A DNA stretch of 64,000 bases. It comes from Bdellovibrionales bacterium (GTDB lineage Bacteria; Bdellovibrionota; Bdellovibrionia; Bdellovibrionales; Bdellovibrionaceae). The notes under the pieces were generated by a model that did no database searches, had not been told where the DNA came from, and saw nothing but the letters and a program-made list of their open reading frames with translations. Every line of letters begins with the position of its first letter. Within the stretch, counting starts at the first letter, position 1. The stretch covers positions 967,626-1,031,625 of the forward strand of contig JAFEAQ010000011.1 in the NCBI GenBank assembly GCA_018266295.1, read 5' to 3'. Shown here in pieces: positions 1 to 64,000 of the stretch. The position numbers and the translations under genes were made by a program.

Positions 1-1095
1 AAACTGACTGAAGCGGCCAACAAGTCCAACACACTGATTGGCCTTGAAGAGAAGGCGATGAAAGCCGTCGAAGCTAAAGACTTCGAAACCGCTCGTACGC
101 TCATGCATGATGAAAACTATCACAAACAAGTTGAAATCATCATGGGCCCAATCAAAGAGTTCGAGCATTTAATGACAGATCGTACTGATAAAGCCGTTGC
201 TGACTTTGTTTGGTATGGGAAAGTTTTGCACGTCGTGATTTTGGGTCTGACGCTACTTTTGGGTGCGACTTTCTTCCTGATGAGTCGCGCGCTGAAAGCG
301 AACATCAAAGTCATCGTAACGAGTTTGCAAACTGTTTCTAGCTCAGTTTCAGAAGCTCTCGGTCAGTTGAATGAGTCCGGCATGAGCTTATCCTCTTCGT
401 CAACGGAAAGCGCCGCTTCGATGGAAGAAACTGTGGCTTCACTTGAGGAAATTGCCAGCTTGATCAAAACGAATACTGACAATGCTCACGTCGCAGCGAC
501 ATTAGCTCAGGACTCTCAAGGTGTTGCGACTTTGGGCCACAAAGACATCACAGGTCTCGTTTCTTCCATGAGTGAAATCGCTGCGAGCTCTGTGAAGATG
601 AAAGACATTATCCAAGTTATCGATGATATCGCTTTCCAAACAAACTTACTGGCCCTGAACGCTTCTGTTGAGGCCGCCCGTGCCGGTGAACAAGGAAAAG
701 GCTTTGCAGTCGTTGCTGATGCCGTTCGCGCCCTTGCACAAAGAAGTGCAACTTCAGCAAAAGAAATTGGTTCGTTGATCACGGACGTCAACGCTAAGAT
801 CGATACGGGCACTGACAAAGTGACTGCGAGTGGCGAAGTCTTTAATAAGATTCTCGGCTCTGTGGGCAAGGTTTCAAACCTGAGCCAAGAGATCTCTCTC
901 GCCGCTCAACAACAACAAACTGGTATTGGTCAGATTTCTACAGCGATGAATCAGCTCGATCAAACATCGCAAGCCAATGCCGCTGCTGCGGAGCAAATCT
1001 CTGCAACGGTGACAGAGCTTAAAGATCAGGGTGTGGAACTCAACCGCCTTGTGATTCAATTATCTTCAATGGTTAGCAACGAAAAATCTGCTTAA
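1..1095 (+). CDS. Methyl-accepting chemotaxis protein, 3' part (5' end outside window)
   Basis: The reading frame is open from base 1, so the N-terminus lies upstream. What remains is the end of a periplasmic four-helix sensor region, one membrane helix (around bases 225-295, LHVVILGLTLLLGATFFL), then a cytoplasmic coiled-coil signalling domain. The highly conserved hairpin tip is visible (DDIAFQTNLLALNASVEAAR, then GKGFAVVADAVRALAQRS), which contacts CheA and CheW. No clear HAMP domain separates membrane helix and signalling domain, as in some short-linker receptors. The adaptation Gln/Glu-rich heptads are present. The ligand cannot be deduced. The gene ends convergently with the methyltransferase gene, with the last bases overlapping. 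Confidence 0.93.
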   Translation, partial: KLTEAANKSNTLIGLEEKAMKAVEAKDFETARTLMHDENYHKQVEIIMGPIKEFEHLMTDRTDKAVADFVWYGKVLHVVILGLTLLLGATFFLMSRALKANIKVIVTSLQTVSSSVSEALGQLNESGMSLSSSSTESAASMEETVASLEEIASLIKTNTDNAHVAATLAQDSQGVATLGHKDITGLVSSMSEIAASSVKMKDIIQVIDDIAFQTNLLALNASVEAARAGEQGKGFAVVADAVRALAQRSATSAKEIGSLITDVNAKIDTGTDKVTASGEVFNKILGSVGKVSNLSQEISLAAQQQQTGIGQISTAMNQLDQTSQANAAAAEQISATVTELKDQGVELNRLVIQLSSMVSNEKSA

Positions 1096-2294
1096 TTGCG
1101 TTTGAGAAGGGCTGCGTAGAAACCGTCGTAGCCCTCGACATCAGGACGGAGATGGATTTCTTTTACCAAAGACCAATCTCCGTTTTTCTCTTTTAAAAAC
1201 TTCGCAATTTGCTGTTCATTTTCTGACGGCAAGATACTGCAAGTTGAGTAAACCATCAGGCCACCCTTCTTCGTCATTGCAGAATAGCTCGTCAGAATTT
1301 GATATTGCTCTTTATTAATTTGCTCGACGTCTTCAGCGTGCAAACGCCATTTTGCATCGGGATTGCGGCGCAGAACGCCAAGGCCCGTACAAGGCACATC
1401 GAGGAGTACACGGTCCGCCTGCTCTTTCAGACGCTTGATTGTTTTAGAAGATTCAATCACGCGAGTTTCAATATTCGTCGCTCCGGCGCGGCGGGCGCGG
1501 AGTTTGAGCTCGTGCAACTTCCAGTCTTTGATATCCATGGAAATCAAACGTCCCTTGTTCTGCAAGTAAGAAGCGATATGCAAACTCTTACCGCCAGATC
1601 CAGCGCACGCATCGATCACACGTTGGCCCGGTTGCACATCTAGCAAAGGTACAACCATCTGAGAACCGGCATCTTGAACTTCAAACATTCCATTGCGGAA
1701 AGCATCTGTTCTGAAAAGATCTTTACGGTCTTTGACTTTCAAAGCATACGGAACATCGCTCGATACTTTTTCAGCGACGATCTCTTTCGTCGCTAAGGCC
1801 GCGATCACATCATCAGGTGTAGCCTTCAAAGAGTTCACGCGAAGGTAGAGCTCACCGGGCTGATTCATTGCGATCACGGCTTTTTCCCACGAATCGCCGC
1901 CGAGCTCTTTACGGCCAAGCTCATCAATCCAGTCAGGAATAGACTGGCGAATGGCAAAGTCGCCGCTGGCTTCTTTTTCTTTGCGTCTCACGAAATCATA
2001 ACTGAGGCCGTCGAACTCTTCCCAATCTGGCAGATCATGACCTGTGCGCAACCACTGCGTGCCGATCACGCGTGCGAGACTGTCGTTGCCAGCGATGAAT
2101 ACGAGCAAACGTTCCCAGCGTAAAACTCCGTACAAAGTTTCGGCAAAGAATCGGCGTTCAGACAGGGACCAGTCGGCATTGTGCTTCAGGCAAGACTCAA
2201 TCACTTTGTCGGCGTACTTACCGTCAAAGAACACTTCTTCTAAAGAGGTCAAAAGTTCGTCGAGCAGAGGGCGATTGATTTTCACGAGAGTCAC
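1092..2294 (-). CDS. rsmB: RsmB/NOP2-family rRNA (cytosine-5-)-methyltransferase
   Basis: SAM-dependent RNA m5C methyltransferase, probably acting on 16S rRNA like RsmB (C967 in E. coli). The N-terminal ~130 residues are helical and resemble the NusB-like domain of RsmB. The C-terminal Rossmann domain has the SAM loop (DACAGSGGKSLHIA) and both family cysteines: the DVPCTGLGVLRRNPDAKWR motif IV and the YSTCSI motif VI, where the second Cys is the nucleophile. Length (about 400 aa) fits. The start given is GTG at 2294; a second GTG at 2285 has an AGGTG sequence just upstream and may be the true start. RsmB versus another NOP2/Sun paralogue is inferred from the N-terminal domain. Confidence 0.85.
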   Translation of the reverse strand: MTLVKINRPLLDELLTSLEEVFFDGKYADKVIESCLKHNADWSLSERRFFAETLYGVLRWERLLVFIAGNDSLARVIGTQWLRTGHDLPDWEEFDGLSYDFVRRKEKEASGDFAIRQSIPDWIDELGRKELGGDSWEKAVIAMNQPGELYLRVNSLKATPDDVIAALATKEIVAEKVSSDVPYALKVKDRKDLFRTDAFRNGMFEVQDAGSQMVVPLLDVQPGQRVIDACAGSGGKSLHIASYLQNKGRLISMDIKDWKLHELKLRARRAGATNIETRVIESSKTIKRLKEQADRVLLDVPCTGLGVLRRNPDAKWRLHAEDVEQINKEQYQILTSYSAMTKKGGLMVYSTCSILPSENEQQIAKFLKEKNGDWSLVKEIHLRPDVEGYDGFYAALLKRN

Positions 2295-2483
2295 CTGGCC
2301 GAGGGGCTTATTTGAGTTCGAATTGAGAGCTGGATTTTTATCCTGCTAACTATGAAAAAGCCAGACTTTTAGGGAAGTTGGGAGTTTTTTACCGTTTCTT
2401 CGTCCGTTTACTTCTGGGGCATTTATGCCGATCTAAACTGGGTGATAGCCTGTAGATATGCAGGTTGAATGAGGAGCCACCGT

Positions 2484-2777
2484 ATGAGCAAAAATCCCGG
2501 ATCGCTGTCTGAAGCTATTTCAAATCTCGAATCTGCGGGCCAATCGAAGGCCCAAGAACTCCGTGATCATTTGGAGAAGGACTACAAAGAAATCCAAAAG
2601 GCTCTTGAGACCTTGCGTCCCCTATTGGACGATGTGAAGGCGCGTGCCGAGAGTGAAGTAAAAGCCACAAAGGGCCAAATCGAAGAGCAAGTAAAAGCCA
2701 ATCCTTGGGTGACATTGGGTGTGGTGGGCTTAGTAGCTTTCGTTCTAGGCTGGATTTTCGGCAGCAACCGCAAATAG
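2484..2777 (+). CDS. DUF883 / ElaB-YqjD-like membrane-anchored protein
   Basis: Small protein of 97 residues with a long charged amphipathic helix/coiled coil (about residues 10-70) and a single C-terminal membrane helix (WVTLGVVGLVAFVLGWIFG) ending in a short basic tail. This is the layout of the ElaB/YqjD/DUF883 family, C-tail-anchored inner-membrane proteins that in E. coli bind ribosomes in stationary phase. The ATG at 2484 is preferred over one 15 bases upstream because GAGGAG at 2471-2476 is correctly spaced from it. It lies 10 bases before a second small membrane-protein gene, as yqjD lies near yqjE in enterobacteria. Family is fairly sure; function is inference. Confidence 0.8.
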   Translation: MSKNPGSLSEAISNLESAGQSKAQELRDHLEKDYKEIQKALETLRPLLDDVKARAESEVKATKGQIEEQVKANPWVTLGVVGLVAFVLGWIFGSNRK

Positions 2778-2787
2778 GTAAATAGAA

Positions 2788-3153
2788 ATGAATTTCTTAA
2801 AGGACTTCCTTTTCATGCTAGTGCGATCTTTCTTGTACAAGAAGGCCGCGCGAAGCATTCGCAAAAAAGGAGTCTTGGCCTACTTGCGTGCTTTGCAGGT
2901 TTTGCGTAAATCCCTGGCGGGCTCCGTGCTGTTATTCGTTTTCCTCCAACTGATGGTGGTGGGCTTCATCGGCTCCATTGTCGTGGGCGTTTTCTTAATC
3001 CCCCAAGACCTCGAAGTGCGCCTGTGGATTTTGCTGGGAGTCTTCGGCGTATTCTTCTTACTGCCGTTCGTGATTCTGTTATTCATTTTCTCCGAACGAG
3101 TTTGGTACCGCCTCTCCGGCGCCGAGAAAATGGTCGCCGAGCTGCGGGAGTAA
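2788..3153 (+). CDS. Small two-helix membrane protein, partner of the YqjD-like protein
   Basis: Protein of 121 residues with a basic N-terminal segment (residues 1-45, many Arg/Lys) and two hydrophobic helices (about 48-70 and 78-105) ending in a short charged tail. The position directly after a DUF883-like gene and the two-helix topology recall YqjE/phage-holin-superfamily-6 proteins, but I do not see a diagnostic motif. It is probably cotranscribed with the upstream gene. Role unknown. Confidence 0.7.
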   Translation: MNFLKDFLFMLVRSFLYKKAARSIRKKGVLAYLRALQVLRKSLAGSVLLFVFLQLMVVGFIGSIVVGVFLIPQDLEVRLWILLGVFGVFFLLPFVILLFIFSERVWYRLSGAEKMVAELRE

Positions 3154-3530
3154 TTTGCTTTCGTTTGCCACTCCCCCTCTGATCTTCCCTTATTTTTTAT
3201 CATCGGCATTACCCTGAAGCTCTGCAGAAACTCTCCGTGAAAAAAAATACCGCTGCCTTTTAATTCCGAATTTCGGAACTTTATCTTTTTTTGCGATTTT
3301 TCTTGTGGGGAGTCTACTCACCTCCATCTTCCTATATAAGCGTCGTGGTTCTTATTCTCGAGAAACTTCTTAAAGAGAGAAAATTCAGCTCATAAACGCC
3401 TAGTGTGTGCGTTTACGAACGCACTATCCCGAACCTCTAAACGTGGCTTGCAAATTGAAAAAGCATAAAATTTCACTCTAAAAAGTCATGTTATAAATTC
3501 ACTGAAATAAGAAAACCAAAGGAGCTAGTA
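3154..3530. other. 377-base AT-rich intergenic region with overlapping inverted repeats
   Basis: No convincing gene. It contains a small dyad (TTCCG/CGGAA near 3268) followed by T-rich sequence, which could terminate the upstream pair, and a perfect 7-bp inverted repeat with a TACG loop at 3407-3424. The left arm of this repeat shares bases with a second possible stem (3394-3399 with 3409-3414). The stretch before 3531 is AT-rich and presumably carries the promoter of the HNH gene, but no clear -35/-10 pair stands out. Confidence 0.5.
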
Positions 3531-4562
3531 ATGACTTTAGCAAAAGAATTCAACCTAGATCTATCGAAGAACTCTTTAAATCTTTCAAAAATTCCTAGCG
3601 CGGAAATCCTTTTCCGCCTAGAGAGACTCACTAAGTCTGAAAGAAAAATCACTCACCTAGTTCTTTGGCATCTCGTTGAGATGGATAATCGTAAGCTTTA
3701 TTTAGAACTAAATTATGATTCTCTTTATCAGTATCTCACAAAGCACTTAGCTTATAGTGAAAGTGCCGCTTATGACCGCATTCAAGCCATGCGGGTTCTT
3801 AGACAAGCTCCCCAAGTCGCAAGTAAAATCGAAGAAGGAAGTTTAAATCTCACTCAGCTTGTCCGTGTCGAGCAAAGTCTTAAACAAGAAAAGCGTCTCG
3901 GCAAAGAAGTTAGCAAAGACCAAGTTTTTGATCTCCTTAATAAAGTAGAAAATAAAACGAGCTTTGAAACCGAGCAAATTATTGCCTGTGAACTTAGGCA
4001 AGCTCCAAAAACTTATCAGAAAGTAAAACCCCAGAGTGATAAATCTATCCGCTTAGAACTGACTCTTTCAAAAGAGCAGTATGAGATATTGAAGAAAGCT
4101 CAGAGTTATATCTCTCATATTATTCCAGAAAATGATTTAGCAGCTGTTATTAGTTACCTAGCAAAAGCCTCGATCCAGAAAAAAGAAGGTAAAGAATCTG
4201 AGCAAGAAGTACAGGCGCTAAAGACGCAAGAAGAGAAATTTAAGGCCTTTGAATCAAGTAATTTTAAAGCAGAGGGCTCCCCGGCCCCGTCAACGCAAAG
4301 CTTCAGGGGAATCCCGAAAGCCCGTCGTAAATATATTGCTGAAAGTGTGAAGCGAGCCTTGCTTAAGAAAGCTCACTACCGCTGCGAACATGTAAATCCA
4401 AAAACCAAGCAAAGATGCAATTCCAAATACCAGCTACAAATTGATCATATCATGCCGCTAGCTAAAGGTGGGTCGGATAAAATCTCAAATCTACGGGTGC
4501 TTTGTGGAGTCCACAATCGTTATGAGGCACGCAGATGGGGACTAAACCCGCTCAGACAATAA
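3531..4562 (+). CDS. HNH endonuclease with DUF222-like N-terminal region
   Basis: Predicted 343-residue nuclease. The first ~200 residues are helical and charged, resembling the DUF222-type region of many HNH proteins that are multicopy in Bdellovibrio and actinobacteria. The C-terminal ~75 residues form an HNH domain: a Cys pair in YRCEHVNPKTKQRC, then QIDHIMPLAKGG, then NLRVLCGVHN, giving the His-Asn-His metal-binding core and zinc ligands. A strong site (AAAGGAG at about 3520) precedes the ATG. The gene is noticeably more AT-rich than both neighbours and uses more A/T-ending codons, suggesting recent transfer or mobility. Target and role (defence, DNA uptake, prey DNA degradation or a mobile gene) are unknown. 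Confidence 0.85.
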   Translation: MTLAKEFNLDLSKNSLNLSKIPSAEILFRLERLTKSERKITHLVLWHLVEMDNRKLYLELNYDSLYQYLTKHLAYSESAAYDRIQAMRVLRQAPQVASKIEEGSLNLTQLVRVEQSLKQEKRLGKEVSKDQVFDLLNKVENKTSFETEQIIACELRQAPKTYQKVKPQSDKSIRLELTLSKEQYEILKKAQSYISHIIPENDLAAVISYLAKASIQKKEGKESEQEVQALKTQEEKFKAFESSNFKAEGSPAPSTQSFRGIPKARRKYIAESVKRALLKKAHYRCEHVNPKTKQRCNSKYQLQIDHIMPLAKGGSDKISNLRVLCGVHNRYEARRWGLNPLRQ

Positions 4563-4567
4563 GAATA

Positions 4568-5806
4568 TCATTTCATCGGAAAAAGCCGTGTGTCAGAGAT
4601 GCTGGCAATACCCGTCAGTGCCATGAACAGCCGCTCGACACCCAAAGCGATACCGGCAGACGGTGGCATCCCTGCTTCGAGGCATTGCATGAATTCGGCG
4701 TCCAAAGAGATTTCTTCTTTACCCATCGCCCGCTTCTTCGCTAAGTCTTCGGCGAAGCGCTGCTTTTGCACTGCTGGGTCGTTCAGCTCGTGGAAGGCGT
4801 TGGCGAGTTCTAAGCCCTGCCAATACACCTCGAAACGATCGCCCCACCCGTCTGCAGTCAAACGCGCTAAGGCTGCTTGATATGGCGGATATTTTTCGAC
4901 GAAAACCAAACGCTCTTGAATAAACTGCGTTTCAATTTTTTCCATGAAGATCAGGAAGAAGTAATCGTCGATCGTCCGAGCCGACGATACATCTACGCCA
5001 GACTTCTCTGCCAGCGCCTTCATCTGCTCCAGCGTTGTATCCGGGCGAAGCTCGTAGCCACAGTGACGGTAAAACAATTGCGGGATCTGAACCGTGTCGA
5101 AACCCAACGGCGTCTTCAGCGATGGCATCTTACGAACCAAGTAGTTCACCAAGTCCGCCACATCTCGCTTGATCGCCAGCATTCCGTCATAGGCACGATA
5201 CCACTCGATCATCGTGAATTCGGGCTGATGATGATCCGTGACTTCGCCGTTTCTAAAAACATTTTTAATTTCAAAAATTTTCTCTGCCCCCAAAGCCAGC
5301 GCCTTTTTCAAGTGCAGCTCCGGGCTCGTCGGCAAGTATAGCTTCTGACGGCGAGATCCATTCACAAACTCGGTGCTGAAAACATCCAGCGACGGCTCGG
5401 TCCCCGGGCACGGCACCAATGACGGCGTTCGGACTTCAACAAAGCCCTGCTCACGGAAATATTCGCGCATCCAGTAAACGTAATCCTGCCACAAACGCAG
5501 GTATTCCAAACGCAAAACACGCGGTGGTAATTTCTGAGTATAAGGTGCGAGCAACGTCACGACTCCGCCATCAGAGATCGCAACGAGATCACCGACGATC
5601 AGCAAACGATCCGCTTCAACCGTCTGATGCTCCAACAAAACCAAGCGCGGAAAAATGCGGTTGTGAGTCTTGCCCTCGCGGGTGACTGTGACTTCCCATT
5701 CTTGATCGTAAGGGTGAATTTCGTGAATGCGGCCGATAAAAGAAACCCCCTTCGGAAGAAGAGGGTAACGATTCCATTTCTGAGCTAAGAACTCTGCTCG
5801 AGTCAC
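4568..5806 (-). CDS. epmA: EpmA/GenX-like lysyl-tRNA-synthetase paralogue with N-terminal extension
   Basis: Class II aminoacyl-tRNA synthetase catalytic core related to lysyl-tRNA synthetase, in the short form EpmA (PoxA/GenX) that attaches beta-lysine to elongation factor P. Visible motifs: TPSLVPCPGTEPSL, the motif 2 region (FEIKNVFRNGE through HQPEFTMIEWY) and motif 3 (GIALGVERLFMALTG). The protein has 412 residues against about 325 for E. coli EpmA. The extra ~90 N-terminal residues are beta-rich and not obviously the anticodon-binding OB fold of full LysRS. The start is GTG at 5806, sharing one base with the stop of the upstream gene. EF-P and the aminomutase EpmB are not in this window. 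Substrate is inferred. Confidence 0.8.
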   Translation of the reverse strand: MTRAEFLAQKWNRYPLLPKGVSFIGRIHEIHPYDQEWEVTVTREGKTHNRIFPRLVLLEHQTVEADRLLIVGDLVAISDGGVVTLLAPYTQKLPPRVLRLEYLRLWQDYVYWMREYFREQGFVEVRTPSLVPCPGTEPSLDVFSTEFVNGSRRQKLYLPTSPELHLKKALALGAEKIFEIKNVFRNGEVTDHHQPEFTMIEWYRAYDGMLAIKRDVADLVNYLVRKMPSLKTPLGFDTVQIPQLFYRHCGYELRPDTTLEQMKALAEKSGVDVSSARTIDDYFFLIFMEKIETQFIQERLVFVEKYPPYQAALARLTADGWGDRFEVYWQGLELANAFHELNDPAVQKQRFAEDLAKKRAMGKEEISLDAEFMQCLEAGMPPSAGIALGVERLFMALTGIASISDTRLFPMK

Positions 5807-6192
5807 TATTGGCAGAAGCCCATTCGGCGAAGCATGGAGAGCTGGCTCAATGCCGTCGCCATGTCATCAGCTCCGAAAACCATGTCCCCGTCCATCTGCA
5901 AACGGTGCTTCATCCATACACCGCCCACGATGCCTTCGCTTGCCATGCGACAATCTTGAACCCTAGGAGAGCAAATTTGCGAATCTACCAGGTTTTGCCC
6001 CATGGAAATGGCTTCCGAAAAATTGTCAGCGCCGGCGATCGTAGCACCGCCCAAGCTCTGAATTCTGATTTTTTTCCAAGATTGCTGAACAGCGCCTTCG
6101 GAAACGTATTTGCAAGCCTGTGAAGCCGACGCTAGAGTGGTCCACAAGTTCACGCTGAGGAGTATAAGGGTGATTCCGATGAGTTGTTTCAT
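5806..6192 (-). CDS. Small secreted protein with two Cys-bounded repeats
   Basis: 128 residues. The N-terminus is a good signal peptide (residues 1-23, ending ASA), so it is exported. The mature part is an internal duplication: residues 27-74 and 81-127 both run from Cys to Cys and share the pattern C-x3-SEG-x-V-x3-W-x-K-x-R-x-Q...GAD...A-x-S. Four cysteines in total suggest one disulfide per repeat or a dimeric arrangement in the periplasm or outside. I do not recognise the family. Its stop codon overlaps the GTG start of the EpmA-like gene, so the two are translationally coupled, although no shared function is obvious. Confidence 0.75.
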   Translation of the reverse strand: MKQLIGITLILLSVNLWTTLASASQACKYVSEGAVQQSWKKIRIQSLGGATIAGADNFSEAISMGQNLVDSQICSPRVQDCRMASEGIVGGVWMKHRLQMDGDMVFGADDMATALSQLSMLRRMGFCQ

Positions 6193-6341
6193 AACGCCTC
6201 TTATTTTGCCATTTCATGTTGTTGACATCTAGAGTCCGAACGTCCAGAACCGAGGCCAGGGACGTACTGACACCGCAAGTTTGAACCTTCGTCTCGCTTG
6301 TAACAATTGCAAAGTGTTTGCCAATTCGAATAGGAGCCAAA

Positions 6342-7781
6342 ATGACCCGTTCCACAATTTCCGCAAACTTCACGACATCTCTCAAAGAGTTCAAGAATCA
6401 GGTCGATTGGGTAGGTCTGAGATTCTACTCTGAGAAAACCAATCAACACACGATCCGCAACGAACATCCAGAGTCCCACTCATCAAAACGGGATCAAGGT
6501 GTCATGATCGAAGTCATGGTCGACGGTCACTTAGGATATGCAGCCACCAGCAACCTGACTCCTGAAGGAATGAAGCATGCCTTCAACAAAGCTAAAGAAC
6601 TTTCAACTCAAGCCTCGCGCGTAAAGGCCGCTGAGTTCACTCTCGATCAGCGCCCGTCTTCTCGTGGCAACTTCCAAAGTCCTTACCTTCACCGCTTGAG
6701 CACCCTCGAAACCGCTGAAACTGTCGACATTCTCATGAAGGCCTCAAAAGCCCTGAAGGTTTCCGACAAAATCGTTTCACGCGAAGCTTATGTCATGCTG
6801 ACCGAGACTGAAATTCAATATTTGTCCTCTTCAGGCGCTGAATGGAGCCAGAACTTCGATCTCGTCACAACTCTGTTCCGGGCAACGGCTGAAGACGACA
6901 AAGACACGCAAATGCGCAATATGGGGAACTCGATCCAAGCAGGCGCAGAAGTCCTCCGCGATCCGCAATTGTTGGACCTCTGCCGCCTGAATGGTGAAGA
7001 GGCCCTGGAGCTTCTCGCTGCCCCGAACTGTCCTACTGGGACAATGGATTTGCTGATTGCGCCGGATCAGATGCAATTACAGATTCACGAATCCATCGGC
7101 CACCCACTGGAACTGGATCGCATTCTGGGTGATGAAAGAAATTTCGCCGGCTGGAGTTTCATTAAACCTGAAAACTTCGGACATCTTCAATATGGCTCTC
7201 ACCTGCTTAATGTCGTCTTTGATCCGAGTGAGCAAGGTCAGTTCGCTTCTTATGCGTTTGATGATGTCGGCAACCCGGCGACTCGCGAGTATTTGATTAA
7301 AAACGGCAAGCTCCTTCGCGGGCTTGGTGGTTTGGAATCACAAAAACGTCTCGGTATTCCAGGCGTTGCCAACCAACGTGCTTCCAGCTGGAATCGCGCA
7401 CCGATTGATCGCATGGCGAATATCAACGTCGAACCGGGTACAGCGACTCTTGATGAGATGATTAAGTCGGTCAAACACGGCATCGTGATGAAGACCAACA
7501 AGTCCTGGTCGATTGATGACTACCGCAACAAGTTCCAGTTCGGCTGCGAATATGGTCAGCTGATCGAAGACGGAGAAATCACGCAAACCGTGAAAAATCC
7601 CAATTACCGCGGTAGAACTCTGCAGTTCTGGAATAGCTTGAAAGCCGTCGGCAATGCCCAAACCTATGAAAACCACGGCAGCCCTTATTGCGGTAAAGGC
7701 GAACCGAGCCAGATTATCCGCGTAGCCCACTCTTCGCCGTACTGCCTATTCTCAAACATCGAAGTTTTCGGAGGTGTGTAA
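6342..7781 (+). CDS. tldD: TldD metalloprotease subunit
   Basis: Catalytic subunit of the TldD/TldE (PmbA) zinc protease, which in E. coli trims peptide antibiotics such as microcin B17 and cleaves unfolded peptides, including CcdA. The metal-binding motif HEXXXH is visible as HESIGHPLELDR about halfway through the protein, as usual. About 479 residues, the normal size. The ATG at 6342 is preferred to an upstream TTG because TAGGAG sits at 6331-6336. The pmbA partner follows with a one-base stop/start overlap, consistent with a stoichiometric heterodimer. Confidence 0.93.
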   Translation: MTRSTISANFTTSLKEFKNQVDWVGLRFYSEKTNQHTIRNEHPESHSSKRDQGVMIEVMVDGHLGYAATSNLTPEGMKHAFNKAKELSTQASRVKAAEFTLDQRPSSRGNFQSPYLHRLSTLETAETVDILMKASKALKVSDKIVSREAYVMLTETEIQYLSSSGAEWSQNFDLVTTLFRATAEDDKDTQMRNMGNSIQAGAEVLRDPQLLDLCRLNGEEALELLAAPNCPTGTMDLLIAPDQMQLQIHESIGHPLELDRILGDERNFAGWSFIKPENFGHLQYGSHLLNVVFDPSEQGQFASYAFDDVGNPATREYLIKNGKLLRGLGGLESQKRLGIPGVANQRASSWNRAPIDRMANINVEPGTATLDEMIKSVKHGIVMKTNKSWSIDDYRNKFQFGCEYGQLIEDGEITQTVKNPNYRGRTLQFWNSLKAVGNAQTYENHGSPYCGKGEPSQIIRVAHSSPYCLFSNIEVFGGV

Positions 7782-9106
7782 TGAATCAACGCGAAGTTTT
7801 TAACCATGTTGCAGAAGCGCTTTTCAACGAACTCCATCAAGATGAAGCCCTGACTGTTGACTTCCGCGGTGAAGACACGGATTACGTGCGCTGGAATCAG
7901 AGCAAGGTCCGTCAGAACACTTCGGTCGGCCAAAAAGAAATCAGCCTAGTGTTTGATAAGAACGGCCGCCGTCTGAACAAATCCTTCAGCGCACAGGTCG
8001 ATAAGGAATGGGATCTCGTTGAAGCCAGAAAATTGCTTGTAGAAGCTCGTGAAGAGGCTCCGAACTTGCCACAAGATCCATTTTTGGTGCCGTTTGTGAA
8101 TAACGGAACCAGCGAAGCACACTTTGAAGGAAAACTTCTTCAAGGCGCGTCACTGATAGAAGCCATTTCAAAACCGGCTCGCGACCACGACATGGCGGGG
8201 CTTTACGCTGGCGGCCTCATTGAAATGGGCAATCGCAACTCCAAAGGCCAAAACCACTGGTTCGGCAACGAAAGTTTCTTCATGGACTATTCACTTTATA
8301 ATGGTGAGCGCGCCGTGAAAGCAGTCTATGCCGGTTTCCAATGGAAGCAGCATGATTTCGAAGACAGCCTCCACGAGTCGGCAATGCAGTTGGCAGTGAT
8401 GAACCGTCCTCGCAAGAAACTGGAACCGGGTAAGTACCGCGTGTACCTCGCCCCTGCGGCGGTCTCGGAGTTGACAACAATGTTTGACTGGGGCGGCCTC
8501 AGCGCACGCGCTTACAAAACAGGAACTTGTGCTTTAAAGAAACTCAAAGACGGCGAACGTAAGTTTTCTTCGAAATTTTCGATGTCTGAAAATTTCCACT
8601 TGGGCCTGACTCCAAGATTCAACCAGTTGGGAGAACTTGCACCCGAGAAAATGACCCTGATCAAAGAAGGCCAACTCGAGCATTTACTCGTGAATTCCCG
8701 CAGCGCCAAAGAGTATGGACTGCCGAACAACCATGCTAACGAACGTGAAGTTCCACGCGCTATGGAAATTGCCCCAGGCACACTAAAAGAAAACGAGATC
8801 TTAAAACACCTGGGCACGGGTTTGTACTTATCGAATTTGCACTATTTAAATTGGAGCGATTTACAAAATGCCCGGATCACCGGCATGACTCGCTATGCCT
8901 GTTTATGGGTGGAAAATGGCGAAGTGGTCGCTCCAATCGAAGATATGCGATTTGATGTCAGTCTTTACGATATTTTGGACGAAGGCTTGCTTGAAGTGAC
9001 TGATTTCCAGAGGGTTGATCCGAGCATTGCGACTTATATGCAACGCGAACTCGGAGGTAAAAACCTCCCAGGAATGCTGATCAAAGACTTCAGTTTCACG
9101 CTCTAA
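7781..9106 (+). CDS. pmbA: TldE/PmbA-family protease partner
   Basis: 441 residues, homologous to TldD/PmbA family proteins but without the HEXXXH motif, as expected for the non-catalytic TldE/PmbA partner that lines the cavity of the heterodimer. The C-terminal half has family-like strands (GLTPRFNQLGELAPEKMTLI, RITGMTRYACLWVENGEVVAPI). It starts within the stop codon of tldD (TAATG), implying translational coupling. Function is inferred from the partner and family. Confidence 0.88.
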   Translation: MNQREVFNHVAEALFNELHQDEALTVDFRGEDTDYVRWNQSKVRQNTSVGQKEISLVFDKNGRRLNKSFSAQVDKEWDLVEARKLLVEAREEAPNLPQDPFLVPFVNNGTSEAHFEGKLLQGASLIEAISKPARDHDMAGLYAGGLIEMGNRNSKGQNHWFGNESFFMDYSLYNGERAVKAVYAGFQWKQHDFEDSLHESAMQLAVMNRPRKKLEPGKYRVYLAPAAVSELTTMFDWGGLSARAYKTGTCALKKLKDGERKFSSKFSMSENFHLGLTPRFNQLGELAPEKMTLIKEGQLEHLLVNSRSAKEYGLPNNHANEREVPRAMEIAPGTLKENEILKHLGTGLYLSNLHYLNWSDLQNARITGMTRYACLWVENGEVVAPIEDMRFDVSLYDILDEGLLEVTDFQRVDPSIATYMQRELGGKNLPGMLIKDFSFTL

Positions 9107-9140
9107 GCCGAGAAATGACTCTTTCGTAAAATTATTGCAG

Positions 9141-9161
9141 GGGGCTTTTCATTTAAGCCCC
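9141..9161. promoter_or_regulatory. Inverted repeat upstream of the H1-like gene
   Basis: A perfect 7-bp inverted repeat (GGGGCTT/AAGCCCC, 7-base loop) lies between pmbA and the H1-like gene. It is not followed by a T-run, so it could be a weak terminator for tldD-pmbA or an operator. A TTATAA box follows about 8 bases later and could be the -10 of the H1-like gene. Confidence 0.35.
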
Positions 9162-9216
9162 ACAGGGTTATAAACAAGTTAGCTTACTGATTAGCTTTTT
9201 TTAAGGAGCGGAAAAA

Positions 9217-9573
9217 ATGGAAGGCAAAATCCAACAACTCGTTAACGAACTTTCTAAAAATGCACGCGTACAAGCGATGATTCACGAAGTACACGTATTG
9301 CAAAATAAATTGAACGACGAGATGAACAAAACTCTCAACAAATTCAAAAAATCTGCTGGTGACGTCGAGAAAAATATCTTGTCATACAAAAAGCAATTGC
9401 TTGCTCAAAAAACAAAAATTGAAAAAGAATTGCGCGCAAAAGCAAAATCTCTTCAAGTAAAGCCAGCTAAGAAAACGGCTAAATCTGCGAAGGCTACAGT
9501 TAAGAAAACAGCAACAGCTGCTAAGAAAAAAACAACGGCCGCTAAAAAGACTGTTTCTAAAAAACGCGCTTAG
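9217..9573 (+). CDS. Histone H1-like Lys/Ala-rich protein
   Basis: 118 residues in two parts: an N-terminal helical, coiled-coil-like half (residues 1-75) and a C-terminal tail built of Lys/Ala/Thr repeats (KPAKKTAKSAKATVKKTATA and on) like the tails of eukaryotic H1 and bacterial Hc1/AlgP-type proteins. It probably binds DNA or RNA non-specifically and may help compact the nucleoid, which would fit a predator with a condensed attack phase; that link is inference. AAGGAG at about 9203 serves as the ribosome site. A strong terminator follows directly, so it is likely monocistronic. A GC-rich dyad upstream (9141-9161) is unexplained. Confidence 0.75.
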   Translation: MEGKIQQLVNELSKNARVQAMIHEVHVLQNKLNDEMNKTLNKFKKSAGDVEKNILSYKKQLLAQKTKIEKELRAKAKSLQVKPAKKTAKSAKATVKKTATAAKKKTTAAKKTVSKKRA

Positions 9574-9599
9574 TTTTCAGCACTGAAAAGTAAAAACCA

Positions 9600-9629
9600 A
9601 AAACCCGCTTCACAAGAGCGGGTTTTTTT
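9600..9629 (+). terminator. Rho-independent terminator after the H1-like gene
   Basis: 8-bp perfect stem AACCCGCT (9602-9609) / AGCGGGTT (9617-9624), 7-base loop, then TTTTTTT. Confidence 0.9.
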
Positions 9630-9813
9630 ATTCTCCAAACGGGACAGCCATCTGTTTATTATAAACTGTGATGTTTAAAATCATCACAGATGCAGCGGTC
9701 CTGTTCCCCTGTCCGTCGCGGAACATCTCCTCGATAAAAAGAACTAAGCTTCAATACGGCTCTCTCCACTTGAATGGATTACAAAGCCCACTTCATCGAG
9801 GTGGGTTCTTTTT
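9630..9813 (+). ncRNA. Candidate structured small RNA ending in a terminator
   Basis: The ~180 bases between two terminator-like hairpins hold no convincing reading frame. They show nested complementarity: CTGTGATG/CATCACAG around an 8-base loop (about 9666-9689), a competing CATCTGT/ACAGATG pair, and GGGACAG pairing with CTGTCC further on. At the 3' end AGCCCAC...GTGGGTT followed by CTTTTT (9785-9813) looks like a terminator. A TATAAA box occurs near 9660. Together this suggests a short independent transcript, but no known family (6S, tmRNA, SRP, RNase P) is recognisable. It could also be an ordinary intergenic spacer. Confidence 0.3.
9785..9813 (+). terminator. Terminator-like hairpin before the Cys-repeat protein gene
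   Basis: AGCCCACTT (from 9785) pairs with AGGTGGGTT (to 9807), including G-T wobbles, with a CATCG loop and CTTTTT after it. It cannot belong to the H1-like gene, which already has its own terminator. Confidence 0.6.
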
Positions 9814-9870
9814 CGCCAAACCGGAACTTGTGCTAATCTCCGTCGGCATTCAAAATAACGAGGAGAATCC

Positions 9871-10428
9871 ATGAAACTATCTATGTTTGTCGGCGCTTGT
9901 TTGATGATGTTATCTTTTGCGACCCAGGCACAAACTCCACCAAATCCGTATTGTTATATTCAGAATAACAACCCGCGAGCGTGTCAAAACACTCCAGGCT
10001 GCTACTTTAATCCAGGCCAAGATTTTTCATCTTGCCAAGGCCGCCCGGGACTCCCAGACACACAAACTCAGTTCTGCTACGTCAACAACAACGACCCACA
10101 GGCTTGCCAAAGAACTCCATTCTGTCAGTGGATCAACCAATCAGCACCGAGCCAATGCTCTTCAATCACTCCGGTGCCACCAAGCCAACAACAACCAAAT
10201 AATCCTTACTGCTACATCCAGAATAACAACCCCAGCGCTTGCCAAAATACTCCGGGTTGCCAGTACGTCGCCGGCCAAAACCTTTCTTCCTGCGAAGGCC
10301 GCCCAGGCTTGCCATCAACCCAGACGCAGTTCTGTTATGTGAATAACAACAACCCGCAAGCTTGTCAGCGAACGCCGTTTTGTCAGTGGATAGACCAAAG
10401 CATCCCCGGCCAGTGCGTCTCGAGATAA
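9871..10428 (+). CDS. Secreted Cys-rich repeat protein (four 4-Cys modules)
   Basis: 185 residues with a signal peptide (about 1-20). The mature protein consists of four modules of the form C-x9-C-x5-C-x10-C. The Cys positions are 28/38/44/55, 69/79/85/96, 114/124/130/141 and 155/165/171/182, all with the same spacing. Modules 1 and 3 share YCYIQNNNP, modules 2 and 4 FCYVNNN, so a pair of modules has been duplicated with an 86-residue period. Sixteen cysteines point to a disulfide-rich extracellular or periplasmic protein. The pattern resembles small eukaryotic-type Cys-rich domains, but I do not recognise a family. GAGGAG precedes the ATG and a terminator follows, so it is a single-gene unit. 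Confidence 0.8.
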   Translation: MKLSMFVGACLMMLSFATQAQTPPNPYCYIQNNNPRACQNTPGCYFNPGQDFSSCQGRPGLPDTQTQFCYVNNNDPQACQRTPFCQWINQSAPSQCSSITPVPPSQQQPNNPYCYIQNNNPSACQNTPGCQYVAGQNLSSCEGRPGLPSTQTQFCYVNNNNPQACQRTPFCQWIDQSIPGQCVSR

Positions 10429-10450
10429 GTCACAGAAAACCCAAACCACC

Positions 10451-10480
10451 AAAGGGCTCCCGAAAAGGAGCCCTTTTTTA
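10451..10480 (+). terminator. Rho-independent terminator after the Cys-repeat gene
   Basis: 10-bp perfect stem AAAGGGCTCC/GGAGCCCTTT with a 6-base loop and a T-run. Confidence 0.92.
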
Positions 10481-10641
10481 TTCCCCAAAGCGCCGGTTTC
10501 GGCGCCGCGTGAGCCTGTTTCTTGTCCAAACCTCGCTAGAGTGCCCGAAAAACCGCCATGACGGCCCGCTCCCTCCGCCCAGGACTTTATCCCCTCTGGG
10601 GAGTGTGATAACTTGTGACCCAAATTTCCAAGGAACGTGGC

Positions 10642-13536
10642 ATGAAATCAAACACCTTCTCATTGAACTATTCCAGTAACTCTCCTCAAAAAGAATTCAT
10701 GGGCCGCCACATCGGTCCCCGTGATGAAGATATTCAGTCCATGCTGAAAGAGCTCGGCTTTTCATCTCTTGAAGAGATGGCAAACCAAGTTGTTCCGCAA
10801 AAGATTCGTACTTCTAAAAACTATCCCATCGTCGGCAACGGCGTGTCGGAGTACGAGCTTCTTGCGAACCTCAAAAAAACAATTTCGAAAAACAAAGTCA
10901 GCAGATCTTTGCTGGGCATGGGTTTCTACGACACCATCACTCCGAGCGTGATCCAAAGAAACATTCTCGAGAATCCAGTATGGTACACGGCTTACACTCC
11001 TTACCAGGCCGAGATCGCCCAAGGCCGTCTCGAAGCGCTTCTGAATTTCCAAACGATGGTGATTGACCTTACCGGCATGGAAATCTCAAATAGCTCGCTC
11101 TTGGATGAAGGTTCTGCCGCGGCTGAAGCGATGGCTATGGCTCACGCTTCGCACAAGCATGACAACGTCGACAGCTTCGTAGTTTCTCCGAAGATGCATC
11201 CGCATGTGATTGAGGTTTTGAAAACCCGCGCGGAGCCTTTGGGCCTCAACATGATCATTCAGGATCCTAAAACTTTTGATTTCAAAACTCCGGTCTTTGC
11301 CGCTTTCGTTCAGTACCCTGACACTGAAGGCGTGATCGAAGATTACAAAGAAATGACTGACAAGTATCACAATGCTCATGCCATGGTTGTGGCAAGTGTT
11401 GATTTGTTGTCACTCACACTTCTGACTCCGCCGGGAGAATGGGGTGCGGATATCTGTGTGGGGAACTCACAACGTTTCGGCGTGCCACTCGGTTTCGGTG
11501 GTCCGCATGCAGCTTTCCTGGCGACGAAAGATGTTTATAAGCGCATCATGCCAGGCCGTATCGTCGGCGTTTCTGTCGACAGCCACGGCAAGTCCGCTTT
11601 GCGTCTTGCTTTGCAAACGCGTGAGCAACACATCCGCCGCGAAAAGGCGACTTCGAATATTTGTACGGCTCAAGTGCTTCTTGCCAACATGGCAAGCATG
11701 TACGCCGTTTACCACGGTCCACAGGGTTTGAAGCAAATCGCTCAGCGCGTGAATCGTTTGGCAGCGATTACTGCCGAAGGCTTGAAGAAGCTCGGCTTCA
11801 CAACGCCGACAACGACGTACTTCGATACAATCACAGTGAACACACCAAAAGCAGCGGACATCATGAAGGCGGCCGAAGCCCTCAACATGAATTTCCGTCA
11901 CTTGGGTAACAACACTCTGGGTTTGTCACTGGATGAAACTTGCAACCTTGATACGGTGAACGATATCTTCACGGCGTTCAACCTCGGCACGAAAGCAGCC
12001 TTCACGGCGGCCGATCTCGATGCAAGCCTAACTTACAACTGGCCAACTCAGTTCGTTCGTACGAGCGCGTACTTGACTCATCCGGTATTTAACACTCACC
12101 GTTCTGAGCCAGAGATCACGCGTTACATCCACATGCTGCAAAACAAAGACATCACATTGACTCACTCAATGATCCCGCTGGGATCTTGCACAATGAAGCT
12201 CAATGCGACGACGGAACTCGTTCCGGTTTCATGGCCTGAAATCAACAAAATGCATCCGTTTGCGCCCACATCGCAAATCCAGGGTTACATCGAAATGATC
12301 CGCGACCTTGAAGCAAAACTTTGCGACATCACAGGCTTTGCCGGCGTGAGCTTGCAGCCGAACTCCGGTGCTTCTGGTGAATACGCGGGTCTTCTTGTGA
12401 TTCGTAAATACTTCATCGACAAAGGTGAAGCGCACAGAAATGTTTGCTTGATCCCAAGCTCTGCACACGGAACAAACCCTGCGTCTGCAGTGATGGCCGG
12501 CATGAAAGTGGTTGTTGTGAATTGCGATAACCAAGGCAACGTGGAAGTGGAAGACTTGAAAGCCAAAGCTCAAGAGCACAAGAAAGATCTCGCGGCTTTG
12601 ATGATCACCTACCCGTCAACTCACGGTGTGTTTGAAGAAAGCATTAAAGAAATCTGCCAAATCATCCACGATAACGGCGGCCAAGTGTACATGGACGGCG
12701 CGAATATGAATGCGCTTGTTGGCCTCTGCCGTCCGGCGGAGTTTGGCGCCGATGTCTCGCACATGAACTTGCATAAGACCTTTGCGATCCCGCACGGTGG
12801 TGGCGGCCCGGGCGTGGGCCCGATCGGTGTGGCTGAGCATTTGAAAAAATACTTGCCGACCCATAGCTTGCAACCTGAAGCCGGTCCTAAAACAGGCATC
12901 AGCGCAACGACGTCCGCTCCATGGGGAAGCGCAAGCATCCTGCCAATCTCTTGGTCTTACATCACGATGATGGGAGCTGAAGGCTTGAAGAAAGCGACTC
13001 TCGTTGCGATCTTGAACGCGAACTACATCGCGAAGAAACTGGAAGCGCATTACCCGATCGTGTACAAAGGCAAAGAAGGCCTCGTGGCTCATGAATGTAT
13101 TTTGGATTTGCGTGAAATCAAAAAAACCAGCGGCATCGACGTTGCGGACGTGGCAAAACGTCTGATGGACTATGGTTTCCATGCTCCGACGATGTCTTGG
13201 CCGGTGATTGGAACGCTCATGGTGGAACCCACTGAGAGTGAGCCGAAAGCGGAACTCGATCGTTTCATCGAAGCGATGATCTCTATTCGAAATGAAATCA
13301 AAGCGGTTGAGAGCAAGAAAATGGATTTGAAAGACAATCCACTCGTGAACTCTCCACACACAGCCGAGAGTTTGATGAAGAGCGAATGGGCTCATTCCTA
13401 CTCCCGCGAACAGGCGGCTTACCCATTAACTTGGATCCGCCAAAACAAGATCTGGCCAGCCGTTGGCCGTATCGATAACGTCTATGGCGACCGCAATTTG
13501 GTTTGCTCTTGCCCGAGCGTCGATACCTATAAGTAG
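10642..13536 (+). CDS. gcvP: Glycine dehydrogenase (decarboxylating), glycine cleavage P protein
   Basis: PLP-dependent P protein of the glycine cleavage system: it decarboxylates glycine and transfers the aminomethyl group to the lipoyl arm of GcvH. About 964 residues, single-chain form with two homologous halves, as in E. coli. The PLP lysine lies in the C-terminal half in [20 protein letters not shown]. The ATG at 10642 is chosen over an upstream GTG because AAGGAA at 10629-10634 is well placed. No glycine riboswitch is visible upstream. A terminator follows directly. The T and H genes are about 6 kb downstream, so the usual gcvT-H-P operon is split. Confidence 0.96.
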
Positions 13537-13558
13537 ATCTCGTCACTGATTCGGATGG

Positions 13559-13592
13559 AAGGCGTCTCTGTTCCCGGAGGCGCCTTTTTTTA
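13559..13592 (+). terminator. Rho-independent terminator after gcvP
   Basis: AAGGCG...CGCCTT stem extended by TCTC/GAGG, then TTTTTTT. Confidence 0.88.
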
Positions 13593-13735
13593 TGTTTTCT
13601 CGAACAGGAACAATGAGTTCCGCGGGGAACACTAATAAATTACATGGTGTTTTTTACACGGTTCTTTGCTGAGATCGAGCCCTCAATCGTCACTTATCTA
13701 TAAATTTAACCGACCCGGTAAAAGCCTATTGCCTC

Positions 13736-13765
13736 GACCCCACTGAATGGCTTTTATGGGGTCGC
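13736..13765 (+). promoter_or_regulatory. Inverted repeat just upstream of the M23 peptidase gene
   Basis: CGACCCA and TGGGGTCG (one bulged G) flank a 15-base AT-rich loop in the likely leader, about 20 bases before the ATG. It could form a hairpin close to the ribosome-binding site or be an operator. No supporting homologue is known to me. Confidence 0.3.
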
Positions 13766-13784
13766 GTAAATGGGGGTTCACGTA

Positions 13785-15473
13785 ATGAAAGTACTGAAAA
13801 TTTCAATAGCTACATTAGTCGTCGCCCTGCTGGTTCCTCCCGTTGTTAAAGCAGGCACATTAGTTCGTTATACATGGAGTGATGCCAAGGGGTTGGCCGC
13901 TCTCGATCCAAGCTGTCAGGTAAAGAATGAGGAAAAAGTTTCTCTCTATGTTGCACAAAAACCGGGAGCGAGCCTTAACTCTTCAACCAAACTCAAAGGC
14001 CTCGGTTTTTTTAGCGGTCTGATCCCATCAAATCTTTTAGACCGCTCTGTTCTGTTCGCAAAAAATATTCCTGCAGATGCTACGCCTGCGACGGTTCAAG
14101 TCGTCAGTGTTCCTCAAAATGTGGTTAACAAAGACAATCTCAGAAATCTTTCTAAACGCGGCGACGAGGGAACGCTGGCGAAAGAAACTCTTCAAGAGAT
14201 CGGTAACTTTGTCCTCGAAGTCATGAACAGCCCTGTGCTGGCGGCTCCGGGGCCTTTCCAGTTAAAGCAAAGCTACTGGCAGGCGGCGATGGACAATGAG
14301 CACTACATCACACTTTCATGCGGTGATGTTGCAAAGCCGACGACTTATATAGTCTTTGATGTCTATGACTCCAAAGGCATTGATCCTATCGCTCAGGTCG
14401 GCATCACCGGTACTGATACAAAAGTTCTCGAGGATTTAAAAGTAATGACTCCGGATGAAGCCAACCAAGAAGCCATTGGTGAAGCTCCAGCTCCGACGCC
14501 TCCACCGGCAAACAACGGTGGTAATGGCAGTAACGGCGGAACGACGACTCCGGGTGACGGCACAACAACACCTGGCAATGGCGGCGTTGCAACTCCCGAT
14601 GATCCAGACAAGCCAGTTGTCGGCGAAGAGGATGAAGGCCAAGGCCCTATCACTCCACCAGATGGCACAGATAAGCCAGGTCTCGGATACGTTGTTTGTA
14701 CAATCGATAAGAGCATTCCGGTTTTCGATAAGGAATTAAAACCTGTCGGCCACGTAGATCAGTTTGAAATCGTTATTCCAAACCAGACTTGGGACGAAAA
14801 ACAAAAGAGCTCCTACTTGGAAGTTCAGTTTCCCAATCGCAAAGATGTGACATCGGGCTGGCTTCCTCGCTCGGTGGTCCAAACGACTCAAGATTGCGAA
14901 CCGTATAAGAAAAAGCATCCAAACGAAGACGACGGCATCGATTACAGCACGATTCCTTTGGACGCGAGCGTTTCAAGAACGGATTGCTGTAAATTCCCGA
15001 CCATCCAAAGACCTTCGACATCTTATGCTGAAGGTAAAACTCGCTTCCGTGCCGGCCGTGCTGGCGGACGTCGTTTGCATGCGGGTGTGGATCTTTATCG
15101 CAAAAAAGGCGAACCGGCAGTGGCAGTGGCTTCGGGCCGAGTGATTCGTGGTCATTATTACTTCTATCAAGGCGTCTTTGCGATCGAAGTAAAACATCCC
15201 CTCTTTATCGCTCGTTACGGTGAAGTTTTGGGAAGCATTCCAAAAGGCGCGCTGAAAGGCCAAAACGTCGTCGCGGGTCAAACAGTGGGCTTGATCGGCA
15301 AAGTGAATTCAGGTTGCTGCACTCCGATGCTGCACTTTGAATTGTACAAAGGCACTTCCCGCGGTCCGTTGACTCGTTACCGTGTCCCGCCTTATGACCG
15401 CCGTCCTGACGTCATGGATCCAACCGACTACGTCAGAAAATGGGAAAAGTCCCAGTACGGAAAGTCCTACTAA
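13785..15473 (+). CDS. Secreted M23-family metallopeptidase
   Basis: 562 residues with a signal peptide (about 1-24). Residues ~25-230 are unassigned, followed by a low-complexity Gly/Pro/Thr linker (~235-300), an SH3-like segment with Cys (~305-370) and a C-terminal peptidase_M23/LytM domain. Zinc-site motifs are visible: HAGVDLY (H-x3-D) and MLHFELYKG (H-x-H-like final motif with one His replaced by Met). It probably cuts peptidoglycan peptide bridges, or regulates amidases if not fully catalytic. Start at 13785: the signal peptide begins there and GGGGG lies about 9 bases upstream. A small membrane-anchored protein gene follows after 6 bases. Confidence 0.85.
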   Translation: MKVLKISIATLVVALLVPPVVKAGTLVRYTWSDAKGLAALDPSCQVKNEEKVSLYVAQKPGASLNSSTKLKGLGFFSGLIPSNLLDRSVLFAKNIPADATPATVQVVSVPQNVVNKDNLRNLSKRGDEGTLAKETLQEIGNFVLEVMNSPVLAAPGPFQLKQSYWQAAMDNEHYITLSCGDVAKPTTYIVFDVYDSKGIDPIAQVGITGTDTKVLEDLKVMTPDEANQEAIGEAPAPTPPPANNGGNGSNGGTTTPGDGTTTPGNGGVATPDDPDKPVVGEEDEGQGPITPPDGTDKPGLGYVVCTIDKSIPVFDKELKPVGHVDQFEIVIPNQTWDEKQKSSYLEVQFPNRKDVTSGWLPRSVVQTTQDCEPYKKKHPNEDDGIDYSTIPLDASVSRTDCCKFPTIQRPSTSYAEGKTRFRAGRAGGRRLHAGVDLYRKKGEPAVAVASGRVIRGHYYFYQGVFAIEVKHPLFIARYGEVLGSIPKGALKGQNVVAGQTVGLIGKVNSGCCTPMLHFELYKGTSRGPLTRYRVPPYDRRPDVMDPTDYVRKWEKSQYGKSY

Positions 15474-15479
15474 AATCTT

Positions 15480-16172
15480 ATGAAAAAGAGCGCGCTCGTT
15501 CTGACAATCATCATTGCGGCTTTGCTGATGTTGGGAATTTACTTCTTCAACTCAGCAAGACCGGTTGCTGAAGCCTTACCGGCTGCACCGGGTCTTCCTG
15601 TCAGCCACAAAGAAGATCCGAGCCGTCCGAGCAAGCCACTCACGCCTGAAGAGTCTCAGAAAGCCAAAGCGTCTCTGAAGCAAATGACTCAAGTGCTTTT
15701 AAGCCATACCGTGAACGAGAAAAAACTCGACGAACTCATGGCGGCGTTGAAGCAAGATTTGCAAGAACCGTTTCAAGTAAAAGATAAAAACCCCGAAACC
15801 GGCGAAATGATTATTGTGCGTACGAAGTCGCCGCCTCCGGGCACGCGCTATTTCCATGCGCAGTACTTTGCTGATGAAAACAATCAGTTTTTCGCTCAGC
15901 ACATGTCGTTTGAATTCCGCCCAAGTCCTGAAGCCATGGAACAAGCCATTCAAATGGTGCAAGAGACCTTTCCAGGTCTTGCGGCACCGATGGAAGAAAG
16001 CCGCGATTTCATTCAATGGGAATTGCCGAACGGCTACGTGGTATGGGTCAAGCGTCTTGATAAAGAGGACATCACAAATAATCCGTTTAATGCCTACACC
16101 CTCGGCGACATCGGCAGCATTCGCGTAGCTGTTGAGCTCAATCCCGAATCAGACGGTCCGCATTCCCATTAG
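15480..16172 (+). CDS. Membrane-anchored protein of unknown function, same unit as the M23 peptidase
   Basis: 230 residues with one N-terminal hydrophobic helix (residues 5-25) that could be an uncleaved signal anchor or a signal peptide, then a soluble periplasmic domain rich in charged residues and Pro. No motif recognised. It starts 6 bases after the M23 peptidase stop, with GGAAAG inside the end of that gene as ribosome site. The tight spacing suggests a joint role at the cell wall, but this is context only. Confidence 0.65.
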   Translation: MKKSALVLTIIIAALLMLGIYFFNSARPVAEALPAAPGLPVSHKEDPSRPSKPLTPEESQKAKASLKQMTQVLLSHTVNEKKLDELMAALKQDLQEPFQVKDKNPETGEMIIVRTKSPPPGTRYFHAQYFADENNQFFAQHMSFEFRPSPEAMEQAIQMVQETFPGLAAPMEESRDFIQWELPNGYVVWVKRLDKEDITNNPFNAYTLGDIGSIRVAVELNPESDGPHSH

Positions 16173-16236
16173 GCCTGATTCGGCACTCATTCCCCGCCCC
16201 GGTCAGAATCACGATATTTTTCTTCATAGGGGAATT

Positions 16237-16302
16237 ATGATCATGTTATTCTGGCTTCTCCATGAAAAAGGCCGTTTTTATACGTCTCGACAAAATTGGT
16301 GA
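16237..16302 (+). CDS. Possible 21-residue leader ORF overlapping the GT9 gene start
   Basis: The ATG at 16237 is preceded by AGGGGAA (16228-16234), while the glycosyltransferase ATG at 16262 has no good ribosome site of its own. The short frame (begins MIMLFWLLHEKG) ends at 16302, 40 bases into the glycosyltransferase gene in another frame. Its translation could help ribosomes reach the GT9 start. It may equally be chance. Confidence 0.3.
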   Translation: MIMLFWLLHEKGRFYTSRQNW

Positions 16303-17263
16303 CCTGATCTGCACAATGCCTGTGGATCAAGTTCCTGAGCTCAAAGACTGGGATATCACCTGGGTGATCGCCAAGGGCCTTTCATTTATTCCTGAACACG
16401 CCGACCCAAAGCGCCGCTATATTGAATTAGACAAAAGTAATCCGAAGGAAGCGCGTGCACAGCTCGACGCTTTCATCAAACAATTCAAACCTGATGTGGC
16501 CGTGAGCTTTCAATCTCCGTGGTGGGTGAACTTTGTTTTGTGGAAGAACAAAGTCGCTAAACGCATCGGCGTGCTTTCTAAATGGGACAGCTTTGTGTTC
16601 CTCAACGCCGGCCTTCGCCAAAAACGCAGTCAGGCTGTCAAACACGAAGCCGACTACAATCTCGATCTGGTTAAACAAATCGAGCCAGGCAAGATTCTTG
16701 ATCCGGAAGCTCCAATTCTGCATCTGAAAGCAGATCCGCAACCGGAAGTGCTCAATCAATACGGCTTGCAACCAAAGAAGTATATGGTAGTGCATCCTGG
16801 AATGGCGGGCTCAGCTCTGAACTGGCCGACAAAGTACTACATTGAATTGATTTCGAAACTCACCGATCGCTACACGGTAGTGCTGACAGGAACTCCGGCA
16901 GATGAGCCTTTCATCAAGGACATTCGCGAGCACTACAAACACGATGCGCAGGTGATTTGCCTGCAGAACAAACTGAGTACCAAACAATTGCTGTATGTGC
17001 TTGAACAAGCCAACTCGGTTTTTGCACCGAGCACCGGCGTGATTCATATGGCGGCAAGTCTTGGCACGCGTGTGTATGGCTTTTACTCGCCGATTCGCGT
17101 GCAGACGGTCACTCGCTGGGGCGCGCGCGGTAAAGGCGGCGTTCACCTCTTTACTCCGAATGTGAGCTGTCCTGCGACCCATGAATGTCTTGGCAAAGAA
17201 TGCACGAGCTATCCTTGCATGGAGAAAATCACTCCAGATCAAGTTCTGAAAGAGCTTCCGTAA
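16262..17263 (+). CDS. Glycosyltransferase family 9 (LPS heptosyltransferase-like)
   Basis: 333 residues, GT-B fold. The N-terminal start FIRLDKIGDLICTMP matches the conserved heptosyltransferase beginning (R-x-D-x-IGD). The C-terminal nucleotide-sugar site has VFAPSTGVIHMAASLGTRVY. Enzymes of this family transfer ADP-heptose to the lipopolysaccharide core on the cytoplasmic face of the inner membrane; the exact acceptor here is unknown. The protein ends with several Cys (CPATHECLGKECTSYPC), unusual for the family core. The weak ribosome site and an overlapping leader frame suggest coupled translation. Its TAA overlaps the ATG of the next gene by one base. Confidence 0.87.
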   Translation: MKKAVFIRLDKIGDLICTMPVDQVPELKDWDITWVIAKGLSFIPEHADPKRRYIELDKSNPKEARAQLDAFIKQFKPDVAVSFQSPWWVNFVLWKNKVAKRIGVLSKWDSFVFLNAGLRQKRSQAVKHEADYNLDLVKQIEPGKILDPEAPILHLKADPQPEVLNQYGLQPKKYMVVHPGMAGSALNWPTKYYIELISKLTDRYTVVLTGTPADEPFIKDIREHYKHDAQVICLQNKLSTKQLLYVLEQANSVFAPSTGVIHMAASLGTRVYGFYSPIRVQTVTRWGARGKGGVHLFTPNVSCPATHECLGKECTSYPCMEKITPDQVLKELP

Positions 17264-18279
17264 TGGTTCGCAGTTTCTCAGTCCCTCAAGAGCTTGAACA
17301 GAAAATCGAAGCGGCGTTAAAAGCGCACTTTCATCTGACACTCGGTGATTCTAGAAAACTTGCTGAGGCCGTAAAACGCCTGTCGGATTACTTCATCGCC
17401 AATCCCGAAGGCAGCACGCCTTGGAACGAGTCCTGGGCGCAGATTGCGTACTTGTGCTATTTCCTGCCGCTGAATCAAGCCCGCGTGCAGGCCGTCGTTA
17501 AAGAGGCGACAGCGCGCGAATTCTTTACGGGACTTGAAGAGGTTCTTGATTTTGGCTCTGGCCCTGGAACCGCGAGCCTGGCACTGACCGAGCAATTTCA
17601 AAAATTCACACTGATCGAAAAAGCCAAAGACATCTGTGCGAAGTTTAACTTTGTACCAGGGGCGACTTGGACGAATAAAGATCCAAATGTTTCGACTCCG
17701 GCAAAGACGATGGCGGTGTTCTCGTATTCACTGACAGAACTGAGCGATCTTCCGGCGTGGGCAAAAAAACTTGAAGCCATTATGATTCTCGAGCCTTCCA
17801 CCCAGGAAGACGGCCGAAAGCTCCAAGCCCTTCGCCACAAACTGATCCAAGAGGGTTACAGTATCTATGCTCCGTGCACTCATCACGAAGCCTGCCCGCT
17901 TCTGACTCAGTCTAAAACCGACTGGTGCCATGACCGCATTTTCTTTGCGATGCCGGCGTGGTTTGAAAAGCTCGAACAGCATCTGCCAATGAAGAACCGC
18001 ACACTGACGACAAGCTACTTGCTTGCGCGCAAACAAAAGCCTGCGACGAAGCTTGCCGCGAATGTTGCACGCGTGGTCGGCGATCATCTCGAGGAAAAAG
18101 GCAAAGACCGGCAAATGCTTTGCCGTGGGCCTGAGCGCGAGTTCCTCGCGTGGATGCACAAAGCAGGTCTCAAGCAAGAAATTCCTCGGGGAGTTCTGGT
18201 CGAAATCCCCGAAGACGTTCAAAAAGTTTCAAATGAATTAAGATTGAAGAGCCCGGTACGGACTCTTATCGACGAGTAA
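17263..18279 (+). CDS. Rsm22/METTL17-like SAM-dependent methyltransferase
   Basis: 338 residues. The SAM loop VLDFGSGPGTASLAL sits at about residues 94-108. Further on, the family signature is clear: CTHHEACPLL followed by DWCHDRIFF, then SYLLARK and MLCRGPEREFLAW. These cysteines match the Rsm22/METTL17 family, in which they bind an iron-sulfur cluster and the protein assists small-ribosomal-subunit assembly (in mitochondria). Bacterial members are little studied. The ATG at 17263 overlaps the TAA of the GT9 gene, and this start leaves the SAM domain complete. Confidence 0.82.
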   Translation: MVRSFSVPQELEQKIEAALKAHFHLTLGDSRKLAEAVKRLSDYFIANPEGSTPWNESWAQIAYLCYFLPLNQARVQAVVKEATAREFFTGLEEVLDFGSGPGTASLALTEQFQKFTLIEKAKDICAKFNFVPGATWTNKDPNVSTPAKTMAVFSYSLTELSDLPAWAKKLEAIMILEPSTQEDGRKLQALRHKLIQEGYSIYAPCTHHEACPLLTQSKTDWCHDRIFFAMPAWFEKLEQHLPMKNRTLTTSYLLARKQKPATKLAANVARVVGDHLEEKGKDRQMLCRGPEREFLAWMHKAGLKQEIPRGVLVEIPEDVQKVSNELRLKSPVRTLIDE

Positions 18280-19050
18280 CTACTTAGTTACTGGGAACAA
18301 AGAAATCAGGATCTGATAAACTTTTTCTTTTTCTTCTGGCTCGTTCAAGAAATGGCTGAGCTCACGACGGAAGCGAGTGATACGCTCAACAGCTTCTTGG
18401 TAGCGGCTTTCAGAAACGGCCACTGTCATTGTCGTGTGATTGCCAATGCCCTGAGGAATGATCGCCAACGCTTGCTCGTAAATTTGTTTCTTTACTTGCT
18501 GTGCGCGTGGAACTTTGATTCCAGACATTGTGTGATTGTTGATTTCGTTTTTCCAAAGACCATCATCACGTTGAGACAAAACACCATGGCTCAACAATGC
18601 ATCGAGAGCTTGTTGCGCTTGATCTGGAGTGATTGGCAAACGCTCAGAAATCCAAGTCGCATTGGCTTGGAAACCTTTCACGTCGATCATTTCAAGAATC
18701 GCTAAATGGTACCATTCGAGATTCTGTAAGTACTTGTGATCTTCGAGTTCTTGGAAGACCTGAACATCCTGAGCGCCTACGGAATAGCGGCGTCTGCGTC
18801 CATTAGCTTTTTGAATGAATGCTTGCACATCGGCTTCTGAAAGGTTCAAACGTGGAGCCAGGGACATAATAGTCCGCGCCGTCATCGAGCGTTTGCCGTT
18901 CAAAAGTTTAGAAAGAAAAGATGAGTCCACTCCCAAATCGCGTGCGAACGCACGAAGAGAATAATTGGGATTCGCGGAGTTCCTGCGAGCAAGCTCTTGT
19001 TCTAGGAAAGTCCTAAAATCACTAGCACTAATAGAATTTAACTGGTCCAT
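18280..19050 (-). CDS. TIGR02147-family regulator (HTH plus C-terminal domain)
   Basis: About 256 residues. The N-terminal ~80 residues are a lambda-repressor-like helix-turn-helix (YSLRAFARDLGVDSSFLSKL, then NGKRSMTARTI). The rest has the TIGR02147/DUF4423 pattern: EWYHLAILEMIDVKGFQ, winged-helix-like ISERLPITPDQAQQALDAL, and a C-terminal segment with the RI/FRREL.F pattern. The family is expanded in Bdellovibrio and Fibrobacter; members are presumed transcription factors. The ATG at 19050 is chosen; an in-frame GTG lies 9 bases upstream, and neither has a strong ribosome site. It converges tail to tail with the Rsm22-like gene, the stops being adjacent inside an 8-bp palindrome. Confidence 0.85.
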   Translation of the reverse strand: MDQLNSISASDFRTFLEQELARRNSANPNYSLRAFARDLGVDSSFLSKLLNGKRSMTARTIMSLAPRLNLSEADVQAFIQKANGRRRRYSVGAQDVQVFQELEDHKYLQNLEWYHLAILEMIDVKGFQANATWISERLPITPDQAQQALDALLSHGVLSQRDDGLWKNEINNHTMSGIKVPRAQQVKKQIYEQALAIIPQGIGNHTTMTVAVSESRYQEAVERITRFRRELSHFLNEPEEKEKVYQILISLFPVTK

Positions 19051-19092
19051 ATACCACACTGTTCAGCTTGAAATTTACCGCAGAGACATAAT

Positions 19093-19138
19093 GCGTAAAA
19101 TAACGTGAATACGAAAGCAAGCGTAAAACGGTTTTTAC
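19093..19138. promoter_or_regulatory. Repeated GCGTAAAA boxes upstream of the TIGR02147 gene
   Basis: GCGTAAAA occurs at 19093-19100 and 19121-19128, and the second copy is part of a near palindrome (GTAAAA-CGG-TTTTTAC, 19123-19138). They lie 45-90 bases upstream of the regulator start and could be an autoregulatory operator. This is inference from repeats only. Confidence 0.3.
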
Positions 19139-19188
19139 TCAGGTGCTTGCGTCCACACATCGTCCGCAACTCAATTTTATTTGTTTAT

Positions 19189-19704
19189 TTAATTTTGATC
19201 GTCCGAAGTGCGGACAAATATGTAAACAACACGTGATCGAGATCGCTCTTCGAGCAAAGTGGCTCCAGTAAAGGAAAAGCGGGCGGTGAAATTTTCGCCG
19301 AGTTCTTCTAACATCTTCACAAATTTTTCTTCATCTCTTTGCGGGCAGAGAATCAATCGCTCTGCTTGGAGGAGTTCTCGCTCCAAAAGCGCCCGAAGAA
19401 TTTTGAAAATTGCAAAGGCCCCTACTCCAGCAATCACAACATTTCCACTCACGACATCGGCGATCTCTTCGCCTTTGCCAGCGAAAAAATTTGCGCGCGA
19501 ACGAAACTCGGGAAACTTTTCGGCGACAACCGCCTCCACACTTTCAACGATGTGCGGGACTTGATCGACAAAGTGGACTTTTGGAAACTGCCCCGACTTC
19601 AGCGCTTCGACGCCGAGATAACCATGGTCGCAACAGAAATCCCAAACCGACAGGCCGGGAACGAGGTTTTCATAGATGAATTGCAGGCGATTGGAGAGCT
19701 TCAT
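19189..19704 (-). CDS. trmK: TrmK-like tRNA (adenine-N1)-methyltransferase
   Basis: About 172 residues. It begins MKLSNRLQFI and continues VWDFCCDHGYLG, matching the TrmK/DUF633 pattern (LSxRLxxI...DxGxDHxYLP). TrmK methylates A22 in the D-loop of some tRNAs. In this copy the SAM loop is WDFCCDHG rather than ADIGTDH. The start is uncertain: ATG at 19704 fits the family N-terminus; TTG at 19725 lies 4 bases after a GGAGG; the longest frame starts with TTG at 19743. Tail-to-head with the TIGR02147 regulator. Confidence 0.68.
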   Translation of the reverse strand: MKLSNRLQFIYENLVPGLSVWDFCCDHGYLGVEALKSGQFPKVHFVDQVPHIVESVEAVVAEKFPEFRSRANFFAGKGEEIADVVSGNVVIAGVGAFAIFKILRALLERELLQAERLILCPQRDEEKFVKMLEELGENFTARFSFTGATLLEERSRSRVVYIFVRTSDDQN

Positions 19705-19792
19705 GGCTTTGACAATATCCAGCAAAACCCCTCCAGTTGACAAGGGCTAAGAGCCCGGCGACATTGCCAAAATCGCAATTCTGGAGGCTTTC

Positions 19793-20896
19793 ATGGACAC
19801 ATCAAATCTGCAAAAAACCCCGCTCGCTGACGAGCACGTAAAACTCGGCGCCCGCATGGTGGATTTCGCCGGCTGGTGGATGCCGGTTCAGTACAAAGGT
19901 CTCCGCGAAGAGCACGACAACGTTCGCGCTAACGTGGGACTCTTCGATGTTTCTCACATGGGGGAAGTTCGTTTCAAGGGCCCGAAAGCTCTCGAGACTC
20001 TCCAATGGCTCACCACCAACGACGTGTCTAAACTGAACGACAACGAAGCACACTACAGCCTTTTGCCGAATGAGCAAGGCGGTTTGGTCGACGATATTAT
20101 CGTGTACTGCCTGAAAAAGAATGAAGACTACCTAGTTTGCGTGAATGCTTCGAATGCCGACAAAGACTTTGCTTGGATGGTAAAAAACAACAAGGGCGCT
20201 GACATCACCAATGAATCTTCTTACTGGGGGCAGATCGCCATTCAGGGACCAAAAGCTTTGGCTTTGATGGACAAGGTTTTTGGTTTCAAAGCCAGCGAAA
20301 TGGCGACCTTCAAAGTTCACCGTTTTGACTACAAAGGCTTCAAAGCCATCCTCGCGACCACCGGTTACACCGGCGAGCGCGGCGGCGAAGTCTTCATCGA
20401 AGCCAAGGGCACAGCGACTCTTTGGAACGATCTTTTGGCTCAAGGGGCGGAATTCGGGGTTCAACCGATCGGCCTTGGCGCCCGCGATACTTTGAGAACT
20501 GAGTTCAAAATGTCCCTTTACGGGCACGAGATCGATGACACAACGAATCCATACGAGGCGAAGCTCGGTTGGGCGATCAAACCGGCGGCTAAAGAGTTTA
20601 TTGGCAAGGGTCCGATGGTCAAAGTGAAGGAAGAAGGCCTTAAGAAGCAACTTATTGGTTTTAAGATGCTTGAGAAGGGCATTCCTCGCCAAGGTTACTC
20701 CCTGTTTTCTTTTGACAATAAAGAGATCGGAAAGGTAACTAGTGGGACTCACTCACCAACCCTGGACGAACCTATCGGAATCGCATATATTTCTTCGGAA
20801 TTTGCGGCTGAAGGGACTGAATTTGCAGTCGATATCCGCGGTCGTAAAGTGAAGGCGAAAGTATGTAAAACTCCTTTCGTCGCAAAACCTAGCTAA
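19793..20896 (+). CDS. gcvT: Aminomethyltransferase, glycine cleavage T protein
   Basis: 367 residues, normal size. T protein releases ammonia from the aminomethyl-lipoyl GcvH and passes the methylene group to tetrahydrofolate. Family motifs are visible: LGARMVDFAGWWMPVQY near the N-terminus, GLFDVSHMGEV, GYTGERGGEVF, LGARDTLRTEF and the C-terminal barrel. GGAGG at 19781-19785 precedes the ATG. gcvH follows after 29 bases, so both are one operon; gcvP is elsewhere. Confidence 0.96.
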   Translation: MDTSNLQKTPLADEHVKLGARMVDFAGWWMPVQYKGLREEHDNVRANVGLFDVSHMGEVRFKGPKALETLQWLTTNDVSKLNDNEAHYSLLPNEQGGLVDDIIVYCLKKNEDYLVCVNASNADKDFAWMVKNNKGADITNESSYWGQIAIQGPKALALMDKVFGFKASEMATFKVHRFDYKGFKAILATTGYTGERGGEVFIEAKGTATLWNDLLAQGAEFGVQPIGLGARDTLRTEFKMSLYGHEIDDTTNPYEAKLGWAIKPAAKEFIGKGPMVKVKEEGLKKQLIGFKMLEKGIPRQGYSLFSFDNKEIGKVTSGTHSPTLDEPIGIAYISSEFAAEGTEFAVDIRGRKVKAKVCKTPFVAKPS

Positions 20897-20925
20897 AGCG
20901 TTTTAAAATTGTTGAGGAGACTTCC

Positions 20926-21312
20926 ATGACATTTCATATCCCAGAAGAACTTTACTACACTAAAGAACACGAGTGGGCTCAAGTCGACGAGAACATCGTT
21001 ACTGTTGGCATCACTGAGTTCGCACAAGAACAATTGGGCGAGATCGTGTATGTGGAACTTCCTGAAGAAGGCCAAAAAGTGACTCAAGGTCAAACTTTCG
21101 GCGTTATCGAGTCAGTAAAAGCAGCGAGTGATCTTTACTCTCCAGTTTCTGGAACTGTGATTGAAATCAACGCTGGACTTAACGATGATCCTTCTGTATT
21201 AAATGACGACGCAATGAACGAAGGCTGGTTGATCCGCATCGAAATGGATACGGAAAAAGAGCTCGCAAACCTAATGCGCGCTCCGGACTACAAAAAACTC
21301 GTTCAAACGTAA
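20926..21312 (+). CDS. gcvH: Glycine cleavage system H protein
   Basis: 128 residues. Lipoyl carrier of the glycine cleavage system. The lipoylated lysine lies in GVIESVKAASDLYSP, with the preceding TVGITEFAQEQLGEIVYVELP typical of GcvH. GAGGAG precedes the ATG. The lipoate ligase LplA encoded at 52.8-53.8 kb in this window could lipoylate this protein. A tRNA-Leu gene starts 11 bases after the stop and may be cotranscribed. Confidence 0.96.
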   Translation: MTFHIPEELYYTKEHEWAQVDENIVTVGITEFAQEQLGEIVYVELPEEGQKVTQGQTFGVIESVKAASDLYSPVSGTVIEINAGLNDDPSVLNDDAMNEGWLIRIEMDTEKELANLMRAPDYKKLVQT

Positions 21313-21322
21313 TACCCGCAAT

Positions 21323-21405
21323 GCCCCGCTGGTGAAATTGGCAGACACGCCAGACTTAGGATCTGGTGCGCAAGCGTGGGGGTTCAAGTCCCTCGCGGGG
21401 CACCA
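21323..21405 (+). tRNA. tRNA-Leu (TAG anticodon)
   Basis: Class II tRNA. Acceptor stem GCCCCGC (21323-21329) pairs with GCGGGGC (21395-21401); CCA is encoded (21403-21405). The anticodon stem CCAGA/TCTGG encloses loop CTTAGGA, giving anticodon TAG at 21357-21359, which reads CUN leucine codons. The T-loop GGTTCAAGTCC is standard. The variable arm is short for a leucine tRNA. Confidence 0.96.
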
Positions 21406-21444
21406 CTTCTCTCCTGTCTTCATCGACAGTGAAGAGAAAATAAA

Positions 21445-21476
21445 AAACCGACTCTTTGCAGTCGGTTTTTTTTTAT
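21445..21476 (+). terminator. Rho-independent terminator after tRNA-Leu
   Basis: ACCGACT/AGTCGGT stem (21447-21453 with 21460-21466), 6-base loop and a long T-run; it ends the gcvT-gcvH-tRNA unit. Confidence 0.92.
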
Positions 21477-21516
21477 TTTTAGAGCTGTCACTCGCGGCTG
21501 TCAGTTCCGAGCTGAT

Positions 21517-22143
21517 TTAAAGTCCAAGACCTGTGATCCGTTGGTGGATAAGCTCCAGAGACTTCAATGCCTCTTCTTTTTCTTTGATCGGATGGGCAGA
21601 AGTCACAATCCGATGACAAAAACCCAAACGCAGAGTCTGAATGATCTGACAAATATTCGAGGCCTCCGCCTCGTCATACTTTAGAACTCTCATGAAAATC
21701 TCAGACATATAATCCAGCCAATGCTTTTCATATTTTTTGATCGTGGCACCCATCGGAGTTTTGGTGCCCTTGAAACGGAAGTACAGCTTTATCAAAATCG
21801 GCTCGGCTTCCATCTTCGCAAAAGTCATTTCATGGCCAACTCTGAGGAGCTTGAGCAGATCAGCGGGGGTTAGGATTTCCACCGAAATATTTGTCTTAGT
21901 AAAATAGCTGCCAAAAGTCTCTGAAGCGATATCCAAAAGGTGTTGGCGATCTCGTCCCATGTATTCATAGATCCAAGCACGAGAGACTTTGGCCTTGCGA
22001 GAAATTGCCGTATGCGAGAGCGCGGCAACGCCCTCCTGTTCCAGCATTTCAAGGATTGCGCGTGAAACATTGAAATATTTTTCTGATTTTGCATCTGGAT
22101 GTTTCATATTTTTTATGATCGCGGAAAGAACATCATCTGCCAA
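21517..22143 (-). CDS. TetR-like transcriptional regulator
   Basis: 208 residues. The N-terminal third fits a TetR HTH (ALSHTAISRKAKVSRAWIYEYMG), with helical C-terminal ligand/dimer domain. The frame begins with TTG at 22143; an ATG at 22107 (MKHPDAKSEKYF) is an alternative start and keeps the HTH intact. Neither start has a strong ribosome site. It is divergent from a small secreted protein gene. Effector and targets unknown. Confidence 0.7.
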   Translation of the reverse strand: MADDVLSAIIKNMKHPDAKSEKYFNVSRAILEMLEQEGVAALSHTAISRKAKVSRAWIYEYMGRDRQHLLDIASETFGSYFTKTNISVEILTPADLLKLLRVGHEMTFAKMEAEPILIKLYFRFKGTKTPMGATIKKYEKHWLDYMSEIFMRVLKYDEAEASNICQIIQTLRLGFCHRIVTSAHPIKEKEEALKSLELIHQRITGLGL

Positions 22144-22262
22144 TTGGAAAACTGACAGAAAGACTGCTTTTCTGTCGGCACTTCAACTTTATTTTCAGAA
22201 TGGATGCATCTAGGATCGCGCCGAATTTAACAATTCGCGAGTTTAATCTAAAAGGAGATCTT

Positions 22263-22676
22263 ATGAAAAAACTTTTGTTCTTGGCAGCGACACTGATGTC
22301 TTTCAATTGCTTTGCTTACACTTCGATTACCATGAATACGGATGCCCTGTTGGAAACCAAACCGATCTTCGGCTATCCGACCTACTCCGGTCGCGACGGC
22401 AAGCGATCTGCCTATTGCTCAGTTCGCATGTCGGCACCAAATAGTTCTAAGGAAACCGTTTTGGTCCCTGCCGGCACGAAGTTCTTCGTGACTTCCGTTT
22501 ACATAGACGTTTGCCCACAAGACTGGGGCAGACGATGCGAACTCGCTGTGGCGGCTCGCAATCATGATGGCTCTATTGAGATGGATCTTGACTGTTACCA
22601 TGAAGGAATTTTCGCAAGCCGATTTACAGTTGATAAAGTAAATCGCTTGGTCAAAAATATTGCTCACGTCGAGTAG
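22263..22676 (+). CDS. Small secreted protein, unknown function
   Basis: 137 residues with a signal peptide ending near FNCFA (residue ~19). The mature part contains five Cys, including CPQDWGRRC, and likely has disulfides. No family recognised. AAAGGAG at about 22250 is ideal for the ATG at 22263, so longer upstream frames are not used. A terminator follows directly. Confidence 0.7.
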   Translation: MKKLLFLAATLMSFNCFAYTSITMNTDALLETKPIFGYPTYSGRDGKRSAYCSVRMSAPNSSKETVLVPAGTKFFVTSVYIDVCPQDWGRRCELAVAARNHDGSIEMDLDCYHEGIFASRFTVDKVNRLVKNIAHVE

Positions 22677-22696
22677 GTCCAGATTTAGAGACCCCA

Positions 22697-22728
22697 GAAA
22701 GCCGACTTTAAAAGTCGGCTTTTTTTTG
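22697..22728 (+). terminator. Rho-independent terminator
   Basis: AAGCCGACT/AGTCGGCTT stem, short TTAAA loop and a T-run of eight. Confidence 0.92.
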
Positions 22729-22810
22729 CTCAAAGCCAAGGACCCTTGCTGTCTGCGATGTTTGCATATTATGCTTGAACGGTTCCTTAGGGCAATATCA
22801 GGAGGTTTCT

Positions 22811-23251
22811 ATGCCGGTGACAAACATACATCTCATCTATCCCATGTGTGTGATGGTTTTTTTGAGTGTTGTTGTTCTTTTGGTGATGTTTCGTCGCCGT
22901 GTGAATGCTGTGATGACGGGACAAACGAAGATGGCACACTACAAGACTTTTTCTGTAGGACAAGTTCCTGAGGAAGCGCTTCAAGCGGCCCGTCACTTTA
23001 GTAATCTATTTGAGATTCCGGTTTTATTTTATGCCGCTTGCATTGTTGGGATGATTCTACCGGTGCAAGGAATGACTTTGGTGGTGCTGGCTTGGCTCTT
23101 TGTTGCGGCTCGCGTGGTTCATGCGTTTATTCACTTAAGCTACAACAAAGTTTATCATCGTATGAGCGCGTTTTTTACAAGCGTGGTTTTGGTGACTGCG
23201 ATGTGGGCGATGATTTTGTTCACCGCCCTTTCTGCATCGGCGGCTTCTTAG
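22811..23251 (+). CDS. MAPEG-family integral membrane protein
   Basis: 146 residues with four hydrophobic helices. The conserved MAPEG segment is present: ARHFSNLFEIPVLFYA (the R-x-F-x-N-x-x-E-x-P pattern that binds glutathione in microsomal GSTs), and ARVVHAFIHLSYN near the third helix. Bacterial MAPEG proteins are assigned to glutathione-dependent detoxification but many are uncharacterised. AGGAGG (22800-22805) precedes the ATG. Its end overlaps the end of the S4-like gene on the other strand by 4 bases. Confidence 0.82.
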   Translation: MPVTNIHLIYPMCVMVFLSVVVLLVMFRRRVNAVMTGQTKMAHYKTFSVGQVPEEALQAARHFSNLFEIPVLFYAACIVGMILPVQGMTLVVLAWLFVAARVVHAFIHLSYNKVYHRMSAFFTSVVLVTAMWAMILFTALSASAAS

Positions 23252-23505
23252 AAGCCCAAGATATCAACGTAGGTAGTACCTTTTGCAACGGCTGACGAAA
23301 CTTTTGCGCGTTGGCCTTTAATCATGACTTTGCCATCTGTGAAGAGCTTTTTGAACTCAGTACGACTGATGTTTTTTAATTTCTGATTTTCATCTTGAGC
23401 TCTCAGGGCTGCGAGCAATGGATTATCCAGGCGCTTATCGGCTCTATCTAATTCCAAAGTAACACGAAATGATTTAGGTGGACGTGGTGGGATGTTGTTT
23501 TCCAT
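23248..23505 (-). CDS. Small S4-domain-like RNA-binding protein
   Basis: 85 residues. The part from RADKRLDNPLLAALRAQ to ISRTEFKKLFTDGKVMIKGQ, followed by VAKGTTYVDIL, matches the S4 pattern (R-LD-x2-L...SR-x2-x-K-L-x2-G-x-V-x-V-x-G...G). S4 domains bind structured RNA in rRNA-modifying enzymes and heat-shock Hsp15. The match is by eye and partly degenerate. Start at 23505 because GGAG lies 8 bases upstream; a longer frame begins at 23529. Confidence 0.6.
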   Translation of the reverse strand: MENNIPPRPPKSFRVTLELDRADKRLDNPLLAALRAQDENQKLKNISRTEFKKLFTDGKVMIKGQRAKVSSAVAKGTTYVDILGF

Positions 23506-23615
23506 GAGGAGCTCCAATATAAAACACAACTTCTATCAGAGCTTAGGCGGTTTTGGGACTGGTTTTATTCGGTTGTAGTTTCTACACCCCGTTTAATCAG
23601 TAAGAAATAGGTATT

Positions 23616-25871
23616 TTAGAAATAACTATGTGGATAGTGCAGAAAGAAGTCACCGAAGAACATGCGGCTTTTCTCGATGCGCAAATTGCTATCAGTTATG
23701 TTCTCTGAATCAGGATAGTTGAGGTCCATCGCCTGAGAAGCTTCACCCGCAAGTGTCTCCGCCGTATTTAAGTCCACCGCCGATTGGAGAGTGGCCGTTC
23801 CCCAAGTCGCACTTGGTAAAAGATTTTTCACTCGCTCAAAACGACTTTGAGGCAGCGACTCCCAAGTCGGAATCTCTTCATTTGCCGCTAACAAAATAAA
23901 TCCGTCATTTTCGTATCCCGGCATCACAGTGACGTACGGGAAAACACTTTTTGCCGTCCTGACCATCACGGCAACGTCTTCAGAAATACCGTAAAAGAGC
24001 TGTGAGTATGAGCCACCCGGTTTCAACTTTTTTCTGACTTCTTGATAGAACTCCACTGAGAAAAGAACTGTTGAACCCGCCCCGTAAGGATCGACGTTCA
24101 CAGAAATCAAATCCCATTGTCTATTCGCTAAGAACATGTAACTGCGGCCATCATCGACAATGTTTTTAATCCGCGGATCTTGAAGATAAACGGTATCTTT
24201 AAACTTCATTTCCTTCTGCGCCGCGACCACTTGCGGTAGGATTTCAACCGCCGTGATGGACTCTGGCTCCGACAAACGACTGAAAGCTTCCGTCGTCAAA
24301 CCGTACCCCATACCAACTACCAAAACATCTTTTACCGACCGAGCGATCAAAGATGGAAAAAGCGCCAAATTTCTCTGGACGAATGGAGTCTCGGAATCTC
24401 CGTAAGCGCCCACAAGACTGATATAGTTGTTAATCATTGCCCAGCGCCGCCCTGGTGGTTGCAAGTCGATCAAAGCTAGATATCCATACTCGTCCTCGGC
24501 CTCCCAGATCGACGGTGGGTTGGGGCTCAGACTCACATTCATTTTTGCAGTCATTGCCGTTCCTAAAATAACCAGCACAAGGCCGACTGCCTTCGCCTGC
24601 CTCGAGGCGAACGTAAAAACCGCCACTGCAAGGAACAACAAGAGACCAAAGATAAATACTTTCAAGGTACTCACCGTACCGAGCGTGCGAAACAAAACAT
24701 ACGTCGTCAGCATCGAGCCTAGGACCGACATCAGTGTATTTAAGTACAAAGCCTTAGAAAGAGCCCGCGTCTTTTGCCAAGCGCCTATGGCTTCTTTTTG
24801 AATAAGGCTCATCGACAAAGGAAAGCAAATGCCTAGGGCGATACTTGGAACTAAAGCGATGAATAATAACGTCAGGAAAAACTCTGGATGCAGGGCCTTC
24901 TTGCTTGGCGAAACAAGATCCATCGTCTTTGCGATAGATAAAGACATACAATATAATCCCAGCCAACTCGACAACACCGACACGGTTAACGCCGAAACAA
25001 TCACCTTCAGCTGCTTTTTCTCACTATACAAAGAAAACTTAGGGCTCCACCACGCTGAAACCGCAAGACAAAGAAGAATCACCATAAGCACCAATGAAGG
25101 CACGTACAAGCGGCTTCCTAAAAAGAAACTCGACAAACGGAACCACACTTGCTCCATGCTCAATAAAAAGAAACCGCTAAAAGCACTCAAGAGAAGTGCA
25201 AGACGCAATCCAAACTGAGAGGTCGCCCCTTTTTCATCGTTAGAGACACTTTCCTCAGCCGCGGCTTCTTCGAAGCGAAACTTTTCATTTTTAAGTAATA
25301 CCGCCGCAAGAATATTCCCGAGAAGGCCGACTATCAGCGCTGCATACAAGCCGCCATAGTAAATCAGTACCGTAAATGAAAGAAAGGCACCGAGGGCTCC
25401 ACCGAGGCAGTTGGCAGAATAAAGCCACTGATGTTCGCGAGAGTTCGGAAAAAGATAACTAATGAGTGGAAATGAAAATCCCATGAGAAACGTCACAGGA
25501 AAAATAAAAATTCCCGTCACAAGAAAGTGCATGGCGATTTTTGGCAAAAAACCGCTACGCAAAAGATCGAGAACCCAACCATTATGCGAAAGAACGATAA
25601 AGAAGCTCACCGCTGCGAGCACCGCAATCAAGACTTCACAAATCGCATAGAGGGGCAGAGATTTCTTCCAGCGCCCTTGCAAAATCTTTGGCGCAAAGGC
25701 TGTTCCTAAACCCAGTCCCAGCATGAAGTGAGCAATCACACAAGAAATCGAAAGAGCATTGCCGCCCAAGAGAATCGCGAAGGCGCGAATCCAAAGCGTT
25801 TGATATAGCAAAGCCGAAAAACCGGTCAGTATCATTGCTGTCAATCCCAATGGAATTGTTTTTGACTTCAC
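23616..25871 (-). CDS. Polytopic membrane protein fused to a spermidine-synthase-like domain
   Basis: 751 residues. The N-terminal ~430 residues form about 12-14 hydrophobic helices; the C-terminal ~300 residues resemble spermidine synthase (aminopropyltransferase, SpeE-like). The nucleotide loop is DVLVVGMGYGLTTEAF, the acidic motif is NIVDDGRSYM, and a D-x6-D pair as in the SpeE catalytic loop is kept in WDLISVNVDPYGAG. Such fused proteins are widespread but their reaction is mostly unknown. GTG start at 25871 with GGAGG 6 bases upstream. It is divergent (85-bp gap) from a three-gene unit whose last gene encodes a second fused protein of the same type. Confidence 0.82.
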   Translation of the reverse strand: MKSKTIPLGLTAMILTGFSALLYQTLWIRAFAILLGGNALSISCVIAHFMLGLGLGTAFAPKILQGRWKKSLPLYAICEVLIAVLAAVSFFIVLSHNGWVLDLLRSGFLPKIAMHFLVTGIFIFPVTFLMGFSFPLISYLFPNSREHQWLYSANCLGGALGAFLSFTVLIYYGGLYAALIVGLLGNILAAVLLKNEKFRFEEAAAEESVSNDEKGATSQFGLRLALLLSAFSGFFLLSMEQVWFRLSSFFLGSRLYVPSLVLMVILLCLAVSAWWSPKFSLYSEKKQLKVIVSALTVSVLSSWLGLYCMSLSIAKTMDLVSPSKKALHPEFFLTLLFIALVPSIALGICFPLSMSLIQKEAIGAWQKTRALSKALYLNTLMSVLGSMLTTYVLFRTLGTVSTLKVFIFGLLLFLAVAVFTFASRQAKAVGLVLVILGTAMTAKMNVSLSPNPPSIWEAEDEYGYLALIDLQPPGRRWAMINNYISLVGAYGDSETPFVQRNLALFPSLIARSVKDVLVVGMGYGLTTEAFSRLSEPESITAVEILPQVVAAQKEMKFKDTVYLQDPRIKNIVDDGRSYMFLANRQWDLISVNVDPYGAGSTVLFSVEFYQEVRKKLKPGGSYSQLFYGISEDVAVMVRTAKSVFPYVTVMPGYENDGFILLAANEEIPTWESLPQSRFERVKNLLPSATWGTATLQSAVDLNTAETLAGEASQAMDLNYPDSENITDSNLRIEKSRMFFGDFFLHYPHSYF

Positions 25872-25956
25872 TTCTGCCTCCTCGATACCATCACAATAGC
25901 AACAGCCCCTGACACTTTCTATTGTTTTTTCAATCTAGTCTTGCGAGGTAAAGTTC

Positions 25957-26409
25957 GTGCGGAAAATCGTCGGTGTTCTTATCATCTATGGACTGCTGCT
26001 GTGGGCGTTACCGCTCTTTCCATTTCAACCCAACAGCCTTTTCGCGGACGCCCCTGTCACTTACGAAACTTATCGCTTCTTTCATCAAGGACAGAATCAG
26101 AGTCCTTTCACCTATCGTCTGCAGAATCCTTACGATGGTGATCCCAACTATGTAGCGGGACGACACTTTCCTACCGGATATCAATGGGGAAAGATTCTCA
26201 GCTTCGAAGAGCTCGAGCAGCACTTCAAGAACCTTGAAGCACAGAATGTTTCTTTTCCAACACCTGTTTGTTTCAAACGCACTGTCTTTGCCACCGGAAG
26301 TAACGGCCACTTTGGTCCAAGCCAAGAAGAATGGTTCCTCTGGGATCAGGGTTTGAAAATCTTGAAGTCCACTCAGGATTCGGATCATTGCCCTGTGGAG
26401 TTGCTGTAA
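25957..26409 (+). CDS. Membrane-anchored or exported protein, unknown function
   Basis: 150 residues. The first ~22 residues are hydrophobic (VGVLIIYGLLLWALPLF), likely a signal anchor, followed by an aromatic-rich soluble part (YDGDPNYVAGRHFPTGYQW) with two Cys. GTG start with GAGGT upstream. It is first in a unit with the HTTM-like membrane protein (one-base overlap) and the spermidine-synthase-like fusion. Not recognised. Confidence 0.65.
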   Translation: MRKIVGVLIIYGLLLWALPLFPFQPNSLFADAPVTYETYRFFHQGQNQSPFTYRLQNPYDGDPNYVAGRHFPTGYQWGKILSFEELEQHFKNLEAQNVSFPTPVCFKRTVFATGSNGHFGPSQEEWFLWDQGLKILKSTQDSDHCPVELL

Positions 26410-27188
26410 TGATGTCACTACAGAACTTCTCAGAAGTGAAACTTTCCGTCTTTCGCGCAATGACGTTAGTCTTTGCGGTGCTTCTTGTAGTAGATCAAAT
26501 GGTGTTCTGGCAATGGACCACAGAGGGAGAGTACACTCCGATCAGCATTTTTTCGTTTCTGCCGAGAGCCTTTTTCGAAAACAAGTTCGCGTTCTATGTG
26601 ACCTCTGCGATCGCAGTCCTTAGCCTGCTTCTTTGGATGTTTCGCCAGACACCGCGAGCTCTTTCAGTTCTCTCTGTAGTGGCGTTTGGCATTGCTTCGA
26701 CATTTTATCTGCAGAACCTTCCTTTTGGGGATCATCGTCAGGCCGTGGTGTTTTTGTTGCTCGCCGGACTGGCAGCGACTGAATTTAATTTATCTGAAAA
26801 GACTTTCTTTCCGCTCGCGGCCTGTGCGCTCTTGAGTCTTTACTTCTTAGCCGGTTGGGAAAAAGTTTTTTGGTCAGGACTTTCTTGGGCGAATGGATCC
26901 AGCCTGCAGGTTTTTGCCCACTATTTAGGGCGCGAAGGATCGGTCTTACGTGGTTGGATCTTAGACTCTAAATCTTTCGCACAAGCTCTGCAGATCTGCG
27001 GCGTGATTTTAGAATGTGGTGTTTTTGCTTTATTATTCCGTGGTCCGGTTCAATGGCTATGGTTGATCGGTCTTCTTTTCTTTCACGGAGCCATTGAAGA
27101 AATATTTATGTATCGTTTCTTCCCGTTCTATATCCTCGTATTCTACCTCTTTGGCTGGCCGGCTCTTCAAAGGCGGATGAATGGGTAG
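26409..27188 (+). CDS. Polytopic membrane protein, possibly HTTM/carboxylase-related
   Basis: 259 residues with about six to seven hydrophobic helices. The central segment YFLAGWEKVFWSGLSW and then VFAHYLGR resembles the HTTM / vitamin-K-dependent carboxylase-related family pattern (Y-x-x-AG-x-x-K...), but the match is weak. The start ATG overlaps the previous stop by one base and its own end overlaps the next gene by 8 bases, so all three are translationally coupled. Confidence 0.62.
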   Translation: MMSLQNFSEVKLSVFRAMTLVFAVLLVVDQMVFWQWTTEGEYTPISIFSFLPRAFFENKFAFYVTSAIAVLSLLLWMFRQTPRALSVLSVVAFGIASTFYLQNLPFGDHRQAVVFLLLAGLAATEFNLSEKTFFPLAACALLSLYFLAGWEKVFWSGLSWANGSSLQVFAHYLGREGSVLRGWILDSKSFAQALQICGVILECGVFALLFRGPVQWLWLIGLLFFHGAIEEIFMYRFFPFYILVFYLFGWPALQRRMNG

Positions 27189-29412
27189 TTTGTACTTATG
27201 GTGGTTTGGCGCACCGGTTTTCATTTATCAGATCCTGACGGCGAGAATGATTTCGCAAATCTATGGCGATCTTTTTCTGACTCAATTATTAATTATCGCC
27301 ATTTCCTACTTTGGCCATGCAATAGGGAGTGTGATTGCTCACCGTTGGCGCGGGTCTTTGCCGTTAGCGCACCTGAGTCTTGCAATCTGTAATGTTCTTT
27401 TACTGGTTTTCTGGCACGAACCTGTTTGGTCGGCAGCACCGGTGTATGTTTTGTTTTTCGCGATTTCTTTCTTCTCGGCCCTGCTCTTTCCTCTTTTCTA
27501 TCAAAGATTCGAGGCCATCCCCACTTCGTTTAATAAAATCTATTTCGGGTTTCACTTATTAATTGTGCTCTTACTGCCCGCGATGGACCTATTGGCGATT
27601 GGAACTTGGGGCATTCAGAAGATTTTTGCCGGGCTCTTAGCGACTGAGATCTTCTGGGGACTTTACTGGTGGCGAAATCCTGGCGTGCAAAAAACGCGGC
27701 CCATCGCTCGCAAAGCACCGCCGTCTTCTTTGGCGACCAGCTTGTTTCTGTTTTCGATGATGAGCGGAGTGGTTCAAGGACTTCTCTACCGCCAAGTGCA
27801 AACAGTTCTTGAGCCGCTGGCATTTCACTACAGTCTTTTTATCGCAGCATTGATGGCAGGATGGGCTCTTTGTAGTGCGTGGTTCTATAAAAAACCAAAT
27901 TCGATTTCATGGAACGGATTTAAAAACTACCTACCGCTGACAATCGCCGCTTTGTTTTTTTGGTCCTTGGCGTGGACATGGCTCTGGTCTTACGGTCTTG
28001 ATTTGTTCTTTGCTTGGGACGGAAACTCCCTCGCCGCTCGAGTCATTTATGTTTTCGGGCTTGTACTTCCGGCCGCATTTTTATTTGGCGCCTTAATGCC
28101 GTTAGTGCAACGAGAAGCGACGGCGGTTCCTATCGGCCGCTGGCTTGGTGTGAACTCCGCCGGAAACATGGCGGGTTTATTGATTTACATTGCAGTGATC
28201 TTTCCGATGGCACCCGGTCTTTTTATTTGGATCGGTCTTTTCGTGCTCACCGCGATGCTCTTGCCAAAAAGCCGTGCCGCTATCAAGCCCCTGGCTTTTG
28301 CGGTCCTGCCGATTGCAGGGATTGCTTTCTTGACCACAAACTACAACTGGAATCTCGGCAGTTACTTCTATCGCAGTCTTCAGCAATGGCAGAAAGTCAG
28401 CGGTGACGTGAGTAAGACCGAGCTCTATCGCTCGTATGGGAGTCAACTGTCGTTGGTGACTTTGAAATCCGAAGACAAAATGCTTTTCATGAATGGCCAC
28501 TACTCCGTTTATATTCCTGCCGGAGAAAAAGTGGCTCCCGCTGATGTGATGATGGGATTACCTGCCTTACACTACACCGCGGAACAAAACCGTGCGTTAC
28601 TGATGGGCCTTGGTACGGGATTTACCGCCATGGGACCGGCAAAAATTTTTCAGCAACTTGATATCGTTGATATTGATCCGACGATGACGAGACTCACGTC
28701 AAAGCTTGCAGCGAAAGAAACTTTTCAGCAAGCCAATGTGAAATTTATTGAAGCCGATGGCTTAACGTACTTACGCAAGCATTTGCAAAAGTATGATCTC
28801 ATCATTAACAACGTTCCTTCGCCGGTTTATTTTGCCTCGGGAAAACTTTGGACTCGTGAAGCCTTCCAAGCCATTTCAGAATCGCTTAACGACAATGGAA
28901 TTTTCTTTCAATGGCTTTCGGCAGAGTTTAACGAGCGCGAACTCCCCGTCGTTTGGCAAACAATGCGTGATTATTTTCCGCGCTGTGATCTGTATACACT
29001 GGGCTATCACTTTCACGGTCTTGTCTGCGCAAAAAACACTGCGAAAGAACTGAGATTCTCGGAGGTCCCCGCTGAAAAATTGGCACCTTTATTAAATATG
29101 TCGACGAGTGATTATTTAAAACTGCTTGCGAACATAAGTTTCCGCGACATCAAGCTCCCCACTCCGGCGGCTGGTACTCCTTTCCACACTTTGGATCAAC
29201 CGTATTTAGAAATGCTCACGAGTCAGAGACCTCCGGGCTGGAGAAGCGAACAGATGACGGATGAAGTAATTTCTGCTCTCGGAATTCCCGAAAGATTACG
29301 CAGTAAACTCAATTCAGAAGAGTTATTTGCAAAGTGTCACGCAATCTCACAATGGCTGGGGTTTGATATTGAGATGGGACCTGAGTCCTGCAAAAGGCTT
29401 GGTTTAAATTGA
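27181..29412 (+). CDS. Second membrane protein fused to a degenerate spermidine-synthase-like domain
   Basis: 743 residues, the same architecture as the divergent gene: ~12 hydrophobic helices, then a SpeE-like methyltransferase-fold domain with a nucleotide loop (ALLMGLGTGFTAMG) and DIVDIDPTMT acidic strand. The catalytic strand, however, is YDLIINNVPSPVY: the Asp residues that activate the amine in aminopropyltransferases (D-x-x-DP) are replaced by Asn/Ser. True aminopropyl transfer is therefore unlikely. It may bind a nucleotide or act as a transporter-linked sensor. It overlaps the upstream gene by 8 bases. Confidence 0.8.
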   Translation: MGSLYLWWFGAPVFIYQILTARMISQIYGDLFLTQLLIIAISYFGHAIGSVIAHRWRGSLPLAHLSLAICNVLLLVFWHEPVWSAAPVYVLFFAISFFSALLFPLFYQRFEAIPTSFNKIYFGFHLLIVLLLPAMDLLAIGTWGIQKIFAGLLATEIFWGLYWWRNPGVQKTRPIARKAPPSSLATSLFLFSMMSGVVQGLLYRQVQTVLEPLAFHYSLFIAALMAGWALCSAWFYKKPNSISWNGFKNYLPLTIAALFFWSLAWTWLWSYGLDLFFAWDGNSLAARVIYVFGLVLPAAFLFGALMPLVQREATAVPIGRWLGVNSAGNMAGLLIYIAVIFPMAPGLFIWIGLFVLTAMLLPKSRAAIKPLAFAVLPIAGIAFLTTNYNWNLGSYFYRSLQQWQKVSGDVSKTELYRSYGSQLSLVTLKSEDKMLFMNGHYSVYIPAGEKVAPADVMMGLPALHYTAEQNRALLMGLGTGFTAMGPAKIFQQLDIVDIDPTMTRLTSKLAAKETFQQANVKFIEADGLTYLRKHLQKYDLIINNVPSPVYFASGKLWTREAFQAISESLNDNGIFFQWLSAEFNERELPVVWQTMRDYFPRCDLYTLGYHFHGLVCAKNTAKELRFSEVPAEKLAPLLNMSTSDYLKLLANISFRDIKLPTPAAGTPFHTLDQPYLEMLTSQRPPGWRSEQMTDEVISALGIPERLRSKLNSEELFAKCHAISQWLGFDIEMGPESCKRLGLN

Positions 29413-29568
29413 GTTCTGCACGAAATCCCAACAAAGGTGTGTGCTTAAAGCACCAGGCGTGTGCAGAAAGCTACAGTCCGGCCCCTCTGTGGAAGGTTGC
29501 AAATTATTGAATTTCATAGGAAAATCTCATCATACAGTCCTTAAAAACTTTTGAATAAGAGAGAAACC

Positions 29569-30687
29569 ATGAGCATTCAACAAGTTCCATTTATCACACT
29601 AAATCGTTTTGAACCCGGCTTCCGCGAAGAATTCTTGGGCGGAGTTGCAACTCTGTTTGAAAAGACTCAATTCGTTGGTGGTCCGATCGTTGGCGAAATG
29701 GAAGCCAACCTTGCGAAGTACACAAAATCAAAACACGCTATCGGTTGCGCGAACGGAACAGATGCCATCCAAATCGCTTTGCGCGGTGTGGGCGTTCAAA
29801 AGAACGATAAGGTTCTTGTTCCTGATATGACTTTCTGGGCAACTTTCGAGGCGGTTGTCAACGTGGGTGCAAATCCTGTGACTGTCGACGTAAACCGCGA
29901 ACTGTGCCACTGGGATCTTGCGACCTTCAAAAAAGCAGTTGAGCAATTCAAACCTAAAGCGGCCGTCATGGTTCACCTCTATGGTTGGGCAACTCCAGAC
30001 ACTCTTGAAATCCGTAAGTATGCAAAAGACAACGGCGTGATCTTGATCGAAGACGGTGCTCAGTGCTTCGGAACTGAAATCGACGGCCAGTCAGTTTTGG
30101 GTTCAGCTTTGATTTCTACAACAAGCTTCTACCCTGCAAAAGTTCTTGGCGCTTCCGGCGATGCGGGCGCAATCTTCACTTCAAGTGATGAATATGCGAA
30201 AAACTGCCGTACACTCATCAACCACGGCAGAACAGATCACTATTCTCACGGGATGATCGGCTGGAACTCTCGTATCGGTGCTTACGAGTCTTTATTCTTG
30301 AACATCTCTTTGAAACATATCGATGCTCGTATCAAGAGCCGTATGAACGCTGTGAAGTTCTACGAAGAATCACTGCAAGGTTTGCCATTCAAACCGGTTC
30401 GAGCTTCGAACAAGGTGAAAGAAAACGGATACTGCGCCGTAGGTATGGTGGATCCGGCAAAACGTGCTGCGGTGATTGAGAACCTTAAAAAGGCCAACGT
30501 TGGCTACGGTACAATTTATCCGGGCGCGATGAGCATGCAATCTGGTGCTGCAGGCCACTTGGCTGGCAAGATTGATAACGGCAATGCTCACTATATTTCG
30601 CAAGCTGTTTTGAATCTGCCGTGCTTTGCGTACATCACTCCGGAAGAACTTCAGTACGTTGTTGATGTTGTAAAGAAAAGCTTCTAG
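29569..30687 (+). CDS. DegT/DnrJ/EryC1/StrS-family sugar aminotransferase
   Basis: About 372 residues, PLP-dependent, fold type I. The PLP-binding lysine is in STTSFYPAKVLGASGDAGAI, preceded by LIEDGAQCFG (Asp binding the PLP ring nitrogen). The family aminates nucleotide-linked keto-sugars for O-antigen, capsule or lipid A-type glycans. Start at 29569, with GAGAG upstream; an in-frame TTG 18 bases earlier is unlikely. It stands alone with a terminator behind, so its pathway cannot be told from context. Confidence 0.9.
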   Translation: MSIQQVPFITLNRFEPGFREEFLGGVATLFEKTQFVGGPIVGEMEANLAKYTKSKHAIGCANGTDAIQIALRGVGVQKNDKVLVPDMTFWATFEAVVNVGANPVTVDVNRELCHWDLATFKKAVEQFKPKAAVMVHLYGWATPDTLEIRKYAKDNGVILIEDGAQCFGTEIDGQSVLGSALISTTSFYPAKVLGASGDAGAIFTSSDEYAKNCRTLINHGRTDHYSHGMIGWNSRIGAYESLFLNISLKHIDARIKSRMNAVKFYEESLQGLPFKPVRASNKVKENGYCAVGMVDPAKRAAVIENLKKANVGYGTIYPGAMSMQSGAAGHLAGKIDNGNAHYISQAVLNLPCFAYITPEELQYVVDVVKKSF

Positions 30688-30713
30688 TTCGGTTTTTACA
30701 TCTGAATAAAGTC

Positions 30714-30745
30714 AAAGACCCGCATTCTCTGCGGGTCTTTTTTTT
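30714..30745 (+). terminator. Rho-independent terminator after the aminotransferase
   Basis: 11-bp stem AAAGACCCGCA/TGCGGGTCTTT with a 5-base loop and a run of T. Confidence 0.94.
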
Positions 30746-30965
30746 GGGCTCTCCTTTAGATTGTTTAAGCTTTGCAACCTCGATGAGGGACAAAATGAAA
30801 CCGAGCTCGAACATACCTTATTGTTTCTGTCATCTTCCGAAACAAAATTTTGCGATCCTTCAATGAGCACACTCATTGCACAGGTGTTCTGCGCCATCAG
30901 AAATAGAGAAGATTCGCACCACTTCAACGAAGGCATGAACCAACCATGGTGCAGGAGGAAAACAT

Positions 30966-31691
30966 ATGAGAAAGCTTTTGCTTGGAAGTGTTCTCAGTCT
31001 AACATTTCTGTTCACAGCGTGTGGCGGAATGGATGAACCCTATAAAACAGCATCAGGAACTTCCGTTTATCGCGTCCAATGGGTCGGCGATAAGGGTTAC
31101 TTGACGGATTCAAATGGCAAAGATGCCGGAACCATCGATGCGGCAGACATGCGTGGCTATTCTAACGGCTATGTCTATGGCAACCGTCTCTCTGGCTTCA
31201 TGTATTACAACTACAGCGCCAATCGTTTGTATCTCGAAGATTCCGGTGGCGGGGTGGGTCGCTCCATCAATAGCGCAGCCGCAACCTCTGGCAGCGACTC
31301 AAACTGGTCGGCACGGGCCTCAGAGTTGCGTATAGAGAAAATCGAGATGTTCGCTGATGGTATTACACGCAAATATTCCATCCCTAAAGACAAAGCTGTG
31401 GTCGTGGCAACTGCTTTACAAGCTTATCACGAGACACAAGTAGAACGTGGCTACAGCACATCTCAAGACGTTGAAATTAGCTTCAAGAAGGTTTTCGGCG
31501 TTGAGTATGGCTCAGCCCTTGCTGCTGCGAAGTCTTTCCAAGGTGGTCAGCCACAGCAGATTCGTGATCTGACGAACCGCTCAGCGGCTTACTTGGGAAT
31601 CAAGCCTGATCAGGCTCAGAAATTCATTAAGGACATGTATCGTGGTACCTTGAAACAAAATGGTTACGATCCAGATACTTTGAACTGGTAA
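30966..31691 (+). CDS. Lipoprotein of unknown function
   Basis: 241 residues. The N-terminus has a lipoprotein signal peptide (LTFLFTACGG, lipid on the Cys at about residue 19). The mature part is rich in Gly/Tyr/Ser near the N-terminus (YSNGYVYGNRLSGFMYYNY), then more helical and charged. No family seen. GGAGG (30953-30957) precedes the ATG. A strong terminator follows. Confidence 0.75.
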   Translation: MRKLLLGSVLSLTFLFTACGGMDEPYKTASGTSVYRVQWVGDKGYLTDSNGKDAGTIDAADMRGYSNGYVYGNRLSGFMYYNYSANRLYLEDSGGGVGRSINSAAATSGSDSNWSARASELRIEKIEMFADGITRKYSIPKDKAVVVATALQAYHETQVERGYSTSQDVEISFKKVFGVEYGSALAAAKSFQGGQPQQIRDLTNRSAAYLGIKPDQAQKFIKDMYRGTLKQNGYDPDTLNW

Positions 31692-31697
31692 ACACCC

Positions 31698-31731
31698 AAA
31701 GCCTGCGCTGGAAAAGCGCAGGCTTTTTTAA
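31698..31731 (+). terminator. Rho-independent terminator
   Basis: 12-bp stem AAAGCCTGCGCT/AGCGCAGGCTTT, 5-base loop, then TTTTTTAATT. Confidence 0.93.
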
Positions 31732-33306
31732 TTAAAGCACCATATTCGTCGACAGGAATTTTGAACTGTCCTCGTGCAGAATGCCTTGGATCACTTGTTT
31801 GCTGGCCTGATCTTGTTTTGCCGCCACCATACAGCGGATGCTGAAAGATCTCAGTGCATCAAACACACTCAGAGTGCCCTCTGCAGAGTTTTTTCTGCCC
31901 GTAAACGGATAGACATCCGGGCCACGCTGGCACTGGGTATTGATATTGATACGACAAACTTGATTGCTGAGATGATCAATCATCATCCCCATTTTCACCG
32001 GATCACGGCCAAAGACGCTGGCCTGATTACCATAAGGTGAATTGATGACGTAGTCCTCAACCTCGCGAAGATCATCGAACTCGCGCACCGGAACGACCGG
32101 ACCAAATTGTTCTTCGCTGGCCACGCGGGCATTGAGAGGCACATTCGTCAGTACCGCCGGAAAGAAAAGATTTCCCTCGAGTTTTCCACCTCGGCCGGGA
32201 TTCGCGAGAACCGCCCCCTTTGCAACCGCATCATCAATAAGGCCTTTCAAGTATGCCGGCTTCTCAGGATCCGGGAGAGGTGTAATAGAGACCTGCGGTT
32301 CCCACGGAAGTCCCGCTTTAAGTCCATCGATTTTTGCTACAAGTTTTTTCGAAAACTCCGCAGCGATTTTCTTATGAACGAAAATCATTTTGAGTGCTGT
32401 ACAGCGCTGACCATTAAAAGACAACGATCCTCGTACGCACTCATTCACCGCATTTTCAATATCAGCATCTTCGAGTACGATGGCCGGATTTTTTGCTTCA
32501 AGACTCAAAATACTGCGGAACCGAAACGGAGCCGGATGAGCGACTTTAATTTGATTTGCCACTTTGCTGGTACCGATGAATGCAAGGACATCGATCTTAC
32601 CGGTTTGAACCGCTGGATTGATGATATCACGGCCCTGTCCGTTGATGATGTTAACAACGCCCGCTGGAAATGCATCACGGAAGGCCTCCATCATCGGGTC
32701 CCAGAACAACTGGCCAAAGCGAGCCATTTTAACAACGGTGGTGTTTCCCATAATCAGCGCCGGAATCAATGTCGTGAACGTTTCATTTAGCGGATAGTTG
32801 AACGGCCCCATACACAGAGTGACGCCAAGAGGCGCTCGGCGAATTTGCGCCATGACTCCTCCTGAAAACTTAAACCGGCTGGATTCGCGATCCAGATTTT
32901 TAACTTCATTCACGGTATCATCAATGTACTGAATGGTTCGATCAAACTCACCCTGCGCATCTGTCCAGTTTTTGCCGATCTCCCACATTAAAAGACGGCA
33001 AATCAATTCGCGTTGTTTGAGCATGCCATCGCGAAAGGCGACAACCGCTTTAATTCGGTCTTCCATTCTTGCCGTTGGCCAATCACCAAGGCCCTTCGCC
33101 CAAGCTTTTACCGCCTCATCGACAGCCTCATTCAAAACCGCAACACTCACATGCGGAGTCGTACCGATTTTCTTTGGCGTTGTACCGCCATGACAAGTTG
33201 TCATGACTTCTTTAGTGTCAAAACCCTTGGTACGGATTTGTCCACCGATCAAAATACGTGCGGGGATTTCAGGGACATTCGGAAATTCAGGTAAACTATT
33301 ATTCAT
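31732..33306 (-). CDS. gapN: Aldehyde dehydrogenase family, GapN-like (NADP-dependent GAPDH) with altered ELGGK motif
   Basis: About 524 residues, ALDH superfamily. The catalytic Cys (SFNGQRCTALKMIFV) and the oxyanion-hole Asn (GPFNYPLNE) are present. GapN-type hallmarks are INTQCQRGPDVYPFTGRK and LEDADIE. In the usual LELGGK stretch the sequence reads LSLEAKNPAIV, so the position of the general-base Glu aligns with Ser and a Glu sits two residues on. Start at 33306: GAGG lies 8 bases upstream; the longer frame starts at 33318. GapN oxidises glyceraldehyde 3-phosphate irreversibly to 3-phosphoglycerate with NADPH formation; the substrate here is inferred. It is divergent from the PqiA-like gene. 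Confidence 0.82.
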   Translation of the reverse strand: MNNSLPEFPNVPEIPARILIGGQIRTKGFDTKEVMTTCHGGTTPKKIGTTPHVSVAVLNEAVDEAVKAWAKGLGDWPTARMEDRIKAVVAFRDGMLKQRELICRLLMWEIGKNWTDAQGEFDRTIQYIDDTVNEVKNLDRESSRFKFSGGVMAQIRRAPLGVTLCMGPFNYPLNETFTTLIPALIMGNTTVVKMARFGQLFWDPMMEAFRDAFPAGVVNIINGQGRDIINPAVQTGKIDVLAFIGTSKVANQIKVAHPAPFRFRSILSLEAKNPAIVLEDADIENAVNECVRGSLSFNGQRCTALKMIFVHKKIAAEFSKKLVAKIDGLKAGLPWEPQVSITPLPDPEKPAYLKGLIDDAVAKGAVLANPGRGGKLEGNLFFPAVLTNVPLNARVASEEQFGPVVPVREFDDLREVEDYVINSPYGNQASVFGRDPVKMGMMIDHLSNQVCRININTQCQRGPDVYPFTGRKNSAEGTLSVFDALRSFSIRCMVAAKQDQASKQVIQGILHEDSSKFLSTNMVL

Positions 33307-33463
33307 GAAGAACCTCATTGAAGGGAAAACAAAAGCCTCTCATCTTACAAGTTTCCTACGCAAGCCATGTGCAACGTGTTGGTTAAAAAATGTCCTTATA
33401 ACTTCACAAGTTTGCCAGCAATCCACCACAACAATGCTGGATGCCAATGAGTAAAATACCCCC

Positions 33464-34024
33464 ATGACAGAAACACCTGAAACAACGGATCACGAATGTC
33501 CTCGATGTGGTTACAAAAGCCGCCAACAACATCCTAAATCGATCTCGCTCACTCTAGCCTATTCGCTGACGGCGTTGATCTTGTATATTCCCGCCAACAT
33601 GTTTCCCTTTATGAGCATTGAGCTCTATGGCAACCGCAATACTTCCACGATTTGGGGCGGCATTGTGACGCTGACGGAGTCCGGCTCATGGCCGATTGCT
33701 GCGATTGTTTTTTTGGCAAGTATGGTGATCCCGTTTTTAAAGCTCCTCATTCTGTTTTACTTGGCGCTCACAGCTAATACCAAGAAGCACGCACGCTTTA
33801 AAACTACGCTTTACAATATTATTGAATCCATCGGTCGCTGGTCGATGCTCGATATTTTCTTGCTCGCCGTTCTGGTGGCGATTCTAAAACTCGGCCCATG
33901 GACCACAGTGGAACCTCAAGTAGGATCTCTGCTCTTCGCCCTTGTTGTGATCTTCACCATGGTCGCTTCGGCAAGCTTTGATCCAAATCTCTTATGGGAA
34001 GATAACAATGGCAAACACGTTTAA
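33464..34024 (+). CDS. pqiA: PqiA/LetA-like inner-membrane protein, half size
   Basis: 186 residues with a Cys pair at the N-terminus (CPRCGYKSR) and about four hydrophobic helices (SLTLAYSLTALILYIPANMF; MVIPFLKLLILFYLAL; then two more). E. coli PqiA/LetA has about 420 residues with two such halves; this is a single half. LetA-type proteins work with an MCE tunnel protein to move lipids between inner and outer membranes. The MCE-domain gene follows, overlapping by 17 bases. Function inferred from family and context. Confidence 0.82.
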   Translation: MTETPETTDHECPRCGYKSRQQHPKSISLTLAYSLTALILYIPANMFPFMSIELYGNRNTSTIWGGIVTLTESGSWPIAAIVFLASMVIPFLKLLILFYLALTANTKKHARFKTTLYNIIESIGRWSMLDIFLLAVLVAILKLGPWTTVEPQVGSLLFALVVIFTMVASASFDPNLLWEDNNGKHV

Positions 34025-34880
34025 ATCAAACTTAGATCGCTTTCGTTCCAGCTGGTACATTTGGCTTTTTCCACTTTTTGCTGTCGGCATTTCGGTTTGG
34101 CTCTTTATGGGCTACTTCGATCAGCGCGGGCCCCAAATCAAAATTCACTTTGATGATGCCAGCAGTATTAAAGCGGACAAAACAACAATTCGCTACCGTG
34201 GAGTGAATATTGGCACCGTCGACAAGATCGTGATCTCCGATGACAACAAAGAAGCCATCGCCCATGTTACTCTTCTCAGAGATGCCACGGAGTTCGCCGT
34301 CGAAGGCTCTCGATTCTGGGTGGTGACTCCTAAGGTGAATATTCAGGGAGTGAGCGGACTTGAAACTATTTTTGAAGGACCCTACATCGCCGTCGATCCC
34401 GGCCCTCGAAATGCCAAACGAAAACTCGACTTCAGCGGCCGCGCCACGAGCGGCATCGAAGAATCTCTGGAAGACACTTCGACCTACTATCTCGAAGCCC
34501 CCTTTGTCGAATCTATCAATACAGGCGACCCCGTCAGTTTCCGCGGACTCAACGTCGGCAGCGTCACACACGTGAATTTGTCGAAGACTTCTCAAGCTGT
34601 GGTCGTGCAAATCAATATTGAAAATCGTTACACCAAACTCATTCGCTCCAACACCGTCTTCTGGCGTAAGGTGGGTGTGGATGCCAAGCTGGGTTTATTT
34701 AAGTCCGAAGTGAAAATCAGCTCCCTGGAATCGCTCTTACGTGGTGGAATTGATTTCTTTACTCCGGATCCCGCGGGTCCAATGGCCAAAGCCCGAAGCC
34801 GCTTTGCTTTAAATCCAGCTCCCCCCAAAGACTGGGAAAAATGGAACCCTAAGCTCGAGTTCCCTAGCCGGGTGGATTAA
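34008..34880 (+). CDS. pqiB: PqiB-like MCE-domain protein, short form (two MCE domains)
   Basis: About 290 residues. One N-terminal membrane helix (WYIWLFPLFAVGISVWLF), then two MCE domains: around residues 40-125 (IKADKTTIRYRGVNIGTVDK) and 155-235 (INTGDPVSFRGLNVGSVTHV), each with the RG-x-x-x-G-x-V core. E. coli PqiB has three MCE domains and LetB seven, so this is a shorter tunnel than expected for spanning the periplasm. Start ATG at 34008 inside the end of the PqiA-like gene. No PqiC lipoprotein follows; the next gene is on the other strand. Confidence 0.85.
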   Translation: MANTFKSNLDRFRSSWYIWLFPLFAVGISVWLFMGYFDQRGPQIKIHFDDASSIKADKTTIRYRGVNIGTVDKIVISDDNKEAIAHVTLLRDATEFAVEGSRFWVVTPKVNIQGVSGLETIFEGPYIAVDPGPRNAKRKLDFSGRATSGIEESLEDTSTYYLEAPFVESINTGDPVSFRGLNVGSVTHVNLSKTSQAVVVQINIENRYTKLIRSNTVFWRKVGVDAKLGLFKSEVKISSLESLLRGGIDFFTPDPAGPMAKARSRFALNPAPPKDWEKWNPKLEFPSRVD

Positions 34881-35581
34881 AGCACTTCAAAAAGGATATC
34901 GTTTAGTTCCTGGGGCTTTTCCAACGGCACAAAGTGCCCGCATTCCTCGATAAGATGCAGGTGCGACTGGGGCAGCGCCTGATGAAGTGCTTCCATTTTT
35001 TCCGGCGGCGCCATTTTGTCTTGGGCTCCGCCGATCAAAGTGATCTGATGCGGAAACCGATTGAGCTGCGCCTTAAAATCCTGACGATTTAAGGTCGCTG
35101 ACATCTGTCCCAGATACATTTCGGAAGTATTGCTCGCCGCCATCGCACGCACGGTTTCGCGGATTTCGGATTTCTCGTAGGAGTTTGGATGAAGATAGAT
35201 TTTCAGCTCTGCATCCGACAGGCCCGCATATTCGACTTTTTCCAAAAGGCTTTTCATGCGGAGACGGGATTTGATTTCTTTTTCCGAAAGCGAAGCACCG
35301 GTTGTACCAATGAGGACCAGCTGATGGAGCCGCTCCGGGTACTGGGCAGCAAATGCCTGAGACACGTAGCCACCCATTGAAAAACCGATCAAGTGAAACT
35401 GCGGAAAAGGAATCGCACGAAGGGCCTGAACCATCTCTTCAAGAGTCTTCTTGTAGCGAAGATCCACCACCGTACAAGGGGCCGACGGCGACAGAAATCG
35501 TAGCTGATACGACCACAGGCGCTCATCACAGAGGAAGCCGGGCACGAGTACGATGGGTGTTTCTGTCTTTAAGTCGGTCAT
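34877..35581 (-). CDS. Alpha/beta-fold hydrolase
   Basis: 234 residues. The nucleophile elbow GFSMGG holds the catalytic Ser; a conserved beginning (PIVLVPGFLCDERLW) and a C-terminal catalytic His (ECGHFVPLEKP) complete the picture. Similar to BioH/MenH-like esterases in size, but substrate unknown. No signal peptide, so cytoplasmic. Its end overlaps the end of the PqiB-like gene on the other strand by 4 bases. Confidence 0.85.
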   Translation of the reverse strand: MTDLKTETPIVLVPGFLCDERLWSYQLRFLSPSAPCTVVDLRYKKTLEEMVQALRAIPFPQFHLIGFSMGGYVSQAFAAQYPERLHQLVLIGTTGASLSEKEIKSRLRMKSLLEKVEYAGLSDAELKIYLHPNSYEKSEIRETVRAMAASNTSEMYLGQMSATLNRQDFKAQLNRFPHQITLIGGAQDKMAPPEKMEALHQALPQSHLHLIEECGHFVPLEKPQELNDILFEVL

Positions 35582-35672
35582 ATTTTCAATTTAATGACAT
35601 CCCCACCTGCTATCAATCGTAATTTGGTACTAAATTTCGCTAAATTCGATTATGGTCTGGCCCGGAGGCTTT

Positions 35673-36170
35673 ATGCAGTCCCAGACACCGGCAATCCCCT
35701 ATCAAAACAAAGTCAGTTTTTATAAAGAACTCCATGGTGAAATTCGCGGTATGGCCGAGAAAGAATGGTTCGTAAATCTCGCCAATGCTTCAGCGCTGCT
35801 CAAGCAGCACTTGCCGCAAATCAACTGGGTTGGGTTTTATCTCAATCATAAAAATGAATTGCTCTTGAGCTCATTCCAGGGGCTTCCGGCTTGCACACGC
35901 ATCGCTTTTGGTAAAGGAGTCTGCGGGACTGCGGCCCAGTCCAAATCCACTCAGCTGGTGGATGACGTCGACCAGTTTCCAGGGCATATTGTTTGTGATA
36001 GCGCTTCGCGCTCTGAAATCGTGGTCCCGATGCTACTCGGCGACCGTCTTTTGGGAGTGCTGGATGTCGATGCCCCGGTGTTAGCACGTTTCACTGAAGA
36101 AGACCGGAAAGGTCTTGAACAGTTCGTGCAGATTTTGATCGAATCCACGGATTGGCCCGCTTCGTTTTAA
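35673..36170 (+). CDS. msrC: Free methionine-(R)-sulfoxide reductase (GAF domain)
   Basis: 165 residues, one GAF domain. The three family cysteines are at about 74 (LPACTRIAFG), 84 (GKGVCGTAAQ) and 108 (HIVCDSASRSEIVVP), the pattern of fRMsr, which reduces free methionine-R-sulfoxide to methionine in the cytoplasm. Start at 35673: GGAGG lies 7 bases upstream; a longer frame begins at 35652. The DEAD-box helicase gene starts 14 bases after its stop and has its own ribosome site, so the two may be cotranscribed. Confidence 0.9.
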   Translation: MQSQTPAIPYQNKVSFYKELHGEIRGMAEKEWFVNLANASALLKQHLPQINWVGFYLNHKNELLLSSFQGLPACTRIAFGKGVCGTAAQSKSTQLVDDVDQFPGHIVCDSASRSEIVVPMLLGDRLLGVLDVDAPVLARFTEEDRKGLEQFVQILIESTDWPASF

Positions 36171-36184
36171 GAAAGGATCTCGTA

Positions 36185-37465
36185 ATGACTTCGTTTATTG
36201 ACCTCGGCTTGCTGACTTCTCTGGTGAAGACTCTTAAATCTAAGCGCCACTTCAACCCCACTGAAATTCAGGCCAACGTAATTCCGCTATTAATGGGCGG
36301 CCAGTCTGTTGTCGGCGTTTCTGAAACCGGCAGTGGTAAGACACTCGCATATGCCCTTCCGATTTTGCATGCCTTAAAAACCCTCGAGACCGAAGGCAAT
36401 CCTGTAACAGAGCCGAACTCTCCGCGTGCGATCGTACTTGTGCCTTCTCGCGAACTGGCGGATCAGGTTTCAAAAGTATTTAAATCACTGACTCATGATA
36501 CTCGTCTTCGTGTCCGCCCTGCACTCGGCGGTATGGCAATGGCGGATACTCGCAAAAACATTGCAGGCCCATTTGAAATCTTGCTGGCGACTCCTGGTCG
36601 TCTTGTTCAGTTGATCGAAGGCGAAATGATCAACCTCTCTGACGTTCGTACGTTGGTGTTTGATGAAGCAGATCAGATGATGGACCAAGGCTTCTTACCG
36701 GACTCTAGTTTTGTGGTGGATTCTTGTCCGAAGGAATTGCAGCTGGCACTTTTCTCGGCAACGGTTTCTCCGACGGTGCAAGAATTGATGAATGAGCTTT
36801 TTGAGAACGCTGAGGTCATTCGCAGCGAAGGCAGCGGCAAACCCGTAAAAACTCTGACGACGACGAACCTCAAAGTCGAAGACGGCAAGCGCTGGCCACT
36901 TTTTGAAATGCTCATCAAACAAAGAGTCGAAGGCGGTACCATGGTGTTCGCCAATACCCGTGAGCAATGTGACAAGATCGCTCAAGAGCTCACAGCCAAG
37001 GGCTATGAATGCGTCATCTATCGTGGCGAAATGGAAAAAGCCGATCGCCGCGACAATCTTAAAAAATTCCGCGATGGTAAAGTGAGCCTTCTGATTGCCA
37101 CAGACCTTGCGGGCCGTGGTCTTGATATTCCGCACGTGGGACGAGTCATTAACTATCACTTGCCAAAGCAAATGGAAAACTACGTTCACCGCGCAGGTCG
37201 TACAGCCCGTGCCGGCCGCAAAGGAACTGTTGTGAACTTAGTGACTGAGCGTGATGTTCAGTTGATTTCAAAATTGGACGGCGTGAAGCAAGTCACTTTC
37301 GAAAAAAGACAAAAGCCCGCTCCAGGCAAACAAACTGGTAAACCGGCTCCGAAGCAAGCCCATGGCAAGCCCGCAGCTGGCGGCAAGCCAAAAGCAAAAT
37401 CAGCTCCGCCTCATTCTGCGAAGCCGAAGCATAAATCTTTTGGTGGAAAGAGCAAGCGGCCCTAA
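36185..37465 (+). CDS. DEAD-box RNA helicase
   Basis: 427 residues. Motifs in order: Q-motif region (FNPTEIQANVIPLL), Walker A SETGSGKT, VPSRELADQV (Ia), TPGRLV (Ib), DEAD in VFDEADQMM, SAT in LFSATVS, then ATDLAGRGLDIP (V) and HRAGRTARAG (VI). The C-terminal ~70 residues are a basic Pro/Lys/Gly-rich tail that probably binds RNA, as in RhlE/SrmB-like helicases of proteobacteria. Role in ribosome assembly or RNA decay is inferred; the precise paralogue cannot be told. Start at 36185 with AAAGGA upstream. Confidence 0.92.
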   Translation: MTSFIDLGLLTSLVKTLKSKRHFNPTEIQANVIPLLMGGQSVVGVSETGSGKTLAYALPILHALKTLETEGNPVTEPNSPRAIVLVPSRELADQVSKVFKSLTHDTRLRVRPALGGMAMADTRKNIAGPFEILLATPGRLVQLIEGEMINLSDVRTLVFDEADQMMDQGFLPDSSFVVDSCPKELQLALFSATVSPTVQELMNELFENAEVIRSEGSGKPVKTLTTTNLKVEDGKRWPLFEMLIKQRVEGGTMVFANTREQCDKIAQELTAKGYECVIYRGEMEKADRRDNLKKFRDGKVSLLIATDLAGRGLDIPHVGRVINYHLPKQMENYVHRAGRTARAGRKGTVVNLVTERDVQLISKLDGVKQVTFEKRQKPAPGKQTGKPAPKQAHGKPAAGGKPKAKSAPPHSAKPKHKSFGGKSKRP

Positions 37466-37489
37466 CCAAAAGGGCCACCCGCGGGCGAT

Positions 37490-38608
37490 TTACTTTACTT
37501 GCGCAGGCACGTAGCAGAGACCGAGAGATCCCCAATACTTGTCACCTTCATAAATTTTAAAGAGTTTGTTCATAGACTTGTAAGGAAAATAATTCGAAGA
37601 CAGATTGTCGTTCTCTTGCCAGAGTTCGACGGTGTCGATCGTAGTTTTCTTCATCCATCCAGAAATATCAGAATCAAAAAGACTCTGACGAATATCCGAT
37701 GGGTAAGACTCTCTCAGACAGAGGAAACCTTTAAAGTTCACGTCATTCAATACGTTGAGAAGAGCTCTTTCAAAGAGAGTCAAATCACGCTGAGTTCCTG
37801 CAACCATCAACGTCGCTTGCAAGCGCTTAGAGCAATCAGGCAAGTTCTGCGCATCGCCTGCGCGCGATTGATAGCACTGGAGGAAATCAAAATAGAGAAC
37901 CTCTGAAATCGGCAAGCTCTGGCGTTGCGGATGTTCTGGAGGATGCTGCATGAACGTGTAATAGAAACCCGCTTGCAAAAGCACTTCTGGCACGGGGCTC
38001 TTCAAGCTCAGCATACGACCGAGCTTGTCGTAGAAATCAAAGATCGCCTCTTGATCGTAAGGATTGGTGAAGTAAGCCTCAGCGGCCATTTCCATGTCGA
38101 CCATCTGATCATAGGAAATTTCAACCTGCAGGTTCCACAGCGACTCATGGAATAAAATCGTCGCCTGCTGAATTTCATTCAACTTGTAGAACTCCGGCAT
38201 CAAGAAAGTTTCCGCCTTATCGTTCGTCATTCCGAAAAGCACTAGGTTTGACTCAGGCTCACCGGTCAAACGACGGTATTCTTCAATCAAATCTTGGTGC
38301 TGGCTCGTCGTCAGATCTTTTTCTGAGATCTGATAATATGTGCGCGAACTTCCTGACGGATAGATCAAAGAAAGGAGGCTCCCCTTGATCTGCGGATTCA
38401 AAGGGGCCTGATTGATTTTATTAATCAGCAGTGCCAATCCCGGCACTTCTTTCAACTTCATCGGCGTTGAGCGGACTTGAATTTTTGCGCTATAGAACGT
38501 CAGATACTGGCCATCCTGATAAAATCCGCCGCCGCCGTTGCGAACACGAGACCAACCCCACATCATTTGCGGAACCATTAGGACTACGAGAAGAACTGAG
38601 AGTCTCAT
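37490..38608 (-). CDS. Secreted protein of unknown function, coupled to a TIGR02147 regulator
   Basis: 372 residues with a signal peptide (about 1-18). The mature N-terminus has RVRNGGGGFYQDGQ; further on LFHESLWNLQVE contains an H-E-S stretch that is not a full zinc motif. Two Cys pairs occur in the C-terminal half (CYQSRAGDAQNLPDC and CLRE...CYVP). I recognise no family; such predicted proteins next to TIGR02147 regulators occur in Bdellovibrio-like genomes, as I recall. Its ATG overlaps the stop of the regulator gene (ATGA), so the regulator and this protein are translated from one message. Confidence 0.72.
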   Translation of the reverse strand: MRLSVLLVVLMVPQMMWGWSRVRNGGGGFYQDGQYLTFYSAKIQVRSTPMKLKEVPGLALLINKINQAPLNPQIKGSLLSLIYPSGSSRTYYQISEKDLTTSQHQDLIEEYRRLTGEPESNLVLFGMTNDKAETFLMPEFYKLNEIQQATILFHESLWNLQVEISYDQMVDMEMAAEAYFTNPYDQEAIFDFYDKLGRMLSLKSPVPEVLLQAGFYYTFMQHPPEHPQRQSLPISEVLYFDFLQCYQSRAGDAQNLPDCSKRLQATLMVAGTQRDLTLFERALLNVLNDVNFKGFLCLRESYPSDIRQSLFDSDISGWMKKTTIDTVELWQENDNLSSNYFPYKSMNKLFKIYEGDKYWGSLGLCYVPAQVK

Positions 38609-39414
38609 GCTTTCTCCGTGAGTTCGAAAAATTGCGTTGAAAAGCAGTAAACCGAATCTTTCGGCACTGGCTCTGACTGCTGCTCAAGTTCGCGGTCAAA
38701 CTCCTGACAAAGTCTTTGGATGAACTCTTTCAGGACAGGAATTTTTTCTTTACGAATTGAGAACACAACAGATGAGAAATCGCGCTCCGTCACATTACGC
38801 TCTTCCAAAGCCTGTTCGGCTTTATCCAGCAACTGGCGGTGATAACTGCGAATTGCCGAAGAAGAAATATCCTGAGTCGTCGTGCGGTTGATTTCACTGC
38901 GCCTGAACGAATCCCCATCACGCACCACCAAACCCAAGCGCATCAAGCGTTCCAGAGCTTGCGTTGCTGTTTCAATAGAAACATTGAGCTTCTTGGAAAT
39001 AAAATCCGCATTACCTTGGAAACCTTCCAGATCAATCAGTTCCATAATCGCCAGGTGATACCAATCGGCGATCAGCTCAAACTCATCCAATTGAAGCTCC
39101 CGGGCTTCAGGAAATCTTTGACGAAGACGCTCGATCGCAATCTTACGAGTCACAGTTCCGCGGCCATGCACGCTTTGAACGAGATCCACGAAAATCTTTT
39201 TCTCTTCGTCGGGAATCTTCAAACGCTCAGCGACCACAACAGCGCGGTCCTCTGACAATCCTACTTTTCCGTGGAGAATTTCAGTCAGGCGCGAAGAGCG
39301 GATTTCAAGCTCTTTCGCAAAAGATCTCACTGAGTAGTTGCGGTCATTGCTCTGACGTTTTTTTAATTCGTCAGCAAGAAAGTGGCGATAACTTAAATAA
39401 CGTTCTAATGGCAT
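38605..39414 (-). CDS. TIGR02147-family regulator (second copy in window)
   Basis: About 269 residues, paralogue of the protein at 18.3-19.1 kb. N-terminal HTH (YSVRSFAKELEIRSSRLTEI, then LHGKVGLSED), then DWYHLAIMELIDLEGFQGNA, a winged-helix-like ISKKLNVSIETATQALERL and a C-terminal segment (FSIRKEKIPVLKEFIQRL) as in the family. ATG at 39414 chosen; TTG at 39429 is also in frame. It is upstream of, and overlaps by 4 bases with, a secreted protein gene. Presumed transcription factor; target unknown. Confidence 0.85.
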   Translation of the reverse strand: MPLERYLSYRHFLADELKKRQSNDRNYSVRSFAKELEIRSSRLTEILHGKVGLSEDRAVVVAERLKIPDEEKKIFVDLVQSVHGRGTVTRKIAIERLRQRFPEARELQLDEFELIADWYHLAIMELIDLEGFQGNADFISKKLNVSIETATQALERLMRLGLVVRDGDSFRRSEINRTTTQDISSSAIRSYHRQLLDKAEQALEERNVTERDFSSVVFSIRKEKIPVLKEFIQRLCQEFDRELEQQSEPVPKDSVYCFSTQFFELTEKA

Positions 39415-39583
39415 GCAAACTCTGTACAAAAATTAAAAAGCATTGTCATTGTTTAATCTGTTTATTGTGCGGAACAGCCCACGGGCGGTCATGGACGGAT
39501 CAAGATAGTCCACACTGAAATTTCCTCTCATATTTTTTAAAAAAAGAACGATAACCTGAAAACATATTAGGGGGAGGTTCCAC

Positions 39584-42043
39584 GTGTTTTTAAAAACCAG
39601 CCAGCTTTGGCTCGTCGTGAGCAGCATTGCGATCTTTGCAGCATGCAATCCAATGCACGCCTCAGATACTCCTGCGGAAACGTCGCTTTCATCTGCGAAA
39701 CCGGAATTACAAGCAGTGATTAAAGCAATCACACCAAATATTTGCTCGACGGTGCCTGAGTATGGGACTGCAAAAATCACCTGTCCTGCGGGGCAAACTG
39801 TTTCGGAAGTAATATTTGCGAGCTACGGCAGTCCAACAGGATCTTGTGGAGCGTTTAAAACGTCTTCATGTAATGCCGCAAACTCTCTCGATATTGTAAA
39901 AAGAGCCTGCCTTGGAAAAGCCTCCTGCTCTATCGAAGCGAACAATGGTCCTTTCGGCGACCCTTGCGAAGGCACCGGCAAATCTCTTTCAGTTCAAGTG
40001 ACGTGCTCAGATGCTGGCTCTGCGACGCCGCAACCAACCGCGACGCCAACTCCTGCACCAACTCCGACCGCAACACCTGTGAGCTCTGGAAACATCTGTG
40101 GTAAAGTCGCCGAACATGGCAATGCCAACATTGCCTGCCCCGCGGGACAAACGATCAGTAAGATTGTTTTTGCAAGCTATGGAGCCGCCACCGGTTCCTG
40201 CGGATCTTATAAAGTAGCTTCCTGCCATGCCGCAAACTCCATGACCGTCTTACAGGCCTGCGTGGGTAAAAGTTCGTGCGTGATTGCCGCGAATAACACT
40301 CCTTTCGGCGATCCGTGCGAGGGCGTGCAGAAATCTCTGACTTACGAAGTGCAGTGTTCAGGCACGGTCGTTCAACCGACGCCGACGCCGTCACAAGGTC
40401 CTGGCAGCGGTTCATGGACCTATGATCTGGATACAGATCACGCGGCATTTGCACTCTATGCGCTCAACGATAGCGGCGCTCTGGTTGCAACGCCGACGTC
40501 TTCAGGTGCGAAGCCTTATGCTTTTGCTGTCTATAACGAGTTCGGCAAAGTGGTTGCGCCTCTGTCAGCGACAGCACAAGCCAACGGAACTTATCGTTAT
40601 GCTTTGCCGACAAGTCGACTTGGTTATTTTGAAATCAAACCAACGGAGGGAAATGCTGCTGTCTTGATTCCAGCAATTGGCTCACGCCCTGCCGGCATGA
40701 TCACTTATGCAGTTCTAAAAGGCAAAGAAGCCAATCCCAGTGCGGATTTCCAAGATGAATTCACTTCCGTGCAAGGGACGACTCTTGAAGCCGGAGCCGA
40801 TTACCTCGGGAGCGGAACTTATTCATGGCTTGGGTACAGCACTTACGGAACTTCATATTACTCGTGGCGCGATTGTTCGCCGAATGAAGCCTCTGCAAGC
40901 GCTGATTGCCAAAAACACATGGCCGATGATCCCGTCGCAAACATCTATAAAACGAAGAAGATGATTCCACTCTTCTACATGAACGAATATCCATTGTGGG
41001 CCGTGGCTTCTACCAACGGCAGCGCTTTCGGATATCCGCCAAAAGATATGAATAAGTGGAAAGCACATCTCGAATACGTCGTTCCACTCATCACGCAAAG
41101 ATATCAGTTCTTGCCATTCCGCCGTTACCAAATCACTTGGGAACCAAACGATGGCTGGGGATGGTACGGAACCGATGAGCAATTCCTGCAAATTTATAGC
41201 ATCGCCTATTCGACAATTAAAAAGTACGATCCAACAGCGGTTGTGATGGGCCCAACAATTACAAACTTCGGCCCTGAGATGAAGTCGCAGCTGCAGCGCC
41301 TGCTCAGTAAAGGCCTGGGTAATTATATGAATGCTCTGAGCTGGCATCCATATCCTGCCTACAGTCAGATCTATGGCCTGAATGACGGCTGGATTGCCGA
41401 CTTCCGCGCGATGACAAATCAAGCCATGGGCCGCGTCGTTCCGATGTATCTCACCGAGAGTGGCATGAGCGACTATGAAATGGGTTTCACCGGAACTCAT
41501 CCCGTAAAGAGCAACTTCGCTGTCTATCACGGCGTCGCGAATGTTGCGATGGCATTGCTGGCAAAGAATGACGGGGCTTCGTTGCATACCTACTTTTACA
41601 CGGCCGACTATGCGTCTCAGCCGCGCTATGGATTATTCTATAACGTGACTCAGGCTTATAGCTTTGGTCCGAACAAAGTTTCTCCGAAGCCGGATGTGTC
41701 TATGATCCGTCAGGCCAACGATTTGCTGAATCACTCAAATGGAGTTGGCCGCTTGATCAATCCGTCCGGCAACACAAATCTGCAAGTCTTCTATTACCAG
41801 AACAAGCGCTCTGGCGTGTATACGTCTGTGCTCTGGGATCCGAGCGGAAATAACGGCACTATCGCTCTTCCGGTAGGAGTCGCCCAAGTCAAAGTTATGG
41901 ATGCGCACGGAAATGCTAGCATGATGAATTCAACGAACGGCGTTCTCAGCCTGACGTTGGGAATTACGCCCGTGTATGTTGAAGGAATCGCTGCCTCGGC
42001 CCTTATTGGTCTGACACCATCAGCACCTGTTGGCTCTCCGTAA
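39584..42043 (+). CDS. Lipoprotein with two SUEL-type lectin domains and a GH-A-like glycosidase domain
   Basis: 819 residues. Lipoprotein signal peptide with FAAC at residues 18-21. Residues 54-141 and 172-258 are two SUEL (sea-urchin egg lectin, Gal-lectin) domains, each with CPAGQT, IVFASYG, SCG, C-x-GKSSC and FGDPCEG-x-x-KSL motifs; a Pro/Thr linker (PTATPTPAPTPTATP) separates them. Residues ~380-700 look like a TIM-barrel glycosidase of clan GH-A: ITWEPND near 519-523 (possible acid/base Glu) and PMYLTESGMS near 620 (possible nucleophile Glu). GTG start with GAGG upstream; a hairpin terminator follows. SUEL lectins bind rhamnose/galactose and are mainly known from animals. The enzyme's substrate is unknown. 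Confidence 0.83.
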   Translation: MFLKTSQLWLVVSSIAIFAACNPMHASDTPAETSLSSAKPELQAVIKAITPNICSTVPEYGTAKITCPAGQTVSEVIFASYGSPTGSCGAFKTSSCNAANSLDIVKRACLGKASCSIEANNGPFGDPCEGTGKSLSVQVTCSDAGSATPQPTATPTPAPTPTATPVSSGNICGKVAEHGNANIACPAGQTISKIVFASYGAATGSCGSYKVASCHAANSMTVLQACVGKSSCVIAANNTPFGDPCEGVQKSLTYEVQCSGTVVQPTPTPSQGPGSGSWTYDLDTDHAAFALYALNDSGALVATPTSSGAKPYAFAVYNEFGKVVAPLSATAQANGTYRYALPTSRLGYFEIKPTEGNAAVLIPAIGSRPAGMITYAVLKGKEANPSADFQDEFTSVQGTTLEAGADYLGSGTYSWLGYSTYGTSYYSWRDCSPNEASASADCQKHMADDPVANIYKTKKMIPLFYMNEYPLWAVASTNGSAFGYPPKDMNKWKAHLEYVVPLITQRYQFLPFRRYQITWEPNDGWGWYGTDEQFLQIYSIAYSTIKKYDPTAVVMGPTITNFGPEMKSQLQRLLSKGLGNYMNALSWHPYPAYSQIYGLNDGWIADFRAMTNQAMGRVVPMYLTESGMSDYEMGFTGTHPVKSNFAVYHGVANVAMALLAKNDGASLHTYFYTADYASQPRYGLFYNVTQAYSFGPNKVSPKPDVSMIRQANDLLNHSNGVGRLINPSGNTNLQVFYYQNKRSGVYTSVLWDPSGNNGTIALPVGVAQVKVMDAHGNASMMNSTNGVLSLTLGITPVYVEGIAASALIGLTPSAPVGSP

Positions 42044-42057
42044 GCAGTTGAACTCAG

Positions 42058-42086
42058 AAACCCACGGGTGGCCGTGGGTTTCTATT
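42058..42086 (+). terminator. Hairpin terminator after the lectin-glycosidase gene
   Basis: 10-bp stem AAACCCACGG/CCGTGGGTTT with a 4-base loop; the T-run is imperfect (TCTATTT). Confidence 0.78.
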
Positions 42087-42145
42087 TCGGCCAGGAGAGT
42101 AAGTTCCACCAGAAAATCAGACCGTAATATGAAAGAATATTTTCT

Positions 42146-42910
42146 ATGCGTCTGGTGTTTTTATTTTTTTTAGCTTTAGTTTCAACGTCGCTGGCTTCTT
42201 CGACGGAAGCGGCGATGATTCCTTTTGGTTTCTGGAAACCAAAATGCTCTCCTCCATTCGCCTCTTCATGGACTCCGCGCTGGAATAATATCATCCAATA
42301 CTGGAACCTCAATGGCAGCGCGGGCTCCATCTCTGATGGAGCCACGATCCCAGCAACCATCGGTTCTGCTGGAACCGCGACAGAGCCAGGCATGGCCTAT
42401 GTTACCGGGAAAATCGGCAACGCCGTTTCTTTTAACGGCGGAAGCTACATAGACATGGGCTCGCTGGCAAACACGCTGAACCGGCCTCAGATGTCGATTG
42501 CCGCGTGGATTTACCCCACCGCGAACTCTCGCAGCACGATCGCTGGCGCAGAGTTCCTAATGAAAATTCAGTTCACTGATACCTACACCGTGCGCGTTCT
42601 TGCGAGCAAAGATGGCTTTTCTTGGGCCGGGATTATCGAATCCACCACGACCTACCCGCTGAACCGATGGCTTCATATGGTCGCTACTTATAATGGCAGT
42701 CAGCTTGTCCTTTATGCCAATGGCATTTCTGTCGGAAGCACACCGATCACCGGCAATCTTTCTTCTTCCGGCAGCTCTTTTCAAATCTCAGGCTACGATG
42801 GCTTGAATGAGATGTTTACTGGCATTATTGACGATGTGGCGGTCTGGAATACAGGTCTGACCGCTGATGAAGTGATGAGAATCTACACCGGACAGAACTG
42901 CAAACCTTAA
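42146..42910 (+). CDS. Secreted LamG / concanavalin A-like jellyroll protein
   Basis: 254 residues with a signal peptide (about 1-22). From residue ~90 on it matches a LamG-type lectin-like fold: GNAVSFNGGSYIDMG, SIAAWIYPT, NRWLHMVATYNGSQLVLYAN, then IDDVAVWNTGLTADEV at the end, a typical LamG ending. Such domains bind sugars or other ligands at the cell surface. It follows the lectin-glycosidase lipoprotein by about 100 bases after a terminator, so it likely has its own promoter. Ligand unknown. Confidence 0.82.
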   Translation: MRLVFLFFLALVSTSLASSTEAAMIPFGFWKPKCSPPFASSWTPRWNNIIQYWNLNGSAGSISDGATIPATIGSAGTATEPGMAYVTGKIGNAVSFNGGSYIDMGSLANTLNRPQMSIAAWIYPTANSRSTIAGAEFLMKIQFTDTYTVRVLASKDGFSWAGIIESTTTYPLNRWLHMVATYNGSQLVLYANGISVGSTPITGNLSSSGSSFQISGYDGLNEMFTGIIDDVAVWNTGLTADEVMRIYTGQNCKP

Positions 42911-42992
42911 AATCTTGTTTATTTGCGACTAGTTTTTGTGAAATTTCCATCAGAAGCATAAAGCTCTGAAACCCGCTGCCGATCTGTGTTTC

Positions 42993-43745
42993 ATGAAAAC
43001 ACTTACCGGATTTTTTATAATCGCAATGCTGACAGTCGCATGTTCCGGCCCTAAGAGTTTCAACGTGGATTCGCTTCCAGGCGCCGGAGACAATGACTCT
43101 CTTGAAGTCACCCCAACGCCGACTCCGGGACCTTCACCGAGTCCGACAATAACCCCTAGTCCAAGCCCGACCCCGACTCCGGTCGCGGAGGCTTCGCCTA
43201 AAGACCTCACTCCCCTTTGGGAAGCAAGTATCAAGAATAGCAAAGAGTGGAGCGACTATGTTTATCTCAAGCTCGATACACTGGGCACCGATTTGCTCGA
43301 TGTGATTCCAGGGGACCGCACCACATTCTGCCCGAAGTACAGCAGCCTGTCTTACAGCCAAAGAAAAATGTATTGGACGTTCATGCTTTCCGCGATGGCA
43401 AAATTTGAAAGTGGTTTTAATACGAACTCTAAATACACCGAGAGCTTCAATGACTCTAACGGCAATCCAGTAATCAGCCGCGGTCTGTTGCAAATTTCTA
43501 TTGAAAGTGGCAATGGCTATGGCTGCGGTTTAAAAACGGCGCAAGACCTGCATGATCCTTTGCAAAATCTTGCATGCGGTATCCGCATCTTGAATCGTTG
43601 GGTCTATCGCGACGCTCGTATCGCAGGCAAAGTCAGTGGTACCTGGCGCGGAGGTGCGCGCTACTGGTCGGTTCTGCGCGAAGGAAACAAAACTTCGTAC
43701 CAGTCGATCTTAAAGTGGAGTAAAGCTCTTTCCATCTGTAACTAA
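42993..43745 (+). CDS. Lipoprotein with Pro/Thr linker and lysozyme/SLT-like domain
   Basis: 250 residues. Lipobox at LTVACSG (Cys 17), then a low-complexity Pro/Thr/Ser linker (residues ~40-65) and a globular domain (~75-250). The domain holds MAKFESGFNT (Glu 139, placed like the catalytic Glu of lytic transglycosylases), ISRGLLQIS and paired Cys (TFCPKYS...YGCGL...LACGIRIL). It is homologous to the protein at 46.4-47.3 kb. It probably cleaves peptidoglycan glycan strands at the envelope; not proven by sequence alone. A bidirectional terminator follows. Confidence 0.77.
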   Translation: MKTLTGFFIIAMLTVACSGPKSFNVDSLPGAGDNDSLEVTPTPTPGPSPSPTITPSPSPTPTPVAEASPKDLTPLWEASIKNSKEWSDYVYLKLDTLGTDLLDVIPGDRTTFCPKYSSLSYSQRKMYWTFMLSAMAKFESGFNTNSKYTESFNDSNGNPVISRGLLQISIESGNGYGCGLKTAQDLHDPLQNLACGIRILNRWVYRDARIAGKVSGTWRGGARYWSVLREGNKTSYQSILKWSKALSICN

Positions 43746-43750
43746 AAAGA

Positions 43751-43782
43751 AAAAGGGACTGGAAAGCCAGTCCCTTTTTTAT
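43751..43782. terminator. Bidirectional terminator
   Basis: 12-bp perfect stem AAAAGGGACTGG/CCAGTCCCTTTT with a 4-base loop; T-runs on both strands serve the convergent lipoprotein and stress-protein genes. Confidence 0.9.
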
Positions 43783-43790
43783 TTCCGTCA

Positions 43791-44381
43791 TTACATTGTA
43801 GGACGGTATTCGCCTTGAGGCGGATTTTTTGGCGGGTTACCTTTTTCTTCGGAGCTCGTGGCGATATCTCTAGCGCCGTTTCGCTCTAAAATATCTTTTG
43901 CGCGTTTTTGCCAGTCAGAATCATCCACGTGAACAGAGACTAAAATGCCTCCTGTCTTGATGATGCTTTCATAGCGTTTAGCCTCGTACTCAGGAATACC
44001 CATACCAACAAGCGCGCCAGCAATTCCGCCGACAGCGCCACCGATACCTGCGCCGGCAATCGCCGCCACAATCGGGCCGGCGGCTACAAAAGGACCTACA
44101 CCTGGAATGGCCAAAGCACCGATGCCTGCTAACCAGCCCAGAACACCACCGATGGCTAAGCCGCCAGTGGCTCCTGTTGCCGCACCTTCAGGAGCTTTCG
44201 TTCCTTTTTCGTGGGCAAAAGCCTTCGTGCTGTCATTGCTTGGCAAAAGTACGGAGATATCCGTATTTCTAAAGCCAGAAGCCTTAAGATCACTGACGGC
44301 AAGCTCAACGTTGCCGCGATTTTGGAAAATACCAAAGACTGCCTTATGTTCTTTTTCTTTCACATTATCTTTTTCAAACAT
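43791..44381 (-). CDS. General-stress (YflT-like) protein with glycine-zipper region
   Basis: 196 residues. The N-terminal ~55 residues match the general stress protein 17M/YflT-like fold (AVFGIFQNRGNVELAVSDLK, then GFRNTDISVLL); the middle (~65-135) is a Gly/Ala-rich stretch (glycine zipper, GGLAIGGVLGWLAGIGALAI) that could insert in a membrane; the end is VSVHVDDSDWQKRAKDILER. Proteins of this type are linked to osmotic or general stress. It is the last gene of a stress cluster, 9 bases after a BON protein gene. Confidence 0.78.
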   Translation of the reverse strand: MFEKDNVKEKEHKAVFGIFQNRGNVELAVSDLKASGFRNTDISVLLPSNDSTKAFAHEKGTKAPEGAATGATGGLAIGGVLGWLAGIGALAIPGVGPFVAAGPIVAAIAGAGIGGAVGGIAGALVGMGIPEYEAKRYESIIKTGGILVSVHVDDSDWQKRAKDILERNGARDIATSSEEKGNPPKNPPQGEYRPTM

Positions 44382-44390
44382 GTTTCCTCC

Positions 44391-44768
44391 CTATTTTACT
44401 TTAATTTCAATGAGATTATCGACCCGCTTCACACCCACTGTTTTCTTCGCGATCCCTTCAATTTGTGACTTCTCACTTGCAGAAGCCACGGGTCCACGAA
44501 GAGTCACAACGCCACCGATTGTGATAATTTTGACATTACGTGCCTCCGTAGATAGCTTGTCGTTTCTAACAATCTCTTCACGAATCTTACGAGTGAGCTC
44601 GACATCTGCGCCGCTGCCTTTTACTTGATCTTCAGGCGTCAGCGTCTGACCGTTAGCATCTCTCTGATTCATTTTCGTGTTTGTCGCATCCGACGAAGTC
44701 GGTGTTGCCGCAAAGCCTGTCACTGTCAAACCCATGATGGCCAGACAGAAAACCAAAGCCTTTATCAT
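44391..44768 (-). CDS. Exported BON-domain protein
   Basis: 125 residues with a signal peptide (about 1-21). The mature protein is a single BON domain (VELTRKIREEIVRNDKLSTE, then VKIITIGGVVTLRGPV and VKRVDNLIEI). BON domains bind membranes/phospholipids, as in OsmY and Kbp. Located between another BON gene and the YflT-like gene in one leftward unit. Role in envelope stress is inferred from context. Confidence 0.85.
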   Translation of the reverse strand: MIKALVFCLAIMGLTVTGFAATPTSSDATNTKMNQRDANGQTLTPEDQVKGSGADVELTRKIREEIVRNDKLSTEARNVKIITIGGVVTLRGPVASASEKSQIEGIAKKTVGVKRVDNLIEIKVK

Positions 44769-44780
44769 AAAACCTCCTTG

Positions 44781-45494
44781 CTAGTGTTTTTCACCAGTAG
44801 CACTTTGTGATTTCTTGCCGGAAGCACTCTTGCCTTCTCGGCTATTTTCTTCAGAGCTAGAAGAAGAACCGCTTTCAGACGATGCCTCTTTTTTAACTTT
44901 CAATTGATTGCTGACGTCTTTCACGCCGCTGATGTCTTCTATCAGCTCTTCGGCGAGGCGTTTCATACGTCGGTCGGCAACGTTGCCGGTCAAACTGACT
45001 TCGCCCTCTTTAACTTCGACTTCGATATCGGAAGCATCGATGTCGCGGTTCCATGTAAGCGCTTCGTGGACTTCTTCTTTAATGCGCTCGTCAGAGCGCT
45101 TGTAGCCTTTAGGGCCTTTGCCATAGAAACCACGCTGCTGCTGTTGAGAAGACTCATTCCAGCCGCCACCAGTTCTGCTGTTGCTGCCAAAGTCTTCTCG
45201 GCCGCTGGCATAAGATCGATTGCCAGCGTAATCCGGGCTACTGTAACCCTGCCCGCCGAATTCTCGACGGCTGTAAGTTTCGTTGGAACCTCCAAAGTAG
45301 GGTCTGTCCCAGGATCCCCGGTAAGATTGACCGTAACTGTGATCGTTGCGATCGGATTGACCGAAGCCTCTTTCGTCTCGTGAAAAACGGCGGTCGCGGG
45401 CTTCATGAGGGTCTCTATCTTGTCTGGTGCTGCGTGCGTCGCCATAAGTTCCTCTGCGCATATTGCGTTCGTGGTCTCTATCTTGGTGTCTCAT
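44781..45494 (-). CDS. BON-domain protein with Arg/Gly/Asp-rich N-terminus
   Basis: 237 residues. The N-terminal ~120 residues are low-complexity, rich in Arg, Asp, Gly, Ser and Tyr (DRDHERNMRRGTYGD and similar), likely disordered. A BON domain follows (about residues 135-200: DERIKEEVHEALTWNRDIDA, VKEGEVSLTGNV, IEDISGVKDVSNQL), then a Ser/Lys-rich tail. There is no signal peptide, so it may be cytoplasmic. Start at 45494: AAGGAGG lies just upstream; a longer frame begins at 45521. Confidence 0.8.
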   Translation of the reverse strand: MRHQDRDHERNMRRGTYGDARSTRQDRDPHEARDRRFSRDERGFGQSDRNDHSYGQSYRGSWDRPYFGGSNETYSRREFGGQGYSSPDYAGNRSYASGREDFGSNSRTGGGWNESSQQQQRGFYGKGPKGYKRSDERIKEEVHEALTWNRDIDASDIEVEVKEGEVSLTGNVADRRMKRLAEELIEDISGVKDVSNQLKVKKEASSESGSSSSSEENSREGKSASGKKSQSATGEKH

Positions 45495-45599
45495 GAAATC
45501 CTCCTTCATTGTTTGATACATGATGAAGCGACGGTAAGCCCAAGTGAATTCTAAGCCAAGTCTTGAGGATCGACTGTTTCAATAAACAGGTGTCGTCAA

Positions 45600-45655
45600 A
45601 AAAAGAAAAACCCCGAATGAAAATAACTGTTGTATTTCATTCGGGGTTTAAGGAT
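45600..45655 (-). terminator. Rho-independent terminator after the DUF4142 gene
   Basis: 15-bp perfect stem (45608-45622 with 45635-45649), with a T-run on the minus strand. Confidence 0.92.
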
Positions 45656-45673
45656 TTCTTAAAACTGATTTAA

Positions 45674-46204
45674 CTACTTATTCAAACTCGTTTGAATTTC
45701 CTGAGCGCGCGACAAATGTTTTTCAACGTGTGCCTTTGTTGCCTCGAGGTATGTTTTTAATTCAGGACTTTGCGCTGCGGGAATCAGTTTAGTATTCAAA
45801 TCGTCAAGCAATTGCTGATGCATGCTGATTTGCTGATCGATATAAGCTTTATCGAACTCTTTGCCTTTAAAGTTTTTAAGTTCTTTCTCTTTTCCTTCAG
45901 CCAAGCTTTTCAAATCTCTTGAAGCCGTGCTGTCCTCAGGTTTTACCTTGGCCTTTTTAGCGACGTCTTTAGACTCTTTCTCATTTTTCTTGTGCTCATC
46001 GATCATCTGTTTTGCAAAGTCTTTAACATCTTTGTTTTCAGCTTTGGATTTTGCCATTTTAGCGAGGTCAATTTCGCCGTCATTGGCCGTCTTCATCAGC
46101 TTCACGATTTTCGCATCCGTCATTGTTTCTTCCGCTTGCGCGAAGGCCATGGAAGCTCCGCCCATCAAACCTGCAACTGCTAAAGTCAGTACTAAATTCT
46201 TCAT
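45674..46204 (-). CDS. DUF4142-family secreted protein
   Basis: 176 residues with a signal peptide (1-22, ending AFA). The mature protein is helical and Lys-rich with the DUF4142 pattern (KLMKTANDGEIDLAKMAKSK, FAKQMIDEHKKNEKE, DKAYIDQQISMHQQLLDDL), a ferritin-like helical bundle found in outer-envelope/periplasmic proteins of many proteobacteria; function poorly known. Start at 46204 because the signal peptide begins there and AAGGAG is just upstream; a much longer upstream frame is not used. It has its own terminator, so it is a separate unit from the BON genes. Confidence 0.85.
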   Translation of the reverse strand: MKNLVLTLAVAGLMGGASMAFAQAEETMTDAKIVKLMKTANDGEIDLAKMAKSKAENKDVKDFAKQMIDEHKKNEKESKDVAKKAKVKPEDSTASRDLKSLAEGKEKELKNFKGKEFDKAYIDQQISMHQQLLDDLNTKLIPAAQSPELKTYLEATKAHVEKHLSRAQEIQTSLNK

Positions 46205-46451
46205 ATATATCTCCTTGCGTGTGTTGTAAAAAATATCAGCCAACACCATAAACTGAACTCTTTCGCAAAAGTCCCTTTTTATGTGAACTTTAAAAGAAGA
46301 GTCCTGCAGAACTTGCCGAATGGCATCGGAGACGCCGCATTTTGTTAGATGTCTAACTTTGAGACAGTTGTATTCGAACTGATCGCCCATAGGAATAGGC
46401 ACTCCAATTGCTTCGAACAGGTTACCAACCAAAGAAGGTAGAGGTGGACGT

Positions 46452-47330
46452 ATGTTGCGATGGACTTTATTAGTATCTGCGATGGTATTTACACAACAAA
46501 GTATGGCATCTTGGGGAGCTTCGCCTCTCGATCGTGAACTAGTAACTAGTTCTTATCGCCAGCAATTTGATGGGATTCAGAATCAAGTTCAGGTCAACGA
46601 ACTTCGAAAGTCTGCGGATGGCATCGAGGTCGACATGAATGCCGCAACCGATGTTAGTCAAATCATTGATAAAAAGTATGGCGATAAGTGCGAAAACTTT
46701 GCTGGCGACGGCGAGTTAAATAAATGGGGTCAAGCGATCGAAAAAGAATTCGATAAGGACAGGCATCAGGCTCTTTACGGTGGTCCTTCTGATGTTCGCC
46801 GTTTATGCCCTAAGTATGACGAATTAAATGATGAAGATAAAAAAGGTCTTTGGGTCCTTATAATCTCTGCAATGACCCACTATGAAAGCACTTGTATCGT
46901 TTCAGAATCGGCACGTGGCCCCCATGGTACCGCGGCAGGTTTATTACAACTGCACAGAGGCAAAGAAGCTAATTACTCTTCAGGCTGCCGCAATGGCGAC
47001 TCTAATACAGCGGAAAGAAGTATCATTTGTGGTATGTCGATGTTGAATGATCAGATCGAAAGAGGAGAACCTCTCTTTAGCCGTAAATCTTACTGGGATG
47101 TTTTGCGTCCTCAAGGTGCTTCGCAAAAATCAGTTCGTATCCAAGCCGTTATCGGTCAGTACCCAGCTTGCAAAACCGGCAAATCAACGGATGGTACGAC
47201 TCAGCTAGATATCCAGCCAGATCCTAAGACCGCTCCGTCTGGAAAATCTTCGAAGCGTGCAAGACAGCAGTCTCAAAAGGCTCCTTCTTCAAACAAAAAA
47301 GCCCGCGTTGCAAACTCAAACCGTTCGTAA
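46452..47330 (+). CDS. Secreted lysozyme/SLT-like protein
   Basis: 292 residues with a signal peptide (1-~19). Paralogue of the lipoprotein at 43.0-43.7 kb: both share CPKY, a segment AMTHYESTC / AMAKFESGF (Glu 145 here as likely catalytic residue), a GLLQL/GLLQI motif and a C-terminal C-G-[MI]-x-[MI]-L-N. The C-terminal ~50 residues are Lys/Ser/Pro-rich and probably disordered. Predicted peptidoglycan-cleaving enzyme in periplasm or secreted. The end overlaps the end of the methyltransferase gene on the other strand by 15 bases. Confidence 0.75.
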   Translation: MLRWTLLVSAMVFTQQSMASWGASPLDRELVTSSYRQQFDGIQNQVQVNELRKSADGIEVDMNAATDVSQIIDKKYGDKCENFAGDGELNKWGQAIEKEFDKDRHQALYGGPSDVRRLCPKYDELNDEDKKGLWVLIISAMTHYESTCIVSESARGPHGTAAGLLQLHRGKEANYSSGCRNGDSNTAERSIICGMSMLNDQIERGEPLFSRKSYWDVLRPQGASQKSVRIQAVIGQYPACKTGKSTDGTTQLDIQPDPKTAPSGKSSKRARQQSQKAPSSNKKARVANSNRS

Positions 47331-47966
47331 TTTCACAAAATGAGTTCCTCGGATATCTCCGAGGAGCTCTATTTGCAATTTTCCCTGACAGATTTTCTGC
47401 GCTTCTTCGAGCACATTCCAGCGATGCTCCGGCAAATCACGAAGAAGCACGTACGCAGCCCCTTTGCGATTTAAACAGTTCGCAATTCCCAGCAAAAGAT
47501 TCTTTAAATCCGAATCAATAAAGAAACGGCAGCGATTTTTAAACTCCGAAGTCGAAAGCTTTCCCTGTCCTTGCAAGAAGTACGGCGGATTGCAAAGAAT
47601 CAAATCGTACTTTCCTGTAAATTCAGGCTTCTGCAAGTCATCGTAGTTTCTCCGCAAAAAATGACATTGCGTTGGCAACTCTCCCAGGCGTTTTAGATTT
47701 TCCTGAAAGTGCGGTAGATAGACATCTTGAATTTCGAGGAAATCAAAATCCCTCGGCAGGCTTTTGTCTGCAGCCCGGCGATGAAACAAGAAGTCCATGC
47801 CGATAATCCCCGAGCCCGCGCACAGATCCAGCCCGCGCTGCGAGCTCAAATCCTTTCCCTCGAGCAGTTCAAACACCCGGCGCGCGAGAAAGACCGAATC
47901 ATGCGAGAAACGGTATTCTTCCGGCTGGGAGTAATTAAACGTGTAATGGGGATTAATAGAGGACAT
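47316..47966 (-). CDS. TrmN6/YfiC-like SAM-dependent methyltransferase
   Basis: About 216 residues. The N-terminus has YRFSHDSVFLARRV, the loop GLDLCAGSGIIGMDFL binds SAM and CNPPYF is the N6-adenine/N5-glutamine methyltransferase motif. The pattern matches TrmN6 (YfiC), which methylates A37 of tRNA1Val; other substrates are possible. Start at 47966, with AGGAAGGGG upstream; the longer frame begins at 48032. Confidence 0.8.
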   Translation of the reverse strand: MSSINPHYTFNYSQPEEYRFSHDSVFLARRVFELLEGKDLSSQRGLDLCAGSGIIGMDFLFHRRAADKSLPRDFDFLEIQDVYLPHFQENLKRLGELPTQCHFLRRNYDDLQKPEFTGKYDLILCNPPYFLQGQGKLSTSEFKNRCRFFIDSDLKNLLLGIANCLNRKGAAYVLLRDLPEHRWNVLEEAQKICQGKLQIELLGDIRGTHFVKLRTV

Positions 47967-48146
47967 GCCCCTTCCTACCCCATATCTAAACCTTAAACAA
48001 TCGTGAAAAAAGGAGATAACCATTTGGTTCATACTTCTTGAAACAATTTACTAAGCAATTCTATCGAAGCAAGGTGCGAACCCTTATAACTAGCTCATAC
48101 AAAACGGCGCCCATAAAGCCGCAAACTTAAAACTAAGGAGTTCGTT

Positions 48147-48746
48147 ATGAAAAACTTGATCAACACACTGATGATTCTTTCTACTCTCTTCGCAATGTCT
48201 GCTTGCACGGATATCGACTACAAAGATCCATCTACAGACTCTTGGAACAACGCTAAGACCACAAGCCGCACAGTTGATGGCAAGACAGTTCCGACGTCCT
48301 ATATCTTCGACTGCCGTCACATTACAGACGCTAAGAACGTCCACTACTACTATAGCCTGATTGCGGATCCTCAAGGGGTTGAGAGCCGCAACAACCAAGG
48401 CGAAAAAGTAACGACTTACAACAATGCGGAATTCGGTATTCAGTACACAGCTTCGAACTACGGCCGCACGACCAGCAACGGCTACACCAAGGGGCTTGTA
48501 TCAGTTGACGTCGATTTTCAAATTACTGAAAGCAGCAAAGGGTATTCTGAAGCGGTTGTGACTGCGAACGAGAGCACAGTGGCGACTTTCCGTGAGTACT
48601 ACAAGAACAACCCTTACTTCAACCACGTTCAAGTCGGTGACGAGCTCCTCAGAATGCGCAGCAACCCGTTTTCACGCCATAGCACAAACGTGACTGAGCT
48701 GGATCTTCCGGGGCTAACTCAGGGTGATGACCTCGAATGCCGCTAG
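48147..48746 (+). CDS. Lipoprotein of unknown function
   Basis: 199 residues with a lipoprotein signal (LFAMSACTD, lipidated Cys about residue 20). The mature part is Asn/Thr/Tyr-rich with two further Cys (FDCRH and the terminal ECR). No family recognised. AAGGAG precedes the ATG. A hairpin that may be the terminator lies at 48793-48818. Confidence 0.7.
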   Translation: MKNLINTLMILSTLFAMSACTDIDYKDPSTDSWNNAKTTSRTVDGKTVPTSYIFDCRHITDAKNVHYYYSLIADPQGVESRNNQGEKVTTYNNAEFGIQYTASNYGRTTSNGYTKGLVSVDVDFQITESSKGYSEAVVTANESTVATFREYYKNNPYFNHVQVGDELLRMRSNPFSRHSTNVTELDLPGLTQGDDLECR

Positions 48747-48792
48747 TCTCATTCTGAGACAAGCACTCCAGTCGTGTGTAAAGCGCAAATCG

Positions 48793-48818
48793 TCGCACCG
48801 AGTCCTCCCTCGGTGCGA
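48793..48818 (+). terminator. Hairpin with weak T-run after the lipoprotein gene
   Basis: 10-bp perfect stem TCGCACCGAG/CTCGGTGCGA with a 6-base loop, followed by TATTCATTTTAT. It may act as a terminator. Confidence 0.55.
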
Positions 48819-48920
48819 TATTCATTTTATAGCTTATGGGAACTCAATAGCAGGCATTAGCGTTGCAAATGTTGCAGATAGAGATTCGAGGCTTCCGAGA
48901 AGCCTAAAGGAATTATTTTG

Positions 48921-49496
48921 ATGTTTAAGAAGTGGCACTTAACCACCTTCTTAGCTTCTTTTGCCATGCTTTTGGTCGTACCGACCTATGCAAGCAAAGC
49001 AAGCTGGACGGACACATTTAAGATGAAGGCCTCCCTTTGCGTTTATTGGGAATGCCCCTCTGTCTTTATGAAGGCGACAGGCCTTAATAAAGTCACGGAA
49101 CAAGAGGGCCGTATCGCCTCATTGCAGTCCGTAACTCGTGCTCGCGTCGATGCGAAATTCTTTGCTTCAAAAGTAATCTTCACAGAGCCCGGCAGTGAGC
49201 CCGATCAACTCTATCGTATGATTCAGATTCGCGTGAATCCCGAAGATAAACTCACGACCTACATTGGCTATGAAGAAACTCCGGTTGAAACCAGCGGTCA
49301 CCGTGTTGTGAATATAGATAACTACCAAGCTCATACTCTGAAAATTAACGGCCGCCCGCTCATCTCAAAAGAGCTCTCGGTCACTCATCATGCGATCCAA
49401 AGCCTGATGATCGAAGGAATCATTGCACCACCAAATAATCAGTATGGCTCAGCAACAAACGCTCGCTTACTGAATAAGTATCTTCTTGAGAAATAG
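48921..49496 (+). CDS. Exported protein, unknown function
   Basis: 191 residues with a signal peptide (to about residue 24, YASKA). The mature part has two Cys (CVYWEC) and a C-terminal region ending NARLLNKYLLEK. No family recognised. ATG at 48921 (the TTG directly in front is less likely). Confidence 0.62.
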   Translation: MFKKWHLTTFLASFAMLLVVPTYASKASWTDTFKMKASLCVYWECPSVFMKATGLNKVTEQEGRIASLQSVTRARVDAKFFASKVIFTEPGSEPDQLYRMIQIRVNPEDKLTTYIGYEETPVETSGHRVVNIDNYQAHTLKINGRPLISKELSVTHHAIQSLMIEGIIAPPNNQYGSATNARLLNKYLLEK

Positions 49497-49563
49497 CCTC
49501 CATCTAGTCTTGAATAGATTTTTTTGACAAGCCAGAGTTCTACGACAGGCATAGACTGAAAAT

Positions 49564-50418
49564 ATGTGGAACTTTCTCTTTCTTCTTTCACTAAGTCTTG
49601 GTTTCTCCTCATGGAGCCATGCTGATTGGAAAGTTCCAAATACGCCCCTGGCAAGCATTGGCGATCCCGGCAATCTCTATTTAAATACTCAGGGTCTGAC
49701 TTACCATTTCAACAACAACGATTTTGCAGGCCAGACCGATAAGCTGATGTCTGGTTCGACAGGTCTTTACTACTACCGCGTCCCAAAAGAAGGCGACGCC
49801 CACGACGGCTATGAGTTTTCCGCCAACGCGCGACTACTGATTCCGGTTGTGGCGACTCGGTTTGATCAACCGAAGCTTGCAACTCCCAAAGGTGTATATG
49901 GCGATTCGATTGAACTCCGGACAGGTTACTCGCGGATTATCGAGACTTATAAAATTGAAGGAAGTCTGTCGGCGGATTTATATGGTCACTATAACGGTGA
50001 TGAAATTCAAAAGCGCATTCACAGAATCATCGGTTCGGACAATCATCAGGACGATTACGGCGCGAAATTTTATAGCTCGTACTTCACAGGCGCTATCGGT
50101 GTTGGCAAGTTCTTAAGTCCCGACTTCTTAGCCATGGTCTATTATCGCAACGCTGCCGTCGTCAAAGATTACATGATTCGCTTCAACTACAAACATCAAT
50201 GGGGAGACTGGCAGGTCGGAGCCCAATACCTCATCGCCAAACAGATCAGCAGCAGCTTGTACGAAAACGATGCTCTCGAAAAAGAGCGCCATGAATGGGC
50301 CATTGGTATGAAATGGAAGTGGTATCAGAATAGTTTCTCCTACGTTTCGCGCTATCTCTCGTACGATCAGTTTGGACAGTACTATCTGGATCCGCTCATT
50401 CTGTCTTACGAATTCTAA
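49564..50418 (+). CDS. Outer-membrane beta-barrel-like protein
   Basis: 284 residues, signal peptide (1-~20). The mature chain has alternating aromatic/polar strands (GLYYYRVPKEGD, FYSSYFTGAIGVGKF, FNYKHQWGDWQVGAQYLI) and ends in YEF with a terminal Phe, the usual outer-membrane insertion signal. Substrate or function unknown. No ribosome-site problem, but the upstream gene ends 67 bases before, so its own promoter is likely. Confidence 0.65.
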   Translation: MWNFLFLLSLSLGFSSWSHADWKVPNTPLASIGDPGNLYLNTQGLTYHFNNNDFAGQTDKLMSGSTGLYYYRVPKEGDAHDGYEFSANARLLIPVVATRFDQPKLATPKGVYGDSIELRTGYSRIIETYKIEGSLSADLYGHYNGDEIQKRIHRIIGSDNHQDDYGAKFYSSYFTGAIGVGKFLSPDFLAMVYYRNAAVVKDYMIRFNYKHQWGDWQVGAQYLIAKQISSSLYENDALEKERHEWAIGMKWKWYQNSFSYVSRYLSYDQFGQYYLDPLILSYEF

Positions 50419-50470
50419 ACTAGACCATTGGCTTCTAGATCCGGGACAGCAAACCCACTAGGCTTAAAGT

Positions 50471-51472
50471 ATGAAACTACTTTTAAGTTTAATCCTCATT
50501 ATTGCCGCTTGTAACACCACTGAAAAACGCCAGACCGCGAGCCAAGAAGTCTCACGCTCGCCATGGTTTTTTGAAACCACCACCTACAACATCAGGAATC
50601 CTCTCTTTGACGATGTTGAGTTACGTACGGGTTACTATGTCGAGTCAACGCCACTGAAGGGTTGCATTCTCTATCTTGAAGGCCTCGCGGACTCTGTCGC
50701 AAATCAAGCGCCTCTCTTTAATCATCTCAGCAAGAACGGATACCGCGTGATCTTCTTTGATTACATGGGACAAGGCGCTTCCGGCGGATCGATGAATAAC
50801 ACCCGCATTGTTGATTCGGCGAATGAATCTCTGCAGATCTCAACCCAGGCGAAATATATTTGGTCGAAGTACGTAGATAAGAAAGATGAACTCAACGGCC
50901 AGGACTGCTCGCACAGCAAGAAATTCGTGATGGGCTGGTCAACCGGTGGTCTTGCTGCTTATACACTGGTGCATGAAGGCTGGGCCGATGCTGTTGCGAT
51001 GATCACGCCGGGCATTCATGTGAAAGCCTTTGTTGGCGAGTCTGCAACGGACAAATCCTTGATGCTCACGTTCAAGCAGACCATCAGCGAAAGAACTCTG
51101 ACGCGTAATACGTTTAGCGGCACCTTTGATCCACACATCGAGCCGATCAAGCCGATTTCTCCAGCGGTGATTCCGCTTTTTGCAGCAAACCTGATGATCT
51201 CATCGAAGCTTTCACAGAAATGGAAAGTGCCAGCGGCGATTCCCGGGATCGCTTTCCTCTCAGGAACCAATGACACTTACGTTGATCGTGAGGCGATTTC
51301 TAAGACTCTCAAGAAAAACGCTCCGCACTTTGAACAAGTAAAATACGATGGCGCTCTTCATGAATTGCAAAATGAAATGCCGGAAGTGTCTTCAGATCTT
51401 TATGCGCGAACAGTGCGCTTCTTCGATGGCTTGACTGCGGGCTCACCGGCGGCCCCAGGAATGGCATTATAA
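50471..51472 (+). CDS. Lipoprotein with alpha/beta-hydrolase fold
   Basis: 333 residues with a lipobox (LIIAAC, Cys 14). The hydrolase fold has a nucleophile elbow VMGWSTGGLAAYTL, an acidic residue region (FLSGTNDTYVD) and a His in DGALHELQNE. Similar in plan to monoacylglycerol-lipase-like serine hydrolases; likely anchored at the outer or inner membrane facing the periplasm. Its last 73 bases overlap the end of the SRPBCC gene on the other strand. Confidence 0.8.
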   Translation: MKLLLSLILIIAACNTTEKRQTASQEVSRSPWFFETTTYNIRNPLFDDVELRTGYYVESTPLKGCILYLEGLADSVANQAPLFNHLSKNGYRVIFFDYMGQGASGGSMNNTRIVDSANESLQISTQAKYIWSKYVDKKDELNGQDCSHSKKFVMGWSTGGLAAYTLVHEGWADAVAMITPGIHVKAFVGESATDKSLMLTFKQTISERTLTRNTFSGTFDPHIEPIKPISPAVIPLFAANLMISSKLSQKWKVPAAIPGIAFLSGTNDTYVDREAISKTLKKNAPHFEQVKYDGALHELQNEMPEVSSDLYARTVRFFDGLTAGSPAAPGMAL

Positions 51473-52080
51473 ACTTGCTCGAGCACTGAGCGCCAGTGCT
51501 CACGCAGCTGTTCCTTCACACGGCCGTCTGTCAGCTTCTCGTGATTAAAACAAAGAATGCTCGTGCCGTTTTTACGATGAACGGTCAGCAGCTGCACCAC
51601 CGTCGGCTTGCCTTCATCACCTTCTTGCCAAGTAAAACGCACACGATCCGGCGCCTTCATCGTTCGGATCTCGCCATAGACGCCATCATCACGCTCATAC
51701 ACAGCCTTAGGCGCAAGCTTCACCTGTGACATGGGTGAAAGCCACATTGCCACTCCCTCCGGAGAGGACACGAACTTCCAGAGCTTCTTCCCGTCGCATT
51801 TAAAGGTTTTGGTAACTGTGATGGAGTATTCGCCTTTGAGGTTACGGCCGGCGACTTTGCGTTCGATATAGACTTCGTAGCCAGTTGCTACGATATGAGT
51901 CCACCACCAAGTCGTTTCATATTTCTTATTGAGAAAAGCGGAGATTTCTTTATGAGACCAGGAGCGAGCCCCGGCCTTTTCGAGAATTTGCACCCATTGA
52001 TCCCAGTTTTTGCCGGTGTGTTTGATGACCGAAGCAGAAGTGACTCTGCCGATATTTTCAATGGGTGCTTTTTGACTCAT
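51400..52080 (-). CDS. SRPBCC/AHSA1-like protein
   Basis: 226 residues. The N-terminal ~70 residues are helical (WDQWVQILEKAGA, KYETTWWWTHIVATGYEVYI), resembling a DUF4287-like domain; from about residue 85 on a START-like fold (SITVTKTFKCDGKKLWKFVS, VAMWLS...RVRFTW) typical of AHSA1 proteins. Role unknown, cytoplasmic. It starts 9 bases after the stop of the secreted-protein gene upstream and may be cotranscribed with it. Confidence 0.75.
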   Translation of the reverse strand: MSQKAPIENIGRVTSASVIKHTGKNWDQWVQILEKAGARSWSHKEISAFLNKKYETTWWWTHIVATGYEVYIERKVAGRNLKGEYSITVTKTFKCDGKKLWKFVSSPEGVAMWLSPMSQVKLAPKAVYERDDGVYGEIRTMKAPDRVRFTWQEGDEGKPTVVQLLTVHRKNGTSILCFNHEKLTDGRVKEQLREHWRSVLEQVYNAIPGAAGEPAVKPSKKRTVRA

Positions 52081-52089
52081 TCCCTCAGC

Positions 52090-52686
52090 TTAGTTGCCGG
52101 GAACTGTGATGACAATATTAAAGCTGCTTGTTGCATGAAGGCCGAGGTTCTCTTCTTTGCCGTTTGGATAAACAGCTTTGGTCACGTACTTCATGAACAC
52201 AGTCAAGATACCGCGGGATGCGACACCTTTTTGGTGATTGCTTTTTTGCTCACCGCTCAACAAGTCGTTGAGAGTCACAGTGTACTTCTGACCACCGGCA
52301 ACTTTCACACTTGGTTGAGGGTTCAACTCTGTGTAATTTTCTGAATAGACAACCCAAGCATAAGATGTAGGAACGATCTTCACGATGCCTGCATCTGTCT
52401 TTACGGATTGAGACAAGAACGCCGTCACGTTGCTTGCTTGCCACTCGTAACCGTTAGCACCTTTAGCACAACGGTAGAAGTTGGGCGCGAAGTTCACCTC
52501 GAGGGTCTGAGCATCTTTAGCAGAAGGCTCAACCAAAGTGTTCTCCAAGCGGTAACCTGTTTGACCGACAGTCGCGGATTGGCAGTAAAGAACTCCACCA
52601 TCCATTGTTTTAAGGCTCTCGTACTGCGGGTTTGCAGCAACGGCGAAGAAAGGAACGAATAGCAATGCGGGCGCAATAAATCGCAT
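52090..52686 (-). CDS. Secreted protein, unknown function
   Basis: 198 residues with a signal peptide (1-~18, AVAA). The mature part has two Cys and a beta-rich look ending FNIVITVPGN. No family recognised. GGAG 6 bases before the ATG. It is separated from lplA by a 105-base gap without clear structure. Confidence 0.65.
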   Translation of the reverse strand: MRFIAPALLFVPFFAVAANPQYESLKTMDGGVLYCQSATVGQTGYRLENTLVEPSAKDAQTLEVNFAPNFYRCAKGANGYEWQASNVTAFLSQSVKTDAGIVKIVPTSYAWVVYSENYTELNPQPSVKVAGGQKYTVTLNDLLSGEQKSNHQKGVASRGILTVFMKYVTKAVYPNGKEENLGLHATSSFNIVITVPGN

Positions 52687-52791
52687 AAACTCTCCATGGG
52701 TTGTTGTTAAATTCGTTGCGAAACGTAGTTGATTTACAACCGATGGGCAAGCCCGGTGAAAATTTTGCTCTGGCGCGATACGCTTGCGGCC

Positions 52792-53811
52792 TTAGACTTC
52801 CACCTGGCCGCAAAGCCATGTTTCAAGCTCAATCAGCCCCGAAGCCAGATCGGCGTACTTCGGTTTAAGCACGGCAAAGGCCTTACGGATGGCATCCCCG
52901 GAGTAAGGCTGCCCGCGCAGGCTTGAGGTCAGGTCCTCGATAAACTGCGGATAGAGGCAGTCCGTGAAGATCTGTAAGTCAGTAATCCGCGCTTCATCAA
53001 CTTTAAAATGAAAATCAAAGAATCCTAAAGACAGATACTCATCCATCTTTTGGTTGAACTCCAAGGTATTGCCATAGAGCCAGTTCCAGGAACTGAGGGT
53101 ATCGTATTGCTCTTTGAGCTCAGGAATTTTTGGCAAACTCGCCAAATCCAGAGATTCGATCTCAGCTTTGGCGTCATAAAACTTTTCAAACGACCAGATC
53201 ATCGCTTCCACAATCTTGCTGTGCTCAATGTGCTCTGCAACCTCTGTCAGATTGGCAACCCGGGCACGAACGGATTCCTTGCCCTTGGCTTGAAGCTTCT
53301 TAGGATTCGGCGTGAGGTACTGCCCCAGGCGAGTCAGATCCGCATGTAAAAGCAAAGTCCCGTGATGGAAAGCGCGGTCCTTCTTTTCACGATAAGCACT
53401 GCCCGAAAACTTGCGAGGGCCATCCGGAAAAGGAATCAGCAAATCATTGCGGCCCGAAGCTTCGCCTTCGATACCGAATTGTTTGAGCGCCTGAAAAATC
53501 ACCTGCACGTTGTTTTCGCGCTTGTAAGCTTCGCGCGGAGAAAGAAAAGTAAAGTTGGTATTGCCGAGGTCATGAAAAACCGCGCCACCACCCGTTGTTC
53601 TGCGCGCCAAGTGAACGTTATCGGATTTCATTTTCGCGAGATTGCATTCCGACCAAGGGTTTTGGTTACGGCCGATCACCACGGTCTCTTCGTTACGCCA
53701 CAAAAACAAAACCTGCTGAGAAGGATCGAGGTTATGAAAGATCCATTCTTCGGTGGCAAGATTGAGGTGAGGATTCAGGCTATCAGAAAGAAAAACCTTC
53801 AGCTTTTTCAT
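52792..53811 (-). CDS. lplA: Lipoate-protein ligase A
   Basis: 339 residues. The family motif RRTTGGGAVFHDLGN is clear, with ESVRARVANL and KFYDA further on. LplA activates lipoate with ATP and attaches it to lipoyl-domain lysines. GcvH encoded in this window is a natural acceptor. The ATG is preceded by ACCTC-type weak ribosome sites; the gene starts 12 bases after the membrane-protein gene stop, so it is likely in the same unit. Confidence 0.93.
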   Translation of the reverse strand: MKKLKVFLSDSLNPHLNLATEEWIFHNLDPSQQVLFLWRNEETVVIGRNQNPWSECNLAKMKSDNVHLARRTTGGGAVFHDLGNTNFTFLSPREAYKRENNVQVIFQALKQFGIEGEASGRNDLLIPFPDGPRKFSGSAYREKKDRAFHHGTLLLHADLTRLGQYLTPNPKKLQAKGKESVRARVANLTEVAEHIEHSKIVEAMIWSFEKFYDAKAEIESLDLASLPKIPELKEQYDTLSSWNWLYGNTLEFNQKMDEYLSLGFFDFHFKVDEARITDLQIFTDCLYPQFIEDLTSSLRGQPYSGDAIRKAFAVLKPKYADLASGLIELETWLCGQVEV

Positions 53812-53823
53812 GAGGTCTTTGTA

Positions 53824-55278
53824 CTACTGTTTCTTAAGGAAAATCAAGGCTCCCTCGTCCTTGTAAACCAATTGCCAATCAGGATGCTCCGTCAGGATCT
53901 TGAGAAGGCTCTCATTGCCTCTGAACCGGTCCAAAAAGAACGCACCGATGTTAAACTTCTTCACCTGCTCATCAAGATGGGCCCGATCGGCACCGAACTG
54001 CAGGTACTGATTCACGAAGAAATCCAGGTCCGTCACAAAGCCGTGGTATAAAATCTTTCGATGCCCTTCCCACGCCCACGCGAGATAGCTGCCATAAAGA
54101 TGGGAGTTATAGACATTTCCCTGCAGCCCCGACTGATCCAGGAGTTTGGCGGCCTGCTCAGGTACAATGTGCGGGTCCATTCCGAGCCCGAAATCCCGAT
54201 GCCCCGAAATAGTTTCATAGCCCCAGCCGACATTCTTCACCACCAACACCAGAGCGAGGGCCGCGAGGGCCCCATTCAGGTACTTCATTGGCCACTTCGG
54301 AGAGTAAGACGCCTTCAATGCCAGAGAGGCATTCAACGTCACGATGGCAAAGCAATACGAGGGTACAAAGCGAATCGCATAGAAACCATAGAAAATAAAA
54401 AATGCCGAAGCGATAGCCTCAAAAAAAGGTTTTTGCTTGCGCGCACGGAAAAGCAAAAACAGGTTTAGAATAGCCAGTGCAAAGATGAAATAAGTTTGAG
54501 CGCCTTCGCGATAAAGCGGATGAAGCGTCGGCATCCACTCGAAATAGAAAACCCGGTAAACCTTGCCCTCGTTCTGCATGAAATTGAACGGGTACAAGAA
54601 TCCGTCAACGCCCCGAGGGTTGATAAAACAAACTAAAACCGACGCGATGACCAAAGCCGCGAGCTTGCGATACTCGGGCTCACGCCACTTCGGCAAGTTG
54701 ATCATCAAGAAAATTCCGCAGAGGAACCAGCCGATAGGATAACCGGGATGCAAATTCACCCAGAACAGAAAAATGACCGGTAGCACATACTTCCAGCGAC
54801 TCGGTTTGATCTGTTCAGCCATCAGGATGTTTAAAACAGCGACGATAAAGAAGTCCGAGAAGAACGAAGTGCGTTCCATCATCCGGAAGCTCATCGCATA
54901 GACTGCGAGGAGGACTGAAAGTCCCCACAACCATGTCGCCTGCGGAGATTTACGGATTCGCCACAGAGGAAAGCAATAAACCAAGGTAATGAAAATCGAT
55001 TTGACGATAATGATCAGATCAAAATCACCGAGCTGATAAAGACCATAGAAAACAAAATAGCCAAGCCATTGATGCAAGATGGTCCAATGAAAATTCGGGA
55101 TTGAAAATAGAAACGGATCTGTCACCGGCAGAGAGCCGGTCTTAAAATATTCCCGCACAATCGCGAGGTACATGAAGAGGTCTTCTGACATCAGCGGAAA
55201 GCAGCTCATGCTGATCACAAACAACGCAATAAAAACCCAGACCAGCTTTTTTGAAATGCCGTCGAAATTCAACTTCAT
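53824..55278 (-). CDS. Polytopic membrane protein, GT-C-like (GT39/ArnT-type) glycosyltransferase candidate
   Basis: 484 residues with about 11-12 hydrophobic helices. The first periplasmic loop after helix 1 has MSEDLFMYLAIVREYFKTG followed by LPVTDPFLFSIPNFHW and LHQWLGY, reminiscent of GT-C glycosyltransferases (D-x-x-x-Y ... W ... Q-x-L-G-Y) that use lipid-linked sugars, but the DE/ED motif cannot be confirmed. A C-terminal soluble part (KFNIGAFFLDRF) resembles the substrate-binding end of such enzymes. It starts 26 bases after the end of the 854-aa lipoprotein gene. Confidence 0.68.
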   Translation of the reverse strand: MKLNFDGISKKLVWVFIALFVISMSCFPLMSEDLFMYLAIVREYFKTGSLPVTDPFLFSIPNFHWTILHQWLGYFVFYGLYQLGDFDLIIIVKSIFITLVYCFPLWRIRKSPQATWLWGLSVLLAVYAMSFRMMERTSFFSDFFIVAVLNILMAEQIKPSRWKYVLPVIFLFWVNLHPGYPIGWFLCGIFLMINLPKWREPEYRKLAALVIASVLVCFINPRGVDGFLYPFNFMQNEGKVYRVFYFEWMPTLHPLYREGAQTYFIFALAILNLFLLFRARKQKPFFEAIASAFFIFYGFYAIRFVPSYCFAIVTLNASLALKASYSPKWPMKYLNGALAALALVLVVKNVGWGYETISGHRDFGLGMDPHIVPEQAAKLLDQSGLQGNVYNSHLYGSYLAWAWEGHRKILYHGFVTDLDFFVNQYLQFGADRAHLDEQVKKFNIGAFFLDRFRGNESLLKILTEHPDWQLVYKDEGALIFLKKQ

Positions 55279-55304
55279 CCCAAAAGCTTAAAGGAGTTTA
55301 CAAC

Positions 55305-57869
55305 CTACTGCAACTCCTCCAGGGCTTGCATCCACGGACTCAAAATACGACCGAGCTGCGCCTGACTTGCTGCCGGCAAAGATGGTTGTACCTCGACCAA
55401 AGCTCTTAGCGTTTGGATCTTTTCAGGGAAGCTCAAACTAGACCCGTCACCATTGATATAAAAACGATCTTTCTTGCTGAAAGCATTCTTATTGAGAGCG
55501 TAATAGATTTCGTGAGCTGTCCAAAGGTAAGCATCCATTCCCGTGATTTCCCAAGCCGCTACCAAGGCACGAATCGCCATGGCTTGATCGTCGATACGAT
55601 AGTTCGAGCTCTTCACCTTTTCCATCGTCTTCAAAGAGTAAACAGATTGAACTAATGACTTCTCATCCAAAAGCTGGCTTGAGATAAAGTTCGCTAATGC
55701 AATTGTTAAAAGCTTCAGATCTTTACGGCCTTCGAGCAAAGCTTGCAATGGCGTCGCTCCCATTTCATCGCGCTCTAGCAAAATAGCAGAACGCGTACGC
55801 TCCACTCCGTCAGTGGCCTTCAGGAATTCCTGAATCGCGAGCAAGAACTTCGCCACGTCCTGACCTTGAACTTGATTTGATCTTTCACCGTCTTTGATAT
55901 CAACGAGACCCGCCATAATTGCCGTCTCTTCACCACCTGACTGATACTGGTCAGCCCAGATTGTTTTGTTGTTCAAAGTGATCAAGAAAACCGGAGTCGA
56001 CTTCTTCGTGATATTTTTCAGCAATACTGCCGCATCACCAATATTCAGTGCAAAGAGCATGTCTTTCGGGAACAGAGGTCTTGCCAGTGCAGGATTCTGA
56101 ATCTCGTTTGTTAACTCCTGGGCCTGAACTTTACCGAGGCTTTCTTCAAAGCCGGTCTTTTTCCAATCAGCTGTGAAATTCAACATTTGGCTGAGACCAC
56201 GGAGCTGGTCCGCATAAGCAGACGCCGAGAAGTCTTTGGCGTAAGGTTCTTCAGACGCGTGGAAAGAATCCAACATCTTGATTTTATCGGGGATGCGGTA
56301 AGAGTACGCTGACTTCGTGAAGTTCATCAAATCTAGCGGCGTCTTTGTCTTTTCAATCGGCATCATCAATGCCGGAACCAAGCGCTTCTCGTCATCACGG
56401 TAACCACCGATCGCGATCAGCTTGTTAATCTGCGACAGAGCCGTGCGCATCTTGAAGTCATTGTGGTTGGGCGTGTTTTGCAAAAACAGAGCATTGGCTG
56501 CCATAGAAGTACCGGCCGTATTTGCTTTTAAGTCCAAAGAACTTGCCGCTGCTTCAACCGCCATTTTGCTTTTCGCAGAAAGCGCGAGGTTCACAGAAGG
56601 AGCTTCAAAGCCCGCAACTTTTCCGTCCGTGCCAGGCATGTTCTTACCGGCCCACTTGCTGAGAAGATTTTTTAAGTAATCCGGATAGTTCTTACGAATC
56701 GCCAAAAGCTCATCCGCTTTATCCACAAGGCCGGCGTCGATTTGCTTTGCGAAGGTGTCCGGCATTGTCACGATGAAGTTCTGCGCGAACTGCTCGATAA
56801 TAGCGATCATGTACTTCAATGTCGTTTGGTTCAGCTTTGTATGAAGTTGCTGGATACCATACTGGTCAATTTTTGGCAGGATGAAGATCTTCTTAGCGAT
56901 GCCGTTAATGATGCCGCCACTGCAATCAGGAAGGCGCAGGCAGCTCAAGTCTTTCGCATCTTGCTTTGCCAGGAAGTCATACAAAGACTGGTTCTCTGTC
57001 TGAAAGTAATCAACACGCTCACGCGGAGTCAGAATATTCCAAATGTCGATCAGAACCGTCAAACCCGCCTGTGAATTTGTCAAACCATCGAGATCTTTCG
57101 CGATCAAACGGCCTTGTTCAATGCTCTTTTGAGTTTCTGGTGGTAATTGCACTTTAAATTGCGCAATCGCGCCTTCAACAAGATTCAGGGCCTTTGAAAA
57201 GAGCGACGTTTTGTAAAGCTGATTGACCATGTCGCGGAACTTCGCAAACAAAGTCGAAGTTTGTTTCTGCAATTCTGCGTTCACGCCTTCCGAGATGACT
57301 TTTGGAATACCTAAAGCGCCGATTTTATTCGTCACAACTAATGTAAAACCCTCAGCACTCACGATGATGCGATTAAGATCTGCACCCTTTTGTGGCCATG
57401 GATAACTTCTGCCGAGATCCGCAATAGAGCTCTTTATAAGTTTGCGTGAACGATCCAAGTCTGTTTGAACTTCTCCGAGTGCTTTTTGAACTTCATCCTC
57501 AGTTTGTGTTGTCGCCAAAGTTGCAAAAGGGCTGCGCGAGAAATCTGCATAAGAACTTGTCTTTGAAGATTTATAGAAGCGCTCGACCCATTGTAAACCA
57601 GCTTGAGTCAGCTGTGGACGCTCGGTTTTTTGCCCAAGCACCATCAGGTTTTCAGCTTGCTGGAAAAAGCTTGCCGTCGAAACAGTGCCTTCCCATGCAA
57701 GACTGGCTTTGAAAAGTTCGCTCTCTTTAAGGCCAGCGCTCAAATCGGTATCGTGATTGCGGGGACCGAATTCACTCGTCGGTTGCGGGAACTGACGTTC
57801 TTGTGCTTTAGGCGCACATGCATTGATGAGGAAACTGGCAGCGATGATAAGTTTGATCGAATTTTTCAC
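55305..57869 (-). CDS. Large lipoprotein of unknown function (854 aa)
   Basis: 854 residues; lipobox LINACAP (Cys about 18). The mature part is mostly helical. The last ~150 residues (QAMAIRALVAAWEITGMDAY, LWTAHEIYYALN) look like an alpha/alpha helical repeat such as seen in thioredoxin-linked or glycosidase-like folds, but no signature residue is visible. It begins 8 bases after the barrel-protein gene, suggesting that the two work together at the outer membrane. I do not recognise the family. Confidence 0.72.
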   Translation of the reverse strand: MKNSIKLIIAASFLINACAPKAQERQFPQPTSEFGPRNHDTDLSAGLKESELFKASLAWEGTVSTASFFQQAENLMVLGQKTERPQLTQAGLQWVERFYKSSKTSSYADFSRSPFATLATTQTEDEVQKALGEVQTDLDRSRKLIKSSIADLGRSYPWPQKGADLNRIIVSAEGFTLVVTNKIGALGIPKVISEGVNAELQKQTSTLFAKFRDMVNQLYKTSLFSKALNLVEGAIAQFKVQLPPETQKSIEQGRLIAKDLDGLTNSQAGLTVLIDIWNILTPRERVDYFQTENQSLYDFLAKQDAKDLSCLRLPDCSGGIINGIAKKIFILPKIDQYGIQQLHTKLNQTTLKYMIAIIEQFAQNFIVTMPDTFAKQIDAGLVDKADELLAIRKNYPDYLKNLLSKWAGKNMPGTDGKVAGFEAPSVNLALSAKSKMAVEAAASSLDLKANTAGTSMAANALFLQNTPNHNDFKMRTALSQINKLIAIGGYRDDEKRLVPALMMPIEKTKTPLDLMNFTKSAYSYRIPDKIKMLDSFHASEEPYAKDFSASAYADQLRGLSQMLNFTADWKKTGFEESLGKVQAQELTNEIQNPALARPLFPKDMLFALNIGDAAVLLKNITKKSTPVFLITLNNKTIWADQYQSGGEETAIMAGLVDIKDGERSNQVQGQDVAKFLLAIQEFLKATDGVERTRSAILLERDEMGATPLQALLEGRKDLKLLTIALANFISSQLLDEKSLVQSVYSLKTMEKVKSSNYRIDDQAMAIRALVAAWEITGMDAYLWTAHEIYYALNKNAFSKKDRFYINGDGSSLSFPEKIQTLRALVEVQPSLPAASQAQLGRILSPWMQALEELQ

Positions 57870-57877
57870 GCTTCCCC

Positions 57878-59095
57878 CTAGAAAAACAACATCAGGTTAA
57901 GTTCTTGAACAAGCTGTCTTTCAACGTTTGTTCCCGCGATCACATCAGAAACTTCCAGCGCAATGATCGCAGGGATCGCAGCCGATTTTCTGAAGTAGCT
58001 TTTAATACTGTTATAAGTGAGCTCCATCTTCGCGCGTTGCGCGTTCAGGGCTGTCTTTGCTGATAAGAGATCGTATCGGGCATCTTTGGAACCGCGATAG
58101 GCGTCTTTTTCTTTTTGAGAAAGTTCATAACCAGCGCCAAGACTCCAACTGTCGTTAAAATCATAAACGAGGCTCCCTCCGAGTGTAGTTGTGTTACCGA
58201 TTGTTCTTTGAACTGTTTGCTTTGTTGAAGCATCCGGAAGAGTGTCATCTTCATTTGTCGGAACGCGCGCGGTGACTTCATCCTGCATGTTGAACAGGTA
58301 GCTCACATAAGGAATCGCCGTGAAGCCCTTACCGAGCTTGCGTGAATACACAAAAGAGTTGTTCAAAGTTGTGCGACCAAAAACATTGAGCTCCGCGAGA
58401 TCATCGGGGTTGTACTTCGGCCCCGTCGGCAAACCGAGCTGCGCTTGATACACGAGGGCTTGGTCGTTATTACCGAAAAGGCGGTACATACTGACGAGCT
58501 GAACGTCGCCAATGAAAGTTTCGTTTTTATCCCCAAGTTGCTTATAGCCCTTATTTGCGAGGGCTTGGTTCGTTGCCGTACTGAGATCGGTATTCAATGC
58601 TTGGTCCAGTTCAGGGTCAAGTCCCGAGAACTGGCGGCGGTAAGCATCGATGTTAGAGAACTGATTCGAAATCGAGATCTTATTAGTATAAGTCACAACG
58701 GGAAGACCGAAGCCGACTGTCCAATCATTGGTCACTCCGCGGGCATAGACCGGGGCGAAGTATTTTACCGCCGGCATGGTTTCGACTTTGAGGACGCCGA
58801 GGTTAAATTGATCACCAAGGCCTTGGGAGCCAAAGCGATTGAGGGCTGTAATGAGTTTTTTTGCGTCGGCATTAAATTTCGCCAAAGTTGGAGCATCAAA
58901 AATAACCGATTTATAGTCGCCGAGTTTCATAAGGGTGCCGGTCTCGGTGTATCGTTCGTCGATACCTTGAATATTGCCCATGCGAATTGACGGGCTGTTG
59001 ATCCCCTCAGGCAAGAGTGAAGTCGACGGGAGAGCCTGGGCGCACTTTGTCCCCAATCCGATGGAGACTAAGAGTAGTAAGGCGATGGTTTTCAT
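57878..59095 (-). CDS. Outer-membrane beta-barrel-like protein, first gene of the unit
   Basis: 405 residues with a signal peptide (1-~20). The mature chain has many amphipathic strands (WTVGFGLPVVTYTNKI, FTAIPYVSYLFNM, SWSLGAGYELSQK) and ends MLFF with terminal Phe, as outer-membrane barrels do. Start at 59095, with GGAAGGGAA upstream and the signal peptide beginning there; a longer frame to 59260 has no such support. Transport or anchoring role unknown. Confidence 0.7.
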   Translation of the reverse strand: MKTIALLLLVSIGLGTKCAQALPSTSLLPEGINSPSIRMGNIQGIDERYTETGTLMKLGDYKSVIFDAPTLAKFNADAKKLITALNRFGSQGLGDQFNLGVLKVETMPAVKYFAPVYARGVTNDWTVGFGLPVVTYTNKISISNQFSNIDAYRRQFSGLDPELDQALNTDLSTATNQALANKGYKQLGDKNETFIGDVQLVSMYRLFGNNDQALVYQAQLGLPTGPKYNPDDLAELNVFGRTTLNNSFVYSRKLGKGFTAIPYVSYLFNMQDEVTARVPTNEDDTLPDASTKQTVQRTIGNTTTLGGSLVYDFNDSWSLGAGYELSQKEKDAYRGSKDARYDLLSAKTALNAQRAKMELTYNSIKSYFRKSAAIPAIIALEVSDVIAGTNVERQLVQELNLMLFF

Positions 59096-59833
59096 TGAGT
59101 TCCCTTCCAATGAGACGGCAAAAACTTCTATAAATTTTACTAAGCGAACTTCGTGCCAACCCCAACCGCACCACACTGATAAACAACATAGAAAATGCCG
59201 CGTACGGGTGTCACAATTCCGAATACTCAGAGTGTATTTTTCAATCCGAGAAATTTTCACGAGACTTCCTCACCCTCAAATGCCCGAGAAACCCTCACGA
59301 AAAATTATGTTTCTTTGCAGAAGTTCGAGAGCTTCTGCTGAAGAAGCAAACTCACTCATCTTGTAGCATAAGTTCACATAGAAAAATTCAAACCTGTCCC
59401 TCATCCCATCCCGACCAAGAAAACTCGGAACAACGATTGGTCGAGCCCAGCAACCTTTACAAAAAATGGAAACACACCCGAACTTTCCTCACAAAAAACT
59501 GCGCTCTAGAACAAAGACTTCGCCCCTCGGGCGCCTCAGCGACCGAAACTCCCCCGTCCGAAAAACGAATTATTGAAAATAGCATTGACGTGGATTTTGC
59601 GCGCGAGGCTTCGCTTGTGGCGCGATTGGAAATTCACTCTAAAAACTCGTGGTATATGTTTCTCAGATTTTACGGAGAGGTTTTTTTCTGTGGTGTGCGG
59701 TGAGAGGTGCATGCTCGCCCTGTCGCTTACTTCGCGATGGCCATCCGTCCGTGGGAACGGTTTTTTAGAATTAGGAAGATTTATTTTTTTGAATTTGGAA
59801 ATAGTTTTGGAGTTTATATATGAGCTAAACGAT

Positions 59834-59932
59834 ATGGAAGCGCGTGGATTTAAAAGACCTAAGAAGAAAGTTAAAAGCTCTCAGAAAAAAACAAAATATA
59901 CGAATAATAAATCAAAGCACCTACGGAAGTGA
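59834..59932 (+). CDS. Possible tiny basic protein (32 aa), uncertain
   Basis: ATG at 59834 opens a frame of 32 residues starting MEARGFKRPKKKVKSSQKK and ending HLRK, one third Lys. GGAG lies about 20 bases before it, further than usual. It could be a nucleic-acid-binding peptide or the tail of a decayed gene: the frame is open back to 59573. Not supported by homology. Confidence 0.3.
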   Translation: MEARGFKRPKKKVKSSQKKTKYTNNKSKHLRK

Positions 59933-59956
59933 CCGAATAAGTAAGTTTATATGTTC

Positions 59957-60018
59957 ATAGTACCTCCCTCTGAATAGGGTCAACTTATAGGTTGACCTTA
60001 TTCAGAGGGAGGTACTAT
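59957..60018. repeat. 28-bp near-perfect inverted repeat (hairpin)
   Basis: Left arm 59957-59984, right arm 59991-60018, loop TTATAG; one G-T mismatch only. Both arms include ACCTCCCTC / GAGGGAGGT. No T-run on either side, so it is not a classic terminator. Could be a REP- or MITE-like element, joined insertion-sequence ends, or the processing/termination stem of the tolC transcript. Confidence 0.85.
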
Positions 60019-60064
60019 CTCACGTAAGACTTACCGCTCGCAAGAGTGGGTTTTCGTCGGAAAG

Positions 60065-60142
60065 CCGGACTTCCTGGGGTTCGGGGATAGGTCCCCGATG
60101 AGCTACGCTGCCCTTCGGGTCCCATGGACGGAGGAAGACCGG
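60065..60142. other. GC-rich structured stretch (candidate RNA or repeat)
   Basis: CCGGACTTCCT (60065-60075) pairs with AGGAAGACCGG (60132-60142) with one mismatch, and encloses CGGGGA-TAGG-TCCCCG (60082-60097) and a small CCC-TTC-GGG stem (60111-60119). The result is a branched, clover-like fold of 78 bases. No known RNA family recognised; the direction of transcription, if any, is unknown, and the minus strand would put it in the 3' leader of tolC. Confidence 0.35.
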
Positions 60143-60166
60143 CGGAGCCAGCAACGACCCAAGCGC

Positions 60167-61468
60167 CTAGTACAGCGCCCGGCCCGAAGCGAGTTCGAGG
60201 TTGCCCAGGGCTTCGATCGCGTCGATCTGCGATTGCACGAGTTTGGCTTTGTTCAAATCTAATTCGAGTTCGGAGTCCAAGAGGTCGTTGACCGTGCGAG
60301 TTCCTGCCTTCTTGCCGGCCGTTGCTTGGCGAACGGCCTCTTGAGCTTGCGTGATCGAAACGGATTTCGACTTATACACCGACACACTGTAATTGTACTT
60401 ACGTTTCCAAAGATCGAACTCCTGCGGCAGTTGGATCATCGCCGCGCGCGTCGCTTCCGCTGCGATCTTTTCTTGATTCGCTGCCTGATGTTGAGTGGCC
60501 CACGAAGCACCACCATCGAAGATCTCCCAATTCAAAGTCACACCTACGGAGTACGCATCTTTGTATTTTGAAGACTCTGCCACGTCACGATCATCGAAGT
60601 TATAATAAGTCTTATCCGCATAGACATTTAACTTTGGCGACCACCAAGCTTTGGAAGCCGCCGCCAATCGCGTCGCACTCTCTTCACGTAAGAGCTTCGC
60701 CTGAATATCATCACGGTTCTGAGCCTCGGCCTGCAGATCCGCCGGAATCACAATTTTATCGATCGAAGGGAATTCCCCCGCCAAATTTTCAGGAAGAGAT
60801 TCAAGACCCATAATCTGCGCCAAACGGTTTTTCGCCAGTGTAATATTATCATCGGCTTGGAGCTTCTCAGTCTTCGCCTCCGCCAACTGCACTTCGATAC
60901 GAAGAGCATCGTAGTTCGTCGTATAACCATATTTCACGTAGCGCTTTGCCTGATCCAAGTGCTCTTCCAAGTTCTTCACCCGCTGACCAGCCACCATCGC
61001 CAACGTCTGAGCCCCCAGCGCTTGATAGAAGCGCGAACGCACTTCACGCTCTAATTGGAATTCCGCCCGGCGCAATTCCAACTCAGAGGCACGCTCTTGC
61101 AAAGAAGCAGCCTTATAGTTGTTCATACCGCCAAAGCCTTCAAACAAAGTATAAGCCGCACGAATATTGAAATCCGTGTAGGGGCTCTCGACTGGCATCT
61201 CGATATGAGCGCCGCCAAAGTCCACCGGCATCAGCATGTATTTCTCGCCAAAACGATGCTCACCGTTCACACTCAACTTCGGCATGAATGTCGAAAAGGC
61301 TTTCTTTTTCTGCCAAGTCGCTGAATCATGCCCTAGTCGAAGCTGACGGATGCTCGGGTTATTGTCCTTCGCTTTTGCCAGCGCATCTTGAAAGGTCACC
61401 GACTGAGCGTGCGCCGCCCAACCGAAAAAGAGAACTAAACCAAAGAGTAACTTTTCAACGTTTTTCAT
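60167..61468 (-). CDS. tolC: TolC-family outer-membrane efflux protein
   Basis: 433 residues with a signal peptide (about 1-21). The sequence is a typical TolC duplication: two long coiled-coil helical regions (SIRQLRLGHDSATWQKKKAF; ASELELRRAEFQLEREVRSR) alternating with barrel strands. It forms the outer-membrane channel of the efflux complex. The gene follows emrB after 4 bases in the same unit. Start at 61468, with GGAG 8 bases upstream and the signal peptide beginning there. Confidence 0.9.
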   Translation of the reverse strand: MKNVEKLLFGLVLFFGWAAHAQSVTFQDALAKAKDNNPSIRQLRLGHDSATWQKKKAFSTFMPKLSVNGEHRFGEKYMLMPVDFGGAHIEMPVESPYTDFNIRAAYTLFEGFGGMNNYKAASLQERASELELRRAEFQLEREVRSRFYQALGAQTLAMVAGQRVKNLEEHLDQAKRYVKYGYTTNYDALRIEVQLAEAKTEKLQADDNITLAKNRLAQIMGLESLPENLAGEFPSIDKIVIPADLQAEAQNRDDIQAKLLREESATRLAAASKAWWSPKLNVYADKTYYNFDDRDVAESSKYKDAYSVGVTLNWEIFDGGASWATQHQAANQEKIAAEATRAAMIQLPQEFDLWKRKYNYSVSVYKSKSVSITQAQEAVRQATAGKKAGTRTVNDLLDSELELDLNKAKLVQSQIDAIEALGNLELASGRALY

Positions 61469-61472
61469 ATAA

Positions 61473-63026
61473 CTACTCCATCGCTGCAACTTCTGGATCC
61501 ACTTTGACTTTTCCTTTTGGCAAGAAGAAGGCAATGAGAACACAGCCGCCGACAATCAAAGCTCCGACCAGAAATGAGTCCTGGAACGAAAGCACCATCG
61601 ATTTTAAATTCAAATCCCGGATGAGCAGACCTTGCGAAACAGCCTGTGACTGTCCCCAGGTATAGCCCAATGAGTGCACATGATCGCGCAGGATCATGGC
61701 CTGTCTTGCAAAGCCTCCGCTTTGATTTGCCAGATTCTCACCGACAACGCCAAGGTGATAGTGCATGCGGTGACTGAGCACCATCGAAAGGATTGCGATG
61801 CCCAATGACCCACCAATCTGCTGCATGATATTCATCATCGAAGATGCCATCCCGGCTTTATGTTTAGGAACGGAATTCATCGCTAATGCTGAGATCGGTG
61901 AAATCATCAACGCCAAGCCCACACCACGAATCAGTGTCGGATAAATAATCCCCCACTTGGAAGTGTTCATATCGAGATCTTTATAGAGGTACATAAAAAC
62001 CCCTAGTAAGATTAAGCCCGTGATAGTTAAAATCCGTGGCCCCATCTTATCGCTGAGACGCCCACCCACCGGCATCAACATCGCAAGAACCAAAGAACCC
62101 GGCAGCAACAATAAACCGCTATCGACTTCTTCTAAGCCCTGAATCTGTTGCAAGAAGAGCGGCAACAAGAACGTCCCGCCGTACAAAGCCAGCGAGCGCA
62201 CCATGGTCACCACCATTGCCATTGTAAAGGTGCTGTTTTTAAACAACGTAATATCAATAATTCGGTTTTCCACTTGGGTTTCCACAAGCATGAAGCCGAT
62301 GAAACCCAACACAGCAATGATTCCGCAGACAATGATATAGTTCGAAGTCCATCCTTCGTGCTCTCCTTTAGAAACTCCGAGCAGGAAAGAAATCAAGAAC
62401 GAAGTAAAGAAGAAGAATCCCCAGGTATCAAACGCCCTGCGGTGATGCGGATGCGGAACGTCTTTACGAAGCATCTTCATCGCCATAATCAAACCGATAA
62501 TCCCGATCGGCAAATTCACTAAGAAAATAGATCTCCAGCCAAACCACTGAGTCAAGAAACCACCGAGTGTCGGACCAATCGCAGGACCTGCGATCACACC
62601 GACGCCCCAATAGCCAAGAGCTTTACCGCGCTCTTCGGGCTCAAACACTTCGGTGATCATCGCCATACCGGTGGGAGTGATCGCACCCCCACCCAGAGCT
62701 TGAATCACGCGGGCAACGATCAGCGAAGGTAAATCCCACGCAAGACCGCACAGCACGGAGCCTAAAGTAAAAACGATCAAACTGACTGCATACAAAGATT
62801 TGTGACCAATGCGGTCGCGGAGCCATGCCGTCAACGGCATCAGAGAAGCAAAGGCTAGCATGTAGCCTGTAATAATCCATTCGATGTCATCAACACCGAC
62901 ACCGAAGTCGGCCATAATATTTGGAACAGAGACGTTAACGATACTGGAATCCAGGGCCGCCATCATCGTCCCTATCATAACGATGATCAGCACTTCCCAT
63001 TTATAACGCGAATTTTGCGTTTCCAT
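61473..63026 (-). CDS. emrB: DHA2-family MFS multidrug transporter (EmrB/QacA type)
   Basis: 517 residues with about 14 hydrophobic helices, as in the DHA2 family. Motif A-like region WLRDRIGHKSLY, motif C-like GPAIGPTLGGFLTQW, and the N-terminal ALDSSIVNVSVPNI are clear. It works with the HlyD-type protein encoded just upstream (EmrA) and the TolC protein downstream to export toxic compounds across both membranes. The unit is emrA-emrB-tolC with 2 and 4 bases between genes. Confidence 0.93.
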   Translation of the reverse strand: METQNSRYKWEVLIIVMIGTMMAALDSSIVNVSVPNIMADFGVGVDDIEWIITGYMLAFASLMPLTAWLRDRIGHKSLYAVSLIVFTLGSVLCGLAWDLPSLIVARVIQALGGGAITPTGMAMITEVFEPEERGKALGYWGVGVIAGPAIGPTLGGFLTQWFGWRSIFLVNLPIGIIGLIMAMKMLRKDVPHPHHRRAFDTWGFFFFTSFLISFLLGVSKGEHEGWTSNYIIVCGIIAVLGFIGFMLVETQVENRIIDITLFKNSTFTMAMVVTMVRSLALYGGTFLLPLFLQQIQGLEEVDSGLLLLPGSLVLAMLMPVGGRLSDKMGPRILTITGLILLGVFMYLYKDLDMNTSKWGIIYPTLIRGVGLALMISPISALAMNSVPKHKAGMASSMMNIMQQIGGSLGIAILSMVLSHRMHYHLGVVGENLANQSGGFARQAMILRDHVHSLGYTWGQSQAVSQGLLIRDLNLKSMVLSFQDSFLVGALIVGGCVLIAFFLPKGKVKVDPEVAAME

Positions 63027-63028
63027 AA

Positions 63029-63901
63029 CTATCTCACTTTAATTTTTACCGTCACTGATTGTCCTGATTTCAAAGTTTCTAAGGGATTGTCTAAAATGAT
63101 TTTGATCGGGATCCGTTGAACGACTTTCACGAAGTTCCCCGAAGCATTATCACTTGGGATCAGCGCAAATTGTCCTGCGGTTGCCGCACGCACTTCGCTG
63201 ACTTTACCAATCAGCTTGCCGCCTTCGTCGACAGAAATAGTCACAGGCTGGCCTGGTTTAATATGCGAAACTTCTGTTTCTTCGATATTCGCATTCACCC
63301 AAGCATGGGCTCGGTCTGCGACAGAAACGGCCGTCTGCCCGTTCTCAAGAATATTCCCGACTTCAGCAATCTTCTGAACGACGATGCCGTCAAAAGGCGC
63401 TTTTAAGAACGTATTCTCAAGCGCAACCTGGGCAAGCGTCAGCTCTGCTTGCGCCAGTGTAAAGTTAGAACGAGCATTATCGAGATCTCTTTGCGGAGCA
63501 CTGTTTTGGCGAACAAGGCCTTCGAGGCGGCCAAGCTCTTTTCGGGTCAAATCCAGTTTTGATTGTGCACGGTCGACCTGTGCTTGGCTGATACGATGAT
63601 CGAGCTCAACAAGCACATCCCCTTTTTTAACGATCGAGCCTTCTTCGACATTCACTTTTTCAATTCGCCCGCTCACACCACTCGGAGCTACGCGGACGAT
63701 GGTCATCGCGACGCGAGCATCATCGGTGTTGATGTAAGGATGGAAGAAGAAAAACCAAGTGATTAAAGAGAGGATGGCAACACCAAGAGTGCTGATCAGC
63801 ACTTTGCGGGTCATCTCAGACTTGTACCACACCTTTTTCTTTGAGATCGCAGCTGTAGGAACTTCTCTAGAAATGTTATTTGTGATTATAGTCTCTGCCA
63901 T
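63029..63901 (-). CDS. emrA: HlyD/EmrA-family membrane fusion protein
   Basis: 290 residues: one N-terminal membrane helix (VLISTLGVAILSLITWFFFF), then the lipoyl/barrel-sandwich halves (RVAPSGVSGRIEKVNVEEGS and APFDGIVVQKIAEVGNILE) on either side of a short coiled-coil hairpin, then a beta-barrel. This adaptor connects the EmrB pump to TolC. GGAG precedes the ATG. It follows the MarR-like gene by 12 bases. Confidence 0.93.
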   Translation of the reverse strand: MAETIITNNISREVPTAAISKKKVWYKSEMTRKVLISTLGVAILSLITWFFFFHPYINTDDARVAMTIVRVAPSGVSGRIEKVNVEEGSIVKKGDVLVELDHRISQAQVDRAQSKLDLTRKELGRLEGLVRQNSAPQRDLDNARSNFTLAQAELTLAQVALENTFLKAPFDGIVVQKIAEVGNILENGQTAVSVADRAHAWVNANIEETEVSHIKPGQPVTISVDEGGKLIGKVSEVRAATAGQFALIPSDNASGNFVKVVQRIPIKIILDNPLETLKSGQSVTVKIKVR

Positions 63902-63913
63902 AAAGGCTCCTAT

Positions 63914-64000
63914 TTATTTGCCGTGTACTTTGTCGAAGTGCGCATTTATTTTTGTTAGTAAGTTAAAAAGTTGATCATGTTCTTCTGGTGAAAGCGAAGC
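63914..64000 (-). CDS. MarR-family regulator, 3' end only
   Basis: The visible 28 residues (ASLSPEEHDQLFNLL and on to the stop at 63914) match the C-terminal end of MarR-family proteins (LSPEEQ-x-L-x-x-LL-x-K). MarR proteins often repress the efflux pump genes behind them and release in response to the exported compounds. The rest lies beyond the window. Twelve bases separate its stop from emrA, so it is first in the unit. Confidence 0.75.
   Translation of the reverse strand, partial: ASLSPEEHDQLFNLLTKINAHFDKVHGK

Follow-up and report, generated by a model that had tools for sequence, protein, structure and literature searches.

Tandem four-cysteine modules in a predicted secreted protein of a Bdellovibrionales bacterium and their possible relation to the PSI domain

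The PSI domain (plexin repeat, Pfam PF01437), regarded as a hinge in animal receptors, carries a C-x-W motif. In excerpts of the paper on RON, the disulfides of the domain are given as 527-545, 536-552, 548-558, and 533-567, that is, C1-C4, C3-C6, C5-C7, and C2-C8 (PMC3405059). If C1, C3, C4, and C6 of this core are kept, two whole disulfides stay and two whole ones are lost. Tandem Cys periodicity is also described, in the excerpts available, for surface proteins of ciliates, namely the surface antigens of Paramecium and Tetrahymena (PF01508 and Ser; PMC4136848, PMC9788069), which are GPI-anchored and, in the case of Tetrahymena Ser, have 6-10 Cys per block. No papers on such proteins in Bdellovibrio or Bdellovibrionota, or on bacterial PSI domains, were among those listed in searches of the open-access literature.

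The stretch of DNA analyzed here, referred to as the window, comprises 64,000 nucleotides of a Bdellovibrionales bacterium (assembly GCA_018266295.1, contig JAFEAQ010000011.1, positions 967,626 to 1,031,625). An ORF with an ATG start (9871..10428, plus strand) encodes a tandem-module protein of 185 aa, the window protein, and the sequence GAGGAG, which resembles a ribosome-binding site, lies 5 bases 5' of the ATG (9860..9865, plus strand). The translation begins with a Sec signal peptide, MKLSMFVGACLMMLSFATQA (9871..9930, plus strand), for which cleavage was placed by eye after residue 20; Cys10 was judged, also by eye, to be too near the protein start for a normal lipobox. The preliminary description of this DNA had proposed a secreted or surface factor, and the signal peptide agrees with export, while the location itself is predicted.

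The identical spacing reported earlier for the four modules, C-x9-C-x5-C-x10-C, was confirmed in this ORF: module 1 (residues 28-55, 9952..10035), module 2 (residues 69-96, 10075..10158), module 3 (residues 114-141, 10210..10293), and module 4 (residues 155-182, 10333..10416), all on the plus strand. Module 3 is a duplicate of module 1 (24/32 residues), and module 4 of module 2 (27/32 residues). At position 2 after Cys in the C-x-W region, modules 2 and 4 have tryptophan (CQW), and modules 1 and 3 read CYF and CQY. The protein contains 17 Cys, one at residue 10 in the signal peptide and 16 in the four modules, and its full Cys spacing is 9,5,10 / 13 / 9,5,10 / 17 / 9,5,10 / 13 / 9,5,10. The linkers between the last Cys of one module and the first of the following one (13, 17, and 13 residues) are rich in Pro and Gln. 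The mature protein is rich in Q, P, and N, has 6 Arg, 4 Asp, and 1 Glu, lacks Lys, and is nearly neutral.

Downstream of the gene, a stem-loop followed by a T-tract forms an intrinsic terminator (10451..10476, plus strand; -17.4 kcal/mol, z -4.58 in comparison with shuffles), which supports the earlier statement that the gene has its own terminator. A terminator-like hairpin upstream (9785..9807, plus strand), a pattern match only, is consistent with the gene being transcribed alone. No consensus promoter was found between this hairpin and the ATG, and an Rfam scan near the gene gave nothing above the gathering score. The neighbours of the gene are a Lys-rich small protein (9217-9573) on one side and gcvP (10615-13536, PF02347) on the other. 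The small protein, encoded on the plus strand, is rich in Lys and Ala, resembles histone H1, had no Pfam match, and stands directly before gcvP in several relatives.

Next, the regularity of the modules was considered. In a six-frame translation of the window, the exact pattern occurred 4 times, all inside ORF 9871-10428, and relaxed spacing gave 11 more matches, which were scattered. The module pairs repeat with a period of 86 residues, as had been described. Pair 1 and pair 2 were identical at 59/74 residues (80%) and at 154/222 bases, with 35 synonymous and 15 non-synonymous codon differences; thus, 35/59 codons for identical residues differed synonymously. The two modules inside one pair had 13-14 of 32 residues in common. 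A single module was duplicated first and then the pair, and the pair duplication is old. At the aligned Cys positions, 4/8 codons differed between the pairs (TGT or TGC), and 8/8 still encoded Cys. The dN between pairs was 0.16, and synonymous sites were near saturation; the Nei-Gojobori synonymous divergence of >0.75 reflects two-fold codons and is taken to mean no more than 'near saturation'. Taken together, near-saturated synonymous sites, the dN of 0.16, and the retention of all eight Cys indicate an old framework on which purifying selection acts. The four modules did not acquire their equal spacing independently, because they arose by tandem duplication under strong constraint. The rarity formerly attributed to such regularity in bacteria was overstated: internal duplication of a single gene explains the exact spacing, and elsewhere in the phylum there are genomes with comparable tandem modules that are spaced differently (x7-12, x3-6, x5-11).

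Searches with the full-length window protein against Pfam, NCBIfam, PHROGs, and the PDB gave no match above the cut-off or with a convincing E-value, and a full-length search in 59 relatives returned nothing besides the window gene itself and a single chance match. The Brassinosteroid 'Island' match of the window protein (E 4e-4) was rejected as a weak short match, below the cut-off and with no stretch passing alone. In plasmids, nothing better than two Rhizobium places (E 0.8) was found, and a search of phages gave none. The module profile A1, 32 residues long, was built from the window modules only. The window protein or A1 was also used in pattern-seeded scans of contigs from genomes and viruses, in which no match was confirmed. 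Among the 65 remaining family genomes, A1 found no real homologue; 5 genomes matched at E up to 0.1, and modules were absent from the weak-match loci that were read (L002, L004, and L009-L016, of which L013 was read on one strand only, and L003 in its first 200 bases only). A seven-Cys pattern gave mostly low-complexity or out-of-frame matches in the 66 family genomes; the loci read for this pattern were the window gene, L047, L062, L064, L065, L066, L070, L075, L078, and L079.

The region upstream of gcvP was also inspected. The gcvP gene was found in 56/61 genomes, and its upstream region was read at 30 loci, including that of the window. In 8 of the 29 relatives (L019, L028, L034, L035, L036, L037, L038, and L045), the Lys-rich gene immediately preceded gcvP, and no Cys gene separated them. 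Given the lack of a Cys gene before gcvP and of a family homologue, the window gene was acquired in this lineage or has disappeared from others. Both observations would also suit a mis-called ORF or an orphan gene without a selected function. However, such a gene would hardly show near-saturated synonymous change with a dN of 0.16 between its pairs and all eight aligned Cys kept, and it would not be expected to have a signal peptide, a ribosome-binding-like site, and a terminator; we consider this explanation very improbable.

The single-module profile search suggested in the preliminary description was carried out in 368 genomes of the phylum, where the module was found in five other genomes. 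A1 itself detected one secreted two-module relative, in genome G350 (E 3.3e-4 for that genome). With two iterations of the module profile, A3 and A4 (E up to 0.001), modules were found in 6/368 genomes including that of the window, the others being G350 (family f26) and G146, G147, G148, and G171 (family f12). Apart from the rows of the window genome and G350, 23 of 25 further profile rows were read (L097 and L101 were left out); 5 rows, in the three genomes G146, G148, and G171, held modules, and 18 did not. The relatives start with a signal peptide, as judged by eye, or with a lipobox (L083), and have 2, 3, 4, 5, or about 15 modules. No gene neighbourhood hinting at function was shared among them. 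For the relatives L047 and L116, searches of plasmids gave no match, nor did a search of viral contigs for L116.

The nearest relative in spacing is the G350 protein (L047:1477-1749, minus strand), which is secreted like the window protein and has an MTPGCTW core. Its modules are C-x9-C-x5-C-x11-C and C-x9-C-x5-C-x9-C, but it has 91 aa and only two modules in comparison with the four of the window protein. A thionin match of L047 (E 0.29) was weak and short and was rejected. The f12 proteins L086, L104, L116, L120, L110, L121, and L127 (genomes G146, G147, and G148) also have an N-terminal signal peptide by eye, followed by 2-5 tandem four-Cys modules, many of which contain a core like N-P-x-x-C-x-x-T-P-x-C-x-W. 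However, the spacing of the f12 modules is x7-8/x5/x8, whereas that of the window modules is x9/x5/x10, and many f12 modules are rich in Arg, Asp, and Glu, with W in every A5 module, whereas the window modules are rich in Gln, Pro, and Asn. The match of L104 to hit_Bd0108 (E 0.003) was below the cut-off, covered residues 1-42, that is, the signal-peptide end only, and was rejected. The module protein L083:259-2319 (minus strand) of G148 is a lipoprotein-like protein of 687 aa with about 15 tandem modules of approximately C-x8-C-x3-5-C-x-W-x6-9-C, and it had no Pfam domain above the cut-off (best E 0.54).

Because iterated profiles absorb their own hits, the kinship of the window modules was examined with an independent profile that left out the window and combined 20 modules taken from six of the f12 proteins. 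The window modules scored 16.6-18.8 bits, whereas the means of Cys-preserving shuffles were 2.2-4.1 bits, and only 2, 2, 0, and 2 of 2000 shuffles with Cys kept in place reached the real scores of modules 1-4. Comparison of A1 with A5 by hhalign gave a probability of 94.7 over 16 columns. With the composition correction of HMMER, the window protein had an E-value of only 0.13 against the f12 profile (10000 sequences assumed), which speaks against kinship, although it was the first of 1517 window segments. In the reverse test, with the window profile, 11 chosen modules, and 2000 shuffles, the real scores of six modules were reached by 0-6 shuffles, those of four by 21-68, and that of one by 733; not all relatives thus passed, as G146a_1 (733/2000) and G147_3 (68/2000) show. 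Decoys of like spacing, L078 and L079, were reached by 247 and 829 of 2000 shuffles. These two proteins (minus strand, genomes G079 and G032) look secreted and have RTVTKTRTE-like repeat arrays around a Cys-rich stretch; they were rejected as module relatives, their C-x9-C-x5-C-x9-C being due to chance or convergence, with no similarity beyond Cys. The similarity of window and f12 modules thus appears, at the level of sequence, to extend beyond the Cys positions. With export (signal peptide by eye) and at least two tandem modules, the window protein has the features of a member of the tandem four-Cys module family.

The PSI domain and the modules have in common a C-x8/9-C...C-x-W...C core (in the window protein, with the tryptophan in modules 2 and 4 only), an extracytoplasmic setting, and a small disulfide-rich bead, and the C1-x8-C3 spacing in the excerpted account of RON is the x8 of most f12 modules (PMC3405059). 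Ten full-length relatives were scanned with PF01437 (cut-off 23.1 bits), and 4 of them matched above the cut-off: L110 (47.4 bits, E 2.5e-12), L121 (36.2 bits, E 7.6e-9), L116 (30.7 bits, E 3.9e-7), and L086 (28.7 bits, E 1.7e-6). These distant relatives matched the first two thirds of the profile. In a PSI scan of 290 phylum genomes, 7 matched at E up to 0.01, of which one (G147) was over the cut-off, and none of 14 control genomes matched. The window protein had no match to PF01437 at E up to 10, and A6 member 1 had none at E up to 1; because its own match is absent, the window protein is not filed as a PSI member. The matrix-type domain formerly suspected here holds up in part, through the remote relatives above the PSI cut-off, although not for the window protein itself. 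Each window module has four Cys in place of the eight Cys and four disulfides of a PSI domain, modules 1 and 3 lack the tryptophan, the flanking Sema, integrin, and IPT domains of PSI proteins are absent as judged by size and Pfam, and the beads stand in tandem. We infer from the spacing and the C-x-W motif that the module Cys may correspond to PSI C1, C3, C4, and C6.

A convergent Cys-rich repeat, that is, disulfide beads without real PSI kinship as in unrelated Cys-periodic surface proteins such as the ciliate antigens, would account for the failure of the window protein in the Pfam PSI test, for the passing of only 4/10 relatives, and for four rather than eight Cys per module. Two of 20 A6 rows touched Paramecium_SA (PF01508) at E 0.025 or worse, while the window protein, which is much shorter than the ciliate antigens, was absent from the Pfam matches for this family. 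However, the PSI matches were lost once non-Cys residues were shuffled (0/9 Cys-preserving shuffles of L110 matched PF01437, while its real mature sequence gave E 1.1e-12), and the similarity of window and f12 modules beyond the Cys positions was not seen in the like-spaced decoys. We regard convergence as less probable than PSI kinship. The structure prediction proposed earlier also leaves room for it: AlphaFold2 gave a pLDDT of 52 for one sequence and a pLDDT of 62 with a pTM of 0.37 for 20 module pairs, and the models gave each module a short helix together with a beta hairpin, at low confidence. Foldseek gave one match at E 9, no VIA match had a Z of 2 or more, and there was no PDB match; fold matching of these models, including recognition of the cysteine-knot fold of PSI, is uninformative because their confidence is too low.

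We favour the reading that the window protein is a divergent, minimal PSI-like bead protein (four Cys and two disulfides per bead) that is secreted and serves in multivalent extracytoplasmic adhesion or as a spacer, and give it a probability of about 0.5, its function being deduced. The Sec signal peptide would export the chain, which periplasmic DsbA-type enzymes would oxidise; the genome has several DsbA-family genes over the cut-off, and no DsbB was found in it. In each bead, the disulfides would be Cys I-Cys III and Cys II-Cys IV, equivalent to PSI Cys1-Cys4 and Cys3-Cys6, and the remaining two PSI disulfides would be absent. The result would be four rigid beads of ~30 residues, each with two disulfides, on Pro/Gln-rich linkers of 13-17 residues, together forming an extended and protease-resistant protein that would be periplasmic, located on the surface, or extracellular. 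Its role would be multivalent adhesion, scaffolding, or spacing and not enzymatic. A binding or spacer role is favoured because there is no catalytic signature, the composition is neutral, and the framework is kept while the surfaces diverge.

A secreted antimicrobial, toxin, or protease inhibitor that acts on prey or competitors and is stabilized by disulfides would likewise be small, Cys-rich, and under strong purifying selection. However, a search at E up to 10 matched the window protein to no family of toxins or inhibitors. The protein is nearly neutral and Lys-free, has no conserved reactive-loop-like residues, and has no obvious immunity gene adjoining it, and its f12 relatives vary greatly away from the framework and carry many charged residues. 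We consider this role improbable. The likeness to defensins or venom proteins put forward in the preliminary description found no support either, since no such family matched the window protein in Pfam (E up to 10) and the protein is rich in Q, P, and N and free of Lys.

If the bead reading is right, a domain regarded as a hinge in animal receptors also exists in bacteria, in a minimal tandem form with half its disulfides, and such PSI-like beads are secreted by relatives of bacterial predators. The PSI-core reading would yield a clean, testable disulfide prediction (I-III and II-IV) and a very small repeat scaffold, and it would open a way to trace where PSI came from. A bolder version, which we regard as rather doubtful, is that a minimal module with two disulfides, either ancestral to animal PSI or an offshoot of it, exists in this bacterial phylum, where secreted proteins and lipoproteins contain it as tandem beads, with the window protein as its most divergent and most regular form; the PSI core would then be a pre-metazoan extracellular module common to bacteria and eukaryotes. 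If the PSI link fails, there would still be a conserved disulfide-bead family, and the window protein matches no Pfam or NCBIfam model.

Other genes in the window were also noted. An 819-aa protein (39584-42043, plus strand) with 19 Cys and a lipoprotein-like start has two stretches that match the SUEL (galactose/rhamnose-binding) lectin domain (E 1.6e-34), and it is followed by a Laminin_G_3 protein (42146-42910, plus strand; E 1.7e-23), so that two eukaryote-like adhesion proteins stand side by side. They suggest that the organism invests in extracellular binding proteins, which is context for the bead protein and not proof of its function. The gcvP gene (10615-13536) is separated by about 6 kb from gcvT and gcvH (19793-20896 and 20926-21312), which follow it in the same direction and do not adjoin it.

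Follow-up and report, generated by a model that had tools for sequence, protein, structure and literature searches.

A putative Bdellovibrionales lipoprotein coupling two SUEL lectin domains to a GH39-like enzyme module

Results

Gene layout and genomic surroundings

We analysed a window of 64,000 nucleotides from a Bdellovibrionales bacterium, the whole stretch of DNA to which all positions refer unless a locus is named. The reading frame at 39584–42043 on the forward strand is intact and opens with GTG, immediately 3′ of a Shine-Dalgarno-like GGGGGAGG (ribosome-binding sequence); it encodes 819 aa, and its coordinates are exactly those of an initial annotation made from the sequence alone. 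Its product is probably a bacterial lipoprotein, as that annotation had proposed, judging from a lipobox (AIFAAC, with Cys21) spotted by inspection, and the Pro/Thr linker between lectins and enzyme was likewise found as described. The features of the gene and of the two genes downstream are as follows:

39584..42043 (+): whole gene, putative SUEL-SUEL-GH39-like lipoprotein, 819 aa, GTG start (ORF call, profile matches)
39584..39646 (+): signal peptide with lipobox AIFAAC and lipidated Cys21, predicted by eye (sequence)
39743..40006 (+): SUEL/Gal_lectin domain 1, residues 54–141 (PF02140 matches, fold matches)
40007..40096 (+): Pro/Thr/Ala linker joining both lectin domains (sequence)
40097..40357 (+): SUEL/Gal_lectin domain 2, residues 172–258 (PF02140 matches)
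40358..40414 (+): Pro/Thr/Gly linker leading to the enzyme module (sequence)
40415..40651 (+): N-terminal beta-sandwich of the enzyme module, residues ~278–356, where the 5jvk alignment begins (AF2 model, structure matches)
40751..41731 (+): GH39-like TIM barrel, residues ~390–716 (AF2 model, structure matches, profile)
41135..41149 (+): T518-W519-E520-P521-N522, candidate acid/base E520 (alignments)
41345..41353 (+): H588-P-Y590, the barrel H-x-Y, conserved with GH39 (alignments)
41453..41464 (+): T624-E625-S626-G627, candidate nucleophile E625 (alignments)
41732..41989 (+): C-terminal beta-sandwich, residues ~717–802 (AF2 model, profile)
42146..42910 (+): secreted Laminin_G_3 (LamG) protein, 102 nt downstream (profile match)
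42993..43745 (+): lipoprotein with SLT transglycosylase domain (profile match)

The LamG and SLT genes may be co-transcribed with the lectin-enzyme gene. The SLT gene is followed by a hairpin (43750–43779) that has T runs on both strands and is usable as a terminator in either direction. On the other side lies a divergent TIGR02147/DUF4423 regulator (38605–39429, −), from a family with 22 matches in this genome versus 0–17 in the relatives searched. A second SLT-like secreted protein is encoded near the first (46452–47330, +). Further upstream, two genes (23616–25871, −, and 27181–29412, +) encode large membrane proteins that span the membrane several times and end in a spermidine-synthase-like part; they lie near another membrane protein gene and that of a DegT-like aminotransferase (29551–30687), all recognised by eye. 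The GC content (0.509) and GC3 (0.511) of the lectin-enzyme gene fall inside the range of its neighbours, so composition gives no sign of recent transfer. A phage or defence origin was also rejected, with no phage record, no PHROG or PADLOC family and no viral contig found.

Two SUEL domains of the bacterial and plant-like subtype

The two tandem Gal-lectin domains of the initial annotation, a type familiar chiefly from sea-urchin eggs and plant enzymes, are borne out by profile searches. PF02140 matched the protein twice, with a significant whole-protein score of 118.6 bits (E = 1.6e-34, hmmscan), and in a whole-genome profile search the domains scored 76.4 and 62.5 bits separately, both above the Pfam gathering cut-off of 31.4 bits, with no further SUEL match in the genome. 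They are 62% identical to each other, and both contain, within the ranges first given, all eight cysteines of the family (54, 67, 88, 96, 109, 115, 128 and 141 in domain 1; 172, 185, 206, 214, 226, 232, 245 and 258 in domain 2), which correspond to the four-disulfide set of SUEL lectins (PMC3269628). The AF2 model of domain 1, built from two sequences, is of low confidence (pLDDT 65); its 14 top Foldseek matches are all SUEL or rhamnose-binding lectins (best E = 1.3e-3), and the score falls sharply beyond rank 14.

The sugar contacts of CSL3 are Glu7, Tyr27, Asn74, Asp79, Gly83 and Lys86 (PMC3269628), and five of the six are kept in both domain 1 (Y81, N121, D126, G130, K133) and domain 2 (Y199, N238, D243, G247, K250). 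The position of Glu7, adjoining Cys2, is taken by Pro68 and Pro186, respectively, and a Glu common to bacterial and plant domains (E59 and E177) precedes the neighbouring Cys by eight residues. From family membership and the kept contact residues, the SUEL pair would be expected to bind L-rhamnose or D-galactose.

The motifs here are FASYG and GDPCEG--K, whereas their animal counterparts read ANYGR and DPC-GTYKYL; in terms of the animal YGR and DPC..KYL motifs, Tyr-Gly and DPC-G--K are present while Arg and KY are absent, like in bacterial and plant domains. Single-domain profile scores were 73.8 bits for rice beta-galactosidase 1, 58.5 for the best sea-urchin domain, 55.5 (E = 5e-14) for bacterial RemA and ~27 for CSL3, and the best single-domain PDB match was rice beta-galactosidase. 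Domain 1 shares 54% identity with a SUEL domain from another Bdellovibrionota genome (L008), 47% with the best sea-urchin domain, 46% with a Hymenobacter domain (L015) and 38% with rice. By these motifs, scores and identities, the lectin part is, as far as its sequence indicates, of a bacterial and plant-like SUEL subtype. The original label of "animal-type" is only half right and, being misleading, is better dropped: plants, Acanthamoeba and bacteria have the domain too, and the rice domain outscores every single sea-urchin domain. Transfer of the lectin from an animal to a bacterium is unsupported, the near domains (L008, Hymenobacter) being bacterial, and a published Gal_Lectin tree already uses bacterial members as its outgroup (PMC6712302).

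Compared with SUL-I (5h4s) and CSL3 (2zx0), the pair has the same tandem Gal_lectin arrangement, eight Cys, DPC motif and five of the six sugar contacts, but it reads FASYG rather than ANYGR and lacks Glu7, and in the animal lectins no glycosidase is attached. Plant beta-galactosidase is a GH35 enzyme with one C-terminal SUEL domain. Rice BGal1 (5iaz) resembles the window protein in carrying SUEL on a glycoside hydrolase and in sharing FAS[YF]G...G.CG and the upstream Glu, whereas here two N-terminal SUEL domains precede a GH39-like enzyme. Flavobacterium RemA (8gl6) is likewise a bacterial protein with a SUEL domain, but it is 1436 aa long and contains no glycosidase.

A GH39-like enzyme module with an altered acid/base motif

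The AF2 model of residues 265–819 (pLDDT 73.7, pTM 0.79) has a GH39-type fold, with a TIM barrel and beta-sandwich, in agreement with the TIM-barrel-like region first proposed. Its top PDB match is the B. cellulosilyticus WH2 GH39 enzyme 5jvk (Z 26.0 over 453 residues), of which all three subdomains, beta-sandwich, barrel and beta-sandwich, align. Next comes the GH39 endo-glycosidase PslG of P. aeruginosa (5bx9, 4zn2, 9g17; Z ~23 over 371 residues), sharing the barrel, the C-terminal sandwich and the Glu pair, and then GH30 and GH39 enzymes, including GH39 xylosidases, at Z ~18. The differences are also clear: 5jvk is 14% identical and has no SUEL reported in its chain, and PslG, which acts on a rhamnose-containing exopolysaccharide and whose gene sits in the psl cluster, is without lectin domains and does not match the window protein significantly when the two sequences are compared directly.

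Single-sequence searches returned GH39 below threshold only. A 28-member family profile matched GH39 xylosidases (E = 1.3e-8) and 5jvk (E = 1.7e-8). In these alignments E520 falls on the acid/base Glu, E625 on the nucleophile and H588-x-Y590 on the GH39 H-x-Y. The two Glu initially picked out as catalytic candidates, in WEPN and LTESG, are thus the conserved residues aligned with the GH39 pair, and it is this alignment from which they would be predicted to face each other. The enzyme part scored 15.7 bits against PF01229 (GH39), missing the gathering cut-off of 26; full-length scores were 14.8 for the window protein and 15.3 and 19.5 for two relatives (L042 and L014). An alpha-1,4-L-rhamnosidase assignment (NF042992) was rejected at 20.7 bits over 78 residues only, against a cut-off of 850.

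In clan GH-A, an Asn ahead of the acid/base Glu binds the 2-hydroxyl of the sugar under cleavage. This Asn is found in PslG, 5jvk and XynB1 (WNEPN), whereas the window protein has Trp519 (TWEPN). The [TS]WEP motif occurs in the window protein and in 81/81 relatives, with Trp before Glu throughout, a count biased by the retrieval of many relatives with a TWE-containing pattern, although plasmid loci found by tblastn without that pattern agree. E520 is kept in all 81 relatives and E625 in 80. Trp in place of Asn suggests another substrate geometry, and it could reflect a different kind of substrate or no hydrolysis. Because of this replacement and the missed PF01229 cut-off, the enzyme is filed as GH39-like and not as GH39; the earlier description as a GH-A-like glycosidase stands in so far as GH39 (5jvk, PslG) is its closest match, with the reservation that the clan's Asn is lacking. 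The module most likely works like GH39.

Relatives of the enzyme and occurrence of the architecture

When 84,980 species genomes were scanned, 240 loci were confirmed as enzyme relatives, the best 80 of them mainly from Burkholderiaceae, and tblastn against plasmids gave 15 records, including 14 from Burkholderiaceae that match the enzyme part. The top relatives come from a rumen-type MAG (L020, uncultured bacterium) and a Victivallales MAG, with a Sphingomonadales MAG lower and Burkholderiaceae making up the rest of the list; in the tree (FastTree, midpoint rooting), the window protein and these three MAG sequences lie on a long branch outside the Burkholderiaceae clade. The Burkholderiaceae hypothetical proteins (for example L012, L013, L014 and L042; ~26% identity, E to 7e-36) belong to the same enzyme family by sequence, share TWEP and TE-x-G, and in many cases have a lipobox-like N-terminus. 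Unlike the window protein, they are without SUEL and carry other repeats or low-complexity linkers at the N-terminus.

Several enzyme relatives contain small companion modules. CBM9-like domains are present in L020 and L021 (rumen MAG and Victivallales genome), and Cupriavidus L012 and L033 carry, ahead of the enzyme, pairs of FGDPAPG--K-C repeats that match no Pfam family. These repeats (~50 residues, C-x-F-x-G-T--VKYGT...NGVFGDPAPG--KSCWY), in the N-terminal parts of ORFs ending at 13548 and 9548, respectively, are a candidate new sugar-binding module. Many other relatives have linkers only. We propose that the SUEL pair stands in for the other small sugar-binding modules of the enzyme relatives. 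The SUEL motif FGDPC is absent from all 81 retrieved relatives, no SUEL was found in four genomes holding enzyme relatives, and a search run without a positive control found none in 241 genomes from the phylum to which the Victivallales MAG belongs.

SUEL itself is rare in the sampled bacteria, occurring in 4 of 291 Bdellovibrionota and 2 of 299 Pseudomonadota genomes. The survey of Bdellovibrionota that the initial annotation had called for came back empty: the same architecture was found neither in 60 relatives nor in the 291 phylum genomes by lectin or enzyme profile, where the next-best enzyme-profile matches scored 20–36 bits over partial length; every genome sampled from its own family lacked it as well. 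No other genome searched has the combination of a SUEL pair with a GH39-like enzyme, and the window protein is a module swap built from known parts.

By inspection, other Bdellovibrionota SUEL proteins pair the domain with a parallel beta-helix-like or an SGNH-type hydrolase-like part. L008 (325–1866, −) has one SUEL domain and then an apparent right-handed beta-helix, and L010 (898–3012, +), a 704-aa frame from a more distant Bdellovibrionota, combines SUEL-like repeats (three by eye) with an SGNH-hydrolase-like region. A Bdellovibrionota of another family encodes a clear PslG-like GH39 without lectin domains (L005, 1114–2184, −; PslG E = 2e-21).

Discussion

The reading we prefer, at about even probability, is a surface-anchored, lectin-guided endo-glycosidase of the retaining type, whose substrate would be a microbial polysaccharide containing rhamnose or galactose. 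The lipid on Cys21 is predicted to anchor the protein in the outer membrane, probably with outward display; the two flexibly linked SUEL domains would hold on to the L-rhamnose or D-galactose residues of a microbial polysaccharide, either extracellular or on a cell surface, and the GH39-like barrel, by alignment and fold, would cut the same polymer mid-chain with retention, E520 serving as the acid/base and E625 as the nucleophile. The target would most likely be the capsule, O-antigen or biofilm matrix of other bacteria. PslG cuts Psl, a polymer of mannose, rhamnose and glucose, with glucose in subsite −1 and rhamnose in −2 (PMC11912335), and a horseshoe-crab rhamnose-binding lectin binds the rhamnose of P. 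aeruginosa biofilm and that of LPS, Psl and rhamnolipid, and disperses biofilm (PMC6628293); lectin type and enzyme type thus meet on one kind of polymer. By this analogy, a rhamnose-bearing bacterial matrix or O-antigen would fit a SUEL pair with a PslG-like barrel best, with plant pectin and self-polysaccharide as possible alternative targets. Against the preferred reading speak Trp519, the Pro at the Glu7 position of both lectin domains and the lack of a sugar operon in the vicinity; the lectin might also attach to a polysaccharide that the bacterium itself makes.

The foremost alternative, though an unlikely one, is self-directed housekeeping, in which the lectins would tether the enzyme to exopolysaccharide or capsule of the cell's own making, for the barrel to trim or release, PslG-like. 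PslG, the closest characterised fold relative, is indeed self-directed (PMC11912335), and most enzyme relatives are found in free-living, matrix-forming Burkholderiaceae. However, no exopolysaccharide gene cluster was recognised beside the gene or beside one annotated relative locus (L014), and the window protein is unique to this genome among its relatives.

It is quite unlikely that the protein serves to scavenge wall polysaccharide from plants, algae or other eukaryotes. Here the SUEL pair would hold the enzyme on pectic galactan or rhamnogalacturonan, as the C-terminal lectin of plant beta-galactosidase does, a view for which the rice domain as best single-domain match and the CBM9-like domains of the rumen MAG and Victivallales relatives both speak; yet no sugar-uptake or saccharolytic operon or transporter was recognised by eye near the gene, and the lineage is not known to use plant polymers.

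The enzyme family is uncharacterised and its acid/base motif departs from clan GH-A, which is the most interesting part of the finding. It is decidedly doubtful that the module founds a separate glycosidase family (TWEP for NEP), coupled here to the SUEL pair as a cutter of prey or biofilm glycans steered by rhamnose/galactose recognition. Least probable is an adhesin with a non-catalytic or merely sugar-binding barrel that sticks the cell to glycans: Trp in place of Asn and the SUEL domain on RemA, a cell-surface gliding adhesin of Flavobacterium, would suit it, but both catalytic Glu and the H-x-Y are kept across the family in several phyla, a sequence pattern that points to activity.

Overall, the observation of the initial annotation is confirmed and its interpretation partly supported. 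It also envisaged the binding and cutting of prey glycans. Nothing found here links the protein to predation, a role that could only be inferred; none of the relatives searched has the architecture, so it does not belong to a predation machinery that they share. In B. bacteriovorus, prey glycans are known to be recognised by different proteins, the trimeric MAT fibres (PMC10769870).

As to what the surface-anchored, lectin-guided glycosidase would mean, its lectin part presents a bacterial and plant subtype of a domain usually called animal, and its enzyme module opens an uncharacterised family, with the 240 loci confirmed in one scan. Lectin and glycosidase on one surface lipoprotein would make a tool well suited to attacking matrix. 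Should this protein cut exopolysaccharide or O-antigen that bears rhamnose, it would offer a testable answer to how some Bdellovibrionota pass capsule and biofilm, and might itself be of use as an enzyme for dispersing biofilms.
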